Source: Rhodopirellula sp. (GTDB lineage: Bacteria > Planctomycetota > Planctomycetia > Pirellulales > Pirellulaceae). From it: DNA of 64,000 nucleotides. The stretch covers positions 112,483 to 176,482 of the forward strand of contig NZHC01000045.1 in NCBI GenBank assembly GCA_002689655.1, given 5' to 3'. The notes under the pieces are model-generated. The model had not been told where the DNA came from, searched no databases, and worked only from the letters and a program-made list of their open reading frames with translations. The position numbers and the translations under genes were made by a program. Below, piece after piece: positions 1-64,000 of this stretch (within the stretch, counting starts at the first letter, position 1; the number at the start of each line of letters is the position of its first letter).

Positions 1-1002
1 GGCGTGAATCTCCTAGGAAGCGTTAGCGGTCTCAATGTGCCTGCAGCGTTGGTTCTTGGCCTGGCGTTAGCTGGGGCTGCTTCAGCAGCGGGACAGCTGC
101 AAAACTTGAGCAGCCATTTAACGAAAAGTGGAGAGTCCAGCGATACTATTTATCGCTATCTGAAACGGAGCGATGAACGTGCCCCCAGTGAACAGCGAGT
201 CGGCTTGGCCGGCCTACGTGACAATGTCGAAATACGCGATGTCACCCTCAGCGATTCCAACGGTCAACTGATCCTCAGCCATCTCAGTCTGGAACTCTAT
301 CCGGAGCAATTGATCGCATTGCTGGGGACCGAACAAGTATCAACGCGAGCGTTGACGGAGCTACTGATGGGCTTTGGATTGCCGAGCGAGGGGCGTGTTT
401 CGATCGACGGCATTCCTCTTCGTGAAATTCATCCGCAAGCCTTGGCAAGAAATGTAATGTGGATCGAACCGGATGGGCCGATCTGGGATGGAACCATCCT
501 CGAGAATCTATCGGGTAATGACAACGGCATCAGTAGCAGTGACGTCTTCGACGCTCTCCGCGAAGTCAATGTTTATGAAAGGATTCAACGCTTACCCGAG
601 GGCCTCAACACGATCGTCAGCGCGAATGACTCGATGCTGGGCGTCGAAACCACTTATGGCATCGCAGTCGCACGAGCCCTGTTGCACAAGCCGCCAATTT
701 TACTGGCTCTGGAACCACCGCCGCCAGCCGAGCACATGGCAGAGGACCCATGCCTGAACGCCTTCAAAAAGTTGGTGCGTGGAGGCACGCTCGTCGTCCT
801 CTTGCCCCGCCGCTTACCATCGCTGAGATCTGCAGACCGCGTGATTCTGCTCAATGGCGCACGACTGGCAGGGGAGGGTAACCATGGTGAACTGCTGGCG
901 ACAAGCGACCTCTATCGCCACCTAAACTATCTGTTATTCAATCCCTACCGGCATCAGAAACGCTCGATTGGCTCGACAACTGAAATCCGCCAACGACCGT
1001 GA
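1..1002 (+). CDS. ABC transporter ATP-binding/permease protein, 3' part, with degenerate ATP site
   Basis: The reading frame is open to the left edge, so this is the C-terminal part of a longer gene; a GTG at 4 is probably internal. The first ~50 residues look like the last transmembrane helix and linker of an exporter-type ABC half transporter. From about residue 76 an ABC ATPase domain follows, with recognisable spacing (a VSIDGIPL stretch, a Q-loop-like region, an AVARALLHKPP helix). The catalytic motifs are broken: where a Walker A should give GxxGxGKS/T the sequence is GTEQVSTR with no lysine, the LSGGQ signature is replaced by MLGVE, and Walker B reads ILLALEPP with the Asp missing but the Glu kept. 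Membrane export by the family is known; an ATPase-dead, partner-dependent role is my inference. It faces the ferrochelatase gene. Confidence 0.75.
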   Translation, partial: GVNLLGSVSGLNVPAALVLGLALAGAASAAGQLQNLSSHLTKSGESSDTIYRYLKRSDERAPSEQRVGLAGLRDNVEIRDVTLSDSNGQLILSHLSLELYPEQLIALLGTEQVSTRALTELLMGFGLPSEGRVSIDGIPLREIHPQALARNVMWIEPDGPIWDGTILENLSGNDNGISSSDVFDALREVNVYERIQRLPEGLNTIVSANDSMLGVETTYGIAVARALLHKPPILLALEPPPPAEHMAEDPCLNAFKKLVRGGTLVVLLPRRLPSLRSADRVILLNGARLAGEGNHGELLATSDLYRHLNYLLFNPYRHQKRSIGSTTEIRQRP

Positions 1003-1037
1003 CAGCCGTCGGCGGCACAAAAGCAGCAAAGAAAGCA

Positions 1038-1051
1038 GTCAGTTCGCTGAC
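1038..1051. terminator. Hairpin with TTCG loop between convergent genes
   Basis: GTCAG and CTGAC form a perfect 5-bp stem around a TTCG tetraloop, 36 bases after the ABC gene stop and before the convergent ferrochelatase end. There is no T-run, so a role as a transcription stop is only a guess. Confidence 0.25.
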
Positions 1052-1111
1052 GGGAGAAACGGGTACCAATCAGATGAACGATCACTGCACGGGACTAACA
1101 GATCTGCAGCC

Positions 1112-2182
1112 TCAGTCGCTGACAGGGCGACCAGGAGGCGGGCTCCCGCCGGCGGCTGGCGGGCGTTGAGGTGTGTAGAGGCAACAGTCCTCCGGACACA
1201 CGTCATGCCAGGCTCCTAGACCGCCAACTGCGGGTCGATTTTCCCTGCCTTCGACTCGTTCTTGCACAAGATCGCTGATCATCTCTACAAAGCCGGTTTC
1301 GATTCCCGCAGTTCGAGTCCGGTGCATTCGGATGCCTCGCTCTTCACAGACCTCTGCAGCTTCCTCATCAAGATCGAACATGACCTCCATGTGATCACTG
1401 ATGAATCCAATCGGAACCACGATAACACTCTCAAGTTTCTGTTGATCATCGCGGGCCTTGATTGTGTCACATATATCAGGCTCAAGCCACGGTTGCTGCG
1501 GTGGCCCACTGCGACTTTGATAAACGAGATCCCATTGGCTAACACCGCATGATTCAGCAACGAGCCGGCAAGTTTCCCTGAGCTGTTTTTCATAGTCGCA
1601 GTTACTGGACATTGATACTGGAATACTATGAGCCGTAAACAGGACCACTGATTGCTCGGCAGTGTTGCCCAATGTTTCGATCGACTCGCGGAGATTGGCA
1701 GTCATGACCTCGATGAATTTGGGATGGTTGAATCCCATTCGGACTTTTTCAATCAGCGGAGCATCCGGTCCAACCTGCTCTCGGGCCGCGATGATGTTTT
1801 CACGATACTGACGGCAGCCGCTGTAGCAACTGTACATACTGGTAAAGAAAGCGATCGCTCGTTTACGCCCATCGTCTCGCATCTGCCGAATGGTATCTGG
1901 CAGCAGCGGGTCCCAGTTGCGGTTCCCCCAATAAATCGGCAGATCGACTCCAACGCGTTCAAACTCGTCTTTGATGACTCGAAGAAGTGCACGATTCTGG
2001 TCGTTGATGGGACTGACACCGCCAAATTTCTTATAGTGCTCGGCAACCTCCAGCATCCGTTCCCGCGGCACGCGTTTACCCCGGAGGACGTTCTCGAGAA
2101 ACGGCATCACATCCTCCTGCCCCTCTGGCCCACCGAAGGAAACGAGAAGAAAGCAATCATAGGGCGGCAATTCGAATGACAT
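1112..2182 (-). CDS. hemH: Ferrochelatase, coproporphyrin type
   Basis: This enzyme inserts Fe(II) into a porphyrin in the cytoplasm, near the end of haem synthesis. The 356-residue product has the family N-terminus (LVSFGGPEG), the catalytic His in TAHSIP (H185) and the acidic partner in SDHMEVMF (E266). The stretch YQSRSGPPQQPWLEPD resembles the Gram-positive/actinobacterial coproporphyrin ferrochelatases rather than the proteobacterial protoporphyrin enzymes, so coproporphyrin III is the likely substrate. The C-terminus carries CPEDCC (C329, C333, C334), which together with an internal Cys could hold a [2Fe-2S] cluster as in several ferrochelatases; this is inference. The last ~20 residues are a Pro/Gly-rich tail. 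It is a single gene, with a promoter expected in the 340 bases before the next gene. Confidence 0.95.
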   Translation of the reverse strand: MSFELPPYDCFLLVSFGGPEGQEDVMPFLENVLRGKRVPRERMLEVAEHYKKFGGVSPINDQNRALLRVIKDEFERVGVDLPIYWGNRNWDPLLPDTIRQMRDDGRKRAIAFFTSMYSCYSGCRQYRENIIAAREQVGPDAPLIEKVRMGFNHPKFIEVMTANLRESIETLGNTAEQSVVLFTAHSIPVSMSSNCDYEKQLRETCRLVAESCGVSQWDLVYQSRSGPPQQPWLEPDICDTIKARDDQQKLESVIVVPIGFISDHMEVMFDLDEEAAEVCEERGIRMHRTRTAGIETGFVEMISDLVQERVEGRENRPAVGGLGAWHDVCPEDCCLYTPQRPPAAGGSPPPGRPVSD

Positions 2183-2524
2183 AGCTGTATTAGGTTGCGG
2201 GATTGAAAGGGTCGTTATCAGTTACTTTGGTATTATTGCCACCCATCAAGACCTGTCGCGAGACAGTTATCATATAGCCGGGTGGGTGTCGTGCTCGCTG
2301 GCGTTCGCTCATTCTATCGGTGACACGGCATGACCGCTGCCGGTCGTCATACACTCAGGATCTAATTTTCACTAGTCTGATTTCGCTAGCTGAACCCATT
2401 GTCCCAACAAATCGCAATCACAAAATCCTCCCAAGGATGGCTTCCGGGGTCAGGCCATTCGGGAAGAACATGATGAACCGTGCAGACCAGAAGAAGCTTT
2501 AGCCATGAATCAGTACACTACCGC
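2183..2524. other. Divergent intergenic region
   Basis: 342 bases lie between the divergent ferrochelatase and kinase genes and should hold both promoters. The only structure I see is a small hairpin at 2253-2266 (CTGTC-GCGA-GACAG, a GNRA-type loop). A short open frame at 2320-2502 has no credible features. Confidence 0.4.
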
Positions 2525-3574
2525 ATGATCGATCCGGACATTCCCCAGCCGATTGTCCAAGCCATTGTGAACCGCTGTGGAATCACCTCCATTAAAAAAC
2601 TGAGGTCGGGTCTCAGTGGTGCCACCGTCGCTCACTGCCGCGCCGCCGACGGCCACGAATACGCACTCAAGCTTTGGCCCAACTCCTTTTCATGCAATCG
2701 TATTGAATCCATCCACCGTGTCATCCTTCACGCTTGGAAGGAAGGCTTTGAAATCATCGCGTTTCCGGTGATTTTTCAGTCGTTAGCCCACGAATCGCAA
2801 ACAGATTCATCTAACACCGTTCTCTCATCCAATGGTGAACACTGGGAACTTTCCCAGTGGCGTCCAGGTGAGCCGCTGACCACCACCGCCGCTCTGGACA
2901 ACATCCGTCGGGGTGCTGAGGCCATCTCGCGATTCCATGCTTGCACCGCTGCCCTGAAAACAATTCACCAACCGCCTCCCATCATCGAGGAACGCCTGCG
3001 AACGCTCGCCTCAAGAAGGCAGTATTTCCCGGTCCTGATTCAGTCAATCAACCGGACTGATCTGCCATTAGACGTCACTGCTGCCCTGCGAGACGCTGCG
3101 AATCTATTGCACTGGAAATGGGATGAAGCCTGTGCGCAAATACACCGATCATTAACAGAGCACGGAGTTTGCAACCTTGCCACCCAGTACATATTGCGCG
3201 ATGTCCATGCTGAGCACCTTCTGTTCTCATCAGGAAAGCCAACTGGTTTGATTGATTTTGATGCTGTCCGCATTGACACACCAGCCGCCGATCTGGCCCG
3301 CTGGGCAGGTAGTTTCCTGGCGGGTCAGCACTCAGCGGACGACGTGTGGGAAGCCGTTTTTGCTGGGTATCGCGAAAATATGAAACAACCTGATGAGACC
3401 TATGCGGCACAAACAGTCAAACTGGCGTCTGACCTCTGTTTTGCGGGCATCTGGCTCAGTCTGGCAAACTGGTTGGTGTGGCTGTTGGTCGAACGACGGG
3501 ACTTCGACGCCCCGCCCGAGATCCTTGCTGGGCGAATTTACAATCTGATCCGGGCGGCTACGCCTCGCAGCTGA
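2525..3574 (+). CDS. APH/choline-kinase-like phosphotransferase
   Basis: The 349-residue protein has the fold signature of the aminoglycoside phosphotransferase/choline kinase family: an N-terminal ATP-binding lobe (RSGLSGATVAHCRAADG, then YALKLWP with the likely ATP-binding Lys) and the catalytic loop LRDVHAEHLLF followed by LIDFDAVRIDTPAADLAR, which supplies the catalytic Asp and the metal-binding Asp. Such kinases phosphorylate a small molecule hydroxyl using ATP; the substrate cannot be told from the sequence and antibiotic resistance should not be assumed. I chose the ATG at 2525 because the residues before it are not family-like, though a GTG at 2480 is in frame. The next gene, DsbD, starts 85 bases later. 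Confidence 0.75.
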   Translation: MIDPDIPQPIVQAIVNRCGITSIKKLRSGLSGATVAHCRAADGHEYALKLWPNSFSCNRIESIHRVILHAWKEGFEIIAFPVIFQSLAHESQTDSSNTVLSSNGEHWELSQWRPGEPLTTTAALDNIRRGAEAISRFHACTAALKTIHQPPPIIEERLRTLASRRQYFPVLIQSINRTDLPLDVTAALRDAANLLHWKWDEACAQIHRSLTEHGVCNLATQYILRDVHAEHLLFSSGKPTGLIDFDAVRIDTPAADLARWAGSFLAGQHSADDVWEAVFAGYRENMKQPDETYAAQTVKLASDLCFAGIWLSLANWLVWLLVERRDFDAPPEILAGRIYNLIRAATPRS

Positions 3575-3659
3575 CAATTGACTGAATATTGACCCGGAAT
3601 TCCTGCAAGGCATAGAATACAAGCTAGACGATTACCACTGTGAAAACGAGCGAAACTGA

Positions 3660-6224
3660 ATGACCTCTTCCATGCAACGCTGGATTTCAAGTCCCACACG
3701 CTGGCTACCCATGCTTGCCCTGCTGGGATGCTGCTGGCTCGCTCCTGCCCAGTCGCAAGACAGCTTTGGCGGGGGAGCTGATCTGTTCCCTGATTTTTCG
3801 CTCGGTGGGTTTGGTGATGAAAATGGGGAACCGGTCGAATGGCGGGCCACCTACCAGATCAATGACAGTGGCAAAGGCAAGCTGGAAGTTACTGCGACCT
3901 TGGGTAGTGGTTGGCACATTTACTCCATGACGCAGCCTGCTGGTGGTCCAACCCCCACCACCTTGTCATTGCAGTCTCCACCTGAGATTAAGCTAACAGG
4001 AAAATTCACCCCGGACCGCAAACCACACAGCAGTGTTTCGTCTGTCTACAAGGGCCTAACCGTCGAAGAGTTCGAATCCAGCGTGACATGGTCGGCAACG
4101 ATTCAGGCACCCGCGGGATTTGAAGGAAAAATCTCAGTTCAAGTCGCTGGTCTGGTCTGCAAAGAAGCCTGCGTTCCCGTCGGTGAAACACTCGAGGCCA
4201 CTCCAGTCAGCAACGCTGATGCTGATGCCGAGTCAAGCCAACTGACATCAGAACTGGATACAGAATCAACACTTTTCCGCGAAGTTGCCAAGCCATTCCG
4301 TGACGGTGACTATGCCGTGGAATGGACCGCCTACGTGTTCCCGGCGACCGTCAAGGCAGGTCAGTGGGGCGAATTGATTTTCACAGCTACTCCCGATGCG
4401 ACCTATCACGTTTATGAAACAGCTATAGATGATTCAGACCTTTCTACCAATTTTGTCGTCACAGCAAAATCTGGCATCGAGGTTGGAAAACCGGTTGCAG
4501 ACCTTCCCGTGACGCAAAAGCAAGGTGTGCTGCCCTACGGCTACTTCAAAGGAAAAGTGACCTGGCGGCTTCCGTTCATGGTTCCGACCACAACGAAACC
4601 CGGTAGTAAAACAATCGAAGGGATGATCGCTTATCAAGCCTGCACTGACGGCAGTTGTCTTCAGCCACAAGCACTCAAATTCAAAGCGTCATTGGCTGTC
4701 GCTGAATCGACCATCGAAAGCCCTGCAGCGATCATGCTCACCTCGGGCAGGTCCAACGACGCCAAGGATGCTGCGGCTGAAACAAAGTGGGTCGATCCGA
4801 TCACAAAACCAGCTGATGTCCCCCAGTCACCCGCAGCAGATGACATTACATCGACTGACACAAACGTACTCCCGTCACCCGGGCCTGGAGAAAAAACAGA
4901 AACCAATGCAAAAACCGATCTCGCCGACGCAGACACGGCAGCAACAAATGACGCGCAGGCTGGTTCAAGCACGGCCTTCCCGCTGATTCTCGTCTTTGCA
5001 TTCATTGGAGGATTGATTCTGAATGTGATGCCATGTGTTCTTCCCGTAGTCGGCCTCAAAATCATGGGGTTCGTCAGCCAAGCCGGAGAAGACCGCAAAC
5101 GAATCCTGACACTCAATGTGGCATACGTAGCAGGCATCATGGCAGTGTTTGCACTTTTAGCTGTCGTTGCAGCGGTGACAAAATTTGGCTGGGGTGAACA
5201 GTTCACCTACTTCCCCGTCCGACTAGGTTTGACACTTGCACTATTCGCTCTCGCACTGAGCTATTTGGATGTATGGGAGATTCCGGTTCCTGGCATGGCC
5301 GCGGGCAAAGCCTCACAGGACCTGCAAAATCGCGAGGGTTTTTTCGGCGCGTTCTCAAAAGGCGTCTTTGCCACGATCATGGCAACGCCATGCAGTGGTC
5401 CATTGCTCGGATTCATCCTCGGGCTAACACTGAACCTTGCGCCTGCCCAGACAATCGCCATTTTCTTAACCGTGGGACTGGGGATGTCATCTCCTTACCT
5501 GCTGATCGGATTCCGGCCAAAGTTAATCGCATGGCTACCCAAGCCTGGGGACTGGATGGTAACGCTTAAGCAACTGATGGCATTTCTATTTCTGGGAACA
5601 GTTGCTTTCTTCTTCTCTCAATTCAATGACACGCAAAAAGTTCCCGTATTCGTATCACTGATCGCCGTTTGGTTCGGGTGCTGGATCATCGGAAAAGTCC
5701 CGAACTACGCGGACTTGGGAAAACGCGTCTCCGCATGGCTCGGTGGTATTGCCGCCGCGGCCGCCCTCAGCTTCGGAGCGTTTCATTTCCTTGAACAAGT
5801 GAAAGAGCTGGACTGGAAGGACTACAACGAAGCTCAATTACAGCAACTGCGTAACGAAGGCAAGACGGTGATGGTCGACTTTGGTGCGAAGTGGTGCGTC
5901 AACTGCATTGTCAATTACGAGGTTGCGTTGAACACCGCGACGACCCGAGAAGTAATGGACGAATTGGGAGCTGTCGCAATGTACGCGGACTGGACCGATC
6001 CCGACGAGAAGATTAAGCAGAAGCTCAGCGAATTGGATTCCCGCTCTATTCCCTTGCTGGTCATCTACCCAGGAGACCGAAGCAAAGCCCCCATCATCAT
6101 GCGTGACCTGGTGACTCAACAGGCAGTGGTCGATGCCCTCAGGCAGGCAGGTGCCAGTGTCAGCAGTTCTTCACTTTCGTTTTCGGCTCGTGATCAAAAC
6201 GTCGCCACGATCGCTCCACAGTGA
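3660..6224 (+). CDS. dsbD: Thiol:disulfide interchange protein DsbD-like
   Basis: DsbD moves electrons from cytoplasmic thioredoxin across the inner membrane to periplasmic thiol proteins and cytochrome c maturation. The 854-residue product has a signal peptide (MLALLGCCWLAPAQS), then two copies of the DsbD N-terminal beta-domain (about residues 55-175 and 210-345), a low-complexity linker, and an eight-helix CcdA-like core. The redox Cys of the core are visible in MPCVLPVV (C459) and ATPCSGPLL (C578). A C-terminal thioredoxin domain has WCVNC (C746/C749). Two N-terminal domains instead of one is longer than the E. coli layout of ~565 residues. MnmE follows after 28 bases, so they may be cotranscribed. 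The multihaem cytochrome at 18.5-20.8 kb is one possible reason a cell needs this pathway. Confidence 0.92.
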   Translation: MTSSMQRWISSPTRWLPMLALLGCCWLAPAQSQDSFGGGADLFPDFSLGGFGDENGEPVEWRATYQINDSGKGKLEVTATLGSGWHIYSMTQPAGGPTPTTLSLQSPPEIKLTGKFTPDRKPHSSVSSVYKGLTVEEFESSVTWSATIQAPAGFEGKISVQVAGLVCKEACVPVGETLEATPVSNADADAESSQLTSELDTESTLFREVAKPFRDGDYAVEWTAYVFPATVKAGQWGELIFTATPDATYHVYETAIDDSDLSTNFVVTAKSGIEVGKPVADLPVTQKQGVLPYGYFKGKVTWRLPFMVPTTTKPGSKTIEGMIAYQACTDGSCLQPQALKFKASLAVAESTIESPAAIMLTSGRSNDAKDAAAETKWVDPITKPADVPQSPAADDITSTDTNVLPSPGPGEKTETNAKTDLADADTAATNDAQAGSSTAFPLILVFAFIGGLILNVMPCVLPVVGLKIMGFVSQAGEDRKRILTLNVAYVAGIMAVFALLAVVAAVTKFGWGEQFTYFPVRLGLTLALFALALSYLDVWEIPVPGMAAGKASQDLQNREGFFGAFSKGVFATIMATPCSGPLLGFILGLTLNLAPAQTIAIFLTVGLGMSSPYLLIGFRPKLIAWLPKPGDWMVTLKQLMAFLFLGTVAFFFSQFNDTQKVPVFVSLIAVWFGCWIIGKVPNYADLGKRVSAWLGGIAAAAALSFGAFHFLEQVKELDWKDYNEAQLQQLRNEGKTVMVDFGAKWCVNCIVNYEVALNTATTREVMDELGAVAMYADWTDPDEKIKQKLSELDSRSIPLLVIYPGDRSKAPIIMRDLVTQQAVVDALRQAGASVSSSSLSFSARDQNVATIAPQ

Positions 6225-6252
6225 TTCGGAACTCTACACGGATCCAGCGAAG

Positions 6253-7635
6253 ATGACCCTGCTTGAAGTCGATGATACGATCGTCGCGATTGCCTCTCCG
6301 ACATCACCTGCACCCCGTGGTGTTGTTCGAATGTCTGGCGATGAAACATTGGCCATCCTCCAACAGATGGGCATTCACTGCGAACAAACCAGCAGGGCTC
6401 GGCGGCTGGCTACCCATATTGATGTTGGCACCCCTCTAGGAACGATTCCAGTTGAAGTGATGGTTTGGCCCACCCATCGCAGTTACACCGGACAACCCTC
6501 AGCAGAACTGCACACTTACGGTTCACTGCCGCTACTACGTGCATTAGTTGACAAAGCAGGCCGCTGTGGTGCACGGGCAGCGCGACCAGGTGAATACACG
6601 ATGCGAGCCTTTCTGGCCGGCCGCCTCGACTTGACGCAAGCCGAAGCGGTACTGGGCGTCATCGAAGCAGAACAACGCGGTACGCTCGATCACGCGTTGA
6701 GACAACTCAGTGGCAATCTATCTCAACCTCTGGAACGAATGCGAAGCACGCTGCTGGACCTACTTGCTGATGTCGAAGCAGGACTCGACTTTGTAGATGA
6801 AGATATCTCATTTATCAGTGACCAGGATCTTATCGATCGCCTTTCCGCCATTGCAATTGAGCTTGAGCAAACGCTTCGATTGATGCAGAACCGCGGCGGG
6901 GGATCAGCTCGTATTACCGTAGCACTGTGCGGACCTCCCAATGCAGGCAAGAGCTGTTTAATCAACCGACTGGCGGACCAGCAAGTAGCGATCGTAGCAC
7001 CTGTGGCTGGCACAACACGTGACACTGTAACCGTTGACATCGAGTTACAGGGCAATCATCTGACGCTCATTGACACAGCAGGTATCGAAGAGGCAGAAAC
7101 GGAAGTCTCACTACAGTCGCAAGCTCAAGCACAACGTTCCACCAGTGAATCTCGTGTACGACTGTGGTGTGTCGATTCAACCAGCGACGACTTCGCGGCG
7201 AAAGCGAATGAACTGCAAGAACTGGCAAACCGGACGCGAAGACCGCAAACCATTGATCTCTGGATCGCTACCAAAACAGATGCGGCCATACAATCTACCT
7301 CGACTGCCAGCACCGAGGCCTCCTGGATTCCGTGCAGTGCGCTCAATGGTGACGGAATTGAGCGTCTCAAGATATCAATCTGTGAGACTCTGAAGCAGCA
7401 CGATACGGAAGAGATTGGTTCGGTCGTTGGCACTGCTGCCCGCTGCAGCCAGTCACTTCACCAAGCAATCGCTGCCATTCAGCAGGCAATCCACTTGACC
7501 GGCCATCAGGAAGGACACGAATTTGTATCCGCTGAATTGCGTACCGTCGCCCAGTGTCTTGGGGAAGTGACAGGGACTGTTTACACCGACGACATTCTGG
7601 ATCGGGTTTTTGGCCGTTTTTGCATCGGCAAGTAA
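6253..7635 (+). CDS. mnmE: tRNA modification GTPase MnmE
   Basis: MnmE with MnmG installs the (carboxymethyl)aminomethyl group on wobble U34 of certain tRNAs. The 460-residue protein shows the N-terminal THF-binding domain (DTIVAIASPTSPAPRGVVRMSG), the RPGEYTMRAFLAGRLDL helix, a G domain with P-loop GPPNAGKS (227-234), GTTRD switch, DTAG and TKTD, and the C-terminal FCIGK with the conserved Cys. The frame is open upstream to 6133 inside dsbD, but family alignment starts at the ATG at 6253, giving a normal length. It lies between dsbD and the alkyl-transferase with short gaps on both sides, which suggests one transcript. Confidence 0.96.
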   Translation: MTLLEVDDTIVAIASPTSPAPRGVVRMSGDETLAILQQMGIHCEQTSRARRLATHIDVGTPLGTIPVEVMVWPTHRSYTGQPSAELHTYGSLPLLRALVDKAGRCGARAARPGEYTMRAFLAGRLDLTQAEAVLGVIEAEQRGTLDHALRQLSGNLSQPLERMRSTLLDLLADVEAGLDFVDEDISFISDQDLIDRLSAIAIELEQTLRLMQNRGGGSARITVALCGPPNAGKSCLINRLADQQVAIVAPVAGTTRDTVTVDIELQGNHLTLIDTAGIEEAETEVSLQSQAQAQRSTSESRVRLWCVDSTSDDFAAKANELQELANRTRRPQTIDLWIATKTDAAIQSTSTASTEASWIPCSALNGDGIERLKISICETLKQHDTEEIGSVVGTAARCSQSLHQAIAAIQQAIHLTGHQEGHEFVSAELRTVAQCLGEVTGTVYTDDILDRVFGRFCIGK

Positions 7636-7649
7636 AAGGGGTGGATTTC

Positions 7650-8207
7650 ATGACCCCCTCCAAAGCGTCAAAACCACTCACTGAGAACGTGCTCGCAAGG
7701 CGGCATTCCAGTCCTCTGGGACCACTTTGGTCACACTGGACAACCAAGGGTCTGCAACAATTGAACTGGCAAGCACCATCGATTCAGCATCCCCAACGCG
7801 ACACACTGGTGCCCAACGCGCAGGTCGACATGCTCGACACCTTGTTGCAGGATTATTTCACAGGAAAAAGCATCTCTTGGCATGACCTTGTGCTTGACCG
7901 TACGGGCTGGACGCCCTTCCTAAAGCAAGTTTACAGACACTGCCTTGAAATCCCATTCGCCAACACAATAACCTACAAGGAACTCGCAACGCTGGCTGGC
8001 AATGAAAAAGCGAGTCGTGCCGTGGGTGCAGCCATGTCACGTAATCGGATTCTGTTAGTGATCCCATGCCATCGCGTTATTTCCACCACAGGCAAACTTC
8101 AAGGATACAGTGCCCAAGGTGGCATCAGCACGAAGCACCTGCTGCTGGAACTGGAGCGTCAGGGACGGTGGCCACTGGAGCTTTTCGGCAAACAATGCAG
8201 CAGATGA
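7650..8207 (+). CDS. ogt: Methylated-DNA--protein-cysteine S-methyltransferase
   Basis: This suicide repair protein takes the alkyl group from O6-alkylguanine onto its own cysteine. The 185-residue product carries the active site IPCHRVI (C140), the helix-turn-helix region ITYKELATLAGNEKASRAVGAAM with the Arg finger, and the C-terminal GGISTKHLLLELE helix, so it is the Ogt/AGT type without an Ada domain. The start at 7650 lies 14 bases after mnmE; the frame runs further up but only inside mnmE. The last 83 bases overlap the 3' end of the convergent membrane-protein gene, so both C-termini are encoded on opposite strands of the same DNA. Confidence 0.93.
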   Translation: MTPSKASKPLTENVLARRHSSPLGPLWSHWTTKGLQQLNWQAPSIQHPQRDTLVPNAQVDMLDTLLQDYFTGKSISWHDLVLDRTGWTPFLKQVYRHCLEIPFANTITYKELATLAGNEKASRAVGAAMSRNRILLVIPCHRVISTTGKLQGYSAQGGISTKHLLLELERQGRWPLELFGKQCSR

Positions 8208-10764
8208 TCGTAGCAAACCAACCGATTGAAAACGTGACAAGCGACAAAGGCAACCATCGCGGCTGATAGTAGAATTCGACCCACCACTGGCCGCTTGGCA
8301 AAATCACTCCCTGGGTGATTCCGTCAACGCCGTGCACTTGCGCTGCCTGCCATGAACTGCGGGCAAATTCAGAAAACACAGCATCCGGTTCAACGGAGGT
8401 AAAACGCGCTCGCCAATTGCCATCCTGAATGGTGGGTCGCGTGATCAACAACGGCGTTCTAGCTTGCACCTGGTAGACCGCCGACTCCGGTTGCTGCTTC
8501 AATCGCGTCGCCCTCCAAAACGCTTCTGAATCAAGACCGGACTCCCCGTTATCGTGAATCACCTGGGCTTGGGAATCACCCACCAACTGAACCACTGGAG
8601 TCTGCCGTTTCGGAACGCGTTGACCGTTGTCATCGACAAGAAATCCTGCCTGCTGAAATCGCTCAACCAACATGGCTGGGGTTAAACGCTTGGACGAGTA
8701 CTCCCAAGTCTGGTAGCCATTTAAATCAATAGTTGGGCCTACAGAGCGCGGGGACAGATCGACCAGATACAAATCCCGGTCTTGCAAATCGATCACATTG
8801 GCGCGACCGGAGACATGGAGAGAGCCATCGATTGCCAACCACCGCCGCAACGACCGCCACAAACGGACTTGCTCATCCACTTCCAACTCAGAAGTCAATT
8901 GACTGATCGCCTGCCAGAACACAGCAACGTTCCGGCTACGAATGGAAACCATGTTGTTCAGCACATGAACCCGATCAGCAAGATGCCAGCGCCCGAACCA
9001 TGCTGCTCGACTGCTGGCTTCGACCTCTAGTAGACGCTCATCACTGCTGCGTTGACTCCAAACAGTCGGCCAACCAGATCCAGTCTTGGTTCGCATCCAT
9101 CGATTCGGTTCGGTTCTTGAGGGTTGCCCCAAAGCCGACACCACTTCATTGACCTCGGCTTTAGAAACCTGGTGAATGTTACCCCGGCCACTGATTCCGA
9201 GATCCAAACAAACGACTACGATCGCTGTCATCGCCCAACGACTGCGATTGTCCGTGCTGCGAGCAAGAAACCTGAGAATTAGTGAAATGGCCAAAAGGAC
9301 AATCATTGTGTGGTAAAGAGACGCCGCCAATTGCGATAAGCCTCCAAGCACATTGATTGGCCCCCACCAAGAATCGCGAGCCCCTTGCATAAGCTGCAAT
9401 TCATCAAAAAAGAGCCATCGGTAAAGTTGCACTCCGATCGTGGTACACATCATCACAACCGCAAGCCACAAAGCTGACACGGCAACACGGGACGCAAAGG
9501 CTGCATGCCTCTTATCAGAGAGACGATCGAATACTTGAGCCGTCACCATGGACGCAGCCAAGGCAAAAAACGGCAACCACTTGGTGGGATAACGAAAAGA
9601 ATCATAACCGGGCAGACAGTGATACAAAAACCAGTACGGTCCACCGATGGCACTATCGTAATTTAGCAGACGACCTGTTCCCGACTGGACCAACCAAACC
9701 AAACCAAAATGCCCGAGCGTTAATAAGAACGCCACCCAACAGAGTGCCAACCATGGTCCACGAAAACGCTCATGCCAAAAACGCAATCGAATCCATAAGG
9801 CAAGGAATGTCACCACGCCCATGTAAATCGAAGGTGTCCATGCACGCCCATCACCGGGCCACAACCGACTGTATCTTTGGTTGATCGGCATGAAGGATCC
9901 AAATGCATTGGGAGTCACCATTTCAGCGAGATGCCACGGTGGCAAAGAATATTGAAATGCCTGTGAACGCATCCCCCTGGAGTGCGGTGGTTCAATCCAC
10001 GATTCACTCATGACCGGTTGCAACCGTTCACTCTGCTGGCTCCAACTGATTGATGCCGCCAGTTGAGGTGCCGACAGGATGGCGGCGAGCATGGGGACAC
10101 CCAACAACACGAACCCATCGATTCGGTCTGCTGAATGCTTAGCTAAACGGACTAGCCCAATCGCAGAAACAACAAGCATCAAATGCAATGCTGACTGCGG
10201 ATCACCACCCAGAATCATCATTGCCATCGCTATGCCCGCCACCATGATTCGAAAACGACGTCTGCCAGCCTCACGAACCAGCATTGCTCCTAAAGCAATC
10301 GGTAACCAGGCGGCTCCAACCAAGAACGGCGGATTGGTGTACAAGAACAGCACGGAACCCGACAGCGGGTACAACAAGGACGCAACAGCGACACCGAAAG
10401 GTCCGCAACCAGCCCAACGAGCCATTAATCTCGCCGCCATGGATGCAATGATCAAATGCATCGCCACGTACCAGGCCATGGCTGTCCCAGTCGAGATTGG
10501 CAGAGAAAAGATCAGGTAACGCAGCGGATACAACACCGCTGATGTCGTCTCACCAACCAGAGGCATCCCAGTCTGATCAAGCGGATTCCAAAGTGGCAGC
10601 CACACCTCACTACAGCGTTCAGCGACATAGTCGTATAGCGGCGTGTAGAAGAACGCCACATCACGGAAGGCGAGGCAATCCAAGCCAATCAAGGAGGACG
10701 CCAAAAACGCCAAAATCAAAACGGGCGCAAATAAAACGCTCGTTTTCGAATACAACATGGTCAA
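8125..10764 (-). CDS. YfhO-like polytopic membrane protein
   Basis: This 879-residue protein has an N-terminal helix followed by the pattern seen in YfhO-type and other GT-C-like membrane proteins: the first loop contains FRDVAFFYTPLYDYV and WLPLWNPLDQTGMPLVGE, with about ten further hydrophobic helices up to residue ~540 and a last one near the C-terminus (LSLVTFSIGWFATIICCIV). A soluble domain of ~300 residues sits between them. The Asp in the first loop is where GT-C glycosyltransferases place catalytic acids, so transfer of a sugar from a lipid carrier in the cell envelope is plausible but inferred. It follows the PEGA lipoprotein gene after 4 bases, so the two are almost surely cotranscribed. 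Its 3' end overlaps ogt by 83 bases. Confidence 0.8.
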   Translation of the reverse strand: MTMLYSKTSVLFAPVLILAFLASSLIGLDCLAFRDVAFFYTPLYDYVAERCSEVWLPLWNPLDQTGMPLVGETTSAVLYPLRYLIFSLPISTGTAMAWYVAMHLIIASMAARLMARWAGCGPFGVAVASLLYPLSGSVLFLYTNPPFLVGAAWLPIALGAMLVREAGRRRFRIMVAGIAMAMMILGGDPQSALHLMLVVSAIGLVRLAKHSADRIDGFVLLGVPMLAAILSAPQLAASISWSQQSERLQPVMSESWIEPPHSRGMRSQAFQYSLPPWHLAEMVTPNAFGSFMPINQRYSRLWPGDGRAWTPSIYMGVVTFLALWIRLRFWHERFRGPWLALCWVAFLLTLGHFGLVWLVQSGTGRLLNYDSAIGGPYWFLYHCLPGYDSFRYPTKWLPFFALAASMVTAQVFDRLSDKRHAAFASRVAVSALWLAVVMMCTTIGVQLYRWLFFDELQLMQGARDSWWGPINVLGGLSQLAASLYHTMIVLLAISLILRFLARSTDNRSRWAMTAIVVVCLDLGISGRGNIHQVSKAEVNEVVSALGQPSRTEPNRWMRTKTGSGWPTVWSQRSSDERLLEVEASSRAAWFGRWHLADRVHVLNNMVSIRSRNVAVFWQAISQLTSELEVDEQVRLWRSLRRWLAIDGSLHVSGRANVIDLQDRDLYLVDLSPRSVGPTIDLNGYQTWEYSSKRLTPAMLVERFQQAGFLVDDNGQRVPKRQTPVVQLVGDSQAQVIHDNGESGLDSEAFWRATRLKQQPESAVYQVQARTPLLITRPTIQDGNWRARFTSVEPDAVFSEFARSSWQAAQVHGVDGITQGVILPSGQWWVEFYYQPRWLPLSLVTFSIGWFATIICCIVCRKAPVATVPDAPVPAAGASC

Positions 10765-10768
10765 CAGA

Positions 10769-11236
10769 TCAAGGAGGTGCAGTAATGATTCCGGCTTTGG
10801 ACTGATTACGCAGTGTATCAGCTCGATCCATCAAATCCTCTGCCGGCTCAAGTTCTTTCGGTGCGAGTTGCACGTCTATGATACGCTCATCACGCAGTTC
10901 GCCGGGCCACAATGTTTCCGAGAAAAAATCGATTCCTGGCCACTCGTACCAAGGTGGCTTGATCTTCCGACGAATCACTTCGGTGCGATAACCATCTTTT
11001 TCAATCCGGAATTCGCGAGTGCCGTAATGCACAAAACTAGTGGCAGCAGGGCTGGTCCCGATCATTTGATTGTCAATCGAAACAGTAGCCCCGGGCGGAC
11101 TGGTTCGAACCGTCATCCGCCGCCGGACACACCCACTGCATACAACAACCACGACACATGCAAGCCAGCCCAGGTTCTTACACGGCCAATAGCAGTATCG
11201 GGACGGATTGGTATCAGCAGTCAAAAGCAGCCTCAA
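10769..11236 (-). CDS. PEGA-domain envelope (lipo)protein
   Basis: A 155-residue protein with a hydrophobic N-terminal segment ending in VVCSGC, a near-lipobox, so it is probably a lipoprotein or anchored envelope protein. The stretch TVRTSPPGATVSIDNQMIGTSP is a PEGA beta-domain; the next strand, FRIEKDGYRTEVIRRKI, completes it. A tail with WYEWPGIDFFSETLWPGELRDER follows; I do not recognise this part, though it resembles tails of other planctomycete PEGA proteins. PEGA domains are thought to bind surface polymers. The gene directly precedes the YfhO-like gene (4-base gap), so a joint role in envelope sugar chemistry is a reasonable guess. Confidence 0.75.
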   Translation of the reverse strand: MRLLLTADTNPSRYCYWPCKNLGWLACVVVVVCSGCVRRRMTVRTSPPGATVSIDNQMIGTSPAATSFVHYGTREFRIEKDGYRTEVIRRKIKPPWYEWPGIDFFSETLWPGELRDERIIDVQLAPKELEPAEDLMDRADTLRNQSKAGIITAPP

Positions 11237-11429
11237 TCGAAAAATGACTCATTGAAACTGTCTGTAGCACGTGCCTGCTACTACCCGCTAGACCGTTTTG
11301 GGTGGAACGGAAATTTCACACCAAGTGCGACGAACAGCGACTGTTTCACGACTGTTATCATGTGAAACACGGGATTTCTTCCCGTACAGGCTTTTCCCGC
11401 CACCGCACAGACCACGAAAAGATAAAACG

Positions 11430-13715
11430 ATGTTGAAAAAGCCAATCATTACGTTTGATTTCACCTCAGGATACCTGTTCGCTACCCTCGCTTTGGCTTC
11501 CACCTTGCTCCCAGCCCCACCTCTTTTTTCAGAACAACGCGTTCTCGCAGAAACACCCCTCGAAGTTTCACTGAAGCTACAGCGTCCGACGTCAAGTGAT
11601 CCCACTCTATTCAGCGTCATCAACCGCGATGAAGAATGGGCTCCCGCCGAAACGGCGATCATCGTGTGCGATGTGTGGGACTATCACCACAGTCCGAATG
11701 CCGTTGCACGCCTTCAGCAATTGCTGCCACGTCTTGATGCAGTGCTGAAATTTGCCAGGAGCAAAGGTGTAACGATCATCCACGCACCGAGTGACTGCAT
11801 GGATGCGTATCAGGATCATCCCGCTCGACATCGAGCGATCGCAGCTCCCGACGCAAGGGATCAACCCATCGATATTGGTTCATGGTGCTCCGCGATTCCA
11901 GCGGAAGAAAAGGCGACCTATCCAATTGATCAATCAGACGGCGGTGAAGACGACGACAGAGTGTTGCATGCCAAGTGGGCTCAGGAACTGACCACAATGG
12001 GACGTAATCCCAACATGCCTTGGCAAAGGCAGAATGCTGGAATCACAATCGATTCAAAAATAGACTATCTCAGCGATCGAGGTGATGAGGTCTGGAATAT
12101 TCTTACCCAACAAAAGATCAAAAATGTGGTACTCACAGGCGTTCACACCAACATGTGTGTCCTCGGACGCCCGTTTGGCCTGCGGCAAATGGCAAGGAAT
12201 GGCAAAAATGTCGTCTTGATGCGAGACATGACTGACACCATGTACAATCCCGCCCGCTGGCCCTATGTCAGTCATTTTGAAGGAACGCGTCGAGTCATCT
12301 CACACATTGAACGCTTCGTATGCCCCACCATCAGCAGCGATCAGTGGCTTGGCGGAACGCCATTTCTATTTGAGGGTGACAGCACAAGACCGCAGACGAG
12401 CACCTCAGACACAACGAAGGCACAGAGATTGGACCACTGGCAATTGGTAAAACTCCAAGATGCCTCTGGTTCTGCCAGGCCGAACACCCCCACGACCTTG
12501 GGAAAATCGACTTTCTTCCGTTGTGTCGTTCGAATACCTGAAAGATGGTTCGGTGCGAGCCAAGAACGCAGTGAATCAAACATCGGTATCCGCATCCATC
12601 ATCAGAAGGACGCACGCGTATGGATCAATGGTGCCGAGCAAAAAAACTTCACAAACCAGCCCGACAGTCGATTGCACATCGTTCCTCGCAGCGCGGTAAC
12701 GGTTGACGATGCAAATCTGCTAGTCATTCAAACTCTGGGCAGCAAGATATTGGACGCTCCGCAGATCGAAAATGAACTTGAAAATTTCTCGCTTGCGGGA
12801 ACTTGGCAAATGAACTCAGGCGCTGAGGCTGAGCTGATACAGATGCCGTTACCCGCCAAGTTTGGTGGCTCCAGCGACATCGTCTTTAATGCCCCTGACC
12901 CTCTTTGGACTCCGCGTGTGTTGACGAGGCCTCACGATTTCACCAACGGCATCGAAGGCCCCGCCTGTGACAAGACAGGAAATGTCTTTGCGGTCAACTT
13001 CACAAAACAAGGAACGATTGGCAAAGTCACCCCCGAGGGCATAGCGAGTCTATTTGTGGCATTACCAGAGGGAAGTATCGGAAATGGAATCCGTTTCGCT
13101 CCTGACGGCACTTTCTTTGTTGCCGACTACAAGAAGCACAACATCCTACGGGTTGACCCCAGCACTAAAAAACTCACCGTGCATGCGCACCATCCCGAAA
13201 TGAATCAACCCAACGATTTGGCACTAAGCCCTGATGGAAAAACTCTGTACGCAAGTGATCCCAACTGGAAAACAGGAACTGGGAATTTATGGCGCATCGA
13301 CAGTGAGGGCACTGTCACGCGGATTGCAGAGGGCCTGGGAACCACGAATGGTATCGAAGTCAGCCCGGATGGAAAAACACTGTACGTCAATGAGTCGAAA
13401 CAGCGTAATGTGTGGGCATTTGATTTGGGCAGCAGCGGAACGCTAAGCAACAAACAATTGATTCGACATTTCGACGATCACGGATTGGACGGAATGCGTT
13501 GCGACGTTCAGGGAAATCTGTATGTCACTCGGCATGGAAAGGGCACCGTGATCAAGATGACGCCAAGTGGCGAAATTTTAAGGGAGGTGCCGGTGCTTGG
13601 TAACCGTCCCAGTAATCTGTGCTTTGGCGGCCCCGACCGGAGAACGGTCTATGTCACCGAGGTCGATTCCCAACGCCTGATAAAGTTTCGCGTGGACCAA
13701 CCCGGTCGCGAATAG
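11430..13715 (+). CDS. Secreted cysteine hydrolase (isochorismatase-like) fused to SMP-30 propeller
   Basis: The 761-residue protein has three parts after an N-terminal signal-like helix. Residues ~70-300 are an isochorismatase-superfamily hydrolase: the Asp in IIVCDVWD (D81) and the Cys in HTNMCVLGR (C243) are the expected catalytic residues. Residues ~330-455 form a beta-sandwich-like stretch (RVWINGAEQKNF). Residues ~500-755 are an SMP-30/gluconolactonase-like propeller with repeated LSPDGKTLYASDP and VSPDGKTLYVNES motifs and PNDLALSPDG. The first domain usually hydrolyses amides or similar bonds, the last sugar lactones; having both in one secreted chain is unusual. The frame is open from 11298, but the ATG at 11430 opens the signal sequence. 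Confidence 0.8.
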   Translation: MLKKPIITFDFTSGYLFATLALASTLLPAPPLFSEQRVLAETPLEVSLKLQRPTSSDPTLFSVINRDEEWAPAETAIIVCDVWDYHHSPNAVARLQQLLPRLDAVLKFARSKGVTIIHAPSDCMDAYQDHPARHRAIAAPDARDQPIDIGSWCSAIPAEEKATYPIDQSDGGEDDDRVLHAKWAQELTTMGRNPNMPWQRQNAGITIDSKIDYLSDRGDEVWNILTQQKIKNVVLTGVHTNMCVLGRPFGLRQMARNGKNVVLMRDMTDTMYNPARWPYVSHFEGTRRVISHIERFVCPTISSDQWLGGTPFLFEGDSTRPQTSTSDTTKAQRLDHWQLVKLQDASGSARPNTPTTLGKSTFFRCVVRIPERWFGASQERSESNIGIRIHHQKDARVWINGAEQKNFTNQPDSRLHIVPRSAVTVDDANLLVIQTLGSKILDAPQIENELENFSLAGTWQMNSGAEAELIQMPLPAKFGGSSDIVFNAPDPLWTPRVLTRPHDFTNGIEGPACDKTGNVFAVNFTKQGTIGKVTPEGIASLFVALPEGSIGNGIRFAPDGTFFVADYKKHNILRVDPSTKKLTVHAHHPEMNQPNDLALSPDGKTLYASDPNWKTGTGNLWRIDSEGTVTRIAEGLGTTNGIEVSPDGKTLYVNESKQRNVWAFDLGSSGTLSNKQLIRHFDDHGLDGMRCDVQGNLYVTRHGKGTVIKMTPSGEILREVPVLGNRPSNLCFGGPDRRTVYVTEVDSQRLIKFRVDQPGRE

Positions 13716-13722
13716 TTTCCCG

Positions 13723-13764
13723 CGACTTGTTTACGTCGACTTGATTACGACGACTTGATTACGG
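13723..13764. repeat. Three 14-bp tandem repeats
   Basis: CGACTTGTTTACGT, CGACTTGATTACGA and CGACTTGATTACGG follow one another directly. The array covers the gap between the two convergent genes and reaches into the last codons of the reverse gene at 13745, where it supplies the final residues and stop. Confidence 0.8.
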
Positions 13765-14104
13765 CAAGAATCCGATCAACAGCGGTGCGCAATGAACGTG
13801 CCGCCATGACAAAGTTGGTGTGCCCGCTGACTTCAGGTTGAATCTCCTCATACAACTCGGTGGCACGGCGCAGCTTTGATGCTTTCTTCTTGGCCATTTT
13901 CAAATAGACCGCCGGATTTTCCACTTCGTCCAACGGACCGACGGCCAGGATAAAATCGTAAAGATCACGCACGATGGCACGCAAATCCTCATCATCCTCA
14001 GCCTCGTCGGCGTGCTTGAGGAAAGTGCGTATCATCCACACGTGCGTCACCTCAGTGTCGATAGCACGCACGTGTTCCATTGGATCGGTATTGTCTACAG
14101 CCAT
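13745..14104 (-). CDS. Small conserved-type hypothetical protein, helical
   Basis: I do not recognise this 119-residue protein. It is soluble, mostly helical and acidic at the N-terminus (HADEAEDDEDLRAIVRDLYDF), with a Lys-rich middle (KMAKKKASKLRRATELYEE). It has no signal peptide or catalytic motif that I can name. The reading frame shows ordinary codon use for the window and stops 8 bases short of the start of nothing else; the DMT-like gene ends just upstream at 14113, so both are probably on one reverse transcript. The last codons lie in a 14-bp tandem repeat, which suggests the C-terminus may vary between strains. Confidence 0.65.
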   Translation of the reverse strand: MAVDNTDPMEHVRAIDTEVTHVWMIRTFLKHADEAEDDEDLRAIVRDLYDFILAVGPLDEVENPAVYLKMAKKKASKLRRATELYEEIQPEVSGHTNFVMAARSLRTAVDRILAVIKSS

Positions 14105-14112
14105 CCGCTAAC

Positions 14113-14727
14113 CTACGCTTCCCCGGATCCTTGCGACGTGTCGCTCACCACCGACTCCGTGGCATTCGGGGCGTTGCCTCCGGCAGTTTCCACCGCATCT
14201 GCCTTGGGTTTCGCCGGTGCGTGGCCGTGAGGGGTATTCATGGCAACGGTCACTACGCCCGCCACCGTGAGCAGCATACCAAACCACAATAGCGGGCTGA
14301 CATTGCTGAAATCATGCAATCGCATCACCGAAACAATCGCAGTCACGGACACGGCACCTCCAAATACGATGGGCATTACCAGCAATGCGTTTCCACGACT
14401 GGTCATCATGGCAGTCGTCAAGCAGAGAGCTCCCACCGCACCCAAGGTACCTGCAAGGAAGCCCCACTTCATCGTTGGAAAATGGGCGCCGGTGAAACTG
14501 AAGCTGTCACCTTTGACCTTCATCATGACCAGACCGCCCGCGACCGCGATGACGAGATACGCGATCCCGATGAAAACATAAGGCTTGAATGGTGTCCAAC
14601 CCTCTGGCGGCAAGAGTGGCTTGCCATCAACTCGTGGTGTTTGTGCATTTCCGATAGTGGGACCGTAACAACCCCAGAACAGAGCGGTGCCAATGGCAAA
14701 TAAAATCGGGATCAACATCTTGTTCAT
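14113..14727 (-). CDS. Small membrane protein, drug/metabolite-transporter-like
   Basis: The 204-residue protein has about five hydrophobic helices: an N-terminal one (LIPILFAIGTALFWGCYGP), one near residue 60, then paired helices with WGFLAGTLGAVGALCLTTAM and LLVMPIVFGGAVSVTAIVSV, and a last one (LLWFGMLLTVAGVVTVAM). The pattern WGFLAGTLGAVGALCLTTAM resembles half of an EamA/DMT permease, but the protein is about half the usual ten-helix size, so it may work as a dimer; the substrate is unknown. The C-terminus is a polar, Ala-rich tail. I place the start at 14727 because GAGG lies 8 bases ahead on the reverse strand; an in-frame ATG at 14760 would add a charged stretch before the first helix. 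Confidence 0.7.
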   Translation of the reverse strand: MNKMLIPILFAIGTALFWGCYGPTIGNAQTPRVDGKPLLPPEGWTPFKPYVFIGIAYLVIAVAGGLVMMKVKGDSFSFTGAHFPTMKWGFLAGTLGAVGALCLTTAMMTSRGNALLVMPIVFGGAVSVTAIVSVMRLHDFSNVSPLLWFGMLLTVAGVVTVAMNTPHGHAPAKPKADAVETAGGNAPNATESVVSDTSQGSGEA

Positions 14728-14802
14728 GAAAACCTCAAAGGGGGAAACGAATGTTTTCAACTCAGGGCGGGCCCGCGTTGGCGGACAGGTCAGTCAGTAG
14801 TT

Positions 14803-15894
14803 TTACACGTTGAAAAGGAAGTGGCAGATGTCACCATCCTGCATAACGTAGTTTTTTCCTTCCACACGCAGTTTACCAGCTTGTCGAATTTCTTTCTCAC
14901 TCTCGTGTGTTTCCAAATCATCCAAGGTATACACCTCAGCCCGAATGAATCCTCGTTCAAAATCGGTATGGATCACGCCAGCAGCCTGCGGCGCAGTAGC
15001 ACCAACATGCACTGTCCATGCACGAACCTCTTTCTCACCTGCAGTGAAGTAGCTCTGCAAACCCAGCGTGTGGTAGGCCTCGCGGGCAATCTGACTGAGA
15101 GCGGGATATTCCAGCCCAGCCTCGGACAGCATCTCGGCTCGATCCTGTTCATCCAGTTCTGCTATTTCTGCTTCAAGCTTGGCGCATACGCACACCACTC
15201 GAGCACCGCTATTCTCAGCATGATCCCGAACGCGTTGAACCAAAGGATCTTTGCCTTCCAGATCGAGTTCATCCACGTTAGCGACATAAAGCACGGGCTT
15301 TGCCGTCATCAGGCCATAACTGGAAATGGCTGCTGCCTCAGCCTCATTGAGTTCTAGCGTTCTCAGGGGAGAGTCTGTCTCTAGATGCTGGTTGCACTTT
15401 CCAATCACCTCGACCCTCAGCTTTGCCTCTTTATCACCACTACGGGCCGTACGCTCTGCTTTGCCGAGTGCATTCTCAAGTGTTTGCATATCAGCGAGCA
15501 TCAATTCTGTTTCGATAATCTCGATATCCGCGATAGGATCGACCTCACCTGAAACATGAATCACATCGGGATCTTCGAAACAGCGAACCACTTGGACGAT
15601 GGCGTCGACTTGGCGAATGTGACTGAGAAATTTGTTTCCAAGGCCCTCGCCATCACTGGCCCCTTTCACGATCCCTGCAATGTCGACCAACTTAAGGGTT
15701 GCCGGAATCGTTTTCTGCGGCACAATGAATTTTGTGATCCGTCCGAGACGTTCATCAGGGACGTTGACGATTCCCTCATTGGGTTCAATCGTGCAAAACG
15801 GGTAATTTTCGCTTTGTGCTGCTTGTGAGCTGGTGAGAGCATTGAACAGGGTACTCTTGCCAACGTTGGGCAAGCCAACAATTCCGGCTTCCAT
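14803..15894 (-). CDS. ychF: Ribosome-binding ATPase YchF (OLA1 family)
   Basis: YchF is an Obg-related P-loop ATPase that associates with ribosomes and is linked to the stress response. The 363-residue product begins [20 protein letters not shown], as in all family members, followed by the [10 protein letters not shown] switch region, [20 protein letters not shown], the VANVDE motif in place of NKxD, and the C-terminal TGS domain ending in [13 protein letters not shown]. Length and motifs are fully normal. An in-frame ATG five codons upstream (15909) is less likely because the family starts at MEAG. Confidence 0.97.
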
Positions 15895-16151
15895 GGCTGT
15901 CCATATCAATTTGAGTAAATCAGTGCGGTGCTAACCCAAATGTTATCAGTCAAACGGGATAGAACGAAGGTGGGAAGGTTTAACGATTTTTCAGTTCGCA
16001 GGTCCAGCGATTCGGGGGGCGAGGAAAAAACAGTGATTAATGTGATGCTGGATGTTGGGATCTACCGAATTCTTTAATTGCACGAAGCATTTTGACATAG
16101 CATTCATGGACGAAGCTGGTAGACGCGCCTACGCCCAGCTTTTTCGGCCCG

Positions 16152-17189
16152 GTGGCGGCGATTTTCGCTCACTCCAGCTCCGGACCCGTTCCCTTGCGAA
16201 CTCTAACACTTGGCGTTCTGATCGTCTCTGGCGGTACGCTCGCTGCACTGCCGTTCCGTCGCTACCACGCGATTCCTGACCGATCGACCACTCCGGTCCA
16301 GGCGACAGGCCCAACAAATTCTGCCCTGCAAATCGGTGCAACCGGCCCGGTTTGCGATGCTATCTTCGCTCCGCCGCAGACATCCGAAGCGATCCTGCCT
16401 GGCTCGATCATAGCGAAGCGTTCCGAAGACCCCGGCGTTCGCGAGACACAGCAGCAGCCCCCATCTAGCCCGGGTCGCACCACCTCTTTTACCAAGACAG
16501 AACCGTCTCACGGCGGTCCTTTGACCTATGAGGATCTCGTGCTGCCGATCGAAATGCCTGACATTATTCAACAGCGTTTCAATGCGACTGCTGCAGTCAA
16601 AAGCATCCAGATGGAAAAAGAACGCTTTGCTAAAACGACCGACTCCCAAATGGAAGCCATGACGCCCACCTCATCAGGCACTCGGAATTCAGCAGACACA
16701 TCGCTTTTCGCGTCACAGTCTCGCAGTGAAATGGCCAGCGACTCCGTCCTGAAGCCGAGTGGCAATCAATCTGCCACCGATCAAATCAACGAAAACCAGC
16801 AACCACGAATGCTTACCAGCGGATCCAACCCCGACGATCCAACCAGCCGAGTTACCAGGGCACCAGTTACCAGGGCACCAGTTACCAGGGCACCAGTTAC
16901 CAGGGCACCAGTGAACGGGGCACCAGTGAACGGGGCACCAGTGAACGGGGCGATGCGGCAAATGCCTTTCCATGCCGAACCGACTCCTGCCACCAAAGTA
17001 ACTGCAGGTAAAGAGACCACAGCAGGCTCCCTTGCCAGTACCAGCACAGCTCGCAACACCGCGCGCAGGCAACCGTTACCCGCGAACCCTGCTGACCCAG
17101 AGATATTGTCAGCGACAGAAAGCAACCATTCACTACCCAAGGCGGACTCACCATCACGTGCTCGCCACTGGATTCAGCAACCAAACTGA
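16152..17189 (+). CDS. Hypothetical anchored or secreted protein with internal repeats
   Basis: I do not recognise this 345-residue protein. It starts at GTG 16152 with a hydrophobic segment (LTLGVLIVSGGTLAALPF) that could be a signal anchor. The rest is polar and low in predicted structure, rich in Ser, Thr, Pro and Gln. Near residues 235-267 it holds a five-residue repeat, TRAPV four times then NGAPV/NGAP three times, encoded by a 15-bp DNA repeat. Reverse frames across the same DNA are also open because of the repeat and GC bias, but the hydrophobic start and codon choice favour this frame. It lies between reverse genes, so it would need its own promoter in 15895-16151. Confidence 0.5.
   Translation: MAAIFAHSSSGPVPLRTLTLGVLIVSGGTLAALPFRRYHAIPDRSTTPVQATGPTNSALQIGATGPVCDAIFAPPQTSEAILPGSIIAKRSEDPGVRETQQQPPSSPGRTTSFTKTEPSHGGPLTYEDLVLPIEMPDIIQQRFNATAAVKSIQMEKERFAKTTDSQMEAMTPTSSGTRNSADTSLFASQSRSEMASDSVLKPSGNQSATDQINENQQPRMLTSGSNPDDPTSRVTRAPVTRAPVTRAPVTRAPVNGAPVNGAPVNGAMRQMPFHAEPTPATKVTAGKETTAGSLASTSTARNTARRQPLPANPADPEILSATESNHSLPKADSPSRARHWIQQPN
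16855..16950 (+). repeat. 15-bp coding minisatellite
   Basis: The unit TTACCAGGGCACCAG is repeated about four times and then changes to TGAACGGGGCACCAG for three copies. The 15-bp period keeps the reading frame and adds five residues per copy, so copy-number change would lengthen or shorten the protein without breaking it. Confidence 0.85.
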
Positions 17190-17235
17190 ACGGCGGTAGC
17201 AATCAGACGGAACCCCAACGGCCAAGCGGCCTGAA

Positions 17236-18312
17236 TTACAGAAGGTCCGTCTGGCTTCTTGCCTCCAATTCTTTGACAACTTCCCGCACACGTTCTTCGG
17301 CGTGTTTGGGTGCTACCAACGTCGCATCTTCGGTTTGCACGACGATCAGATCATCTATATCAATCGTCACGATCGTGTGGCCTTGTTGAGCATGAACAAT
17401 CGTTCCCCGAGTATCGATTCCAAGATGAGAACCCACCACAGTGTTACCTTGCTCATCTGGTTGATGGAGGCGTGAAAGCGCCTGCCAACTGCCGACATCA
17501 TCCCAAGGAAAAGGTGCTTCAATCGTGACCACATTGGGGTAATTTTCCATCACAGCATAATCAATGGAAGTACCGTTGATCGCAGTGAATTCAGCTTCAA
17601 GCGTGTCATTGAATCGATCTGTTCCTATCGCGTCCGCAATTTGTTCAATGTGCGAATGCATTTCTGGAACGCTCTTTTTCAGTGCCTCGAGAATCGTCGA
17701 CGCACGCCACAGAAAGATTCCACTGTTCCAATAGTAGGTGCCAGCTGCTACGTATTCTTCGGCCGTGACCCGGTCAGGTTTTTCACGAAATTTTTCAACT
17801 TGAAACGCGGCAATACTCGCACCATCGATTTGACCCGCTCTCTGAATATAACCAAAGGACTCAGCCGGATAAGTCGGTGGAATACCATAAGTAACGATCC
17901 TAGTTGGGTCTTGGTCAATCAACTCGCTACCTGCCGTGATCGCTTGCTGGAACTTTTCATGATCCTTGATCACATGATCCGATGGCATCACCAGCATTGT
18001 TCCTTCTGGATCGACTTTGGCCACCATTGCCGCAGCCAGACCGACACAGGGTGCTGTATCACGCTTACAGGGTTCGCCCACTACGTTCTGTTCAGGCAAA
18101 TCGGGCAACTGTAATCGCACCGCATCACTAAGAATTTTGTTGGTAACAATCAACTGTCGTTCTGCTGGCACGAGTCCACCCAAGCGATCCATGGTAGCCT
18201 GCAACATGCTTCGGTCACTGGACAGAGCCAGCAGTTGCTTGGGCACCAATTTCCTGCTAGCTGGCCAGAACCGAGTTCCGCTTCCACCTGCCATGACCAC
18301 TGCGTGAAGCAT
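17236..18312 (-). CDS. manC: Mannose-1-phosphate guanylyltransferase
   Basis: The enzyme makes GDP-mannose from GTP and mannose-1-phosphate for polysaccharides and glycans. The 358-residue protein has the nucleotidyltransferase signature GGSGTRFWPASRKLVPKQ with the pyrophosphorylase Lys, then VMPSDHVI, GYIQRAG, FREKPD, YYWNSGIF and FPWDDVGSW, all typical. It is of the short type, ending after the left-handed helix region without a phosphomannose isomerase domain. It is a single reverse gene, 166 bases downstream of the cytochrome gene's stop as read along the window. The link to neighbouring envelope genes is general rather than operonic. Confidence 0.93.
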   Translation of the reverse strand: MLHAVVMAGGSGTRFWPASRKLVPKQLLALSSDRSMLQATMDRLGGLVPAERQLIVTNKILSDAVRLQLPDLPEQNVVGEPCKRDTAPCVGLAAAMVAKVDPEGTMLVMPSDHVIKDHEKFQQAITAGSELIDQDPTRIVTYGIPPTYPAESFGYIQRAGQIDGASIAAFQVEKFREKPDRVTAEEYVAAGTYYWNSGIFLWRASTILEALKKSVPEMHSHIEQIADAIGTDRFNDTLEAEFTAINGTSIDYAVMENYPNVVTIEAPFPWDDVGSWQALSRLHQPDEQGNTVVGSHLGIDTRGTIVHAQQGHTIVTIDIDDLIVVQTEDATLVAPKHAEERVREVVKELEARSQTDLL

Positions 18313-18478
18313 GCTTGATTTCCTGCTTTTGAAAAGTGTCGGACGGGCGACCGCCCCAATCGTGGATAGCTAAGAGCGAACAGCCGTGCTTGTGAGCCAG
18401 TCAAACTGCAAAAACACTTGCAACAGCAACCCGTATACTCTCGCAAGCCCTAAAAATTCGATCCGTACACCAGCTAGC

Positions 18479-20806
18479 CTAATCACTTCCGGATTTCGCA
18501 CCAGCAGGAGTCCCACCTGGTGTCACGCTGTTCTTTCTAGAATCCTCGTTGATGCGTTGCAACAACAGGTCTCGCGCCTGCCGGAAGTCAGGAACATCCG
18601 GCGCCAAGTCGACCGCAGTCTCCAACTGCTCGAGTGCTTTGTCCATCTTGCCAGCCAGATAAAGAGCCAAACCGTAGCGATACTGAATTCCGGGATTCTG
18701 TGGCGCGAGCGCGGCATCTCTGGCGATCAGTGGTAACTCTTCCTGCCTAAGTTGCTCGATCCGCAACATGATATTTTCACGTTGCTGGGGTGCAGACTGA
18801 GGCAACACGCGTTCAAGCATCGAAGCCAAGTTGGTCCGGGGTCCTGTCATTTTTGGCTCGGTGCGTATAGCAGTCTCGTACGCTTCGATCGCGTCCTGAT
18901 ACCGGCCTCTGCCCTCACAAAGCATCGCCCATCCCATGTGAGCCCCCGCCCGATCAGAGGCAACCATCAGCGAAGTTCTAACTTCAGCCAGTGCATCGTC
19001 CAGTCGCTTGCGTTCTGCTGAACTCAGGGCCTGGTAGGTCCCGGAAATTACCAACAGACGCGCAGCCTCCGTCCGCACCAGTCGCGATTCATCATCAATA
19101 TGACGCATCAATGCTCGACGCACGACATCGGGTGATGCCCCCATGAACAGACCAATCGCTGCTGCTCGGACAATCGGGTGTTCGTCGAGATCGTCGACCA
19201 GTTTCTTCGCCTTGGCTGTTGCATTACCTACGCCCGAAGCTGCCAATTCACCAAGTGCCGAGGCCCTTGCCAGCACCGGCGTTAATTCCTCCGGTTGTGT
19301 TGCCACTCGCAACAACTCATTCACAGCACCCGGTTCACCTCTGCGAAACGCAACGATTGCCTCGCTAAAGTGCTTGGGCTGTTTGCGGTTTTCTCCATAC
19401 CACTTTTCACAGGCCGCATCGCACCATGCATCAGTCTTCATGACTGCTTCGGAAACCTGTTCGTCACCAGCTTCCGCGGCCTCAATCCAATCTGCGTACT
19501 CAAGCAACCCCAGCTGCTTTTGCTTGTCGATTGATTCCAACTGATCCTTCACATGACAACCACTGCAAGCATTCGGCGTCCCCAATTCAACCGATAGATC
19601 AGGACGAGGCACTCGCAGCGAATGATCTCGTCGCTTGTCGACATCCATGTACGTCCGGTGCGGCATATGACAATTGACACACATGGCGCCCGCAGTACCC
19701 GGAACGTGGTGATGATGCGAAGGCACATCATATTTTCCGGCTGCATGCTGGTGACAGGAAGTGCAGGTCTCGTTCCCGGGCGATTTCAATTTCAGAGAGT
19801 GGGGATCATGGCAATCCGTGCAACGGATTCCTTTGTGATACATCTTGCTTTGGATGAACGAACCATACACATAGACTTCATCTTTGATTTGGCCGTCGGC
19901 GAAATAGGTATCGTCACGAAGCAATTCGAGGTTGTAGAAATCGCAAAATTCATCACCCCCATGAAAATCTTCAGACAAGACCCCTCGACGACTATGGCAG
20001 GGGGCACAGGTCTGCAACTGTGGCTGAGCATTTTCACCCTTCAGTTTTGCCAAACCGTACCCATGCCGACGATCCCAGAACAGCGATTTGCTGTTCGCGA
20101 GTTCAAGATGCAAACTGCCAGGTCCGTGACACGCTTCACAACTGACATCAATCTCAGAAAACGTGGTGTGATAGGCCTGCTCAGCCGGATCAAAGTTTCT
20201 CTTCAGATTGGTTGAGTGACAATCCGCGCACATCGTTTGCCAGCGTTGGGCAACACCGGTCCAATGCAACGGATCGTCAGGTTCCAGCTTCTCGGCAACG
20301 TCTGGCGGTCGCAGATAGAACCATTTTTCTTTCAGCGTGTCCCAAGTGATCCGCAGAACCTGGACGCGAGCCACCTCGGTTGGTGGCATGTCTGCAGGGC
20401 GATCGAACTCGACCATGTACTGCTGCAACGGTGAGAATCCGAAGACATACTTGACTTCGAAATCCTGCATCTCTCCGTCTTCGCCCTCGGTATAAACCAT
20501 GAATCGTTCACCATCGCGGTACATGCGATTGACGAGTCCATCATGCTCAAAGGTCACATTGTCAAAATCGCCAAGCACAGATGTCTCGGTGGCATGATCC
20601 ATGGCGAGATCGTGATCCGAGCCACGAAAGGCTTCGGCTTCCTTCTGATGGCAATCGACACAGGTTGAACGTCCTACAAAGCGACGTTCTACGCCTTCTG
20701 GCACCGCTGACCAATAGTCAGCAAAGACTCCCCCGGCCAACACAAGCAATGCAACCCCAGCAATTCCCGCTGGGCTCTTCAATTTCAATGTGGGCTTTCG
20801 AACCAA
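18479..20806 (-). CDS. Octahaem c-type cytochrome with HEAT-like and TPR repeats
   Basis: The 775-residue protein begins with a signal anchor (GIAGVALLVLAGGVFADYW) and carries eight CxxCH haem sites, with first Cys at about 49, 193, 223, 267, 329, 348, 376 and 414, as in cytochrome c554-related multihaem proteins. After residue ~490 it turns into helical repeats: a HEAT-like part (VRAAAIGLFMGASPDVVRRALM) and then TPRs (YQDAIEAYETAIRTEP, GKMDKALEQLETAVDLAP). It should sit in the periplasm and carry electrons; the repeat part probably docks a partner. The electron donor and acceptor are not visible. It lies 47 bases downstream of a small secreted-protein gene on the same strand. Maturation would rely on a DsbD-type pathway such as the one at 3.7 kb. 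Confidence 0.9.
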   Translation of the reverse strand: MVRKPTLKLKSPAGIAGVALLVLAGGVFADYWSAVPEGVERRFVGRSTCVDCHQKEAEAFRGSDHDLAMDHATETSVLGDFDNVTFEHDGLVNRMYRDGERFMVYTEGEDGEMQDFEVKYVFGFSPLQQYMVEFDRPADMPPTEVARVQVLRITWDTLKEKWFYLRPPDVAEKLEPDDPLHWTGVAQRWQTMCADCHSTNLKRNFDPAEQAYHTTFSEIDVSCEACHGPGSLHLELANSKSLFWDRRHGYGLAKLKGENAQPQLQTCAPCHSRRGVLSEDFHGGDEFCDFYNLELLRDDTYFADGQIKDEVYVYGSFIQSKMYHKGIRCTDCHDPHSLKLKSPGNETCTSCHQHAAGKYDVPSHHHHVPGTAGAMCVNCHMPHRTYMDVDKRRDHSLRVPRPDLSVELGTPNACSGCHVKDQLESIDKQKQLGLLEYADWIEAAEAGDEQVSEAVMKTDAWCDAACEKWYGENRKQPKHFSEAIVAFRRGEPGAVNELLRVATQPEELTPVLARASALGELAASGVGNATAKAKKLVDDLDEHPIVRAAAIGLFMGASPDVVRRALMRHIDDESRLVRTEAARLLVISGTYQALSSAERKRLDDALAEVRTSLMVASDRAGAHMGWAMLCEGRGRYQDAIEAYETAIRTEPKMTGPRTNLASMLERVLPQSAPQQRENIMLRIEQLRQEELPLIARDAALAPQNPGIQYRYGLALYLAGKMDKALEQLETAVDLAPDVPDFRQARDLLLQRINEDSRKNSVTPGGTPAGAKSGSD

Positions 20807-20853
20807 GAGAGTGTGTTGGGTCAGAGTATTAAGGATCTAGAACTTGTATCAGT

Positions 20854-21372
20854 CTACTCGGATAACAACTTTACTGCCTCTGCCCTCATCCGGTTCACCA
20901 AATCTGTGCGAGACGCGTCTGCTGTATCACCTGAACTTTTTGCGCAGTTCTCCAGTAAGCGACTCGCCTTGAGCAGCTGTTCGGCGGTTTTCGCATTCGC
21001 GGACCGCAGCGGTTGCTGAGTTGCCTCTGTGAGAAACGTCTCCGCGGCTCCGGTGGGCCCCGCTTCCCGATCCCAATCGAGGTCCAGCCCAAGCTCCCGA
21101 TGACGTTCAGCAATGGCCTGCATCACATCTCCCAAAATCGGATCATTGACCTGATTTTCCGGGGCTCGTCCCTCAGCCGCAGCACGAATAGCTTGAAAAG
21201 CCTCCGAGTTCTCCAAGTCAGACTCTCGCAAAGGTGGCAAAGCGGGTAGCGGCATCACCTCAACATCGGGCAATGGCAAAGCTTTGGGCGGATCTCCTTC
21301 CGCACTGTAAAAACCGTAAAGGGCCAAGAATAGAAAACAAGAACCCACCAAAAAACGTAGCTGAACGCGCAT
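20854..21372 (-). CDS. Small secreted hypothetical protein upstream of the cytochrome gene
   Basis: I do not recognise this 172-residue protein. It starts with a clear signal peptide or anchor (LRFLVGSCFLFLALYGFYSA), followed by a Pro-rich stretch (PLPDVEVMPLPALPPL) and a helical, acidic remainder with no Cys pair or haem site apart from one Cys near the end. It ends 47 bases before the cytochrome start on the same strand, so cotranscription is likely and a helper role in the periplasm is possible, but nothing in the sequence proves it. Confidence 0.6.
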   Translation of the reverse strand: MRVQLRFLVGSCFLFLALYGFYSAEGDPPKALPLPDVEVMPLPALPPLRESDLENSEAFQAIRAAAEGRAPENQVNDPILGDVMQAIAERHRELGLDLDWDREAGPTGAAETFLTEATQQPLRSANAKTAEQLLKASRLLENCAKSSGDTADASRTDLVNRMRAEAVKLLSE

Positions 21373-21638
21373 CGCATCTTCCTTCCACTGGAGTGACAGC
21401 GAGATATTCTAGAGAAACCATGCGATGGAACGAAGAGCGATGTTCGCTACACCCGATTGCCACATCTTGGCCGGAACCGGGAAAAAACGAGCATTGATGG
21501 GCATTTCGATGAAGCCAGCACGTCGTTCTGCTGATTTTGTGTTCCGAAATGCTCAAAACCACATATCCACTCCTCTCGTCTTCAATCCCGAGGTAGAGAG
21601 GACCTGAGTTTCTAGTCATTGCTTCCGGTCATTGAAGA

Positions 21639-23042
21639 TCAGGTCACTGGGGTGACAACCACCACGCGTACATCACAAACATTGGTTCCGGTCGGTCCTG
21701 TCTTGAGCAGTCCACCAGTCTGCTCGAAGAAGTGATACGCGTCATTTCGCGTTAGATATTCGTCAGGGCTCAGTTGTTGCCTGCTTGCGTTTTGATGCAC
21801 TTCATCATCGAGAACTGCGCCTGCGGCATCGGTGGGGCCATCTTCACCATCGGTTCCACCAGATAACAAACACAGACGTTGCCATTCACGTTCTGACAAA
21901 TCGCTTGCCAGCAAGGTTTGGTAGGCGCTCAGGATCAACTGCTGGTTACGACCTCCAAGTCCACGAATCGCCTCGGGCGCCAGTTTGACGATCGGCTCCC
22001 CACCGGTGATCAGACAATCGTTTTGATGTGTCGCCGACTCAGCTCGCAACATACGGATTGCCATTTCGGCCAATCGACGGCCAACGTCTTCGGCGGCCCC
22101 CTCAGATTGACGGGCAGATTGCATGACATGGTTATAACCTCGTCGCTCAGCCACGATCCCTGCCTCATCCACCGCCACGGCATTGTTACCTATCACCATT
22201 GTCGTATGCCTACAGACCTCGGAGGCTTTGGCTTGCAACTTAGGCTGGCGTGTTGCATTACTCACTTGGAGTCGTAATGCACGGTACACAGATTCGGGTA
22301 GACATTTTGTGAGGTCGTACGTTTCCAAAACCTCCAGCGCCTGATTTGGAGTCGACGAATCGATCACAGTTGGCCCCGAAGCGATCAAGTCGAGGGGATC
22401 ACCTAAGACGTCTGAGAGCACCAAAGTGATCAATTCTGCTGCCTTACAAGCCAACAGCAGACCGCCGCCTTTGATGCAACTGAGATGCTTACGAACGGTA
22501 TTTAGCTCTGTAATGTCGGCTCCCGCCCCGCTCAAGAACTTCGTAACTTCCAATTTATCCGCCAAGCTGATTTCAGGAAGAGGTGCCGGCATCAGCGCGC
22601 TGCCTCCTCCCGAGATCAAAGCGATGCAAAGATCCCGTTCCCCAGCCTCGCTTACTTTCCGAATGATTTGCTCGGTACCGATGACGCCCTCTTCTGTCGG
22701 TTCATTGATTCCGGCGGGGCGGGCAGGGTGCAGAAGCACGTTTCCCGACAAAGATTTTCCGTCAATGATTTTGGAAACCTCAGTTCCCGCTGGCACGTTG
22801 ACCCAACCGGAGACGGGCAGCCAATCACCTAGGGATGCAATCAACCCGCGTGTCATTGCGGCACCGGCTTTTCCCGCCCCCACGACCAGAACACGATCAA
22901 AGTCACATCGTTTCCACTGCTGTGCACCGATAATCAACCGATCACCATCAATAGTTACCTCACGATGCACGAGCCCCTCGGCACGCACCGCATCGACGCC
23001 TGCATTCCAGATTTCGACGGCGTCCTGTCTTAAATTGGTCAT
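21639..23042 (-). CDS. gckA: Glycerate 2-kinase, MOFRL family
   Basis: This class II glycerate kinase phosphorylates D-glycerate to 2-phosphoglycerate, feeding it into lower glycolysis. The 467-residue protein has VLVVGAGKAGAAM, LISGGGSALMPAP, KHLSCIKGGGL, LSDVLGDPLDLIASGP, the LITGGEPIV motif and the C-terminal MOFRL block LLSGGTDGEDGPTDAAGA. The frame is open up to 23417, but that extension is antisense to the helicase gene; MTNLRQDAVEIW at 23042 is the normal family start. It is divergent from the helicase with a 96-base gap that must hold both promoters. With Pgk at 47 kb and the possible sugar-acid genes nearby it fits glycerate catabolism. Confidence 0.9.
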   Translation of the reverse strand: MTNLRQDAVEIWNAGVDAVRAEGLVHREVTIDGDRLIIGAQQWKRCDFDRVLVVGAGKAGAAMTRGLIASLGDWLPVSGWVNVPAGTEVSKIIDGKSLSGNVLLHPARPAGINEPTEEGVIGTEQIIRKVSEAGERDLCIALISGGGSALMPAPLPEISLADKLEVTKFLSGAGADITELNTVRKHLSCIKGGGLLLACKAAELITLVLSDVLGDPLDLIASGPTVIDSSTPNQALEVLETYDLTKCLPESVYRALRLQVSNATRQPKLQAKASEVCRHTTMVIGNNAVAVDEAGIVAERRGYNHVMQSARQSEGAAEDVGRRLAEMAIRMLRAESATHQNDCLITGGEPIVKLAPEAIRGLGGRNQQLILSAYQTLLASDLSEREWQRLCLLSGGTDGEDGPTDAAGAVLDDEVHQNASRQQLSPDEYLTRNDAYHFFEQTGGLLKTGPTGTNVCDVRVVVVTPVT

Positions 23043-23138
23043 TTGACTACTCGAAATCGCGTATTTTTGCCGCCTGACTGCCAGACAAACTCGTTGCATC
23101 TGCCACCGGTGGCCTGTGGCTGTTATAAGTGTGCAGTC

Positions 23139-25622
23139 ATGAATAAGCCAAGCGATGATCAGCAAAACATCAAGCAGCCAAGCGATCTTCCCGACCGCGA
23201 TGAGCTTGCATCCGAGTATTTTGATCGATTGCCCTTCGATCCGTACCCGGTTCAGGAGGAAGCTTTGCTCGCCTATTTTACCGGCGATCAAGGAGTGCTG
23301 GTCTGTGCCCCGACTGGAACCGGCAAGACGCTGATTGCCGAAGCTTCTGTGTATGAGGCGTTGCGAACTGGGCAGCGGATGTACTACACGACACCGCTGA
23401 TCGCCTTGACCGATCAAAAACTGGATGAGCTACGCCAATCGGCCGTCCGCTGGGGTTTTTCGGCTGACAGTGTCGGTCTGGTCACTGGCAATCGCAGCGT
23501 GAATCCAGATGCCCCCGTCTTGGTAGTCGTGGCTGAAATTTTGTTGAATCGACTTCTCAACCCAGAGGCATTTGACTTTGCGAAGGTATCTGGAGTGGTG
23601 ATGGACGAGTTCCACTCGTTCAACGATCGAGAACGGGGCATTGTCTGGGAACTGACGCTCGGACTTTTGCCAGCTCATGTCCGAACATTGCTCATCAGCG
23701 CAACGGTTGGCAATGCGCTCGAGTTCACGTCGTGGCTAAACCGTGCCCATAACCGCCGCCTGCAACTGGTTGTGGGAACGGAGCGTAAAGTTCCACTTCA
23801 ATACGAATGGGTCGCTGATGAATTGCTGGCCGATGTTTCCGAAAAACTTGCAGCAGGAGGTGAAACAGAACGCCGTACTCCGGGCTTGATGTTCTGTTTC
23901 AGTCGATCACAGTGCTGGACGACCGCAGAGTTACTCAAAGGTAAAAAGCTGATCGACAAGCAGCGTCAAAGCGAGTTAGCGGACTATCTGAATCAGGCGA
24001 GCATGTCCGAGGGAGCTGGCCCGAAGTTGAAACAAATTTTAATGCGTGGCGTCGGCGTGCATCATGCTGGCATTCTGCCTCGTTACCGACGCATCGTAGA
24101 AGAGCTATTTCAACGCAAGCTACTTGCTTTTTGTGTGTGTACTGAAACGCTCGCGGCTGGAATCAATCTCCCAGCCCGGAGCGTGATTCTGCCGTGCTTG
24201 CTCAAAGGTCCACGAGACAAAAAGAAACTGGTTGAAACAGCATCAGCACAGCAGATTTTCGGACGAGCCGGTCGACCACAATTCGACGACCGGGGCTATG
24301 TCTTTGCATTAGCACATGAAGACGATGTCAAAATTCATCGTTGGCGGGAAAAGTACGACTCGATCCCCGAAGACACGAAAGACCCGGGCCTGATGAAGGC
24401 CAAGAAGCAGCTAAAAAAGAAAATGCCCAAGCGACGCTCCGGTGAAACCTACTGGAACGAGCAGCAATTCCTGCAATTGCAGCAGGCAGAAGCGGACGAC
24501 CTGGCCAGTCGCGGACGCCTGCCGTGGCGACTATTAGCCTATTTCTTCTGCAAAGACCCGTCCGTCCAACCCCTTCGCGACATGGTGGGTCGACGCCTGT
24601 TGACCCCGAAAGGAATCGAGGAAGCACAACGTGACCTCAACCGCATGTTGATCACACTGTGGTCAGCCGGATATGTGGAACTCGACCCAAAACCAATTGC
24701 TGCAGCTCCGAAAACAGCACGTAAAGCCAGCCAAGCTGACGAGCCAGCCAAGACCGAGGGGCTGTTTGGTGGACTATTGGACCAAATGCGTACACCGGAC
24801 ACTGAACCCCAAAACCCCGCCGAAGAAGACAATCAGGACCCGGCACTCATCGAAAGCCGGGGTTATGAAGTCGAGAACTACAAACCTGACACAGCGAAAC
24901 CCACCGAACGGCTGGATCGATTGGTTCACCTGCGAAGTATTAACCCACTGTTTGGCGTCTACTTGGCAGACCAATTGGCGATCGCTGATCCGCAAGAACG
25001 CATTGCTGCACTGGAAAGTGTACTCGAGGTCCCCGGCACAGTGGCCCGATTCACCCGCATGCCATCGCTCGAGGAAATGCCACCGGGCACACTGGCCACC
25101 AGTCGTCTGGACCCACAACTACTGCAACTCGGTTTGGCGACTGCCGAAGAACTGGGTGCAAAGTCAGAGGAAGAGGAAGAAGAAGTGGTCGACCGTGGGT
25201 TTGGACGAGTGATGTTCCAAGAACCGCGTGTCTGGCCACTCACCATTGGTGAAAAAGTTCTCCGCATGTTTCGACACGAATTCCCGCGAGTCCATAACGT
25301 TAATGTGCGTCCGGTATGGATTGTCGGAGAACTGATGGAATTTGGCGGAGACTTCAACAAGTACGTCACCTCCCGCAAACTTCAGAAAGAAGAGGGGATT
25401 CTATTTCGACATTGTCTTCGAATGATCCTGCTGTTGGATGAAATGGCAAATATCCCACCTCTCGAAACGACTGTCGAAACGTGGGAAAACCCGCTCGACG
25501 AATTAGCCGATCGCCTGACCGAAACCTGTCGATCCATTGATCCACAAAGCACCGATGAAATCCTGATCCAACCAGGCAGTGACGCTGCTTCTCTCGTTGA
25601 TCCCGGTCGTCGCAACTCCTAG
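23139..25622 (+). CDS. Ski2-like DEAD/DEAH-box helicase
   Basis: The 827-residue protein has Walker A CAPTGTGKT, motif Ia TTPLIALTDQK, motif II DEFH, motif III ISAT, a helicase C domain with GVGVHHAGILPRYR and CTETLAAGINLPA, and motif VI QIFGRAGRPQFDDRG. This order and the GVHHAG motif place it with the Ski2/Mtr4 group, which unwinds RNA or DNA. After residue ~430 it has a Lys-rich linker, a winged-helix-like segment, and a long acidic tail (SEEEEEEVVDRG) before a conserved-looking C-terminal domain I cannot name. The start is the ATG at 23139; the frame runs upstream to 23043 without family-like residues. LpxK follows after 13 bases. Confidence 0.88.
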   Translation: MNKPSDDQQNIKQPSDLPDRDELASEYFDRLPFDPYPVQEEALLAYFTGDQGVLVCAPTGTGKTLIAEASVYEALRTGQRMYYTTPLIALTDQKLDELRQSAVRWGFSADSVGLVTGNRSVNPDAPVLVVVAEILLNRLLNPEAFDFAKVSGVVMDEFHSFNDRERGIVWELTLGLLPAHVRTLLISATVGNALEFTSWLNRAHNRRLQLVVGTERKVPLQYEWVADELLADVSEKLAAGGETERRTPGLMFCFSRSQCWTTAELLKGKKLIDKQRQSELADYLNQASMSEGAGPKLKQILMRGVGVHHAGILPRYRRIVEELFQRKLLAFCVCTETLAAGINLPARSVILPCLLKGPRDKKKLVETASAQQIFGRAGRPQFDDRGYVFALAHEDDVKIHRWREKYDSIPEDTKDPGLMKAKKQLKKKMPKRRSGETYWNEQQFLQLQQAEADDLASRGRLPWRLLAYFFCKDPSVQPLRDMVGRRLLTPKGIEEAQRDLNRMLITLWSAGYVELDPKPIAAAPKTARKASQADEPAKTEGLFGGLLDQMRTPDTEPQNPAEEDNQDPALIESRGYEVENYKPDTAKPTERLDRLVHLRSINPLFGVYLADQLAIADPQERIAALESVLEVPGTVARFTRMPSLEEMPPGTLATSRLDPQLLQLGLATAEELGAKSEEEEEEVVDRGFGRVMFQEPRVWPLTIGEKVLRMFRHEFPRVHNVNVRPVWIVGELMEFGGDFNKYVTSRKLQKEEGILFRHCLRMILLLDEMANIPPLETTVETWENPLDELADRLTETCRSIDPQSTDEILIQPGSDAASLVDPGRRNS

Positions 25623-25635
25623 GAAAACTTCGTTG

Positions 25636-26751
25636 ATGGATCATCGATCGATCATGAGCGGTAAACGCGGCGACCCATTTGCCATGGCAATGAGAGTGGT
25701 GCTGCGAATGGCAAGTGTTCCCTACAGCATTGCTGTGCGTCGGCGCAACCGCAAATATGATCGGCAAGTTGCCGACATTCAGCGATGCGGGGTCCCTGTA
25801 ATCAGTGTGGGCAACCTGACCACAGGTGGTACCGGAAAAACACCCATCGTATGTCTCCTTGCCAAGAGGTTTCGCCAGCGGGGACTGCGAGTGGCAATCG
25901 TCAGCCGTGGCTATGGTCGTGGTGATGGCGATGCCAATGACGAGGCGATGGAATTACACGCACGCCTCCCAGACGTCCCCCACATACAGAACCCCGATCG
26001 TGTGGCGGCGGCGCAGGTAGCGATCGAAGAACTTGAAGCTCAGATCATTTTAATGGACGACGGCTTTCAACACCGACGTCTGCACCGAGACCTCGACCTT
26101 GTCGTCATTGATGCCACCTGCCCATTCGGTTTTGGCCACCCATTGCCGCGAGGACTGCTGCGTGAATCAATGGACAGCCTGGCCCGTGCTGACGCAGTAC
26201 TGATCACACGATGCCAAACCGTTAAGCCCAACGCAATCGAATCAATTCGAGAGAAGATTGCCACCTACAACGCTGAGATACCAATTTTAGCCAGCAACCA
26301 CAGACCCATCGGATTGTTGGAATACCCGGAAACCTACCTACCGCTGAAGAATATCGATCAGCAGAATGTGGGTGTCTTGTCGGCCATTGGCAACCCTGAC
26401 GCCTTTGAACATACCGTCCTCCAATGTGGTGCCAACGTGCAAAGCGCAAGACATCTGCCGGACCATGATCCCTATGCTCCAGAAACCGTTGCGTCACTTC
26501 GGGAATGGGCACAGCATCTTGGAGATAAAATTGCCTACATCGTTTGCACTCACAAAGATCTGGTCAAACTTCAAACAGACCGTCTCGGTGGCAAACGTCT
26601 GGTCGCCTTGCAAATTGAATTGACGCTCCAAAGTGAAGTAAAAGAATTTGACGAGATGCTCGACCGGATGGCAGGACTGAGCTTCACAGCATCATCGATC
26701 AACGAGGCATCGTCCGCTCAGACAGTTATCAACCAAACCGATTCCGAATGA
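25636..26751 (+). CDS. lpxK: Tetraacyldisaccharide 4'-kinase
   Basis: LpxK adds the 4'-phosphate to the lipid A precursor at the inner membrane. The 371-residue protein has the family P-loop ISVGNLTTGGTGKTP, the SRGYGR motif, LMDDGFQHRRLHRDLDLVVID and PLPRGLLRES, all diagnostic. An N-terminal amphipathic/hydrophobic segment (RVVLRMASVPYSIAVRRRN) fits membrane association. I chose ATG 25636, 13 bases after the helicase stop, with AGGA in front; a second ATG at 25654 is possible. Its presence indicates that the organism makes lipid A and has an outer membrane. The next gene is convergent and ends 13 bases away. Confidence 0.94.
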   Translation: MDHRSIMSGKRGDPFAMAMRVVLRMASVPYSIAVRRRNRKYDRQVADIQRCGVPVISVGNLTTGGTGKTPIVCLLAKRFRQRGLRVAIVSRGYGRGDGDANDEAMELHARLPDVPHIQNPDRVAAAQVAIEELEAQIILMDDGFQHRRLHRDLDLVVIDATCPFGFGHPLPRGLLRESMDSLARADAVLITRCQTVKPNAIESIREKIATYNAEIPILASNHRPIGLLEYPETYLPLKNIDQQNVGVLSAIGNPDAFEHTVLQCGANVQSARHLPDHDPYAPETVASLREWAQHLGDKIAYIVCTHKDLVKLQTDRLGGKRLVALQIELTLQSEVKEFDEMLDRMAGLSFTASSINEASSAQTVINQTDSE

Positions 26752-26764
26752 ACCGCAGTAAGCA

Positions 26765-28741
26765 TCAAGAATGTGAATTCATGACATCCCAGACATGAGC
26801 AGCAGCAGTGACGTCACCTTCTGTCGCGTTTCCCCGCCCAAAGACAATTCGATTGTAAGATTCGACGACTTGCGATGCGTGGCCCGGCAGTTGGGCAGAA
26901 AACTTTTCGGGAAGCGTCTTGGCAACACGACGAGTGAACTCAGCAGGCGTCTCCTCTTTTCCTCTTACCACTCCCGATTCCCACGACCACGACTCAAACG
27001 CTTGAAAGGTGACAACCATGACACGGCGCAGGTCGGGCTCATTTCCAATCGGATTGTGAAAACTCGAGAAAGGCCGAGGCGGAGAATCCATAGCAGCACT
27101 GGCGGGCTCCTCTTCAACACCAGCTGATGCACTGCTTTGGGCTGCAAATAAACTGGAAAACCACTGACAGATCAAACTCCAATTGCGATAGAAAAAGACA
27201 CCGATGATCAATGCTAACACGATGACGATCAGAAACTTCAGTCCTGATCCCAACATCGATACTGCGTTGGAGATCGTGTCCCCGACACTTGATTGAGAGT
27301 CTGCAGCCGACTGCTGGGAATCGCTCGCCCCAGACTGCGATTCACGATCTTCAGATTGCCGTCCAGCTTGCTGCTCAGCTGACTTCCCCGCACTGGCTTC
27401 ACTATTTTTCGACTCGGGCTCACCTGATTCCAAGTTACCCGAATCGGGCTCACCCGAGTCTGGTTTGCCTGAGTCCGAGTCACCTGAGTCTGGTTTGCCC
27501 GAGTCTGAGTCACCCGAGTCTGGTTTGCCTGAGTCTGGTTTGCCTGAGTCTTGGTCATTTGAGTCCGGTTTTCCCGCTTCTGCCCCTGATGGTTGTTGTT
27601 GGCCTTGCTGCTTCGACTCCGTTCCTTTTTCAGTATCACCTTTTGAACCGGACTGTTTTCCCGCATTTTGATCACTAGAGTTCTGTGATTTGTTTTCCTG
27701 ACTTCCAGCTGACTTTTTTCCACCCTTTCGGGTTCCCGCAGGCCCATCTTTGCGGTCACCAGGCCCAGTTCCCCCTGCCTCTCCGCCTTTTTTGTTAACA
27801 GAGCCCTGAACATCCTTTCGATCAGCATTGGGATCACTGGTTGTTCCCGTTGCATCGGGCTTTCCTTGATCCGCGCCTTCATTTCCCCATCCGTAGCGAC
27901 TCGCAGAAGTATTGCCGGGGGAGTCGAACATTTTTGGCAATTCAAATGTTGCGAGAGCTCGTCCGGGCATCGGCGCAAAATACGCTACCATCAACACGGC
28001 TGCGATCAGCACCAAGCCCGCGCTCAACCAGGCGATCGCTACATCTGCCGGCATTTCGACTTTACGTTGCCGCAGATAACGGCGTAAGCCAACGAAGCTT
28101 GTGGTTACCAGTAAAGACAGGCTGGCGAAGAGATAAAATGCCAAGAGATACTTTGCACTTGCCCACGAAGCGGTGTCGTTCCGCAAAAAGAACTGGCCAA
28201 GCCCAAATAGAGGCAATGCGGCCAACGCCAAATACATGACGGTCCGCCCAGGCTGGGACGTCTTACGTCGCGGATGCTCAGTTTTCAACTCGTCATGTTC
28301 ACCGATGGATTCCTGCATCTGTTTTTTCAAGAACAGGTGCCCCGAGTCAATCAGTCCTTCTCCGCTTGCATCCACGTCGTCATCGATCAGCGTGCAATCA
28401 CGCACAATCAAGTCAGCAAGGTATCCAACAACGACCAGAATAAAAATGCAAAAGAGGAACGAATCAACTAGCTGCGACATCACAAGCAATGTGGCCAAGC
28501 CCAAAGCTGCCGCATAGCCATAAGAGTAAACGCGATCACGCTCGATCGCGATTCGGGCCACTGCAACGATGCCCATCGTGAAACACATGACTGTCCACGA
28601 CAGACGTGATTGGAACCCGCCCCGATACAGGACCAAAATCAGAAAATTAGCCAGACTACTGATCATTAGAAAAATCAGTACGGGAGCCACAGCAATCGCG
28701 GCGTAATCAGCAGCGGTCTTTCGTACTTGCAATCGCCGCAT
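26765..28741 (-). CDS. Membrane protein with Ser/Asp-rich repeats and DUF4129 domain
   Basis: The 658-residue protein has about seven hydrophobic helices in its first 290 residues, then ~200 residues of low complexity (tandem GKPDSGDSDSGKPDSG and Gln/Ser-rich runs), another helix (LKFLIVIVLALIIGVFFY) and a C-terminal cytoplasmic DUF4129-like domain with VTFQAFESWSWESGV and EETPAEFTRRVAKTLPE. In many planctomycetes proteins of this type belong to MoxR/DUF58/transglutaminase clusters; none of those genes is seen nearby. The start is placed at ATG 28741 because the longer option at 28828 would overlap the GYF gene by 70 bases. The function is unknown; a role in envelope assembly is a guess from the family's usual company. 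Confidence 0.8.
   Translation of the reverse strand: MRRLQVRKTAADYAAIAVAPVLIFLMISSLANFLILVLYRGGFQSRLSWTVMCFTMGIVAVARIAIERDRVYSYGYAAALGLATLLVMSQLVDSFLFCIFILVVVGYLADLIVRDCTLIDDDVDASGEGLIDSGHLFLKKQMQESIGEHDELKTEHPRRKTSQPGRTVMYLALAALPLFGLGQFFLRNDTASWASAKYLLAFYLFASLSLLVTTSFVGLRRYLRQRKVEMPADVAIAWLSAGLVLIAAVLMVAYFAPMPGRALATFELPKMFDSPGNTSASRYGWGNEGADQGKPDATGTTSDPNADRKDVQGSVNKKGGEAGGTGPGDRKDGPAGTRKGGKKSAGSQENKSQNSSDQNAGKQSGSKGDTEKGTESKQQGQQQPSGAEAGKPDSNDQDSGKPDSGKPDSGDSDSGKPDSGDSDSGKPDSGEPDSGNLESGEPESKNSEASAGKSAEQQAGRQSEDRESQSGASDSQQSAADSQSSVGDTISNAVSMLGSGLKFLIVIVLALIIGVFFYRNWSLICQWFSSLFAAQSSASAGVEEEPASAAMDSPPRPFSSFHNPIGNEPDLRRVMVVTFQAFESWSWESGVVRGKEETPAEFTRRVAKTLPEKFSAQLPGHASQVVESYNRIVFGRGNATEGDVTAAAHVWDVMNSHS
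27420..27560 (-). repeat. Low-complexity Asp/Ser repeat inside coding sequence
   Basis: Near-identical 24- and 12-bp units encode repeated GKPDSG, DSDSGKPD and similar blocks. The period keeps the frame. The stretch forms the flexible linker before the last membrane helix of the DUF4129 protein. Confidence 0.8.
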
Positions 28742-28758
28742 GCCCTCTTTGCTCGAGA

Positions 28759-28977
28759 CTAGTCTTCCTCGGGATGAAGCTTCTTCCAGTGCTTCATCGC
28801 CGGCCCAATTGAATTCATCGGGACCCACTTATCTTTTGTCTTGCTGCTCTGTAGTAATGTTTCAGGGTTAATTTTACCCTTGGCAATCTCGCTGAGTAGG
28901 TCCGCTTCACTGATTGGCCCAAACCGGCGGTTCTTGCGTATCCAGCCGCTCGCCATGTAGTACCATCCGACTCCCAT
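28759..28977 (-). CDS. GYF_2 (DUF4339) domain small protein
   Basis: A 72-residue protein made of one GYF_2/DUF4339-type domain: the sequence GWYYMASGWIRKNRRFGPIS has the aromatic start, the FGP motif and is followed by EADLLSEIAKGKINPETLL, the usual helix of these domains. Such modules bind proline-rich or membrane partners and often sit at the ends of larger membrane proteins; here it stands alone. It lies 17 bases before the DUF4129 gene on the same strand, so the two may be translated together and interact. No signal peptide is visible, so it is probably cytoplasmic. Confidence 0.75.
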   Translation of the reverse strand: MGVGWYYMASGWIRKNRRFGPISEADLLSEIAKGKINPETLLQSSKTKDKWVPMNSIGPAMKHWKKLHPEED

Positions 28978-29237
28978 CGCATAGTCTCCCGTACGAGATC
29001 ATTGACTTAATAACGGAACCGGTGCCACGTGAATCCATTCCTCATTCAACGAATGCTTTCTGCACCTATACCGACCGATCATCAGATCATCCAACACACA
29101 AAACTCCGTCCCCGGAGCTAAAGGGCGGCAGAACGACCTAGAACCAGTCTAACGTGAACAAGGGTGCCAAGGGTACAGCGAATTGGGCTCTGGCTCACAA
29201 AACATGCCAACCCCCCCTTCAGGGAGTAGGCATCTGT

Positions 29238-30011
29238 CTACCAACGGCCGCTCTGCTTGTCAGCGTGAATGATCAATTCCGCCTGACGACTGATGCCGTA
29301 GGCCAGGTTGGGCTGATTCAACTCAAGAAAAACGGTGTACTTTTGATGAACCGCATCCGAGTAGACGACAGGTGCATGTGTCATTCTGAGAAAGTGCACA
29401 GGTTCGCCATTCCAGCGTTTGGTGAAAACCCCTGCTTCCAAAGAGGGTTCGCGATCCATCTCGTAATGCGTCTTCATGACGGACACTAGTCTCCGAGGGT
29501 CCCCCGTAAAACCATGCAACGTGACCCTCTGCAGACGTCCATTGCCGTCGAAGTAGTAACTCAGTGTGCCGGCAATATCGTCTGGTCTGGTACCCGTAAC
29601 AATTGGCACGCGCATGCCTTCCAGACGGGTATCAGCCAAGACGGTCGTGACACGCGAAAAACGTTGCAACACCCAATCAGGCGTAACATCGAACCGCATC
29701 ACATCTCTCAAATCATTAACCTTGCCACCCACCAAACTGGGCGCGACATCTGAATCATCAGTACGCCCCTGTAATTTCGCAGCCATTACCGGATCGTAAC
29801 GATACTGGTTTGGATTTGCGTTTCGCAGGGTTTCCATCTCGTATAACGCATGTCCGGCATACCCATTCTCCGACGTCGCCTCAGTGCCGTCACCCGCCAC
29901 AACTTGAGTCACATCCTTGAGGGCATCCTGGCCCCAGTCGGTCTGTGTCGCGAGGTAGGGACCACCGGTGGCAGCAGCAAGAATTGCAGCGTTTCGAATG
30001 TGGTTGTACAT
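29238..30011 (-). CDS. Conserved-type planctomycete hypothetical, N-terminal helix
   Basis: A 257-residue protein that I cannot assign to a characterised family. It begins MYNHIRNAAILAAATGGPYLA, a short hydrophobic segment that may be a signal anchor, followed by an acidic stretch and a compact C-terminal half (RFDVTPDWVLQRFSRVTTVL, TLSYYFDGNGRLQRVTLHGF) that looks like paired beta-strands and helices. It carries no Cys and no catalytic motif that I recognise. The ATG at 30011 is preferred over 30041, which adds only ten residues. It is divergent from the methyltransferase gene with ~150 bases between them; 28978-29237 downstream of it holds nothing I can name. Confidence 0.65.
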   Translation of the reverse strand: MYNHIRNAAILAAATGGPYLATQTDWGQDALKDVTQVVAGDGTEATSENGYAGHALYEMETLRNANPNQYRYDPVMAAKLQGRTDDSDVAPSLVGGKVNDLRDVMRFDVTPDWVLQRFSRVTTVLADTRLEGMRVPIVTGTRPDDIAGTLSYYFDGNGRLQRVTLHGFTGDPRRLVSVMKTHYEMDREPSLEAGVFTKRWNGEPVHFLRMTHAPVVYSDAVHQKYTVFLELNQPNLAYGISRQAELIIHADKQSGRW

Positions 30012-30164
30012 GGTCAAGAAATACAAAGAGTGACAAAACAAAACAGCCGGCGGTGAAAACCGGCAGACATAGTTCTGTTATCGTCCCTCACTGTTCTCCA
30101 AATGCGAACATTCCCCGGGGGCGCTGTGCTTGGTACGACGAGAGAATCGCGTACAATCGGCGTG

Positions 30165-31472
30165 ATGATGACAGGGCATTTAATCGGACCGGGCAGTATC
30201 CTGCGGAATCTCAAGCTTTGCGAGCAAGCGATTCGGGCCATCATTGACGGCGACAAAGATGCTTTTAAGTTACAAGACAAAATTCGCGCACAACTTGGTC
30301 CTGAACTTGCAGGATTTGTCGTCACTGTCGCGAACGTGCAAGCCAAAGCAAAACTGAAACTGCAGGCGTCTGATCAACCGCAACGGATTTGGTGGGGTAC
30401 TGACAAATCAGTTCAACAGGCAACACCATGGCAAGTAGCGAGACTGAAATCCGAATGGTTTGCCAACAGAACGGTATTTGATTTATGTTGTGGTAACGGC
30501 GGCGATTCCTTGCAACTAAAGAACCGTGGGCCTGTTGTTGCAGTGGATTCTGATCCACTGATTGCCGAATTGGCCGCCGCAAATCTCAGTGTCCAGCAAG
30601 TCGACCCTCGTGCTGGCTTACAGCAAGCCACACCAGATAAAGATTCAAATTCCGCGTCAGAGTACATCCACCAAGTTATCTGCAGCGATGTGACAGATTT
30701 AGATCTGCCGGCGCACAGTTGGATCAACATCGATCCGGATCGACGTCCCGACAAAAACAAAACAAACGCGCGGCCTTCTCACGCGGGTACAAAACGTATC
30801 AGCAACCCTGATCATTACCATCCAAACTGGCAATCCGTTGTCCAACTCGTCATCAACTCGAAGGGTGCATGCGTCAAACTCGCACCCGCCGCAAACCCCG
30901 ACGTTGCACAACTACCAGACTCACACCGTTGTTGGATCTCGCTGTCTGGATCGGTTCGCGAACAAACCTTGCTTTACGGCGGGGTGCGAGTCAACAGTGA
31001 ACTGCCTGCCTCAGGTCGCTCCGCAGTTGTGATCAAGTCAAATGGCTCTAGTCACTGGTTCGTTGCGACACCAGAACTGGTGACTCAACGTGCACCGATC
31101 ACCGACAAACCACAAAGCTGGCTTATCGATCCAGATGCAGCTATCCGTGCAGCCGGGCTAACCGACGCGTACGCAGTTAGCCACGATTTGAGTGTCTTGG
31201 GTCGAGCTTCGGGGTTTCTGACTGGTCAGAAACCCCCCACCTCAGAACAAGTGAGCATCAGTGCTGAATTGCTTTGGTCAGGCAGTTGTGATGATCGAAA
31301 ATTGAGACGAGAACTCAGACAAAGAGACTTCTATCCCGCAGTCATCAAAGTCAGAGGCACGGACCACAGCCCGGAAAAATTGACACGTAAGTATCGCAAA
31401 TGTGGGCGAACACCAATCTGCCTCTGGATAGGTCGGGGCAAAGAACGCGTTTACGCAGCCTTTACCCGATGA
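30165..31472 (+). CDS. SAM-dependent methyltransferase with THUMP-like C-terminal domain
   Basis: The 435-residue protein has an N-terminal helical part, a class I Rossmann methyltransferase core with the SAM-binding motif DLCCGNGGDSLQL and acidic loop VVAVDSDPL, and motif IV NIDPDRRPD in the position of the usual DPPY/W. A C-terminal region (SVLGRASGFLTGQKP to KLTRKYRKCGRTPICLWIG) resembles the THUMP-like domain found in this family. Members are presumed to methylate RNA or a related substrate, but none I know is characterised. An insertion rich in polar residues follows the acidic loop. The start is one of two adjacent ATGs at 30165/30168; the frame runs upstream to 30102. Confidence 0.8.
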   Translation: MMTGHLIGPGSILRNLKLCEQAIRAIIDGDKDAFKLQDKIRAQLGPELAGFVVTVANVQAKAKLKLQASDQPQRIWWGTDKSVQQATPWQVARLKSEWFANRTVFDLCCGNGGDSLQLKNRGPVVAVDSDPLIAELAAANLSVQQVDPRAGLQQATPDKDSNSASEYIHQVICSDVTDLDLPAHSWINIDPDRRPDKNKTNARPSHAGTKRISNPDHYHPNWQSVVQLVINSKGACVKLAPAANPDVAQLPDSHRCWISLSGSVREQTLLYGGVRVNSELPASGRSAVVIKSNGSSHWFVATPELVTQRAPITDKPQSWLIDPDAAIRAAGLTDAYAVSHDLSVLGRASGFLTGQKPPTSEQVSISAELLWSGSCDDRKLRRELRQRDFYPAVIKVRGTDHSPEKLTRKYRKCGRTPICLWIGRGKERVYAAFTR

Positions 31473-31550
31473 TTGCAAAGTGAAATTGGCATTCTACAAC
31501 CTGTCCCGTAATCCAAGGGTAATCAACACGCATGGAGTCAGGTCTACAAT

Positions 31551-32525
31551 TTAAAGAACGGTTCCATGAATCGCAGTCTCGGGAGCTTCACCCGCGTCTG
31601 ATTCTATCACTCCGATCGCAGAGGCACCTTTTTCAAAATGGCTGCGACGAGAAAAGCCAATTGCCAGCACTCCGTGCTCTTCAGTAGAGGCAACACTGGT
31701 AAGGCGAGCAACCTTTTTCTCATCTGCTAACAAAGAGGTGCCGGGAGCAGGCACACCACCTGTAATTTCCCACCGCACCAATTTCTTCTGAACCTGACCC
31801 ATCGCATCCAAGCGAGCGACTGTCTCTTGTCCTAGGTAACAACCTTTGGTGAAAGAAATGGTTTCGGAATCGCGATCCGCTTCCTGCGGCAAATTGGATT
31901 CATCAAGATCAACACCATACCAGGGAAAGCCTGCGACCACGCGGGCCTGATGAAATGCAGTTTCGCTGCCGACATGCTGCTTCGTCAGATCAGTACATTG
32001 AACCTTTGAACCGACAGGAACAAGGGAACTTAAAATATCGAGTGCACGTTCGGCTTGGGTAACTGGCAAGCACAGCAAAAAACTGTTCTGTCCCAGCCAG
32101 CGAACTTCTTGAAGCGTCACATCCTCGATCTCGGTGTCACAGGGAAATGACCTCAGCGCGACTTCGTCATGGCTGCCAAACCCAAACTCGGCAGCCAATT
32201 CAGGCGTGATGACAAAACCAACAAATTCTGAATCCTGAATTTCAGCGGTTGCGTCTTCACGAATCGTATACCGATCAATATGCGAGCAGATCGCCTCGGA
32301 TTGCCCGGCAGGCCCCACCAATCTTAATCCGCCCCTGTGCCTGAATAGGCAAACATGGCCCAACATCTTTCCACGCACATCAGTGACAAAGGTCTCCCGT
32401 CCCTCTAAATCACTCAATGAGCGGACTTCATTGGTGGTCAAATTATGGAGGATTGTGCTTGCATCGGCACCAGTTACCTCAACCACACTCAAGTGGTCGA
32501 GTCGATAGATTGAAAATTGTTTCAT
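31551..32525 (-). CDS. ygfZ: YgfZ/GcvT-like folate-binding protein
   Basis: YgfZ proteins use a folate cofactor and support the assembly or repair of Fe-S proteins. The 324-residue product has the GcvT-like fold and the family signature KGCYLGQETVAR with the essential Cys, plus the N-terminal VTGADASTILHNLTTNEV and FVTDVRGKMLGHV blocks. The length is normal. The start is the ATG at 32525 (MKQFSIYRL); an ATG at 32537 would add four residues. It is a single reverse gene; its promoter should lie in the long region after 32525, where a GGGGTAG/CTACCCC hairpin is found at 32572-32597. Confidence 0.9.
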   Translation of the reverse strand: MKQFSIYRLDHLSVVEVTGADASTILHNLTTNEVRSLSDLEGRETFVTDVRGKMLGHVCLFRHRGGLRLVGPAGQSEAICSHIDRYTIREDATAEIQDSEFVGFVITPELAAEFGFGSHDEVALRSFPCDTEIEDVTLQEVRWLGQNSFLLCLPVTQAERALDILSSLVPVGSKVQCTDLTKQHVGSETAFHQARVVAGFPWYGVDLDESNLPQEADRDSETISFTKGCYLGQETVARLDAMGQVQKKLVRWEITGGVPAPGTSLLADEKKVARLTSVASTEEHGVLAIGFSRRSHFEKGASAIGVIESDAGEAPETAIHGTVL

Positions 32526-32571
32526 GCCTGTGAGCATACCAAGAGAACCGGAATCCTTGCAGGTACCTTTC

Positions 32572-32597
32572 GGGGTAGCCGAGCGGCAGTCTACCCC
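32572..32597. promoter_or_regulatory. 7-bp inverted repeat upstream of ygfZ
   Basis: GGGGTAG and CTACCCC are perfect complements around a 12-base loop, 47 bases before the ygfZ start. It could be an operator or the end of a short transcript; no T-run follows. Confidence 0.3.
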
Positions 32598-33409
32598 AAA
32601 TTCAGCTCACCAAATCGCTGCACCTAACCGTGCTGCGGAGAGGTAAACTCCCGAAAAATCTTCAATTCATCTCCATGCGGGGAACTTGTTCCGTCGCTCA
32701 GGCTTCTCAAGGTATCGCCGGCAAGTCATTACCTTGGACTCACCAGCCAAGATGCCGATGGTTCAATTCAAAAATCCACGAGCAGCAGGAAACAACGCAA
32801 TGGCTGACAAACAGCATGGTGTGCAAATTCCAGAATGCTCGGACACAAACACTGAATCCTTCAACAAAGCCACCGCATCGACCAAATTAACAACTTCCGC
32901 ATCCTCCGGGCACACGGAGCAGGATTGCTCCGATGCTCCCACCCCACAACTGCCTTGGCTGATTTGCCGACTGCAGCAGATCCAAAGCCTGCGATCAAAA
33001 AAAACCGATACACAGCCCAACATGTAATACGGATGACCAATCACCAACTGGGACCATGCCGAAGTCGGCGGTGCCCAGTGAGCGAATCGAAACGGAGCAC
33101 CGCAAAAACAAGCCTTGTTGCTCAGAGCTGAATGCATCGAATTTTGACAACTCAGAAGTGGTCATGAACCAGGATCAAGTTTCTTACCAGAAAAAGGCCA
33201 AATTCCTTGCAGACGGGGTACTGTCTTCGATCCGTGCTAAATACGGTTTCTAGGTGCCCAACATGAATGTTTTTCACTCGGCGTGTTTTCTCCCGGTTCC
33301 TGCGGGAGGACTGATTGCGTTACGCTACAGGCTCTTGCTGTACCTGAACACGGTCACCGGACAGGTGAACGAAACCGAAAACGGTTTCTTGCGTCCAGTG
33401 TCCTATTTC

Positions 33410-33445
33410 GGTGATCCCTGAGGTGATCCCTGAGGTAATCCCTGA
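33410..33445. repeat. Three 12-bp tandem repeats upstream of rarA
   Basis: GGTGATCCCTGA occurs twice in a row, followed by GGTAATCCCTGA. The array ends 35 bases before the GTG start of rarA, a position suited to the promoter or leader. Confidence 0.8.
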
Positions 33446-33480
33446 AAAGCTGCCAGGTGCCTTCCTGCCATGGAGCCAAT

Positions 33481-34806
33481 GTGAACCACACGCAATCACT
33501 TTTTGCAGACGCAGAAGACGAAAATCTTGATCGTGCGCAACCATTGGCTGCAAGAATGCGTCCACAGCGTTTGAGCGAATTCATAGGGCAACAGCATGTT
33601 TTGGGTGAGGGCAAACTCTTGCGACGCATGATTGATGCAGGCCGTTTGGGATCCATCATTCTGTCAGGACCTCCTGGAACCGGTAAAACAACGCTCGCTC
33701 GTCTTCTCGCAATCGAGACCGGTAGCGAACTAAGAACCCTGAGTGCTGTTTCCAGCGGTGTCAAAGATGTCCGGGAAGTACTTGCATGGGCAACCGACAC
33801 GATCGCCAGCGGTGGCTCCAGACCCCTGCTTTTCATTGATGAGATTCACCGTTTCAGCAAAAGCCAGCAAGATGCTCTCCTACCTGATGTCGAAGCTGGA
33901 GTCGTTGCGTTGATTGGTGCCACCACAAGTAATCCCTACTTTGCGGTCAATGGAGCGTTGCTGAGTCGAAGTCAACTGTTTCAGCTGGAGGCACTGAAAC
34001 CTGAAGACATCCGCCAGTTACTTAAACGGGCTGTTGGCGATCAAGATCGTGGGCTCGGTGAGCAGCAGATGCCAGTGCAGGACGAGGCAATCGACTACCT
34101 TGCCTCGGCAAGCGAGGGCGATGCCAGAAGAGCTCTCTCAGCTTTGGAAGTTGCTGTCCTGAGCTGCCAACCTGACTCAGTGGGTGTGACTCGCGAGATT
34201 GCCATCGAAACGCTCGGTAGCCGAATGGGAGGCTACGATGGCAGCGGAGATGATCACTACGATTTGGCCAGCGCCTTGATCAAAAGCATACGAGGCAGTG
34301 ATGTTGACGCCAGTTTGTACTGGCTGGCACGGATGCTCGAAGGCGGTGAAGATATCCGTTTCCTCTGCCGGCGTCTCGTCATTTTAGCCAGCGAAGACAT
34401 TGGAAACGCAGACCCGCAAGCACTTGGAATTGCGGTATCTGCCATGCAAGCTTGTGAATTCATCGGTCTGCCTGAATGCCAACTCACGCTCAGCCAAACA
34501 GTCGCTTACCTGGCCTTGGCCCCCAAAAGCAATGCGGCTACCGCTGCCATCGGGCAAGCTCGCCAGGATGTGCGTGAAAACGAGATTGTACCGGTACCCA
34601 AACACCTGCGTGACTCACATTACCAAGGAGCTGCCAAGCTGGGACACGGTGAGGGCTATCAATATTCTCACAACTCAGAAGACGGTGTCGCCGCGCAGGA
34701 ATACCTGGGGGTCGATCGCACGTACTATCAACCGGTCGACCGTGGATTCGAATCGGAGTTACGTCAACGAATTGAGAAGATCAAGAAACGGTTAAACGGT
34801 GGATGA
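33481..34806 (+). CDS. rarA: Replication-associated recombination protein A (AAA+ ATPase)
   Basis: RarA (MgsA, the bacterial WRNIP1/Mgs1 homologue) acts at stalled replication forks with the clamp and SSB. The 441-residue protein has the N-terminal QPLAARMRPQRLSEFIGQQH, Walker A GPPGTGKTTLA, Walker B LLFIDEIHRF, sensor 1 GATTSNP and the C-terminal tetramer domain (HLRDSHYQGAAKLGHGEGY), all typical. I chose the GTG at 33481 (NHTQSLFADA) because TGGAG precedes it by about nine bases and it matches the short N-terminus of the family; a GTG at 33457 is also in frame. It is followed by 170 bases without a feature I can name. Confidence 0.95.
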   Translation: MNHTQSLFADAEDENLDRAQPLAARMRPQRLSEFIGQQHVLGEGKLLRRMIDAGRLGSIILSGPPGTGKTTLARLLAIETGSELRTLSAVSSGVKDVREVLAWATDTIASGGSRPLLFIDEIHRFSKSQQDALLPDVEAGVVALIGATTSNPYFAVNGALLSRSQLFQLEALKPEDIRQLLKRAVGDQDRGLGEQQMPVQDEAIDYLASASEGDARRALSALEVAVLSCQPDSVGVTREIAIETLGSRMGGYDGSGDDHYDLASALIKSIRGSDVDASLYWLARMLEGGEDIRFLCRRLVILASEDIGNADPQALGIAVSAMQACEFIGLPECQLTLSQTVAYLALAPKSNAATAAIGQARQDVRENEIVPVPKHLRDSHYQGAAKLGHGEGYQYSHNSEDGVAAQEYLGVDRTYYQPVDRGFESELRQRIEKIKKRLNGG

Positions 34807-34976
34807 TGCTGCGATAGCAATGCGCATTTGATTCTACTTTTCAAATCGTCGTTTTGCCAACGAGCCAGGAAGAAGCAAACAAATCAACAGTCGCAGAGCG
34901 TTCCTTTCCACAGTAAGATATCTGGTCCAGACAGCAGCCACACGCGATTCCAAATTGAGTCCTCGGGGAAAATTGA

Positions 34977-35981
34977 ATGCAGACACGACTTCTAGGCACC
35001 ACCGACCTGAACCTCAGCGTCGTTGGCTTGGGGACTTGGGCGATTGGTGGCGGCGATTGGGCATTCGGCTGGGGCGATCAGGATGATGACCAAGCAATCG
35101 CTGCGATCAAGCGAGCTGTGGATGTGGGCGTCAATTGGATTGATACTGCTGCCGTTTATGGACTCGGAAAAAGCGAGACTTTGGTGGGCAGAGCTGTTGC
35201 AGAGCTTCCGGCTGGGGACCGGCCTTTGATCGCGACCAAGTGCGGTCGGACGAACGCAGGAAATGGGCAGATTGGAAAATCACTACAACGTGAAAGCGTC
35301 CTCGCAGAGTGTGAAGCCAGTTTGAAACGATTACAGGTCGATTGCATCGACCTTTACCAAATGCACTGGCCACAGCCGGACGAAGAAATCGAGGAGGGTT
35401 GGGAGACACTCGTCGATCTAAAAAAACAAGGCAAGGTTCGGCACATTGGTGTTTCGAACCACGATGTATCCCAGCTGCAACGATTGCAGAGCATTCACCC
35501 TGTCGCTTCACTACAACCGCCTTACAGCATGATTTCAGCTGAGGTAGAAACTGAGATCATGCCTTTTTGCGGAAAAAACAACATTGGTGTGGTCTGCTAC
35601 AGCCCGATGGGTAAAGGCCTGCTGACAGGTACCTTCAATGCCGAACGAGCGCGTGACCTATCCGAAAAAGATCACCGCAGTCGTGACCCGAGGTTCCAGT
35701 CTCCCCAGCTGGAAATCAATCTTGAGTTCGTGACAGGCCTGCATGAAACAGCTACAAAACTTGGCTGGACTGTAGCAGAGCTTGCCATTGCGTGGGTCTT
35801 ACGACGCCCTGAAGTCACCAGTGCAATTGTTGGGGCTCGTTGCCCCGAACAAATTGAACAAACAGCGATCGCTGGCACCCGAGTCATACCTGATGATGCC
35901 ACGGACGAAGTACAAAGATTACTCAAACAACGCAATGAGGCCCTTACTTCGCTGGACGGCATCGAACAGGCACGAGTGTGA
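34977..35981 (+). CDS. Aldo/keto reductase
   Basis: A 334-residue NAD(P)H-dependent oxidoreductase with a TIM-barrel fold. The catalytic tetrad is visible: Asp in WIDTAAVYG, Tyr in the same motif, Lys in LIATKCGR and His in LYQMHWPQP. The C-terminal cofactor site shows SAIVGARCPEQIEQ. It belongs to the sugar/xylose-reductase-like group often used on aldehydes or keto sugars, with unknown substrate here. Its stop codon overlaps the GTG start of the transporter gene by four bases (GTGA), so it is translationally coupled to the TctA/TctCB transporter, and the substrate of one may be the product of the other. Confidence 0.9.
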   Translation: MQTRLLGTTDLNLSVVGLGTWAIGGGDWAFGWGDQDDDQAIAAIKRAVDVGVNWIDTAAVYGLGKSETLVGRAVAELPAGDRPLIATKCGRTNAGNGQIGKSLQRESVLAECEASLKRLQVDCIDLYQMHWPQPDEEIEEGWETLVDLKKQGKVRHIGVSNHDVSQLQRLQSIHPVASLQPPYSMISAEVETEIMPFCGKNNIGVVCYSPMGKGLLTGTFNAERARDLSEKDHRSRDPRFQSPQLEINLEFVTGLHETATKLGWTVAELAIAWVLRRPEVTSAIVGARCPEQIEQTAIAGTRVIPDDATDEVQRLLKQRNEALTSLDGIEQARV

Positions 35982-37513
35982 TCAATTCCCTCAATCTGCT
36001 AGCAGCTCTACCAGGCCTTGAGACAGCGTTTCAGACCCTCAGCAGCCCTGCAGGACTCGCTGTTGTAATTGTCGGCACGGCATTGGGAATCTTTGTCGGT
36101 GCAGTCCCTGGTTTAACAGGCACGATGTTGATCGCGTTGGTTCTGCCATTGACGTACGGTGCCGACCCACTGCTGTCGATGGCATTTCTGATCAGTATTT
36201 ATGTGGGTGCGGTCAGTGGTGGAATGATCACCGCGACGCTGCTGAGAATGCCAGGTACCCCTGCATCGATCATCACCACGCTGGACGGCTACCCGATGGC
36301 CCAACAGGGCAAACCCGGGCGTGCTCTAGGACTGGGTGTCATGGCATCGCTGGCAGGGGGCATGATTTCATGGGTGTTCCTCGTGCTACTTACCAGCCCG
36401 ATTGCCAAACTCTCATCCAAGTTCGGCTTCTTTGAATATTTTTCGCTGGTGATGATGGCTTTAGTTCTCATTGCGACCATCGGTGGTAAGTCACTCTCCA
36501 AATCACTGTTGTCCGGCTTTCTCGGAATCTTCTTGGCAATGCCAGGCATTAATCCTGCAACCGGCCAAGCTCGGCTAACGTTCGGAGTCACCGAATTGAA
36601 CGATGGTTTTCAGTTGCTGCCTGTCTTGATCGGCTTGTTCGCAGTCAATCAGATTCTACGCGACATCACGAACATCGAGCAAAAATCAAAACCGATTGAG
36701 CTTGGCAAGGAAAGTGTTTTCCTGAAAGCATCGGACTTTATCAAACACGGAATCAACTTAATTCGTTCTTCTGTGATCGGGACATGGATCGGTATCCTAC
36801 CTGGGATTGGGGCCAACATTGGATCGGTCACGGCCTACAGCGTTTCCAAAAGTCTTTCCAAGACACCCGAAGAGTACGGCACGGGTCACGAAGACGGTGT
36901 GGTCGCATCCGAGGCGGCCAACAACGCGACCATTGGCGGCGCACTCATTCCGCTGATTGCCATGGGCCTGCCGGGCAGTGTGGTCGAAGCAGTCCTCTTG
37001 GGTGCATTGGTCATTCACGGTTTGCAGCCCGGACCACGCCTGTTCAGCGAGAGTCCAGAAATGGTTTACACCATCATGGGCGCCATGCTGATCGCCAACA
37101 TTGCCATGGCCGCGACAATGATATTTTCGATGCGTCTATTGGCAAAAGTGGTCCATGTCCCTCGCCCCTATCTACTTCCCGTCATTCTCTGCTTTTGCGT
37201 GATCGGTTCGTTCGCATTGTCAAATCGATTATTTGATGTCTGGGTCATGCTTGGGTTTGGCGTACTGGGTTTCTTTCTCGAGTCAGTCAAAATCCCGTTA
37301 GCACCGTTCATCATTGGATTTGTACTTGGCCCAATCGCGGAGGAAAATCTCAGCCTTGGACTGCAAGCATCCAATGGTAGTTTTTGGCCAATTGTGACCC
37401 AACCACTTTCGCTGGTTTTCATCTTGATTGCCCTCGCAATGTTGCTGGTGCCGCACCTGAAAACGAAATTTGGCTCAGTGCCAACTGGATCATCACAGGA
37501 GCCAATGAAATGA
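35978..37513 (+). CDS. tctA: Tripartite tricarboxylate transporter large permease
   Basis: TctA forms the main channel of tripartite tricarboxylate (TTT) transporters for carboxylates such as citrate, taken up with a cation gradient. The 511-residue protein has ~11 helices and the two family repeats, visible as VGAVPGLTGTMLIALVLPLTY with GMITATLLRMPGTPASI near the N-terminus and IGTWIGILPGIGANIGSVTAY with GALIPLIAMGLPGS in the middle. It starts at GTG 35978 and its stop overlaps the next start (ATGA at 37510). TctA needs a TctB partner and a periplasmic binding protein; both are supplied by the next gene as one chain. Confidence 0.93.
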   Translation: MINSLNLLAALPGLETAFQTLSSPAGLAVVIVGTALGIFVGAVPGLTGTMLIALVLPLTYGADPLLSMAFLISIYVGAVSGGMITATLLRMPGTPASIITTLDGYPMAQQGKPGRALGLGVMASLAGGMISWVFLVLLTSPIAKLSSKFGFFEYFSLVMMALVLIATIGGKSLSKSLLSGFLGIFLAMPGINPATGQARLTFGVTELNDGFQLLPVLIGLFAVNQILRDITNIEQKSKPIELGKESVFLKASDFIKHGINLIRSSVIGTWIGILPGIGANIGSVTAYSVSKSLSKTPEEYGTGHEDGVVASEAANNATIGGALIPLIAMGLPGSVVEAVLLGALVIHGLQPGPRLFSESPEMVYTIMGAMLIANIAMAATMIFSMRLLAKVVHVPRPYLLPVILCFCVIGSFALSNRLFDVWVMLGFGVLGFFLESVKIPLAPFIIGFVLGPIAEENLSLGLQASNGSFWPIVTQPLSLVFILIALAMLLVPHLKTKFGSVPTGSSQEPMK

Positions 37514-38877
37514 AAATGCCAACGCTCCTCTGGCACTCAGGTTCAGTGATAGCCATCGCTGCGTTGATTGGCTGGCAAGTCCTCCGTGCCACCTCGCAAT
37601 CAGCAGAAAATGGATACCCCGAACGTCCGATCCATATCGTGGTTCCTTACGATGCTGGTGGTGGCAGCGATACGTTTGTCCGAATCCTGCAGAAAGGAAT
37701 CTCCGAGGATCAGCTTCTGGATCAACCGCTAGTCATCATCAACCAAGCGGGAGGCAGCGGAACCATTGGCAGTCGCGAAGTAAAGAATGCTGATCCAGAT
37801 GGCTACAAAATCCTCTGCCACCACAACGCAATCATCACGGCAAAGCTGGCAGAAACAGTTGATTACGGCCCAGAAGCATTTGAACCGATCGCCATGACAG
37901 GTGAAATGTCGATGGTCATCCTGGTTCGAGACGATTCACCGATCAGGAACATCGTCGATCTTCTGCAGACAGCTAAAGACAAACCGAGCACGATTCGTTT
38001 TGGAGCGAATAAAGGAGCGCCTGCTTACTTCACCACTCTACAATTGCAAAAAGCGTTACCGGGCGCAGAACTCAGCATCGTGTCGGCAGGTGGCGGAGCA
38101 GACCGTTACAGTAAAATCCTTGGTGGTCACCTTGAAGCCGGTATTTTCTCTCTTTCGGAATACCTCGATTTCCGCGGCATCGAAGGCACACCTGCTGATG
38201 AAAACATTCGCGCCATTGCCCTGCTGAGTAATGAACGCCACGAGTCGATTCCAGATGTGCCTACAACCGTTGAGCTGAAAATTCCGGTAGTGCTCACCAA
38301 CGCCAACTACTGGTGGGCCCCTAAAGAAACACCACCAGAGATAATCGACTTCTGGGCCAATGTACTCGCCAAAGCAATGCAAAACGAAACCGTGCTAGCG
38401 GAACTTGCTCGGCTACGCATGGACCCGAGCTACGAAAGAGACTCAGCACTGCAAGCACGACTGGCCGACACCATCAAACAATTCAATTTGGTAGCAGAGC
38501 AAGAACAGTCATGGCTACCAAACTTCACCGTTTATGTAGGCATCCTGCTGGCGATCTTGATGGCATGGGCCATTTTGGAAGCAATCCTGCGGAAAAATGG
38601 TGGTGAGCAAGCTGCTGCTCCTCTTATGTCGGAGCCGTTTCGAAAACGTCCGGACATTGCCCTCGCTTGCTTTGCCTTGCTGTGTGGATATGTGCTATTG
38701 CTTTCCACTGGATGGTTGCCGTTTGCAATCGCTTCAGCGGCCATGGTGGCATTGATTGGTGGTCAAATGATGCGGGGTGCTCCGGCACGGTGGCTTGTCC
38801 TGCTGGAACTCGCGGTCCTGACGGGGCTCGGAAGCCAGTTTATCTTCACCGAGGTCTTTGTTACCCCTTTGCCGTGA
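37510..38877 (+). CDS. TctC-TctB fusion: tethered substrate-binding protein and small permease
   Basis: The 455-residue protein starts with a helix (8-27), followed by a TctC-type solute-binding domain (YPERPIHIVVPYDAGGGSD at 36-54; VIINQAGGSGTIGS at 75-88; about 300 residues in all). From residue ~338 it continues with four helices, 338-360, 381-400, 402-421 and 427-448, the last three matching the small TctB subunit. In ordinary TTT systems TctC is a free periplasmic protein and TctB a separate gene; here one chain joins them, which would hold the receptor at the membrane beside TctA. The start lies in the ATGA overlap with tctA. The substrate is not predictable from the sequence. Confidence 0.85.
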   Translation: MKMPTLLWHSGSVIAIAALIGWQVLRATSQSAENGYPERPIHIVVPYDAGGGSDTFVRILQKGISEDQLLDQPLVIINQAGGSGTIGSREVKNADPDGYKILCHHNAIITAKLAETVDYGPEAFEPIAMTGEMSMVILVRDDSPIRNIVDLLQTAKDKPSTIRFGANKGAPAYFTTLQLQKALPGAELSIVSAGGGADRYSKILGGHLEAGIFSLSEYLDFRGIEGTPADENIRAIALLSNERHESIPDVPTTVELKIPVVLTNANYWWAPKETPPEIIDFWANVLAKAMQNETVLAELARLRMDPSYERDSALQARLADTIKQFNLVAEQEQSWLPNFTVYVGILLAILMAWAILEAILRKNGGEQAAAPLMSEPFRKRPDIALACFALLCGYVLLLSTGWLPFAIASAAMVALIGGQMMRGAPARWLVLLELAVLTGLGSQFIFTEVFVTPLP

Positions 38878-38939
38878 GATCCTCACATTGCGGTACAGCA
38901 AAAAAGCAGCGTCGTCTCCAGACGCCTCCCCTCACCACA

Positions 38940-40091
38940 TCAGCCCACCAGCAAAGCTTCGATTTCACCGCGGGGGACCACATTCATGACAAGGGGTTGC
39001 GAACCGTCATCCTGTGACTGCTGCCAAGTCACGATGTAATTGTCGGCAGTTGTTAGTACATCGACATAACGACTGCATCCAGTCCCATGAGGGCTGACAA
39101 ACATGGGATGGTTCACTGACAAACGCTGCACCGTACGCAAGTCACCATTTCGACAATAGGCAACACCGCCCAATTCTTCACAGGAGTAACCACGGGGGCG
39201 TTTCACAGCCGTGGCATGTTGATCTAGATTACGAACACATTCGCCACCATCATAGAAAAACAGCTGCACTTCCTGATCTGCCAAAACACCAACGCGAGGT
39301 AAACTGACCAGAGCAGTTCCCCGAGTCATCGCCACATCCCATGTGAAACCACGGGGAAAAAAAGTCAGGTTCGCATGCTCCACACTTAATGCGCGATCAC
39401 CCAAGACTACGTAACCCGTATTCGAACTGGTCCAACAAAACGGATGAGTACAAAAAAGGAGACAATCCGCACCTTCATGCGATCCCACAAACGGATCTTT
39501 GATGTGCAGGAATCGTGGATCATCAGTTTCAAGAACCGTTTCCGCCGCGGCGGTGGAAAGCTGTGTGATGGAATCAGCAGTCAAGCGATCAATCGTCCAG
39601 ACTCCAGTTCCCGGTTTCAGATGTGAACTGAATTCTTCTGGATAACCAATCCCCTGCTTCTCGGTGGAAACAAATAGTTCGACACAATCGTTGACGAACC
39701 GCAACGCGGAACCCTCAATCGACAAGACTTCCCGTCTCCCAACATTCAAATCAGCTTTTGAAAAAGATAACGAGTGCTGGAACGTCTGGGCATTGTCATC
39801 AGAGCGAAAAATTGCAAGTTCCAGTCCACGTTCACCTGCTCCTAAACCAGTTCGCGAGTCCCCCTGGTTACGAAACCGACCGGTCAGCCAAAGCGTTCCT
39901 TCCTGATCTTGCACCATGTTGCCGCCACCAAACCAATGTCCCGTGCCTGATCGCTGGGGAGGAACAATGACTTGTGCCTGGTCCTGGTCCATCAATCTTG
40001 AGGCAACTGCCTTCAGTCGGGTTGTAATATCCAAATTCAAAACCTGCGGAAACGGAAAACTAAAAATGGGGGTGCCACTGCTTCGCGACAA
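38940..40091 (-). CDS. Sialidase-like beta-propeller protein
   Basis: The 383-residue protein looks like the exo-alpha-sialidase / GH-type propeller proteins common in planctomycetes: repeated strands with SGTGHWFGGGNMV, GTLWLTGRFRN, LELAIFRSDDNAQTFQ and ILHI/LHIKDPFV-like turns where Asp-box motifs would sit. I see no clean SxDxGxTW box, except a relaxed SDDNAQTF, and the arginine triad cannot be assigned, so catalytic activity is uncertain. There is no signal peptide, so it would act in the cytoplasm unless the start is misplaced; an ATG at 39992 (MDQDQAQVIV) is an alternative. It is convergent with the transporter operon, ending 62 bases from it. Confidence 0.65.
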   Translation of the reverse strand: MSRSSGTPIFSFPFPQVLNLDITTRLKAVASRLMDQDQAQVIVPPQRSGTGHWFGGGNMVQDQEGTLWLTGRFRNQGDSRTGLGAGERGLELAIFRSDDNAQTFQHSLSFSKADLNVGRREVLSIEGSALRFVNDCVELFVSTEKQGIGYPEEFSSHLKPGTGVWTIDRLTADSITQLSTAAAETVLETDDPRFLHIKDPFVGSHEGADCLLFCTHPFCWTSSNTGYVVLGDRALSVEHANLTFFPRGFTWDVAMTRGTALVSLPRVGVLADQEVQLFFYDGGECVRNLDQHATAVKRPRGYSCEELGGVAYCRNGDLRTVQRLSVNHPMFVSPHGTGCSRYVDVLTTADNYIVTWQQSQDDGSQPLVMNVVPRGEIEALLVG

Positions 40092-40248
40092 ACAACATAG
40101 ACAGTAACAATGTGTCGGGCATCCGAAAGCATAGCAAACAAGATTCCGAATGCGTCACGCCCTATCGTCTGGATCGATAAGCCGGCTTCAACTCACCCAT
40201 GCAAATCCACGGACAGGCACGAGCAATCCGCCGGAATCCTGCTGCGTT

Positions 40249-40341
40249 CAGCGCAGTTAGAATCCAGCCAGCTGAAATTCAGCGCAGTTAGAATCCTGCC
40301 AGCTGAAATTCAGCGCAGTCAGAATCCTGCCAGCTGAGATT
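40249..40341. repeat. Three 31-bp tandem repeats with internal hairpin
   Basis: Three consecutive 31-base units begin at 40249, 40280 and 40311, differing by one to four bases. Each unit end plus the next unit start forms GCTGA-AAT-TCAGC, a 5-bp stem. The array lies between two reverse genes and ends four bases after the PQQ-propeller stop. Confidence 0.9.
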
Positions 40342-40345
40342 CGGC

Positions 40346-41653
40346 TCAGTTTCCCAAGCAGTAAACATATTCCTGACGCTGGCCATCCTCGAAATGTGCG
40401 ACTCGGGTATAGATCCGACTGCCGCAAATCGCAGGGGTGGCAAACACACTATCACCAAGCTTATTTTCGGCCACTTTCTGAAACGAATCAGGGCTCGCCT
40501 TGAACAAAAATGTCTGACCTGCCTCATTTGCCGCGTAAATCACATCACCTACCATCACTGGTGAACTACTGAAGGTACCACCGAGTCGTTTCTTCCACAT
40601 TTCTTTTCCATCGCGACAGCGAAAACAAGCGGCAATTCCGGCATCCAACGTGGCATATAAGTATCCGTCCCGTTGAAGCATCGAAGGCACATAAACTCGA
40701 CTCTTATTTTGCCAAACGATCTCACCGGAACCATCTGCCTTGACGGCAGACACATGGTTCGTGGGATAGCCACCGCTGGTAAAAACATGAACTCCATCAG
40801 TAACAGCACTGGTAACACATTCTGTCGTTGCCCCTTCAATCTCCCAAATTACTTCTCCGTTCAAAGGATCAAGACTCGTGACCAAGTCACCACCACTCAG
40901 AAGCAACTGGTCCCGGCCAGCGGCTTTGAGAATGATAGGCGACGCATAATTCGGTTTAGATGGTCGATCCCGCTGCCAAAGAACCTTACCAGTATCACGA
41001 TCCAAACCAACCACGACCCCACCACTTTTGTTGTCTGCCGAAACGATCACAAGAGCACCAAAGAGGGCTGGCGATGCACCATAGCCCTGATGCAACACAT
41101 AATCGGAAATTCGCTTTTGCCAGAGAATCTCTCCATTTAAATTCAATGCCGTAGTCCATAACGCATTATCATTCATGAAATTGATAAATAGTTTTTGGCC
41201 ATCAGTCGCAACGGAGGACGAGGCCAACGACGCCTTCTGATTCAGTTTGTTGCTGCTCTTATTGGCAAACCCACCCGCATGAACCACCCTCTGCCAATTC
41301 AACCTACCGGTCTCACGATCGACACTGACAACCGACTGCTGTTCCTTGCTTGAATCGGCAGTCGCAAGAAACACCTGATCAGAGAAGATGGTGGGTGAAC
41401 CATGACCTCGACCTTCAAGCGGTAAACGCCAACGAACATTTTCCGTTTGACTCCATTGCATGGGAGGCTGCTGATCCTCGACAGCTACGCCATTCTGTGC
41501 GTATCCGCGCCACCACGGCCAATCATTTCCTGATATTGAAGGCCGTTCAGCGAGGACACCACTGGAAAGCACAATCATCAAAAAAAGACAGAAAACGTCT
41601 GGATGGATGCTACACCAACCGCCGGCCGGTGAGATTCTGTTTCGTGGAGTCAT
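40346..41653 (-). CDS. Secreted PQQ-type beta-propeller protein
   Basis: The 435-residue protein has a signal peptide (VFCLFLMIVLSSGVLA) and then a propeller of PQQ/BamB-like blades, seen as GSPTIFSDQVFLATADSS, VVSVDRETGRLNWQRVV, VVGLDRDTGKVLWQRD, SLDPLNGEVIWE and CFRCRDGKEMWKK. The motif WPWWRGYAQNGVA at the start is shared by many planctomycete proteins of this class. No PQQ-dehydrogenase active-site residues are evident, so a binding or scaffolding role in the periplasm is more likely than catalysis. It is a single reverse gene; a 31-bp repeat array follows its stop. Confidence 0.85.
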   Translation of the reverse strand: MTPRNRISPAGGWCSIHPDVFCLFLMIVLSSGVLAERPSISGNDWPWWRGYAQNGVAVEDQQPPMQWSQTENVRWRLPLEGRGHGSPTIFSDQVFLATADSSKEQQSVVSVDRETGRLNWQRVVHAGGFANKSSNKLNQKASLASSSVATDGQKLFINFMNDNALWTTALNLNGEILWQKRISDYVLHQGYGASPALFGALVIVSADNKSGGVVVGLDRDTGKVLWQRDRPSKPNYASPIILKAAGRDQLLLSGGDLVTSLDPLNGEVIWEIEGATTECVTSAVTDGVHVFTSGGYPTNHVSAVKADGSGEIVWQNKSRVYVPSMLQRDGYLYATLDAGIAACFRCRDGKEMWKKRLGGTFSSSPVMVGDVIYAANEAGQTFLFKASPDSFQKVAENKLGDSVFATPAICGSRIYTRVAHFEDGQRQEYVYCLGN

Positions 41654-41825
41654 TACGATCAGACTTCAAGTTTAAATGGGGGGACACATTCACCAATAAA
41701 ACGCTGCAAGCACTCATTTTCCAAATCGCTGCACGCAGTGAATGACAACTGCAACATGAAAAAATGGTAGTCTCTGCATTCGTTACGTCTTGATTTTTCG
41801 ATCCGCTAACCATTCATGATAACCG

Positions 41826-42245
41826 ATGTCCGTCCAACCGTTTCACCTTGCATTCCCTGTCCGCGACATTTCCGAGGCGAGAGCTTTCTATGCAGGAATT
41901 CTGGGACTGCCCGAAGGTCGAAGCAGTGAGGAGTGGATCGATTTTAATATGTACGGACATCAAGTCGTCACCCATCTTGACCGTAACCTCACCACATCGA
42001 CACATCACAACGAGGTTGATGGGCATGCCGTCCCCGTACCACACTTTGGGGTGATCTTGACGATGGACGACTGGCGAGCCCTACGAGATCGATTGGTCGC
42101 ACAGAAAGTGGAATTCCAAATCGAACCCTACATCAGATTCGAGGGGCAAGTAGGTGAGCAGGCAACCATGTTCTTCCTTGATCCCTCCGGCAACGCTCTT
42201 GAATTCAAGGCATTCGCTGACATGTCGGAACTATTTGCAAGATAA
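41826..42245 (+). CDS. VOC superfamily (glyoxalase-like) protein
   Basis: A 139-residue cytoplasmic protein of the vicinal oxygen chelate fold: the N-terminal [22 protein letters not shown], the [12 protein letters not shown] strand and the C-terminal [15 protein letters not shown]. The His of FHLAF, the His of VPHFGV and the Glu of NALEFKA are in the usual metal-ligand positions. Such proteins isomerise, cleave or bind small molecules and the exact reaction cannot be told. It is a single gene; 327 bases follow before the next one, which hold a 40-codon frame at 42259-42381 that I cannot support. Confidence 0.88.
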
Positions 42246-42572
42246 CAGGCAACCTAACATGCATGATGATACGGCCCCGCAGGGCTGTATTGAAGCTCTT
42301 CACGCAAATCCAGCACTGACGACTCCTCCGGCCCAACTGAAAATGCAAGTTCTTTCCTATCAAACCAAATTGAATCGCTAATTGTGGGCTCTGTTATCCG
42401 AATCAACTCGCAATCTGAGAAGCACAGGATTGCTGAATACAGGCTCCAGGAAGCAAAACAAGCTTACCAGTATCGCATTTACGGTCAGAACTCGAGTCGT
42501 ACTGCAAACCTGTTTCCGTTAATCTATGCCTCAACCATCACTTCTGTTTTCACCTCGCACTAGGATTCTCGC
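42246..42572. other. Intergenic stretch without a secure gene
   Basis: A frame at 42259-42381 (MHDDTAPQGCIEALHANPAL) has no strong ribosome site or known domain. The rest is AT-richer and should hold the promoter of the acyltransferase gene. I see no repeat or RNA gene. Confidence 0.35.
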
Positions 42573-44861
42573 GTGGACGGTTGGCAAATTATCCTCACGG
42601 TTTTGGTCGTTGGTCTTGTGGCACTGGGCTTGATGTTGCTAATCGCGCCCCGATTTACCATTCGATTACCTTTCGCAGTACTGCTTTCGCTGCTGTACCG
42701 AAAACAGGTCGTCGGACTCGAAAACATTCCCAACGACCAGGGATGTGTGGTGGTTAGCAATCACGTTTCATGGATCGACGGAGTGCTGTTGTTGTGGATA
42801 TTACCACGCAACATCCGCTTCGTAGTTGACGGAGGAAACTTCACGAATCCACTTCTCAAGGGATTGGCAAGCCGGTTTGGCACCATTTTGATGGCAGCCA
42901 ATCCCAAGTCGATAGGACGAGCCTTGAAGGAGGGCAGAGAGGGCGTGAAAGCAGGGGACCTGATCGGTATTTTCCCAGAAGGCACCCTGACGCGAACTGG
43001 GCAACTGCAAACTTTCAAGCCTGGCTACCAAAAAATACTCAAAGGGACGGATGGCTGCATCCTACCCATCTACATGGAAGGAATGTGGGGCAGCATTTTC
43101 AGCCATTCAGGTGGCAAACTGTTCTTCAAATGGCCTGACAAATTCCGCAGACGACTTACGCTCCACATCGGCAAGCCACTTACTGCCGAAACACCACTTT
43201 CGCATGTTCGTTCAAGTGTCTTGGCACTGGGTGCTGCGGCAACGATTGATAATCGCCAGGAGTTCCCGATCCTTGCCAAACGCATCATCCGAGTTTGGAG
43301 AAAGCGATGGAAGTCACTACAAGCAGCAGACTCATTGGGTCAGCAAGCGAGCGGACGATCAATGCTGTTACGAGTCTTCGCACTAAGACGCGTCTTGCGG
43401 CGGGAAGTCTTTGCAAAAGATGAGCAATTTGTCGGTGTGCTATTACCGCCAAGTGTTGGTGGTGTTGCAGTGAATGTCGCTCTGGCCATGGATCGCAGAG
43501 TTGCAGCAAACCTGAATTACACTGTAAGCAGCGATGTGGTGAATCACTGCATAAAGGACGTGGGCATCAAACATGTTCTCTCCACTGAGAAATTCATCAG
43601 CAAGACAGGATTGGAAGTTGACGCTGACATGGTGATGCTGGATACCCTGCGGGATAAAGTCACTGTTGTCGACAAGACGATTGCATTCATACAAGCCTAT
43701 TTGATCCCAGCCGTATTACTTGACCTTCTATTAGGACTGAACAAGATAAAAGCAGATGACTTGCTAACGGTCATCTTCACAAGTGGCTCAACGGGGATGC
43801 CCAAGGGTGTTCTACTGAGCAATGCCAACATCAGTCACAATGTGGATGCGATTGATCGCGCGGTGCGGTTGAATAACAAGGACACTGTTCTTGGCATTCT
43901 TCCATTCTTTCACTCCTTTGGTTACTCAGTGACCTTATGGGCAGTTCAAACTCTGGGCCCCTGCGCTGTTTACCACTTCAATCCTCTCGACGCGAAGCAG
44001 GTTGGAAAGCTGTCGGAAAAATTTGGAGTGACCGTTCTGCTGGGCACTCCGACATTTCTGCGTGGCTACCTGCGACGAGTCAAACCCGAACAGTTTTCAA
44101 AACTCGATGTAGTCGTTGTTGGTGCTGAAAAAATGCCAGGTGAGCTATTCGGAGCCTTTGAAGAGAAATTTGGGGTACGACCCGTTGAAGGCTATGGGGC
44201 AACAGAGTTAAGCCCCTTGGTATCCGTGAATATTCCCCCGTCACGATCGCCTGCAAAGTTCCAGCCCGATCGGGTCGAAGGATCAGTGGGACGTCCCCTG
44301 CCGGGAGTCTCAGCGCGAGTGGTCACTCCTGACACCGATCATGAACTCGACACGAACGAAGATGGCATGTTGCTCATTTCGGGTCCCAATGTGATGAAAG
44401 GCTATGCCAATCGTGAGGACCTGACCAAGGAAACGATCAACAATGGGTGGTATGTCACCGGTGACATCGCCCACATTGATCAGCAGGGCTTCATTCACAT
44501 CACAGGACGCCTCAGTCGATTCTCCAAAATCGGAGGTGAAATGGTGCCCCATGTACGTGTCGAGGAAGAATTGGGAAAATCATTCTGCGAAGGTGAGGAT
44601 GATGAACAAGTTCGCTTGTGCGTGACAGCTGTGCCGGATGCTAAAAAGGGTGAGCGGCTGATTGTCCTTCATCTGAAAACGGAGAAAGACATCACAGAGA
44701 TTCGAAAATCACTTAGCGATGCCGGTCTGCCCAACCTGTTTATTCCGGCTCAAGACAGTTTCATTGAAATTGAGGAAATCCCGATGCTTGGAACTGGAAA
44801 ACTTGATCTCAAAGGTGCAAAACAGATGGCTGCAGACCTGGTTGCAGCGGGAACTTCATGA
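42573..44861 (+). CDS. Bifunctional acyltransferase / acyl-ligase (Aas-like)
   Basis: The 762-residue protein begins with a membrane helix and a PlsC-type acyltransferase: NHVSWID (the HX4D catalytic pair), then FPEGTLTRTG. From residue ~300 it continues with an acyl-AMP ligase: P-loop TVIFTSGSTGMPKGV, GYGATELSPL, GWYVTGDIAHIDQQGFIHITGR and the C-terminal GTGKLDLKGAK with the catalytic Lys. This order is that of E. coli Aas, which re-acylates lysophospholipids using free fatty acid and ACP, but without the transporter module found in some relatives. It starts at GTG 42573. Its stop overlaps the next start by four bases (ATGA). Confidence 0.9.
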   Translation: MDGWQIILTVLVVGLVALGLMLLIAPRFTIRLPFAVLLSLLYRKQVVGLENIPNDQGCVVVSNHVSWIDGVLLLWILPRNIRFVVDGGNFTNPLLKGLASRFGTILMAANPKSIGRALKEGREGVKAGDLIGIFPEGTLTRTGQLQTFKPGYQKILKGTDGCILPIYMEGMWGSIFSHSGGKLFFKWPDKFRRRLTLHIGKPLTAETPLSHVRSSVLALGAAATIDNRQEFPILAKRIIRVWRKRWKSLQAADSLGQQASGRSMLLRVFALRRVLRREVFAKDEQFVGVLLPPSVGGVAVNVALAMDRRVAANLNYTVSSDVVNHCIKDVGIKHVLSTEKFISKTGLEVDADMVMLDTLRDKVTVVDKTIAFIQAYLIPAVLLDLLLGLNKIKADDLLTVIFTSGSTGMPKGVLLSNANISHNVDAIDRAVRLNNKDTVLGILPFFHSFGYSVTLWAVQTLGPCAVYHFNPLDAKQVGKLSEKFGVTVLLGTPTFLRGYLRRVKPEQFSKLDVVVVGAEKMPGELFGAFEEKFGVRPVEGYGATELSPLVSVNIPPSRSPAKFQPDRVEGSVGRPLPGVSARVVTPDTDHELDTNEDGMLLISGPNVMKGYANREDLTKETINNGWYVTGDIAHIDQQGFIHITGRLSRFSKIGGEMVPHVRVEEELGKSFCEGEDDEQVRLCVTAVPDAKKGERLIVLHLKTEKDITEIRKSLSDAGLPNLFIPAQDSFIEIEEIPMLGTGKLDLKGAKQMAADLVAAGTS

Positions 44862-45682
44862 TCACATTGCTCGATGGGCCACTGGGCACCGAGCTGGAAG
44901 CCCGGGGAGTTCCGCCTGTGCGTGATTGCTGGAGCGCCGGTGCAATTGAGACGGCGCCGGAGACAATCACCGCCATCCATCGAGATTACGCTCAAAATGG
45001 CTGCGCAGTACATACCGCCAACACCTTTCGCACCAACCGGAGAGCAAGTGGTGATTCATGGCGAGCACGAACCTTGGCCGCCGTCGCACTAACCAAGGAA
45101 GCGGTTCCCAAGCATCATCGCGTCGCGGGTAGCATCGCACCAGTGGAAGATTGCTACCGACCTGATTTGTCACCCGGTTCGAAATCAGGGCCTGAACATT
45201 ACGCTATGGCAACGACTTTGGCCGAGGCAGGGTGCGATCTCCTACTTTGCGAAACATTTTCCCATCCCGAAGAAACCCTGGCAGCCACCAAGGCCGCAGT
45301 CTCCTGCAATTTGGAAACATGGGTCGCATTGACGGCCGGACCAAACACAAATCTGATGACTCCCCAAGAGATGGCTCAACTTGCAACTCAAGCAGTCAAT
45401 CTTGGTGCCAACGCAGTACTGGTTAATTGCACTCCAGCAGCGGATACCCAACGCTTTCTTGAAGCAATCATCGAAACAGCGATTTCTGTTCCCGTGGGAG
45501 CCTACGCCAACGCCGGCAGTCCCGATGACAACATTGGGTGGCGTGCAGACTGTGACCTCGGTTACCACACCTACGCCAAGTTTGCTAAGTCATGGGTTGA
45601 TGCAGGCGCAACAATCCTTGGTGGTTGCTGCGGAACCGGCCCCCGTCACCTCGCAGCGATCCAAGAGCAGCTTGGCGTCTGA
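44858..45682 (+). CDS. Homocysteine S-methyltransferase family protein
   Basis: A 274-residue TIM-barrel enzyme of the Zn-dependent homocysteine/betaine methyltransferase group: LDGPLGTELEARG at the start, then HTANTFRTN, a Zn Cys in VLVNCTP and the pair in LGGCCGTGPRHLAAI. These residues bind Zn and activate homocysteine thiol. The donor (S-methylmethionine, betaine or another) cannot be told; the protein is shorter than MetH and lacks a cobalamin module. The start codon overlaps the acyltransferase stop, so it is translationally coupled to a lipid gene, an odd pairing. The final bases precede a convergent gene by 66 bases. Confidence 0.88.
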   Translation: MITLLDGPLGTELEARGVPPVRDCWSAGAIETAPETITAIHRDYAQNGCAVHTANTFRTNRRASGDSWRARTLAAVALTKEAVPKHHRVAGSIAPVEDCYRPDLSPGSKSGPEHYAMATTLAEAGCDLLLCETFSHPEETLAATKAAVSCNLETWVALTAGPNTNLMTPQEMAQLATQAVNLGANAVLVNCTPAADTQRFLEAIIETAISVPVGAYANAGSPDDNIGWRADCDLGYHTYAKFAKSWVDAGATILGGCCGTGPRHLAAIQEQLGV

Positions 45683-45748
45683 ACCACCCTCTACAACGAG
45701 ACGCGACAAAAAAGCACCGACTTGATACTGAGCCGCCAAAAACGCAGC

Positions 45749-46666
45749 TCACTGCAGCGTTGACTTTGCGGGACCAATTGCTGTTGGATTCTTGACGACC
45801 ACTGGCAAACCTCTCGTTTGCCTGCTGCGTTCCCAGCCACGCTTGGACACCGCGCGAATCACATCGACAAACTGTTGTCGGGTGCTGTCACTCACCTGCG
45901 GCAATCGGTAAGCCACATCAATCATCGCAGGTGTATTCATTTCTGACGCTTGCGAAATTTGAGCCATGAACTTCGCCGTTTCCGTGAAATTATTGTCTGC
46001 TGACCTTCCAATCAGGCCGCTTAAAGTGCGGGCGATAAGGTCTGCACCGAGCCCCTCGATTTTTACAAAACAGTCAATGGTTCCCGTCACCGTTGTACGA
46101 CCGCTGGAAGAAGTGGCATAAGAACTGCGTAAAACAAAGACTCCCCGACCGCGAACCGGTTTGGTTACCATCTTGCCATCGTAGCTACCATCCGCAACGA
46201 AGATGTGAACATTTGGGTCGCCATACACCAGATCAATGCTGCAGGTGGTACCAGTTCCATCGAGGGCCTCGAATTGGTAGGGGCCAGTACGCCGTGTCTG
46301 TACCGACGTGATTCCCATCAATTCCCATAGCCCGACCAGAACCTCAGCATTCCGAGAGAGGAAGGTGAACATCTCTGGATCACAGTCAATCGCCTGAGTA
46401 GGCAGTCGCCGATACAGAGTGGGCGAGCCTGCAACTGAGAGAATTCGCTGCTGAGCCTCAGGCGTCAGCCGTTTCAGGGGTAAAGTGGCGATCACTTCCT
46501 TTCGCTGCGAGGAGGGAGATCGATAGCCCTTCTCGCTTCGGAAGAGAAATCCGCCACGTTCTGTGGCTTGGGCCGGGGATGCCTGCATCAATACGCCAAC
46601 GGCGCAGAGACAGAAACCGCGAAAGAACGTTTGGACTAATCCCCCCGCCACCAATGTCCCCTTCAC
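45749..46666 (-). CDS. Secreted hypothetical protein
   Basis: I do not recognise this protein. With GTG 46666 as start it is 305 residues and opens with a signal peptide ending ASPAQA; the frame is open to an ATG at 46837, but the extra 57 residues are unlike a signal or domain. The mature part has TLPLKRLTPEAQQRILSVAG, LYRRLPTQAIDCDPEMFTFL and a beta-rich middle (SIDLVYGDPNVHIFVADGSYDG, GRGVFVLRSSYATSSSGRTTV), with two Cys that could pair. No enzyme motif is visible. It is divergent from pgk, sharing a 310-base region for both promoters. Confidence 0.65.
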   Translation of the reverse strand: MKGTLVAGGLVQTFFRGFCLCAVGVLMQASPAQATERGGFLFRSEKGYRSPSSQRKEVIATLPLKRLTPEAQQRILSVAGSPTLYRRLPTQAIDCDPEMFTFLSRNAEVLVGLWELMGITSVQTRRTGPYQFEALDGTGTTCSIDLVYGDPNVHIFVADGSYDGKMVTKPVRGRGVFVLRSSYATSSSGRTTVTGTIDCFVKIEGLGADLIARTLSGLIGRSADNNFTETAKFMAQISQASEMNTPAMIDVAYRLPQVSDSTRQQFVDVIRAVSKRGWERSRQTRGLPVVVKNPTAIGPAKSTLQ

Positions 46667-46975
46667 GTGTAACGCACTCTCATTCACCTTTTTTTCGGGC
46701 TGGTCACCACCGACGACCGATCCCGACACGAGCAGAATGCTGCGTACAAGGCCACTGTTGCTTTTTCGGTCACTCAAGCGTCCTGAGTTGAGGAATTCAG
46801 GACATTCAAGCAAGCCACAGCGAGGCGTACTCGACACCCAGCGTGGTTTGCCGATAATCCCTGCTCACCTAAATTCGCTGAATTCGGGAAAAAACACAGT
46901 TCCATTGTGATCGTGCCTCCCGCATGCACGAGGCCGACCCCTAAATCACGACGAAAAACGACGAGACGACCAAAA

Positions 46976-48175
46976 ATGGCGAAAAAAACGATCGACCAAA
47001 TTGACGTTGCTGGCAAAACAATCCTGATGCGAGTCGATTTCAATGTGCCGCTGGATGAAACTCAGAAAATTACCGACGACCGCCGAATTCGGATGGCGTT
47101 GCCCAGCATCAAAAGTGTCATCGACCGAGGCGGAAAACTGATTCTGATGAGTCATCTGGGCCGCCCTGCGGGGACGGGCTTTGAAGAAAAATTCAGTCTG
47201 GCACCTGCCGCTGCCTGTCTGGCAGAGATGCTGGGGCAGCAAGTTGCCATGGCAACCGACACCGTCGGAGAGAATGCCATCGCTCAAGCCGGTGCACTGA
47301 CCGATGGACAGGTTCTCGTCCTGGAAAACCTGCGATTCAACTCTGGTGAGAAAAAAGGCTGCGAAGAGTTCGCTGGAAAGTTAGCTGCTCTTGCCGATGG
47401 ATACTGTAACGATGCATTTGGCACTTGTCACCGCAGTGATGCATCCATGGTTTCGGTTCCACAGGCAATGGCTGGCAAACCGCGTGTGGTGGGCCATCTG
47501 GTCGCTCGCGAAATTCAATATCTCAGTGATGCGATTGGCAACCCTGCCCGGCCGTTTGTTGCAATCCTTGGTGGCGCAAAAGTCAGTGATAAAATTAATG
47601 TCATCAACAACCTGCTTGGCATCTGTGACGCTGTACTGATTGGCGGCGCGATGGCCTACACCTTCTCGCTTGCCAAAGGGGGTCAAGTTGGCGACAGTCT
47701 GGTTGAAAAAGACAAGGTGGACCTGGCAAAAGAACTGATCGCCAAAGGTGGTGACAAACTTCACCTGCCCGCTGATACTCACTGTGGTGATGACTTCGGC
47801 GATATCGCCGGATGCAACAAAAAAATTGTGGTAGCTGGAGAGATCCCTGATGGCTGGGAAGGGTTCGACATTGGCCCGGAAACTGCAGCCAAATATGCTG
47901 CTGTGATCAAAGATGCAAAGACGGTTGTTTGGAATGGTCCGATGGGGGTCTTTGAGAAGCCACCGATGGATGAAGGAACCAAAGCAGTGGCACAGGCCGT
48001 CGCTGACGGTGACTCCATCAGCATTATCGGAGGTGGTGACAGTGCAGCTGCCGTCGACCAGCTAGGATTCGCGGATCAGGTCAGTCATGTCAGCACGGGT
48101 GGTGGCGCGAGTCTTGCCATGCTTGAAGGCCAGGCTTTTGCCGCGGTCGATCTTCTGGACAACACCGAATCCTGA
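46976..48175 (+). CDS. pgk: Phosphoglycerate kinase
   Basis: Pgk makes ATP from 1,3-bisphosphoglycerate in glycolysis. The 399-residue protein has [61 protein letters not shown] and the C-terminal [10 protein letters not shown] and [13 protein letters not shown], all as expected. The frame is open upstream to 46907 but family alignment begins at MAKKTIDQI (ATG 46976). A repeat array and a strong hairpin follow the stop. Together with glycerate kinase it belongs to the lower glycolytic path; no gap or other glycolytic gene is adjacent. Confidence 0.97.
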
Positions 48176-48191
48176 ACCCAAGATTTTTACA

Positions 48192-48310
48192 GGCTCTGCC
48201 TCGTTGCCAGGCTCTGCCTCGTTGCAAGCTCTGCCTCGTTGCAAGCTCTGCCTCGTTGCCAAGCTCTGCCTCGTTGCCAAGCTCTGCCTTGTTGACGGGC
48301 TCTGCCTCGG
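48192..48310. repeat. Seven-copy 17/18-bp tandem repeat after pgk
   Basis: Units of the type AGCTCTGCCTCGTTGCCA run from 48192 to about 48310; copies two and three are 17 bases, the others 18, so the array cannot keep a reading frame. The last copy runs into the GC hairpin at 48305-48325. Short open frames on both strands here are by-products of the repeat. Confidence 0.9.
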
Positions 48311-48325
48311 CAGCTTCTGCCGAGG
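48305..48325 (+). terminator. Strong GC hairpin downstream of pgk
   Basis: CCTCGGCAG and CTGCCGAGG form a perfect 9-bp stem with a 3-base loop, 130 bases after the pgk stop and 92 before the next start. No T-run follows, so it could act as a terminator with Rho-like help or as a stable mRNA end. Confidence 0.45.
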
Positions 48326-48416
48326 GAAGTGGAAACAACAGTTCCCGTTTTCGAGCGAAGACGAATCAATGCGTTTTTCGACGGTACCTCAAATTGACTG
48401 ACAACCGAGAATTCGC

Positions 48417-51131
48417 ATGACTCCTGAAGATCTACGCCTCGTCCAAGCCGCCAAAAGAGAACAGAATTGGCAGCGTTGGGGCCCCTACCTTTCGGAACGC
48501 CAATGGGGCACCGTTCGCGAAGACTATAGCGAAGGCGGTGATGCCACATGGAGCTATTTCCCCCACGACCAAGCCCGCAGTCGAGCTTATCGTTGGGGTG
48601 AAGATGGATTGCTCGGCATCTGTGATCGTGAATGCCGACTCTGTTTCTCGGTTGGACTGTGGAACGGTCGTGACCCAATCATCAAAGAACGACTGTTCGG
48701 AGTGACGGGCCCGGAAGGCAACCATGGCGAAGATGTGAAGGAATGCTATTACTATCTCGATAGCACACCAACGCACAGCTACATGAAGGCTTTGTACAAA
48801 TACCCCCAAAGCCGCTATCCCTACGAAGAACTGGTGGAAGTCAGTCGCATGCGGGATCGTAATGAGCCCGAATACGAAATCACGGACACTTTGGCTTTTG
48901 ATGATTCACGTTATTTTGATGTGGTGGCTGAATACGCCAAAGAGAATCCCAATGATTTACTGATCCGTCTCACGATTACAAATCGTGGTCCTCAGTCAGC
49001 TGTTTTACATCTGATCCCGCAACTTTTCTTCCGCAATACATGGACCTGGGAATGCACCGATGAGGGCTGCACCACCCGTCCCTCGATGCGTCTGCAAGAC
49101 AACGTGGTTCAGACCTTTCATGAATCACTGGACGAATTCTGGTTCACTTGCGATGCTGCTGGTTCAGATGGCTGGACATGGCTGTTCACCGACAATGAAA
49201 CGAACACCAAACGATACCCCGACCTGCCCAGCGAATCAGAATATTTCAAGGATGGCATCAACGACTTTGTAGTGTTGGGTGACACACGAGCAGTGAACCC
49301 AAATCAGCGAGGAACCAAATGTGGTGCCTACGGACTGATCATGATCCCGGCCGGTGAGACTCGACAGATTCGTTTGCGTTTAACCCACGCGAAATCACCG
49401 CTGATCACGGACGATTCGCAGAATGATCCAGCCAAGTTTGCTGGCTTGGCCTTCGCTGATTCCTTTGAAAAAACGTTTGAGAATCGGATTGCCGAAGCGG
49501 ACAAATTTTACGCTGACCGAATTCCGCATTCTCTGCCCCTGGAACGCCAAGCCACCATGCGACAGGCGTATGCAGGATTACTTTGGACCAAACAGTTCTA
49601 CCATTACTCCGTCAGCACTTGGCTTGATGGTGACCCCAACGGTGTCCCCACCAGTGTGGCGAGAAAAGAGGGCCGTAACAGCGACTGGCGCAACCTGTTC
49701 AATCGAGACATCATTTCGATGCCCGACAAATGGGAGTACCCATGGTATGCAGCTTGGGATCTAGCATTCCATATGGTACCGATGGCGGGACTGGACGTCC
49801 ACTTTGCCAAAGAACAGATGTTGCTGTTTTTGCGTGAGTGGTACATGCACCCCAGCGGCCAGATTCCTGCTTACGAATGGCACCTTGGCGATGTGAATCC
49901 GCCCGTGCATGCATGGGGTGTTTGGCAGGTTTACAAGGCAACCGGCCCACCACGCCAACGTGACAAGATCTTCCTTGCCCGCGCGTTTCAGAAGTTGCTG
50001 ATCAATTTCACTTGGTGGGTGAATCGCAAAGATCCGCGAGGCAAAAACATTTTCGCGGGTGGCTTTTTAGGTCTCGATAACATTGGTGTGTTTGATCGCA
50101 GCAAACCGCTTCCAGAGGGTCACCTTGAGCAGGCAGATGGTACCGCATGGATGGCGTTCTATTGTGGCACGATGCTACGTATTGCCATCGAACTTGCCGA
50201 AGATCACCAAGCTTATGGTGACATGGCCAGCAAGTTCTTTGAGCACTATGTCGCAATTGCTGAAGCCATGAACTCAATGGACGGCACTGGATTGTGGGAT
50301 GAAGAAGATGGTTTTTATTACGATCACCTGTTCGTAAAGGATCATTCCGTCCCGATCCGTGTGCGATCGCTCGTCGGCCTGCTGCCCTTGATGACTGGTG
50401 TCATTTTAGAAGAAGAGATTATCGAGAAACTACCGGGCTTCCGCCGCCGCATGAATTGGTTTCTTAACAATCGTGATGACCTTAGTCAGCACATGACGTA
50501 CATGGAACGCGAAGATCCCGACTCAGGTGAGGCGTGCCGTCGTCTACTTGCGATCCCATCGGAAGATCGATTCCGCAGACTCCTTGCTGTCTTACTGGAC
50601 GAAGACGAATTCCTCTCGCCGTTTGGAATCCGCAGCATGTCGGCGGCCCATCGCGACGAACCGCTGATTTTTGATTTTGGTGGACGACGACACGAAGTGG
50701 GCTACGTTCCCGGAGAAAGCGAAAGCGGGATGTTCGGTGGAAACAGCAATTGGCGTGGACCTATTTGGTTCCCGGTCAATTATCTGCTGATTCAATCCCT
50801 GAAACGCTACCATGACTTTTATGGAAATGAATACAAAGTCGAGTGCCCAACAGGCAGCGGAAAACGGATGAATCTGCTGGAAGTCGCCAGAGAATTGGAG
50901 CGGCGGTTGATATCGCTCTTTGAACCGGATGCAGAAGGCAATCGCCCCGCCCATGGCGGAGATAAGCGTTACCGCGATGACCCCGCATGGAAAGATCTGA
51001 TCCTGTTCTATGAGTATTTCCATGCTGACAATGGCAAAGGTCTGGGGGCCAACCATCAAACGGGCTGGACAGCCTTAGTGGCATCCATGCTCCGCAGCCA
51101 AGCGAATGTCCAGAAGCACCAAAGCATCTGA
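48417..51131 (+). CDS. GH63-type glucosidase
   Basis: The 904-residue cytoplasmic protein belongs to the GH63/MGH1-like glucosidases: WQRWGPYLSERQWGTVREDYS at the start, GNHGEDVKECYYYLD, then an (alpha/alpha)6 catalytic half with WYAAWDLAFHMVP, EWYMHPSGQIPAYEWHLGDVNPP, DGTAWMAFY, LWDEEDGFYYD, GNSNWRGPIWFPVNYL and a final GWTALVA. The acidic residues in PAYEWHLGDVN and in the WDEEDGFYYD region are likely catalytic candidates by family analogy. It has no signal peptide. It is a single gene starting at 48417. Substrates in this group are alpha-glucosides such as mannosylglycerate-type or short oligosaccharides; the exact one is unknown. Confidence 0.9.
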   Translation: MTPEDLRLVQAAKREQNWQRWGPYLSERQWGTVREDYSEGGDATWSYFPHDQARSRAYRWGEDGLLGICDRECRLCFSVGLWNGRDPIIKERLFGVTGPEGNHGEDVKECYYYLDSTPTHSYMKALYKYPQSRYPYEELVEVSRMRDRNEPEYEITDTLAFDDSRYFDVVAEYAKENPNDLLIRLTITNRGPQSAVLHLIPQLFFRNTWTWECTDEGCTTRPSMRLQDNVVQTFHESLDEFWFTCDAAGSDGWTWLFTDNETNTKRYPDLPSESEYFKDGINDFVVLGDTRAVNPNQRGTKCGAYGLIMIPAGETRQIRLRLTHAKSPLITDDSQNDPAKFAGLAFADSFEKTFENRIAEADKFYADRIPHSLPLERQATMRQAYAGLLWTKQFYHYSVSTWLDGDPNGVPTSVARKEGRNSDWRNLFNRDIISMPDKWEYPWYAAWDLAFHMVPMAGLDVHFAKEQMLLFLREWYMHPSGQIPAYEWHLGDVNPPVHAWGVWQVYKATGPPRQRDKIFLARAFQKLLINFTWWVNRKDPRGKNIFAGGFLGLDNIGVFDRSKPLPEGHLEQADGTAWMAFYCGTMLRIAIELAEDHQAYGDMASKFFEHYVAIAEAMNSMDGTGLWDEEDGFYYDHLFVKDHSVPIRVRSLVGLLPLMTGVILEEEIIEKLPGFRRRMNWFLNNRDDLSQHMTYMEREDPDSGEACRRLLAIPSEDRFRRLLAVLLDEDEFLSPFGIRSMSAAHRDEPLIFDFGGRRHEVGYVPGESESGMFGGNSNWRGPIWFPVNYLLIQSLKRYHDFYGNEYKVECPTGSGKRMNLLEVARELERRLISLFEPDAEGNRPAHGGDKRYRDDPAWKDLILFYEYFHADNGKGLGANHQTGWTALVASMLRSQANVQKHQSI

Positions 51132-51248
51132 GTACTGACTGTGATGCGTGGAAGCCATTTTTCCAGTTGCGTTTACTGACTGGCTGAACATTTGCATTGA
51201 ACAACCAAGTACAATCAATGCCGCTGTGTTAATCCTGTCAACTTCTTA

Positions 51249-51288
51249 GCTACGACTTGCTACGACTTGCAGCGACTTGCAGCGTGAC
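51249..51288. repeat. Four-copy 10-bp tandem repeat
   Basis: GCTACGACTT occurs twice, followed by GCAGCGACTT and GCAGCGTGAC. It lies between the glucosidase and lactonase-like genes and shares the ACGACTT core with the 14-bp array at 13723. Confidence 0.75.
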
Positions 51289-51363
51289 CACATCAGATCG
51301 TGTCTATCCTGCAAGCGTTCCCGGACTGTTTCCAACCTGCCTCAAACTCTCCGCTGATCAAAT

Positions 51364-52353
51364 ATGCGACAAGCCACTTTTTCAATTGCTCTGCTACTAA
51401 CTGTTACCTCATGTTGCGTTGCAAAGACACCCACAACGCTTGGAAGAGTCGAAAAGCTCGACCCCGCGTTCGATGCCATTGTCGACTCGAATGCAAAAAT
51501 TGAAGTCCTTGCCAGTGGCTTCACCTGGACCGAGGGTCCCGTTTGGGTCGCCGATGACAGCGGGGGGCACCTGCTGTTTTCAGATATTCCAAGGAACAGC
51601 ATCTTCCGCTGGTCCGAAAAACGAGGTACTGACCTGTTCATGTCACCCAGTGGGTACACGGGCGCTACCTACTATGGATTGGAACCTGGCTCCAATGGTT
51701 TGACACTCGATCCACAAGGACGGCTAACTGCTTGTGAACATGGCGATCGTCGTGTTTCGGTACTCACCAAAGATGGTGGCAAACGAACACTTGTTGACAA
51801 CTATCAGGGGAAACGCCTCAATAGCCCCAACGATCTTGTCTTCCATTCCTCAGGCGCGATCTTCTTCACAGACCCACCGTATGGTCTGCCGGATCGAGAA
51901 TCCGATCCAAGACGTGAACTTGATTTCTGTGGTGTCTATCGACTCGACACCAACGGAGCTTTGACCTTGGTCAGCAAGGAACTTGCCCGCCCCAATGGCA
52001 TCGGACTTTCGCCTGACGAGAAAACACTTTACGTCGCGCAAAGCGATCCCGAAAATCCTATCTGGATGGCGTTCCCCGTCAAACAGGACAAAACCTTAGG
52101 AAATGGTAAAGTTCTTTTTGATGGCAAGAAATACATGCAGGAATTCCCCGGACTTCCCGATGGTCTCGCAGTGGCGAAAGACGGAACCATCTTCGGGAGT
52201 GGCCCAGGAGGCATCTATGTCATCAGCCCTCAAGGCAAGCTACTGGGGCGGCTGATCACCGGTGGACGCACAAGCAACTGCACCTTTGGGCCCGATGGCA
52301 AAACACTCTACATCACGGCTGACAGCTTCCTTTGCCGAATCAAGCTGAAGTAG
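51364..52353 (+). CDS. SMP-30/gluconolactonase-like secreted propeller
   Basis: The 329-residue protein has a signal or lipoprotein start (SIALLLTVTSCCVAK) and a six-bladed propeller of the SMP-30/lactonase family: TWTEGPVWVADDSGGHLLFSD, SPNDLVFHSSGAIFFTDPPYG, LARPNGIGLSPDEKTLYVAQ, GLPDGLAVAKDGTIFGSGPG. The Glu after TWT, the Asn in SPND and the Asp in the last part are the usual metal ligands, so a sugar lactone is a plausible substrate in the periplasm. It is a single gene; a 303-base region without an evident feature follows. Confidence 0.9.
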   Translation: MRQATFSIALLLTVTSCCVAKTPTTLGRVEKLDPAFDAIVDSNAKIEVLASGFTWTEGPVWVADDSGGHLLFSDIPRNSIFRWSEKRGTDLFMSPSGYTGATYYGLEPGSNGLTLDPQGRLTACEHGDRRVSVLTKDGGKRTLVDNYQGKRLNSPNDLVFHSSGAIFFTDPPYGLPDRESDPRRELDFCGVYRLDTNGALTLVSKELARPNGIGLSPDEKTLYVAQSDPENPIWMAFPVKQDKTLGNGKVLFDGKKYMQEFPGLPDGLAVAKDGTIFGSGPGGIYVISPQGKLLGRLITGGRTSNCTFGPDGKTLYITADSFLCRIKLK

Positions 52354-52656
52354 ACGACTGGTGCACGACGGGACGAGGTGCTTGCATCAGAGATGCTAGC
52401 AATGGTGTCACTTGTGCGAACAAGGTAATCCGTTACAGGACATGCTCCGACACGATGCGTTTGCCAATTCACAACTGACGAATCACAACGTCAACGGGAA
52501 ACTGATCTGGCAGGAAGCTGGGGGGTTTCGCTAGTGTGCCACCTGATGGGTCGACTCTGCCGCTTGGTCATACGAAATGGGCGGGTCCGACCGTGGATTA
52601 CTTGCAAGTACAGATGATGGATCTGATCGCATCAGGTCCGGTCATGGAGGACAGTT
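52354..52656. other. Intergenic stretch without a visible feature
   Basis: 303 bases between the lactonase-like gene and the L,D-transpeptidase gene. I see only short open frames and the ribosome site GGAGG at 52646-52650 that serves the next gene. Confidence 0.4.
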
Positions 52657-53982
52657 GTGCAGACATTAAAAACCGCCGCAATCCTTGTATTAATGATGGC
52701 TGTGATCTATGGAGCGTATGTTTCCATGACCAAGCCACCGGAAACTCTTCCCGAGGACGTGCAAGGTCTACTTGCAGTGGATGAGGGGCTGGACATCCCA
52801 TTCGATTCCAGCCTCGGTTTACCTGAATCTCTCGGTGGAGTTAACGTCCCCGGCGAGAATCTTGGCGCACCTCTCGTTAATTCTGAGTCCCAGCAATCCG
52901 GCGACTCGCAACTGCTGGGAACCCGAAGCAGTGTCGACATTCCAAACGACTCGTCCGTAGTAGGGGCAGCGTCTGCAACGGACCTGTTGAGTCAGCCAGG
53001 GAATCCTATTCCACTGGCGAACATTGCGAACACAGCTCCCCCTGAAGTATCAGCCGCCACACAAGCGGACATAGCCAATGCTTACACGAATGATCGCTAC
53101 CCCAAGACGGCCGGTGATTTCGCTTTGCCGAATCCCGACAACATCAATTCAAATTTCCAGCCAAGCGGCGTTGCGTTGCCTGAGTCTGGCGCAGGTCAGG
53201 CCGGTGGAGTTACCACAGCCAGTGCCGAGGACATTGGTCCAAATGGAACTGGTGTAGCCACCGCCACGGCAGTGATTGCTCCGAACATTGGCTTGGCAAA
53301 CGCGATTCGAACTGCAGACATGCAGTTTCGACAGGATAAGCGTAAAGCTGCCTTGGCAACGTTGAGCATTTTCTACAACACGCCCAACATTTCCGCTGAA
53401 CAGCGCAGCGAGATGTTGTCCCGCCTGGATCCACTTGCGCGGGAAGTCATTTACTCAAAACGGCATCTGCTTGAACAACCACACCGGATGAGCCGCAACG
53501 AGACTCTGCAAGATGTTGCCCAGACATATGATGTTCCTTGGCAACTGCTCGCGAACATCAACGGCATTGAGGACCCACTGACCATTCTTCCCGGCACTGA
53601 GCTGAAAGTGGTGCGAGGTCCCTTTCGGGCTGAAGTCAATCTGACGCTGAAAGAGCTGACCCTGTTCATGGGTGACTATTACGCAGGTCGTTTCCCCATT
53701 GCGGTGGGAAATGACCCGATTGCTGTGGAGGGCACTTATACAATTCAGGACAAGCAAACCGGCAAGACGTTCTACAATCGCAGCGGAAACCCCGTTGCTC
53801 CGCGAAGCCCAGCCAATCCCTATGGAAATTTCTGGATGGATTTGGGGAACCAGATCTGCATTCATGGAAGTCCTGATCCCACTCGCCCCAGCGAAAATGG
53901 CTGCATCAGTCTGGCGGAAGATATTGCCGATGACCTGTACGGCATTCTGTCGCAGGGTTCATCTGTGACCATTCGTCGGTAA
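52657..53982 (+). CDS. L,D-transpeptidase with LysM domain
   Basis: This enzyme cross-links peptidoglycan by 3-3 bonds or attaches proteins to it. The 441-residue protein has a signal anchor (TAAILVLMMAVIYGAYVSM), a ~180-residue disordered region, a helical stretch, a LysM domain (HRMSRNETLQDVAQTYDVPW through LPGTELKVV) and a YkuD catalytic domain with ICIHGSP and NGCISLAED, which supply the catalytic His and Cys. The Cys motif reads NGCIS instead of the common HGCIR. It starts at GTG 52657, with GGAGG six bases before it. PyrE follows 58 bases downstream. Its presence supports a peptidoglycan wall in this organism. Confidence 0.9.
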   Translation: MQTLKTAAILVLMMAVIYGAYVSMTKPPETLPEDVQGLLAVDEGLDIPFDSSLGLPESLGGVNVPGENLGAPLVNSESQQSGDSQLLGTRSSVDIPNDSSVVGAASATDLLSQPGNPIPLANIANTAPPEVSAATQADIANAYTNDRYPKTAGDFALPNPDNINSNFQPSGVALPESGAGQAGGVTTASAEDIGPNGTGVATATAVIAPNIGLANAIRTADMQFRQDKRKAALATLSIFYNTPNISAEQRSEMLSRLDPLAREVIYSKRHLLEQPHRMSRNETLQDVAQTYDVPWQLLANINGIEDPLTILPGTELKVVRGPFRAEVNLTLKELTLFMGDYYAGRFPIAVGNDPIAVEGTYTIQDKQTGKTFYNRSGNPVAPRSPANPYGNFWMDLGNQICIHGSPDPTRPSENGCISLAEDIADDLYGILSQGSSVTIRR

Positions 53983-54040
53983 AACTGTGGAGAGCGACAA
54001 ATTACCTCTCTCCCTTATTTCTGACGAAGAGACCCCCAAG

Positions 54041-54598
54041 ATGTCATATGACCGTGATGCTTTGCTGGAACTGATCCGAACTGAGTCATTGCAGCGAGGC
54101 GAATTCACCCTAGCCAGTGGAAAGAAGGCATCGTATTACCTCGATTGCCGCAACATCACGTTACATCCCAAGGGTGCCAACGTGATTGCCGAAGGCATGT
54201 TGGACGCCATGCGTTCAACAGGCACATTGCCAGAGGCAGTGGGGGGAATGGCCATCGGCGCTGATCCCATCACAGCATCCATCATCACTTTGGCGGGCCA
54301 GCAGGACCTGCCGCTCAAAGGTTTCATGGTCCGCAAGGAACCCAAAGATCACGGAACAGGCAAACAAGTGGAAGGCCCGGTCAAAGCCGGCCAACGTGTT
54401 GTCATCGTCGAAGATGTCATCACCAGTGGTGGCAGTGCATTGAAAGCGGTCGACGCAGCTCGAGAATATGGGCTCGTGGTTGAAAAAGTGATTGCGATCA
54501 TTGATCGATTGGCTGGTGGCGAGGAAGCGTTCAAGGCCAAGGGACTCGAATTGCAAACGCTGACAACAATCCGTGATTTCGGCATCGAACCGGAATAA
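54041..54598 (+). CDS. pyrE: Orotate phosphoribosyltransferase
   Basis: PyrE joins orotate and PRPP to make OMP in pyrimidine synthesis. The 185-residue protein has FTLASGKKASYYLDCRN at the start, GGMAIGADPITASI, FMVRKEPKDHGTGK and the PRPP loop VVIVEDVITSGGSALKA. The ATG at 54041 fits the family; the upstream ATG-less extension to 53987 does not. It follows the L,D-transpeptidase and precedes the nuclease-like gene by 47 bases, so all three may share a transcript. Confidence 0.95.
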   Translation: MSYDRDALLELIRTESLQRGEFTLASGKKASYYLDCRNITLHPKGANVIAEGMLDAMRSTGTLPEAVGGMAIGADPITASIITLAGQQDLPLKGFMVRKEPKDHGTGKQVEGPVKAGQRVVIVEDVITSGGSALKAVDAAREYGLVVEKVIAIIDRLAGGEEAFKAKGLELQTLTTIRDFGIEPE

Positions 54599-54645
54599 AA
54601 CGGTCTCGTATCACCCCAAGGAAGGATGCCCTCTTAACCAAAGTC

Positions 54646-55311
54646 ATGGAAACGACACTTCATCAGCAACTGAAACGCTGCTATGCCCAGGACGACGACA
54701 GTACAGAAGTTGTGCTGGGCCAGTATCGCATTGACGCAATACGTGATGATGAATTGATCGAAGTACAGTGCGCTTCACTTTCAGCGATCCGTGAAAAATG
54801 CCATAACTTACTGAAGCGACACCAACTGCGAGTGGTCAAGCCGGTGGTGGTGCGCACACGAATCGCCAAGGCTCAAAAACATGGTGGACCAGTAACCTCA
54901 CGAAGGCTGAGTCCCAAGCGTGGAAACCTGCTGGAACTCTTTGACGAGCTGATCTACTTCACTCGCGTCTTTCCGCATCCAAACCTGGTGATTGAGGTTC
55001 CACTGATCGAGATCGAGCAGTTGCGTCTTCCCGGAAAAAAACGGCAGAGACGCTGGCACAAAGATTTCAAAGTAGGAGATGTGCGACTGGAAACCATTCA
55101 ACGGTCTGTCGAGCTACGCACTCCCGCAGATCTTCTGGCACTTCTCAACATCCCACCAACCATTGAAAGCTTCAATACTGCTGACCTTGCAAAAATCATT
55201 GATCGTCCGCGATGGCATGCCCAACAAATTGCCTATGTGCTTCGAAAAACCGGAGCAATCAATTCGAAAGGACGTAATCGCAGGGGTATTATTTATCAGC
55301 GGGCAGCATGA
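54646..55311 (+). CDS. Nuclease-like hypothetical protein (possible PD-(D/E)XK fold)
   Basis: I cannot place this 221-residue protein in a named family. Residues 26-45 read QYRIDAIRDDELIEVQCASL, with D30, E39 and Q41 arranged as in some restriction-like nuclease cores (D...ExK, here ExQ); KPVVVRTRI then looks like the next core strand. The middle is basic (PGKKRQRRWHKDFKVGDVRL) and the C-terminus reads like a winged helix (ADLAKIIDRPRWHAQQIAYV). A nucleic-acid enzyme or binding protein is a fair inference; the Q in place of K makes catalysis uncertain. It follows pyrE by 47 bases and is followed by 467 bases with no secure gene. Confidence 0.55.
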   Translation: METTLHQQLKRCYAQDDDSTEVVLGQYRIDAIRDDELIEVQCASLSAIREKCHNLLKRHQLRVVKPVVVRTRIAKAQKHGGPVTSRRLSPKRGNLLELFDELIYFTRVFPHPNLVIEVPLIEIEQLRLPGKKRQRRWHKDFKVGDVRLETIQRSVELRTPADLLALLNIPPTIESFNTADLAKIIDRPRWHAQQIAYVLRKTGAINSKGRNRRGIIYQRAA

Positions 55312-55778
55312 CCAAGGTAATCTTTCGCTCGTTTCTGCGTCATGCTCTGATCAATTCAGATCCACCTGTCATGTTCAAGCTGCAATCAGTTGCGATCAAA
55401 CAGACTTTTGGCGAGTAGTCGTTTTGGTGTCGCGACAATCGACGTGAAATCATAACCGGGCTAATCGCATGGGAGACATCCCCATGAACCCAAAACAGCA
55501 AGCAAACGTAAGCCGAAGCTCGTTCAATTTTCAGAAAATCGATGAGAGCCTATCTCACACCCCGTCGCTGCTGGCACACATGACGCTTTCGCAGCACCGC
55601 AGGTGGATAGTGCGAGAAAGAGCTACGAATGCCGTTGATTCACAAACCAGTGAATCAACAGATCACGGCAAGCGCAAAGCACTGCGACGCGATGCGCTCG
55701 CCACAACCGAAAGCCGCACAAAATCATATCACGCAGGCTGAACTCCAGCTAAGCCAGACCCCTGTGGTTCAAACATGC
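55312..55778. other. Region without a secure gene before the large reverse gene
   Basis: 467 bases that should hold the ends of two convergent transcripts. A frame at 55469-55741 has GGGAG close before an inner ATG (55484) and could encode ~85 residues rich in Ser and Arg, but has no recognisable domain; I do not call it a gene. Confidence 0.35.
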
Positions 55779-58700
55779 TCAAGTCGTCTTCAACTTGAAG
55801 TTCGTTGGCTCAAGAGGACCACTGGTATTGACCTGATACCCAATACTCACGCTTCCACTCGATGCCACCGAACCGTTCCATGATAATGCTCGAAGGCGAT
55901 ATCGCGTCCCCTCATGGCTCACGATCTGCGCCCCCCAAATACTGTCAATCTGATGAGGTGAATCGAACTCGAGTTCCCAGGCATTCCACGACTGCTCACC
56001 GTTATTTGTGATCACAATCGATGCGACGTATCCCGTGCCCCACTGACTGGAAACATTCCACGCAACATCACCACTTGATTGTTCAGAATCATTATTCTGT
56101 ATCGTTGCAACGGCAGTGTCGTCAGCTAACGTTGCATTGACAACCTGACTCAAGGCAAGTTCAAAGGTCTCATCTGCCTCAACAGCAGCATCACCTTTGA
56201 CCAGTACCTCAATCGTCTTCTCCATCTCACCCGCCAAAAATTCCAATGTCCCCTGGGTTGGCACAAAGTCTTGATCAGCTTCCGCCGTGACAGCAACGGT
56301 CGAATATTCGACAGATGTGAATCCGCCCTCAGGAACCGCTTTCGAAAGTTTGACAGTGAATGCCAGTGTTTCGGTACCGGCATCAGGTTCCACCATGGAA
56401 ACATCACCCACAGTCATTTCGATGGCGTCATTACCGGATTCATCATTGCCTCCCGCACCTTGTCCATTGATGGTGATATTACGTGGACTTGTCACCACAT
56501 TCCCTGGATTGCCACTGAAACCCAGTGTCACACTGCCGCCGGGTTCAACAGTTCCATTCCAGCTTTCATTTTTCACGACATAATGTTGGCCGGAATGGCT
56601 TACCAATTTTGAACTCCAGAACTGCGTCAGATTATGTTCCCAGTCGAATTCGATCTCCCAACCATCCCACGCCTCGTCGGTACGATTGGTCAGTTTGAGT
56701 TCACCGGTAAATCCAGACCCCCAATCGTTAACAGTTCGATACTCAGCTGAGTTGTTGGAAGACCCCAAATCATCGTTTTTGATGATTACGCTCGCCGAAC
56801 CGTCGGCAATGACCGCACCCTGCGGCGATGAAAGCTCAACCGTTAAGGTCTCGTCAGTTTCGACGTCAAGATCCCCCTTAACGCTCAGTGAAATCACAGC
56901 AGACAAACTTCCTGCGGGAATGGTCACCGAGCCCATTTTGCTTTGATAGTCGGAACCCGCCACCGCTGTTCCATCCATGGTGGTGTAATTGACAGTGACA
57001 TCTTCGCTAGCCACTGTCGAAAGTGAAACCACCACATCAGCAACGGACACATCAGATTCTCCCTCATCAAGGCTGGTATCAGCGACAGATAACATCGGAA
57101 CTGACTGCCCCACATCGGCGAGGGTGCCATTGACATAGACATTGAATGGGATCGTCGTGACATTACCTGGGCTTCCGCCCAAGCCTATGACCACACTCTG
57201 CCCTGGCCCAACCGTACCATTCCAGAATTCGTTATCGATCACAAAACTGCCATCACTATTTTCGATCAAAAGAGCATTCCAGACCTGGCTGATTTCATGG
57301 GTCCAATCAAACTCCAGTCGCCATCCCGCCCAGGCTTCATCTCCACGATTGGTGAGTGTGATCTCGCCATTGAATCCAGTACCCCAATCATCGGTGGTGC
57401 GATAGGAGAACCCAGCAGGCACGACTGTTTGATCGTTGTCCACAATCGTGCCCTCAGCGTTTGCATCGGCTAGCGTTGCATTGACGGCATTACTCAAATT
57501 GACTTGGAACGACTCCCTACCTTCCTCAAGCAGGTCTCCGTTCACATCCACGGTGATTGTCTGATCTATCTGGCCTGCGGGGATGGTCAAAGTACCCGTT
57601 ACATCCGTGTAATCACCCGGTGCAACCGCGGAACCTGATGTCGTCGCATAATCAAAGGTGACATCTTCCGACGCGACGTCTGAGAGCAACACAGTAAAGG
57701 ACATCGATTTTGTTCCCGTGTCACCCTCGGTCACACTTGCATCACTGACACTGAGTGAAGGGAATGAGGGCTCAGTATTGTCATCATCCACGATGGTGAT
57801 CATAGCATTTGCATCAGCCAATGAAGCATGAGTTGCATTGGTCAGATTGACGAAGAACAATTCATCTGGCTCGACATTTGCATCGGGATTCACATGGATC
57901 TGTATCGTTTTCGTGACTTCGCCAGGAAGAAATGTCAACGTACCGCTGCTAACTGTATAGTCACTTTCAGCAACGGCAGTTCCATCAACCGTGGAGTACT
58001 CCACGGTGACGGTTTGCATCGAGGCAGCAGACAAATTTACGGTCACCACAGCAACGGTCGATGAGTCTCCGCTGGCATCGGAAAAATCTGACTGCACCGT
58101 TTCCAAACCATCAACTTTATTCTCATGAATGGTTTGCCAGTCATCCTTGAGAATTCCACCGGTATCGCCGGAATTTGGATTCCACGACCAATAAGTCCAA
58201 CTAATACCTTCTTGCCCGGATTCAAGATCGTTATCACCATCTCCATCGAGATCACCTTTGAGGTACTCAACCATGGTATCGAACCACTGCTGGTCACTGA
58301 CGGTTTCGAGCTTGCTACCGAACTCACCCAGCAGAACAGGTGCGATCCCATCACGGAACAGATAGCCCCAGTTTTCATTCCAAATTTCCGTGAGATTGTC
58401 TGGATAAGCAGGGTCACTGAAGTAGTCCTGTTGATAGACACTGGCGGGATAATCGTGAGCGGAATAGACAAGACGATTCTCCACCTCCAAACGCACTGGC
58501 GCGTCACCAGCATTGGACAAATTCCCTCCCCACCAGTAGTACCCCGAGGACGCTGCTTCTACACCTTCCACAATGATCAGCAAGTCCGGGTTCGCCGCAA
58601 GAACGGCATTGCCAGCCCGTTCGGCAGCCAACCGCCAATCATTGGCTGACCCGTCACCCCAAGTTGCACCACCGTGAGGCTCATTGTGCAAATCGATTCC

Positions 58701-61187
58701 GACCACTGAGCTGTTATTGGCGTACCGAGTTGCCAACCGTGTCAGGTGATCGATCCAGACAGATTCAGGATACTCCGCGGAATACCAGAGCCCGGATTCG
58801 TTGGCACTATTTCCAGCCGCTGAACGATGATGATCCAGGATCACCCGTAAGCCAAGTTCGTCAGCCTGTGCCACGATCCGGTCCATAATTTCCAGACCGT
58901 TCAGTCCCTCCAAGTCAGGATTTTTACTGAAGTCGATACCATTGGGGATACTCTCAGCGTCGAAAAGCTCATCACTGTATGGCAGGCGAATGGTGTTGAA
59001 ACCTTCCGCCTTCATTTGCTCCATCATTCCTACATACCCTCTGCTCCAAAGTCCGTGAGGAGCAAAATTAGTTGTCTCGAAGCCAAACCAGTTCACTCCC
59101 GCAAGTCGCACGGACTCACCTGCTTCATCAACAATCTGATTTCCGAGCGTTGACAGTGCGCCACTGGAAACATTCCCGATGGTTCCTTCATTCACGACAA
59201 CATCAACCACTGAAAGCGATGGCATCATGCCATCCATGTCACCACCGTGATCATGATTGCCATGATCATGGGAATTCCCACTTCCCGGACGTGTCTGATT
59301 TCCATCAGTCGTCTCGCCAGGAGGCGCTGCCGGAGTCAGCAACTCGGATCGACTGACCAATGTCAATTCGTCGACAGAGAAACCAAAATGCAACTCCAAC
59401 TGATCTTCGACAATTTGATCATGGTGAAACTCAATGTTGGCTGGCACCAAATCACTCTTTAAAACCCCGCTCAACAACACGCTTTGGTTGGTTGGCTGGA
59501 CCGAAATCAGCAACCCCTCCGATGTCTCCTCCACGCTCAGCCGTTCGCGTGTTCCAAAGTAGAGAAAACTAAGCTTCGTCGTTTCTGGATCAAAATCATC
59601 AATTCGTTCCTGAACACCGTACTCATGTGAACGGACATAGACCGTATCAGCCTCTCGAGGCCCAACACCCTGCTCCCAAGAAACAACGCCACCAATGTCC
59701 TGACGCAGATGTTCGTTGGCGACCACACCGTAATTGTGAATGCTCAAGTCGGTAAAACTGCGATCCTTGACAACCTGATATTCAGGAGTCCACGCCCAAG
59801 GATTCACGATTGCAACTTCCCCACTTTCCAATTTCCCGAGAATCAGGTTATGAACGGAAATATCGCCAAAGTCGAGCCGATCTTCGTCGGGATTGAAGTT
59901 CATAATATCGGCTGCAGCAGGATTAACAGGGAAGACATTTCCCGTCAAATCACCTAGTCCTGAATCGTTATTATCGCCCGTGGGATTGTCACCGCCACCA
60001 TCATCACCGCCACCATCATCACCGCTGCCATCATCACCGCTGCCTATGGTGAACTGACCGAGAGTTTGAGCAAATTCAAAGGGCTCCTGTGGCACACCAC
60101 TACAAGTCAGTGCGAGTGTTCCAAACGTTTCACAGGGGGCATCACGATTGGCCGACCATGCTGAAAGAAAGCCCATCCCGACTTCATCTGCAAAGTCCAA
60201 CAGTTTTTCGGCATCTTCCAAGTAGAACCGTTCTGACATCACGTCATTCTGTCCAATCATGGGAGTGACACCAACGAGACTCCACAATTCGGCATCAGTC
60301 ACTTGCACACCGGCTGCATCGTAGGCACCACGCATCTGATCAAAGAGGCTTTCTGCTGCTTCAATGGCATAATCACCCATCTGCCCCTCTGGGTTCGGGG
60401 CAGCCGAGTCACCGTAATCCATCGCCATGATATTGACTCCACCGATATCAACGCCGTAACTCAACGCGGACTCAACCACGTACAGGCCATCATTGGTCAA
60501 ACCACTTGGTAGCACAGGCAAAGTGAACCAGACCTCCAGAGGCCTCCCATCAACGGTGGCTTGGTCCTGCAGATTTCGAATGGCCTGAGATCGACGATCA
60601 ATCGATACCTCATCTGCAACCCAAGATCCTTCAACATCAAAATCAATCCAGGTCAGTGCGTATTGATCAACAACTGCCTGATAAGCTTGGGTCAAGTCAT
60701 CAACATCAGTAATTGCAGCCGCCAACGGCGTCCCTGCGGCACCACCAAATGACACAAGAACTTCTCCACCCAACTCCCGCAAAGCATCGATTTGATCGCC
60801 ACGGTAACCGGAATCAACGCTGTAGTAACCACCCCAACTGGGTTCACTGGTTGCCGGATCAGCGACAACAAATGCCAGGGTGACGTACTTCACACCCTCA
60901 TCTTTAGCAAGTTCAACAAAGTTGAATGGTGGCCAAAGAGTGGTATCGACATAGGGAGCAAAAACCTGATCCGGTATGTCAGCCCTCATGTCGGAAGCAT
61001 CATTTGAATCACTGGCTGCAGCATGGAAGCCAGATGTGAATCCCGACGATGCCTCCATTCCGCTTGATGCGGTCATCGTGATCCGTTGCTCTAGGAATTC
61101 GAGCTGAGCGCGGCGGCGTGCGCGACGTTTGCGCTGCGCACGGTCGAAACTACGGGAGCCTAAAAGCTCGCGGAAGCGGATTTGCAT
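55779..61187 (-). CDS. Giant secreted GH18 + GH5 enzyme with Calx-beta and CBM2 domains
   Basis: The 1802-residue protein has an N-terminal planctomycete sorting segment (QRKRRARRRAQLEFLEQR), then a GH18-like domain (~75-375; D182, D184 and E186 in WIDFDVEG), an acidic linker (GDDGGGDD repeats, 383-403) and a region I cannot name (~410-618). GH5 follows (~673-1030; acid/base E836 in DLHNEPHGG, nucleophile E955 in LLGEFGSK, DLDGDGDND loop at 979). The tail has Calx-beta (1043-1137 and 1144-1253), CBM2 (1258-1354), Calx-beta (1364-1474), CBM2 (1481-1575), Calx-beta (1588-1701) and CBM2 (1707-1801). The CBMs bind cellulose or chitin. GH18 and GH5 in one chain suggest attack on mixed beta-glycans. 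The first Asp of DxxDxDxE is Thr179. Confidence 0.88.
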   Translation of the reverse strand: MQIRFRELLGSRSFDRAQRKRRARRRAQLEFLEQRITMTASSGMEASSGFTSGFHAAASDSNDASDMRADIPDQVFAPYVDTTLWPPFNFVELAKDEGVKYVTLAFVVADPATSEPSWGGYYSVDSGYRGDQIDALRELGGEVLVSFGGAAGTPLAAAITDVDDLTQAYQAVVDQYALTWIDFDVEGSWVADEVSIDRRSQAIRNLQDQATVDGRPLEVWFTLPVLPSGLTNDGLYVVESALSYGVDIGGVNIMAMDYGDSAAPNPEGQMGDYAIEAAESLFDQMRGAYDAAGVQVTDAELWSLVGVTPMIGQNDVMSERFYLEDAEKLLDFADEVGMGFLSAWSANRDAPCETFGTLALTCSGVPQEPFEFAQTLGQFTIGSGDDGSGDDGGGDDGGGDNPTGDNNDSGLGDLTGNVFPVNPAAADIMNFNPDEDRLDFGDISVHNLILGKLESGEVAIVNPWAWTPEYQVVKDRSFTDLSIHNYGVVANEHLRQDIGGVVSWEQGVGPREADTVYVRSHEYGVQERIDDFDPETTKLSFLYFGTRERLSVEETSEGLLISVQPTNQSVLLSGVLKSDLVPANIEFHHDQIVEDQLELHFGFSVDELTLVSRSELLTPAAPPGETTDGNQTRPGSGNSHDHGNHDHGGDMDGMMPSLSVVDVVVNEGTIGNVSSGALSTLGNQIVDEAGESVRLAGVNWFGFETTNFAPHGLWSRGYVGMMEQMKAEGFNTIRLPYSDELFDAESIPNGIDFSKNPDLEGLNGLEIMDRIVAQADELGLRVILDHHRSAAGNSANESGLWYSAEYPESVWIDHLTRLATRYANNSSVVGIDLHNEPHGGATWGDGSANDWRLAAERAGNAVLAANPDLLIIVEGVEAASSGYYWWGGNLSNAGDAPVRLEVENRLVYSAHDYPASVYQQDYFSDPAYPDNLTEIWNENWGYLFRDGIAPVLLGEFGSKLETVSDQQWFDTMVEYLKGDLDGDGDNDLESGQEGISWTYWSWNPNSGDTGGILKDDWQTIHENKVDGLETVQSDFSDASGDSSTVAVVTVNLSAASMQTVTVEYSTVDGTAVAESDYTVSSGTLTFLPGEVTKTIQIHVNPDANVEPDELFFVNLTNATHASLADANAMITIVDDDNTEPSFPSLSVSDASVTEGDTGTKSMSFTVLLSDVASEDVTFDYATTSGSAVAPGDYTDVTGTLTIPAGQIDQTITVDVNGDLLEEGRESFQVNLSNAVNATLADANAEGTIVDNDQTVVPAGFSYRTTDDWGTGFNGEITLTNRGDEAWAGWRLEFDWTHEISQVWNALLIENSDGSFVIDNEFWNGTVGPGQSVVIGLGGSPGNVTTIPFNVYVNGTLADVGQSVPMLSVADTSLDEGESDVSVADVVVSLSTVASEDVTVNYTTMDGTAVAGSDYQSKMGSVTIPAGSLSAVISLSVKGDLDVETDETLTVELSSPQGAVIADGSASVIIKNDDLGSSNNSAEYRTVNDWGSGFTGELKLTNRTDEAWDGWEIEFDWEHNLTQFWSSKLVSHSGQHYVVKNESWNGTVEPGGSVTLGFSGNPGNVVTSPRNITINGQGAGGNDESGNDAIEMTVGDVSMVEPDAGTETLAFTVKLSKAVPEGGFTSVEYSTVAVTAEADQDFVPTQGTLEFLAGEMEKTIEVLVKGDAAVEADETFELALSQVVNATLADDTAVATIQNNDSEQSSGDVAWNVSSQWGTGYVASIVITNNGEQSWNAWELEFDSPHQIDSIWGAQIVSHEGTRYRLRALSWNGSVASSGSVSIGYQVNTSGPLEPTNFKLKTT
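59995..60040 (-). repeat. Acidic linker repeat
   Basis: Repeats of about 15 bases encode GDDGSGDDGGGDDGGGDD, separating the GH18-like domain from the next part of the large enzyme. Confidence 0.75.
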
Positions 61188-61829
61188 TGTCTTGACCTGT
61201 GTAGAAAAGATTGTTTGGTCATGGGCAGCGACCCAAGTGAATAGACTTTGAGTCTATGAATGTTTTTCAAATACGACAAACTTTTTCATTTTGGTAGTGA
61301 CACAAAACGGGTCACAGACACCCTTTCTTCGCCATTTAAACACCTTCAGCAGGGGGGGTCAGACACAGACCTCAAGATCAACCCAACTCATCTACACAAC
61401 ACAATGGAATGAAAAAACACGTCAAACATCGCAATAAGTGCACTGCCGAGAGTGAGCAGCCTACGAAAAACACGGTCATTCACACTCACTGGCCGCCAAA
61501 CAAGAACGCGACTAGAGACTCAAAAAAAATGCTTTGCGTAAATCCGCAGCCTGAGACACTTCGGCAGTATTCGGAAGCCAAATCCATGATTAGCGGATGG
61601 TAGCGATCTCAAAACACAGTTCGATGACTACTGCGTCGAACAAGAGCAGCAAACAAATCGCATCGCAAAAACTTCCGATCCACTTTCACCGTATCGGGCC
61701 AGTTCGTCCATTAGCTCACACTGTCAACGGACAAGCTCAAGCCGTTACTGCTGGCCTGAACCTACCCAAAACCAACTTCGTCATTCTCAGTGAGTGAAAG
61801 CAGAGAGAAACAGATTCAACCTGAAGTCG
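61188..61829. other. Promoter-side region of the giant enzyme with hairpin and short repeats
   Basis: 642 bases between the large reverse gene and pabB. It holds ATAGACT-TTG-AGTCTAT, a perfect 7-bp stem at 61241-61257, followed on the forward strand by GAATGTTTTT. Two related strings, GGGTCACAGACACC (61310s) and GGGTCAGACACAGACC (61355s), recur in the same orientation. Short forward frames at 61409-61603 and 61597-61797 have no support. Confidence 0.4.
61241..61257. promoter_or_regulatory. Perfect inverted repeat upstream of the GH18/GH5 gene
   Basis: ATAGACT and AGTCTAT flank a 3-base loop, 54 bases before the start of the large reverse gene. It suits a regulator-binding site or leader hairpin; the forward strand version with a T-run five bases later could also stop transcription coming from the left. 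Confidence 0.4.
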
Positions 61830-63350
61830 CTAAACAGACTCAACAGCTCGCAACATTCCTTTGGCCTTGTCCCATGTCTCCGCCTCCTCCGCATCGGGCA
61901 AGCTACGAGCAGTGATACCGCCACCGACAGGAATTTGCCATTGCCCGTGAGCAGCGGTAATCGTTCGTATCAGGATATTAAAATCGGCATCGCCCCCACA
62001 GCTAATGTACCCCATCGAACCACAGTAGGGCCCGCGAGGATTTGGTTCCATGCGGGCAATCGTGCGCATCGCCTCAATTTTCGGTGCCCCGGTCACACTG
62101 CCTCCAGGAAAACAAACCCGAAGCAGATCAACCACGTTCTTGCCGTTCAGCAACTCTCCACTTACGACAGAGACGAGATGCTGGACAAATTCGTATTTTT
62201 CCAACTCACACAACTGCCTGACTCGGACACTGTCATCACGACAGACTCGAGAAAGATCGTTTCGCATCAGATCAACGATCATGACATTCTCAGCACGATC
62301 TTTCTCACTTTCGGTAAGTTCTTCAGCTAAGGCATCGTCCGTTGAATCATTGCCTGTTCGAGGCACCGTGCCTTTGATTGGTCTGGTTTCGACCAAGGAA
62401 CCTCGCACCTGCAAAAAGCCCTCTGGTGAACTACTCAAGACCGTAAAACCCTCACCCCCATAATAAGCACTGAAAGGCGCCGGATTTTTTTCGCGCAGCC
62501 GAACATACAAATCTGGTGATTTAAGATGCTGCTGCACCAACAATCGTTGGGCCAGATTCACCTGGAATGAATCACCGTTTCGAATTGCGTTTACTACCTC
62601 AGCAACACTCTGCTGAAACTTCTCGCTTGTAAAATTGCTGGTCACGGAAGGATGATCAGTTGGAAATTGCTGATACAAAGGAACTGCCGCGAGGTGGTGA
62701 TCGCTTGAGACCTCGGACTTTAACAATCCACAACCAGTCAATTCGTTGCCTGGTAACGCAGGGGTTTTTGAAACAACTTCGGTTTGATTTTCTGGCAAAG
62801 CTTCCGTTTCAGGATTTCCAAACAACCACTGCTGCACGTAATCAGCTCTCTGCCCCGCCACCGAAAATCGCTGGCTTGGATCAGTGGCGGAAAGCCCTTG
62901 GCTGATCAACCACCCTTTGCCAAGCTGATGATCAAACGCGATGCTCCAGTCGTACAAACCGAGTGAGATGGCGGGAGTTGGCAGATCATTGGCCTCAGGC
63001 ATTCCAACCGATTCCAACCAAGTTGCTGCTTCATAACCGATCAATCCTGCAATCCCCCCCTGAAATGGCGGTAAAGAGGGATCATGATTACCAGGCAGTG
63101 CATCACACCATTGAGCAAGAACGGGCCAAGGGTCAGGGTCACCTGCGAAAGCAACGAGGGATTTGATGGGATCAGCCGTCAGAAAACTGTATCGCCCAAG
63201 CGGCTGCCCCTGAGGATCACGTGGGCCACGGGAAACAGAATCAAGCCACAGACACCCAGGCAGTAGGGACAGACGCGAAAACAGCTCTACCAAACAGACA
63301 TCGTGTGGCAGGGGGCGGACAATCGGCAAAGATTCGTTTTGAGGGTCCAT
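61830..63350 (-). CDS. pabB: Aminodeoxychorismate synthase component I
   Basis: PabB converts chorismate to aminodeoxychorismate for folate synthesis, using ammonia from a glutaminase subunit not seen here. The 506-residue protein has GGIAGLIGYEAATWLE, SFQVNLAQRL, LSSSPEGFL, TRPIKGTVPRTG with the Lys typical of PabB rather than TrpE, AENVMIVDLMRNDLSRV and PGGSVTGAPKIEAM. It ends ARSLPDAEEAETWDKAKGML, the family C-terminus. It starts 16 bases after tsaE on the same strand, so both likely share a transcript. An insert of ~70 residues (185-250) before the catalytic half is longer than usual. Confidence 0.93.
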   Translation of the reverse strand: MDPQNESLPIVRPLPHDVCLVELFSRLSLLPGCLWLDSVSRGPRDPQGQPLGRYSFLTADPIKSLVAFAGDPDPWPVLAQWCDALPGNHDPSLPPFQGGIAGLIGYEAATWLESVGMPEANDLPTPAISLGLYDWSIAFDHQLGKGWLISQGLSATDPSQRFSVAGQRADYVQQWLFGNPETEALPENQTEVVSKTPALPGNELTGCGLLKSEVSSDHHLAAVPLYQQFPTDHPSVTSNFTSEKFQQSVAEVVNAIRNGDSFQVNLAQRLLVQQHLKSPDLYVRLREKNPAPFSAYYGGEGFTVLSSSPEGFLQVRGSLVETRPIKGTVPRTGNDSTDDALAEELTESEKDRAENVMIVDLMRNDLSRVCRDDSVRVRQLCELEKYEFVQHLVSVVSGELLNGKNVVDLLRVCFPGGSVTGAPKIEAMRTIARMEPNPRGPYCGSMGYISCGGDADFNILIRTITAAHGQWQIPVGGGITARSLPDAEEAETWDKAKGMLRAVESV

Positions 63351-63366
63351 CAGCTCTATCTGCAGC

Positions 63367-63864
63367 TTAGCCTTTGGGCATCATTTCTCGTAGTGCCGTT
63401 TTGACCACCTGCGACAGTTCGTTATCCGATGTCCAAATTTTGACAGATCGTGTGTCTGGTTGCTGAGCAATGCGCATCTCTACCCACAACGAATTTCTCG
63501 GCATCACGTCCTCAACACGGTCAGCCCATTCAATCAAAGTCCATGCCTGTTCCTGATCAAAGAGTTCTTCAACTCCCAGTTCAAGAAATTCGTCTTCATC
63601 CGCAACCCGATAGGCGTCCATATGATGCAGGGTCTGATCACCGCCATGATGTGACTGCAACAACGTGAAGGTGGGACTGGTAACATCAGCCCGATCTATC
63701 CCAATCGCAGTTGAGATTGCTTGGACCAGTGTCGTTTTCCCCACCCCAAGCGTCCCGACCAGACCGATCGTCATCCGCCGAGGCAAACACTCAACGAACC
63801 GAGAGGCCAGTTTGTGCAAGCCATTGAGGTCCAGCGATTCGATCAAGAGGTCCGAATTCATCAT
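63367..63864 (-). CDS. tsaE: tRNA threonylcarbamoyladenosine ATPase TsaE
   Basis: TsaE is the ATPase that helps TsaB/TsaD place t6A at A37 of tRNAs. The 165-residue protein has Walker A GTLGVGKTTLVQ, the SPTFTLLQSH motif, HHMDAYRVADEDEFLELG and LIEWADRVEDVMP, all family hallmarks. The start is one of two adjacent ATGs (63864/63861). Its start overlaps the stop of the preceding reverse gene by four bases, and pabB follows after 16 bases, so three genes appear coupled. Confidence 0.94.
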   Translation of the reverse strand: MMNSDLLIESLDLNGLHKLASRFVECLPRRMTIGLVGTLGVGKTTLVQAISTAIGIDRADVTSPTFTLLQSHHGGDQTLHHMDAYRVADEDEFLELGVEELFDQEQAWTLIEWADRVEDVMPRNSLWVEMRIAQQPDTRSVKIWTSDNELSQVVKTALREMMPKG

Positions 63865-64000
63865 TTCACATCCAACTGATAATCACTCAATCTGGCAAGA
63901 CTGGAGAGTTGCTCAACAACTGCGACCGAACTGCCCGTCGACTCCATCACCGCACGTTGGCGGTCAGCCCAACCATCCCCACGAGTGATTTCCTTGACAT
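63861..64000 (-). CDS. Unknown protein, C-terminal fragment
   Basis: The last 45 residues of a gene that enters from the right edge on the reverse strand. It reads ITRGDGWADRQRAVMESTGS and ends LARLSDYQLDVK before TGA at 63861-63863, which overlaps the tsaE start (ATGA). The piece is too short to identify; thiL is sometimes found next to tsaE but I see no proof of it here. Confidence 0.5.
   Translation of the reverse strand, partial: VKEITRGDGWADRQRAVMESTGSSVAVVEQLSSLARLSDYQLDVK

Follow-up and report, generated by a model that had tools for sequence, protein, structure and literature searches.

The receptor (TctC) and the small permease subunit (TctB) of a TTT-type transporter are fused in a single protein in Rhodopirellula sp., as confirmed by analysis of a DNA stretch of 64,000 nt (the whole of which is referred to as the window). 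The coding frame is uninterrupted and open across 455 aa, with the TctC domain at residues 57–325 (PF03401) and the TctB match at residues 340–455, covering profile positions 33–137 of 137 (PF07331) with 35.4 bits against a curated cut-off of 29.1. An earlier note on this DNA had placed TctC and TctB on one chain, and both domains indeed passed the Pfam cut-offs in one frame. Neither the fusion protein nor TctA matched any NCBIfam family at E ≤ 1. Judged from the sequence, the fusion protein and the adjoining permease TctA quite likely form a TTT-type secondary importer of two polypeptides (TctA and TctC-TctB), in which a captive, tethered receptor would pass its substrate to TctA. The following features were assigned:

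34977–35981, forward strand: aldo-keto reductase gene, with which the apparent operon begins (PF00248, E 1.3e-78)
35978–37513, forward strand: tctA permease gene, GTG start, 511 aa (PF01970, E 3.5e-145)
37510–38877, forward strand: tctC-tctB fusion gene, 455 aa (PF03401, E 5.2e-29; PF07331, E 1.5e-8)
37522–37596, forward strand: N-terminal helix, residues 5–29 (AlphaFold2), without Cys; probable uncleaved signal anchor
37630–38487, forward strand: TctC receptor domain, residues 41–326, predicted periplasmic; AlphaFold2 model like solved TctC/Bug proteins
38488–38523, forward strand: joint, residues 327–338, carrying an almost invariant Leu336-Pro337 at the edge of the membrane
38524–38598, forward strand: TctB TM2, residues 339–363, predicted to run from outside to inside (AlphaFold2 helix, loop charges)
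38599–38649, forward strand: putative cytoplasmic loop, residues 364–380, rich in Lys/Arg (loop charges)
38650–38856, forward strand: TctB TM3–TM5, helices 381–400, 405–421 and 425–449 (AlphaFold2; Pfam TctB match to the profile end)

Fusion gene and operon

A frame error at 38520–38560, which the earlier note had named among the findings that would refute the fusion, is excluded because, besides the genome itself, 19 of 59 other relatives revealed an unbroken match without stop from residue 34 or before to residue 452 or beyond, across both domains (24–91% identity). The compact operon that had been proposed is present in the sequence, with overlaps of 4 bp between the reductase stop and the tctA start (GTGA, 35978–35981) and between tctA and the fusion gene (ATGA, 37510–37513). 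A search of the whole genome, which is 99.95% complete, resulted in exactly one match each for TctC, TctB and TctA, so that the TctC and TctB profiles revealed neither a separate tctB nor a separate tctC, in agreement with what had been claimed from the window. No Rfam match at the gathering threshold was detected within the window, and the numbers of promoter-like and terminator-like sites were near chance.

Homologs of the aldo-keto reductase were located on the tctA strand in seven other clade-I loci; in locus L098 the homolog follows tctA at a distance of about 1 kb instead of preceding it. Overall, the neighboring genes vary by sublineage (reductase, sulfatase or lactonase-like), and comparison of gene families across loci gave no firm answer as to the substrate; families fam1, fam2, fam3, fam5, fam7 and fam13 were ignored here, as they resemble ORFs read in other frames across tctA, the fusion gene or the sulfatase gene. 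For TctA, the sole match of its family in the genome, the likeness to elevator transporters was weak in both Foldseek and VIA: no Foldseek match was obtained at E ≤ 0.001, and VIA resulted in weak matches to DASS and TRAP chains (Z 5.5–8.2, mostly model residues 22–378) and in a Z of 10.3 to a YS1 transporter.

Predicted structure and topology

The fusion protein and TctA were modeled with AlphaFold2 as separate chains. The fusion model (pLDDT 83.2) displayed helices at the expected places, with pLDDT below 50 at residues 29–33, 333–337 and 364–377; at a pTM of 0.64, the position of the receptor relative to the helices was predicted with low confidence. Its receptor part resembled solved TctC/Bug proteins (best match 4x9t, E 1.0e-22), as did the receptor sequence in a phmmer comparison with the solved chains (best E 1.2e-27). 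A soluble receptor would end after its C-terminal helix; here, four predicted membrane helices follow. This number agrees with the earlier note, which had regarded only the last three as TctB-like; according to Pfam and the AlphaFold2 helices, all four belong to TctB, and it is the first TctB helix (TM1) that is absent, with the receptor in its place. The match begins at profile position 33 of 137, and the small subunit is not complete. Since fused forms matched from profile positions 17–32 and stand-alone forms from positions 2–5 (best match in each of ten genomes), TM1 is, on this comparison, lost systematically in fused forms.

Mean numbers of Lys and Arg among 59 fused proteins, which are not independent of each other, were 2.97 in loop 2–3 (aligned positions 361–380), 2.08 in loop 4–5, 0.05 in loop 3–4 and 0.39 in the C-terminal tail, a positive-inside distribution that would place the receptor in the periplasm. 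Based on these charges and the helices, the N-terminus would lie inside, helix 5–29 would cross outward to a periplasmic receptor, and TM2–TM5 would span the membrane and leave the C-terminus outside. In 21 unfused receptors from 20 fetched non-PVC regions, the protein ends 35–43 aa past the TctC domain, approximately where TM2 starts in the fusion; by this measure hardly any spacer is added at the joint, and the receptor is joined, close to where it would naturally end, to the periplasmic end of TM2.

Distribution and further forms

In a sample of 392 Planctomycetota genomes, 31 carried TctB over the cut-off, and 23 of these revealed the fused frame, each with TctC and TctB in one ORF. The search for the same fusion in planctomycetes that had been suggested was hence successful, and the fusion is not the single odd protein as which it had been treated, but a clade-wide architecture with more extreme forms, which was also identified in Verrucomicrobiota/Lentisphaerota. 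Where the flanks are long enough, the fusion is almost always accompanied by tctA, with L092 as an exception. No TctC-TctB fusion was found in samples of Bacillota (at most 11 candidates per genome scored) and Spirochaetota, nor among the Pseudomonadota matches listed (at most five candidates per genome scored). Twenty further regions with long frames, chosen from lists and not all there were, harbored unfused receptors only; as the clade-I profile gives low scores to clade-II fusions, the remaining long frames might contain a fusion of the clade-II kind that escaped detection. Two candidates were rejected, namely L208 as a fusion in another phylum, where the apparent long frame consists of three separate genes, and L203 (Verrucomicrobiota), which encodes a separate TctB with an insert.

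TctA, TctC and TctB are combined in one chain of 972–973 aa in eight genomes, all of the same genus; in this chain, the receptor is held at both ends. In the genome search, TctB scored 28.8–34.4 bits in the eight frames, and a profile made for this analysis, with one-chain proteins among its members, gave E-values of 2e-35 to 8e-38; two of the one-chain proteins were scanned against Pfam with hmmscan, which revealed no TctB match at E ≤ 0.01. In five Verrucomicrobiota loci, one helix is kept after the receptor, and no TctB was found in these loci. Retention of the tethering helix with the rest of TctB gone suggests that the tether is the part that is kept.

A WH pair stands at the start of the N-terminal helix in eight of 11 same-genus loci of the window type (missing in the other three), and the same pair was detected in the helix connecting TctA and TctC in all eight one-chain proteins, which fits an N-terminal helix retained in the membrane. 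Signal peptidase I may cleave helix 5–29, though we infer that it does not. In clade II, a Cys was recognized by eye where the N-terminal hydrophobic stretch ends in 18 of 18 fused receptors, 14 of which passed the lipobox pattern, and such a Cys also occurs in the nearest unfused receptors (L036/L118, by eye only, L037 and L041). Because the pattern over-calls (Cys inside the helix in L086, L087 and L096) as well as under-calls (L073, L131), only the reading by eye of clade II was used as support.

With regard to origins, the permease tree rejected a single fusion event (AU p 7e-46, 50 vs. 18 rows), whereas the receptor tree, in which 67 of 74 rows were kept after seven long ones had been dropped, did not (p 0.094). 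Two origins would thus rest mainly on TctA; alternatively, a fusion that already existed may have been transferred to a different tctA. Taken further, and with rather less than an even chance of being right, we tentatively suggest that PVC bacteria possess a class of TTT importers remodeled about a captive receptor, which was fused to TctB in place of TM1 on at least two occasions; one genus then gained the permease as well, resulting in an all-covalent TctA-TctC-TctB, and Verrucomicrobiota reduced the small subunit to a single tethering helix. A main task of TctB would then be to keep the receptor at TctA or dock it there, with TM2 alone indispensable for this.

Proposed mechanism and alternative explanations

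Each transporter probably carries a captive receptor, and tethering can reasonably be taken to provide a fixed local receptor, as the earlier note had supposed. For transport, substrate and docking we infer the following course: the receptor would close on an organic anion in the periplasm while staying beside the permease, TM2–TM5 being bound to TctA as an ordinary TctB would be; it would dock on TctA at a distance set by the joint of about 12 residues, open and hand over the anion, which TctA would move inward with an ion gradient. Docking would effectively be intramolecular, with a fixed 1:1 ratio and a high local concentration, at the cost that the permease could no longer be shared among several receptors.

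It is rather unlikely, although to be taken seriously, that the tether mainly answers an enlarged periplasm, keeping the receptor near the permease with TctB as a merely convenient anchor. Large periplasms occur in planctomycetes, the Cys seen in clade II and in its nearest unfused receptors would serve the same end, and in the one-helix form an anchor is present although the locus revealed no TctB. Against this, fused proteins retain TctB to the profile end, which would be needless for a pure anchor, and the lipobox pattern was passed by only 12 of 33 clade-I, 0 of 8 one-chain and 0 of 5 one-helix proteins, and by 3 of 11 unfused planctomycete receptors compared with 14 of 107 unfused receptors of mostly proteobacterial loci, some passes being a Cys inside the helix. 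We regard it as improbable that one chain is made and then cut in the periplasm, resulting in free TctC and a TctB without TM1 that work as a normal TTT. The poorly modeled residues 333–337 would be exposed, and a protease would be compatible with the data; yet the joint carries the nearly invariant Leu-Pro and hardly any spacer, the natural receptor end lying near the TM2 start, the single helix of the one-helix clade would be pointless once cut, and the receptor of the one-chain form is held at both ends.

Among sensors, too, there are proteins in which a binding-protein domain is fused to membrane segments, and the genome has only one TTT, so that a ligand sensor or regulator with a retained TTT fold was considered instead of an importer. 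This is very improbable given the overlap of 4 bp with tctA, the company of tctA in nearly every locus with enough flank except L092, the permease in the same chain in eight genomes, and the lack of an output domain in the window protein according to Pfam. The chance of a frame or assembly error or a pseudogene is negligible: in addition to the 19 unbroken relatives, 11 of 294 Planctomycetota genomes, the own genome included, matched the fusion profile from positions 2–13 to 448 with at least 605 bits and no stop, the profile being built partly from proteins of some of these genomes.

Comparison with known systems

A tethered TTT-type importer is our preferred reading. Regarding the definition of TTT systems (TC 2.A.80), we found a TctA-family permease in the adjoining gene (overlap of 4 bp) and a TctC-family receptor (PF03401 and fold match), but not the usual set of three polypeptides in which the receptor is free in the periplasm. 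Because one frame holds TctC and TctB and no other copy was found, the system was filed as a variant that would work like a TTT rather than as a standard member.

Natural fusions would fix the stoichiometry, topology and contact point of receptor and small subunit. With separate, fused, one-chain and one-helix forms on record, the role of TctB becomes testable by part swaps, and the one-chain form would be a good choice for determining the structure of a complete receptor-dependent secondary transporter. In ABC importers with a fused binding domain, such as the OpuA type, the receptor is likewise covalently bound at the translocator, but these importers are driven by ATP and use unrelated membrane proteins. 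No description of a TctC-TctB fusion was found in the open literature searched; in the accessible part of Rosa et al. (2018, PMC5812351), a fusion is described only for TctA with TctB, in Paraburkholderia caribensis, and the function of TctB is stated as unknown, just as the available text of PMC13390454 states that TctB has not been characterized from any TTT.

Compared to TctABC, the homologous parts (TctA, TctB TM2–TM5, TctC) are all in the window too, in one compact gene cluster, but as two polypeptides instead of three, with a covalently bound receptor and a TctB without TM1. In TAXI-GltS fusions (Jaques et al. 2025, PMC12344293), a binding protein is likewise joined to a secondary transporter; these differ in the receptor family (TAXI) and the transporter (GltS), and no TctB-like subunit is described in the part of that paper available. 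Lipid-anchored TAXI receptors of TRAP transporters (Roden et al. 2023, as cited in the accessible text of PMC11574862) are also held at the membrane, with a higher local concentration given there as the likely effect, but by a lipid anchor and not by fusion to a permease subunit; the clade-II relatives of our protein appear to combine both, a lipobox and the fusion.

Fusion gene and operon

The fused gene and its product were analysed using Pfam and by searches in its own genome and in those of relatives.

37510-38877, + strand, tctC-tctB fusion gene, ATG start, 455 aa without a stop

The TctC domain comprised residues 57-325 (E 5.2e-29) and the TctB domain residues 340-455 (profile positions 33-137 of 137; 35.4 bits; cut-off 29.1), and the adjoining gene encodes TctA (E 3.5e-145). 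The ATG of the fusion shares 4 bp with the tctA stop, and the stop of the preceding gene, which encodes an aldo-keto reductase, shares 4 bp with the GTG start of tctA, so that a fused chain in a compact operon, as described in the earlier note, was confirmed. Family searches of the genome (7.09 Mb, 99.95% complete) revealed one match each for TctC, TctB, and TctA, all at this locus; as the single TctC and TctB matches are the fusion gene, no separate tctB or tctC was found, as had also been claimed. A convergent gene of 383 aa (38940-40091, - strand) has no Pfam match; in this lineage, relatives of it adjoin the fusion gene at six further loci. Further downstream, an ORF of 762 aa (42573-44861, + strand) resembles, when read by eye, a fusion of an acyltransferase with an AMP-dependent ligase.

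The possible sequencing or frame error at ~38520-38560 raised in the earlier note was ruled out by stop-free matches spanning both domains (from residue 34 or earlier to at least residue 452) in 20 of 60 genomes, own included, while 29 of the 60, own included, showed any match. Identity to the window protein was 34-80% in an alignment of 20 such full-span proteins, and 70% for the match in a Rubripirellula MAG. Judging from these comparisons, the fusion is not an error.

Anatomy, topology, and probable N-terminal anchoring

We numbered the TctB helices TM1-TM5, a scheme of our own. All eight stand-alone TctB proteins inspected displayed a first hydrophobic segment, a loop usually carrying a GP..FP-like motif, and three or four more segments; profile matches of stand-alone TctB started at positions 2-5 (best match of each genome). 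In fused proteins, the match started at 17-32, and the receptor was followed by as many as four hydrophobic segments. Based on this later start and the segment count, TM1 of TctB is gone at the sequence level, and the receptor occupies the place of TM1 and its loop. An excerpt of Rosa et al. 2018 (PMC5812351) gives TctB 4-5 helices with the N-terminus inside. Since unfused receptors (21 receptors, 20 regions) stop 35-43 aa past the TctC domain, which is about the distance to the start of TM2 in the window protein, hardly any linker was added. The joint residues Leu336-Pro337 are nearly invariant. AlphaFold2 (mean pLDDT 83.2, pTM 0.64) predicted helices around the TctC domain at 5-29, 339-363, 381-400, 405-421, and 425-449, and the TctC part of the model resembles solved TctC/Bug proteins (4x9t, E 1.0e-22).

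Mean K+R counts in 59 fused proteins were 2.97 for the post-TM2 loop, 2.08 for the pre-TM5 loop, 0.05 for the TM3-TM4 loop, 0.39 for the C-tail, and 0.63 for the stretch following the N-terminal helix. Read from these loop charges, the receptor and the C-terminus would both lie outside.

The N-terminus of the fused proteins varies by lineage. A lipobox pattern detected lipoprotein-like cysteines in 12/33 proteins of clade I, the tree group including the window lineage, where some passes are cysteines within the helix, in 14/18 of clade II, the second group of tethered receptors (18/18 by eye), and in 0/8 one-chain proteins, which carry TctA, TctC, and TctB in a single ORF. As background, a similar pattern was found in 14/107 unfused receptors from loci L137-L199, five loci from outside the Proteobacteria being excluded, and in 3/11 unfused planctomycete receptors. 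Among unfused planctomycete receptors, those nearest to clade II (L036/L118, L037, L041) also showed lipobox-like cysteines.

The window protein is devoid of a lipobox cysteine and starts its N-terminal helix with a WH pair, which occupies this position in 8 of the 11 loci of this type from the same genus and also stands ahead of the helix connecting TctA and TctC in all eight one-chain proteins. In the latter, a K/R-rich stretch follows the last TctA helix, so that the connecting helix would start inside; it is not removable without cutting the chain. From the likeness to this helix, which must stay, we infer that the window protein retains its N-terminal helix as an anchor.

Distribution across phyla

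The planctomycete search proposed in the earlier note did recover the same fusion. TctB was above the cut-off in 31 of 392 Planctomycetota genomes, with the fused form in 23, a stand-alone form in 10, and both in two; TctC and TctB shared a single ORF in 23/23 fused-form genomes. When 294 Planctomycetota genomes were scanned using a clade-I fusion profile, 11, among them the window's own genome, showed full-span matches of at least 605 bits; several of these 11 had contributed to the profile itself. Among 288 Verrucomicrobiota genomes, a sample including one Lentisphaeraceae genome (G451), seven had TctB above the cut-off, and fusions were confirmed in four (G447, G451, G666, and G678; loci L121, L122, L204, L205, and L206). 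Four further Verrucomicrobiota fusion loci (L123, L124, L126, L127) came from a scan of named genomes. Another verrucomicrobial locus (L203:388-1719, + strand) encodes a stand-alone TctB into which a long, low-complexity repeat rich in Gly/Pro is inserted.

Using the clade-I profile, no single frame spanning both domains was detected among the matches listed for Pseudomonadota (299 genomes, 112 matching; best ≤5 candidates per genome), nor in Bacillota (149 genomes, 46 matching; best ≤11 scored per genome) or Spirochaetota (100 genomes, 16 matching). In twenty long-frame regions picked from the phylum lists (7 Bacillota, 13 Pseudomonadota), all receptors were unfused. For plasmids, 832 of 72,556 records matched, none covering 80% of the window protein in one place.

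One-chain and one-helix forms

Eight genomes of one genus (g47; L064-L071), six of them single-contig assemblies, harbored ORFs of 972-973 aa in the order TctA, TctC, and TctB part, e.g.:

L064:1811-4729, - strand, one-chain ORF, whole TTT in one chain
L065:2068-4989, - strand, one-chain ORF, whole TTT in one chain

In the two one-chain proteins scanned, Pfam confirmed TctA and TctC and reported no TctB at E 0.01. Five Verrucomicrobiota loci encode a receptor with a single hydrophobic segment after it and tctA directly downstream:

L129:6468-7571, one-helix receptor
L132:3-1070, one-helix receptor
L133:4765-5820, one-helix receptor
L134:2661-3716, one-helix receptor
L135:3960-5030, one-helix receptor

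No TctB was found in these five loci, and in G450, the sole one-helix genome searched (completeness not stated), none was above the cut-off (best 22.6 bits).

History of the fusion

In the receptor tree (74 rows), the tethered proteins separated into clade I (38 rows, SH-aLRT 85), to which the one-chain and one-helix forms belong, and clade II (16 rows, 98). The closest relatives of clade II were unfused receptors from planctomycetes (99). The permease tree (68 rows) was concordant (clade I 99, clade II 100, and 100 for the node joining clade II to its unfused sisters). Forcing all tethered-linked permeases into one group was rejected (p 7e-46); forcing the tethered receptors into one group was not (p 0.094; seven long rows dropped). 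As splitting a fused gene could not bring back TM1, reversal is an improbable origin for the unfused forms that possess it. Since the one-helix form is nested within clade I in both trees (moderate support), it seems to have arisen from a fused ancestor by reduction. For the clade II line, the lipobox-like cysteines of its unfused kin suggest that lipid anchoring preceded fusion.

Proposed mechanism, substrate, and comparison with known systems

The gene product joins the receptor covalently to a TctB part that has lost TM1, within a compact gene cluster and with other receptors absent. TM2-TM5 would rest on TctA in the manner of TctB, and the receptor would capture the anion, dock from a fixed, short tether, and pass it over. 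The permease would be ion driven and perhaps of the elevator type; fold similarity of the TctA model was weak (VIA Z 5.5-8.2 to DASS and TRAP; 10.3 to a YS1 transporter). A tether would keep the receptor at high local concentration and in a fixed 1:1 ratio, at the cost of sharing one permease among several receptors. Such sharing may occur in bacteria with many orphan receptors; for Rhodoplanes, 434 TTT receptor genes are given in an excerpt of PMC5994714.

A sulfatase gene lies beside tctA in many clade-I loci (L064, L072, L073, L074, L090, L091, L128, L134, L135), e.g.:

L064:305-1702, - strand, sulfatase gene adjoining tctA

By reading, its product has a CTPSR motif and a start without an apparent signal peptide; the nearest NCBIfam models, arylsulfatase and choline-sulfatase, were both under their cut-offs. 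At L089, tctA and a sulfatase gene stand on the opposite strand from the fusion gene (2721-4247, + strand; 5743-7110, - strand), unlike the usual order. The partner gene in the window lineage encodes an aldo-keto reductase, and four loci carry an Amidohydro_2 family (lactonase-like) gene. The sulfatase neighbor of tctA offers a lead to the substrate, which we guess to be an organic acid, perhaps sulfated or sugar-derived.

In open PMC literature, subscription journals being outside the scope, we found no description of a TctC-TctB fusion in the text available; its novelty holds against that literature only, and the domain combination may be recorded in protein databases already. According to an excerpt of PMC13390454, no TctB has so far been characterised. 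Among known systems, the available text of the respective papers reports a TctA-TctB fusion (Rosa et al. 2018, PMC5812351), TAXI-GltS fusions (PMC12344293), and, as cited in PMC11574862, lipid-anchored TAXI receptors.
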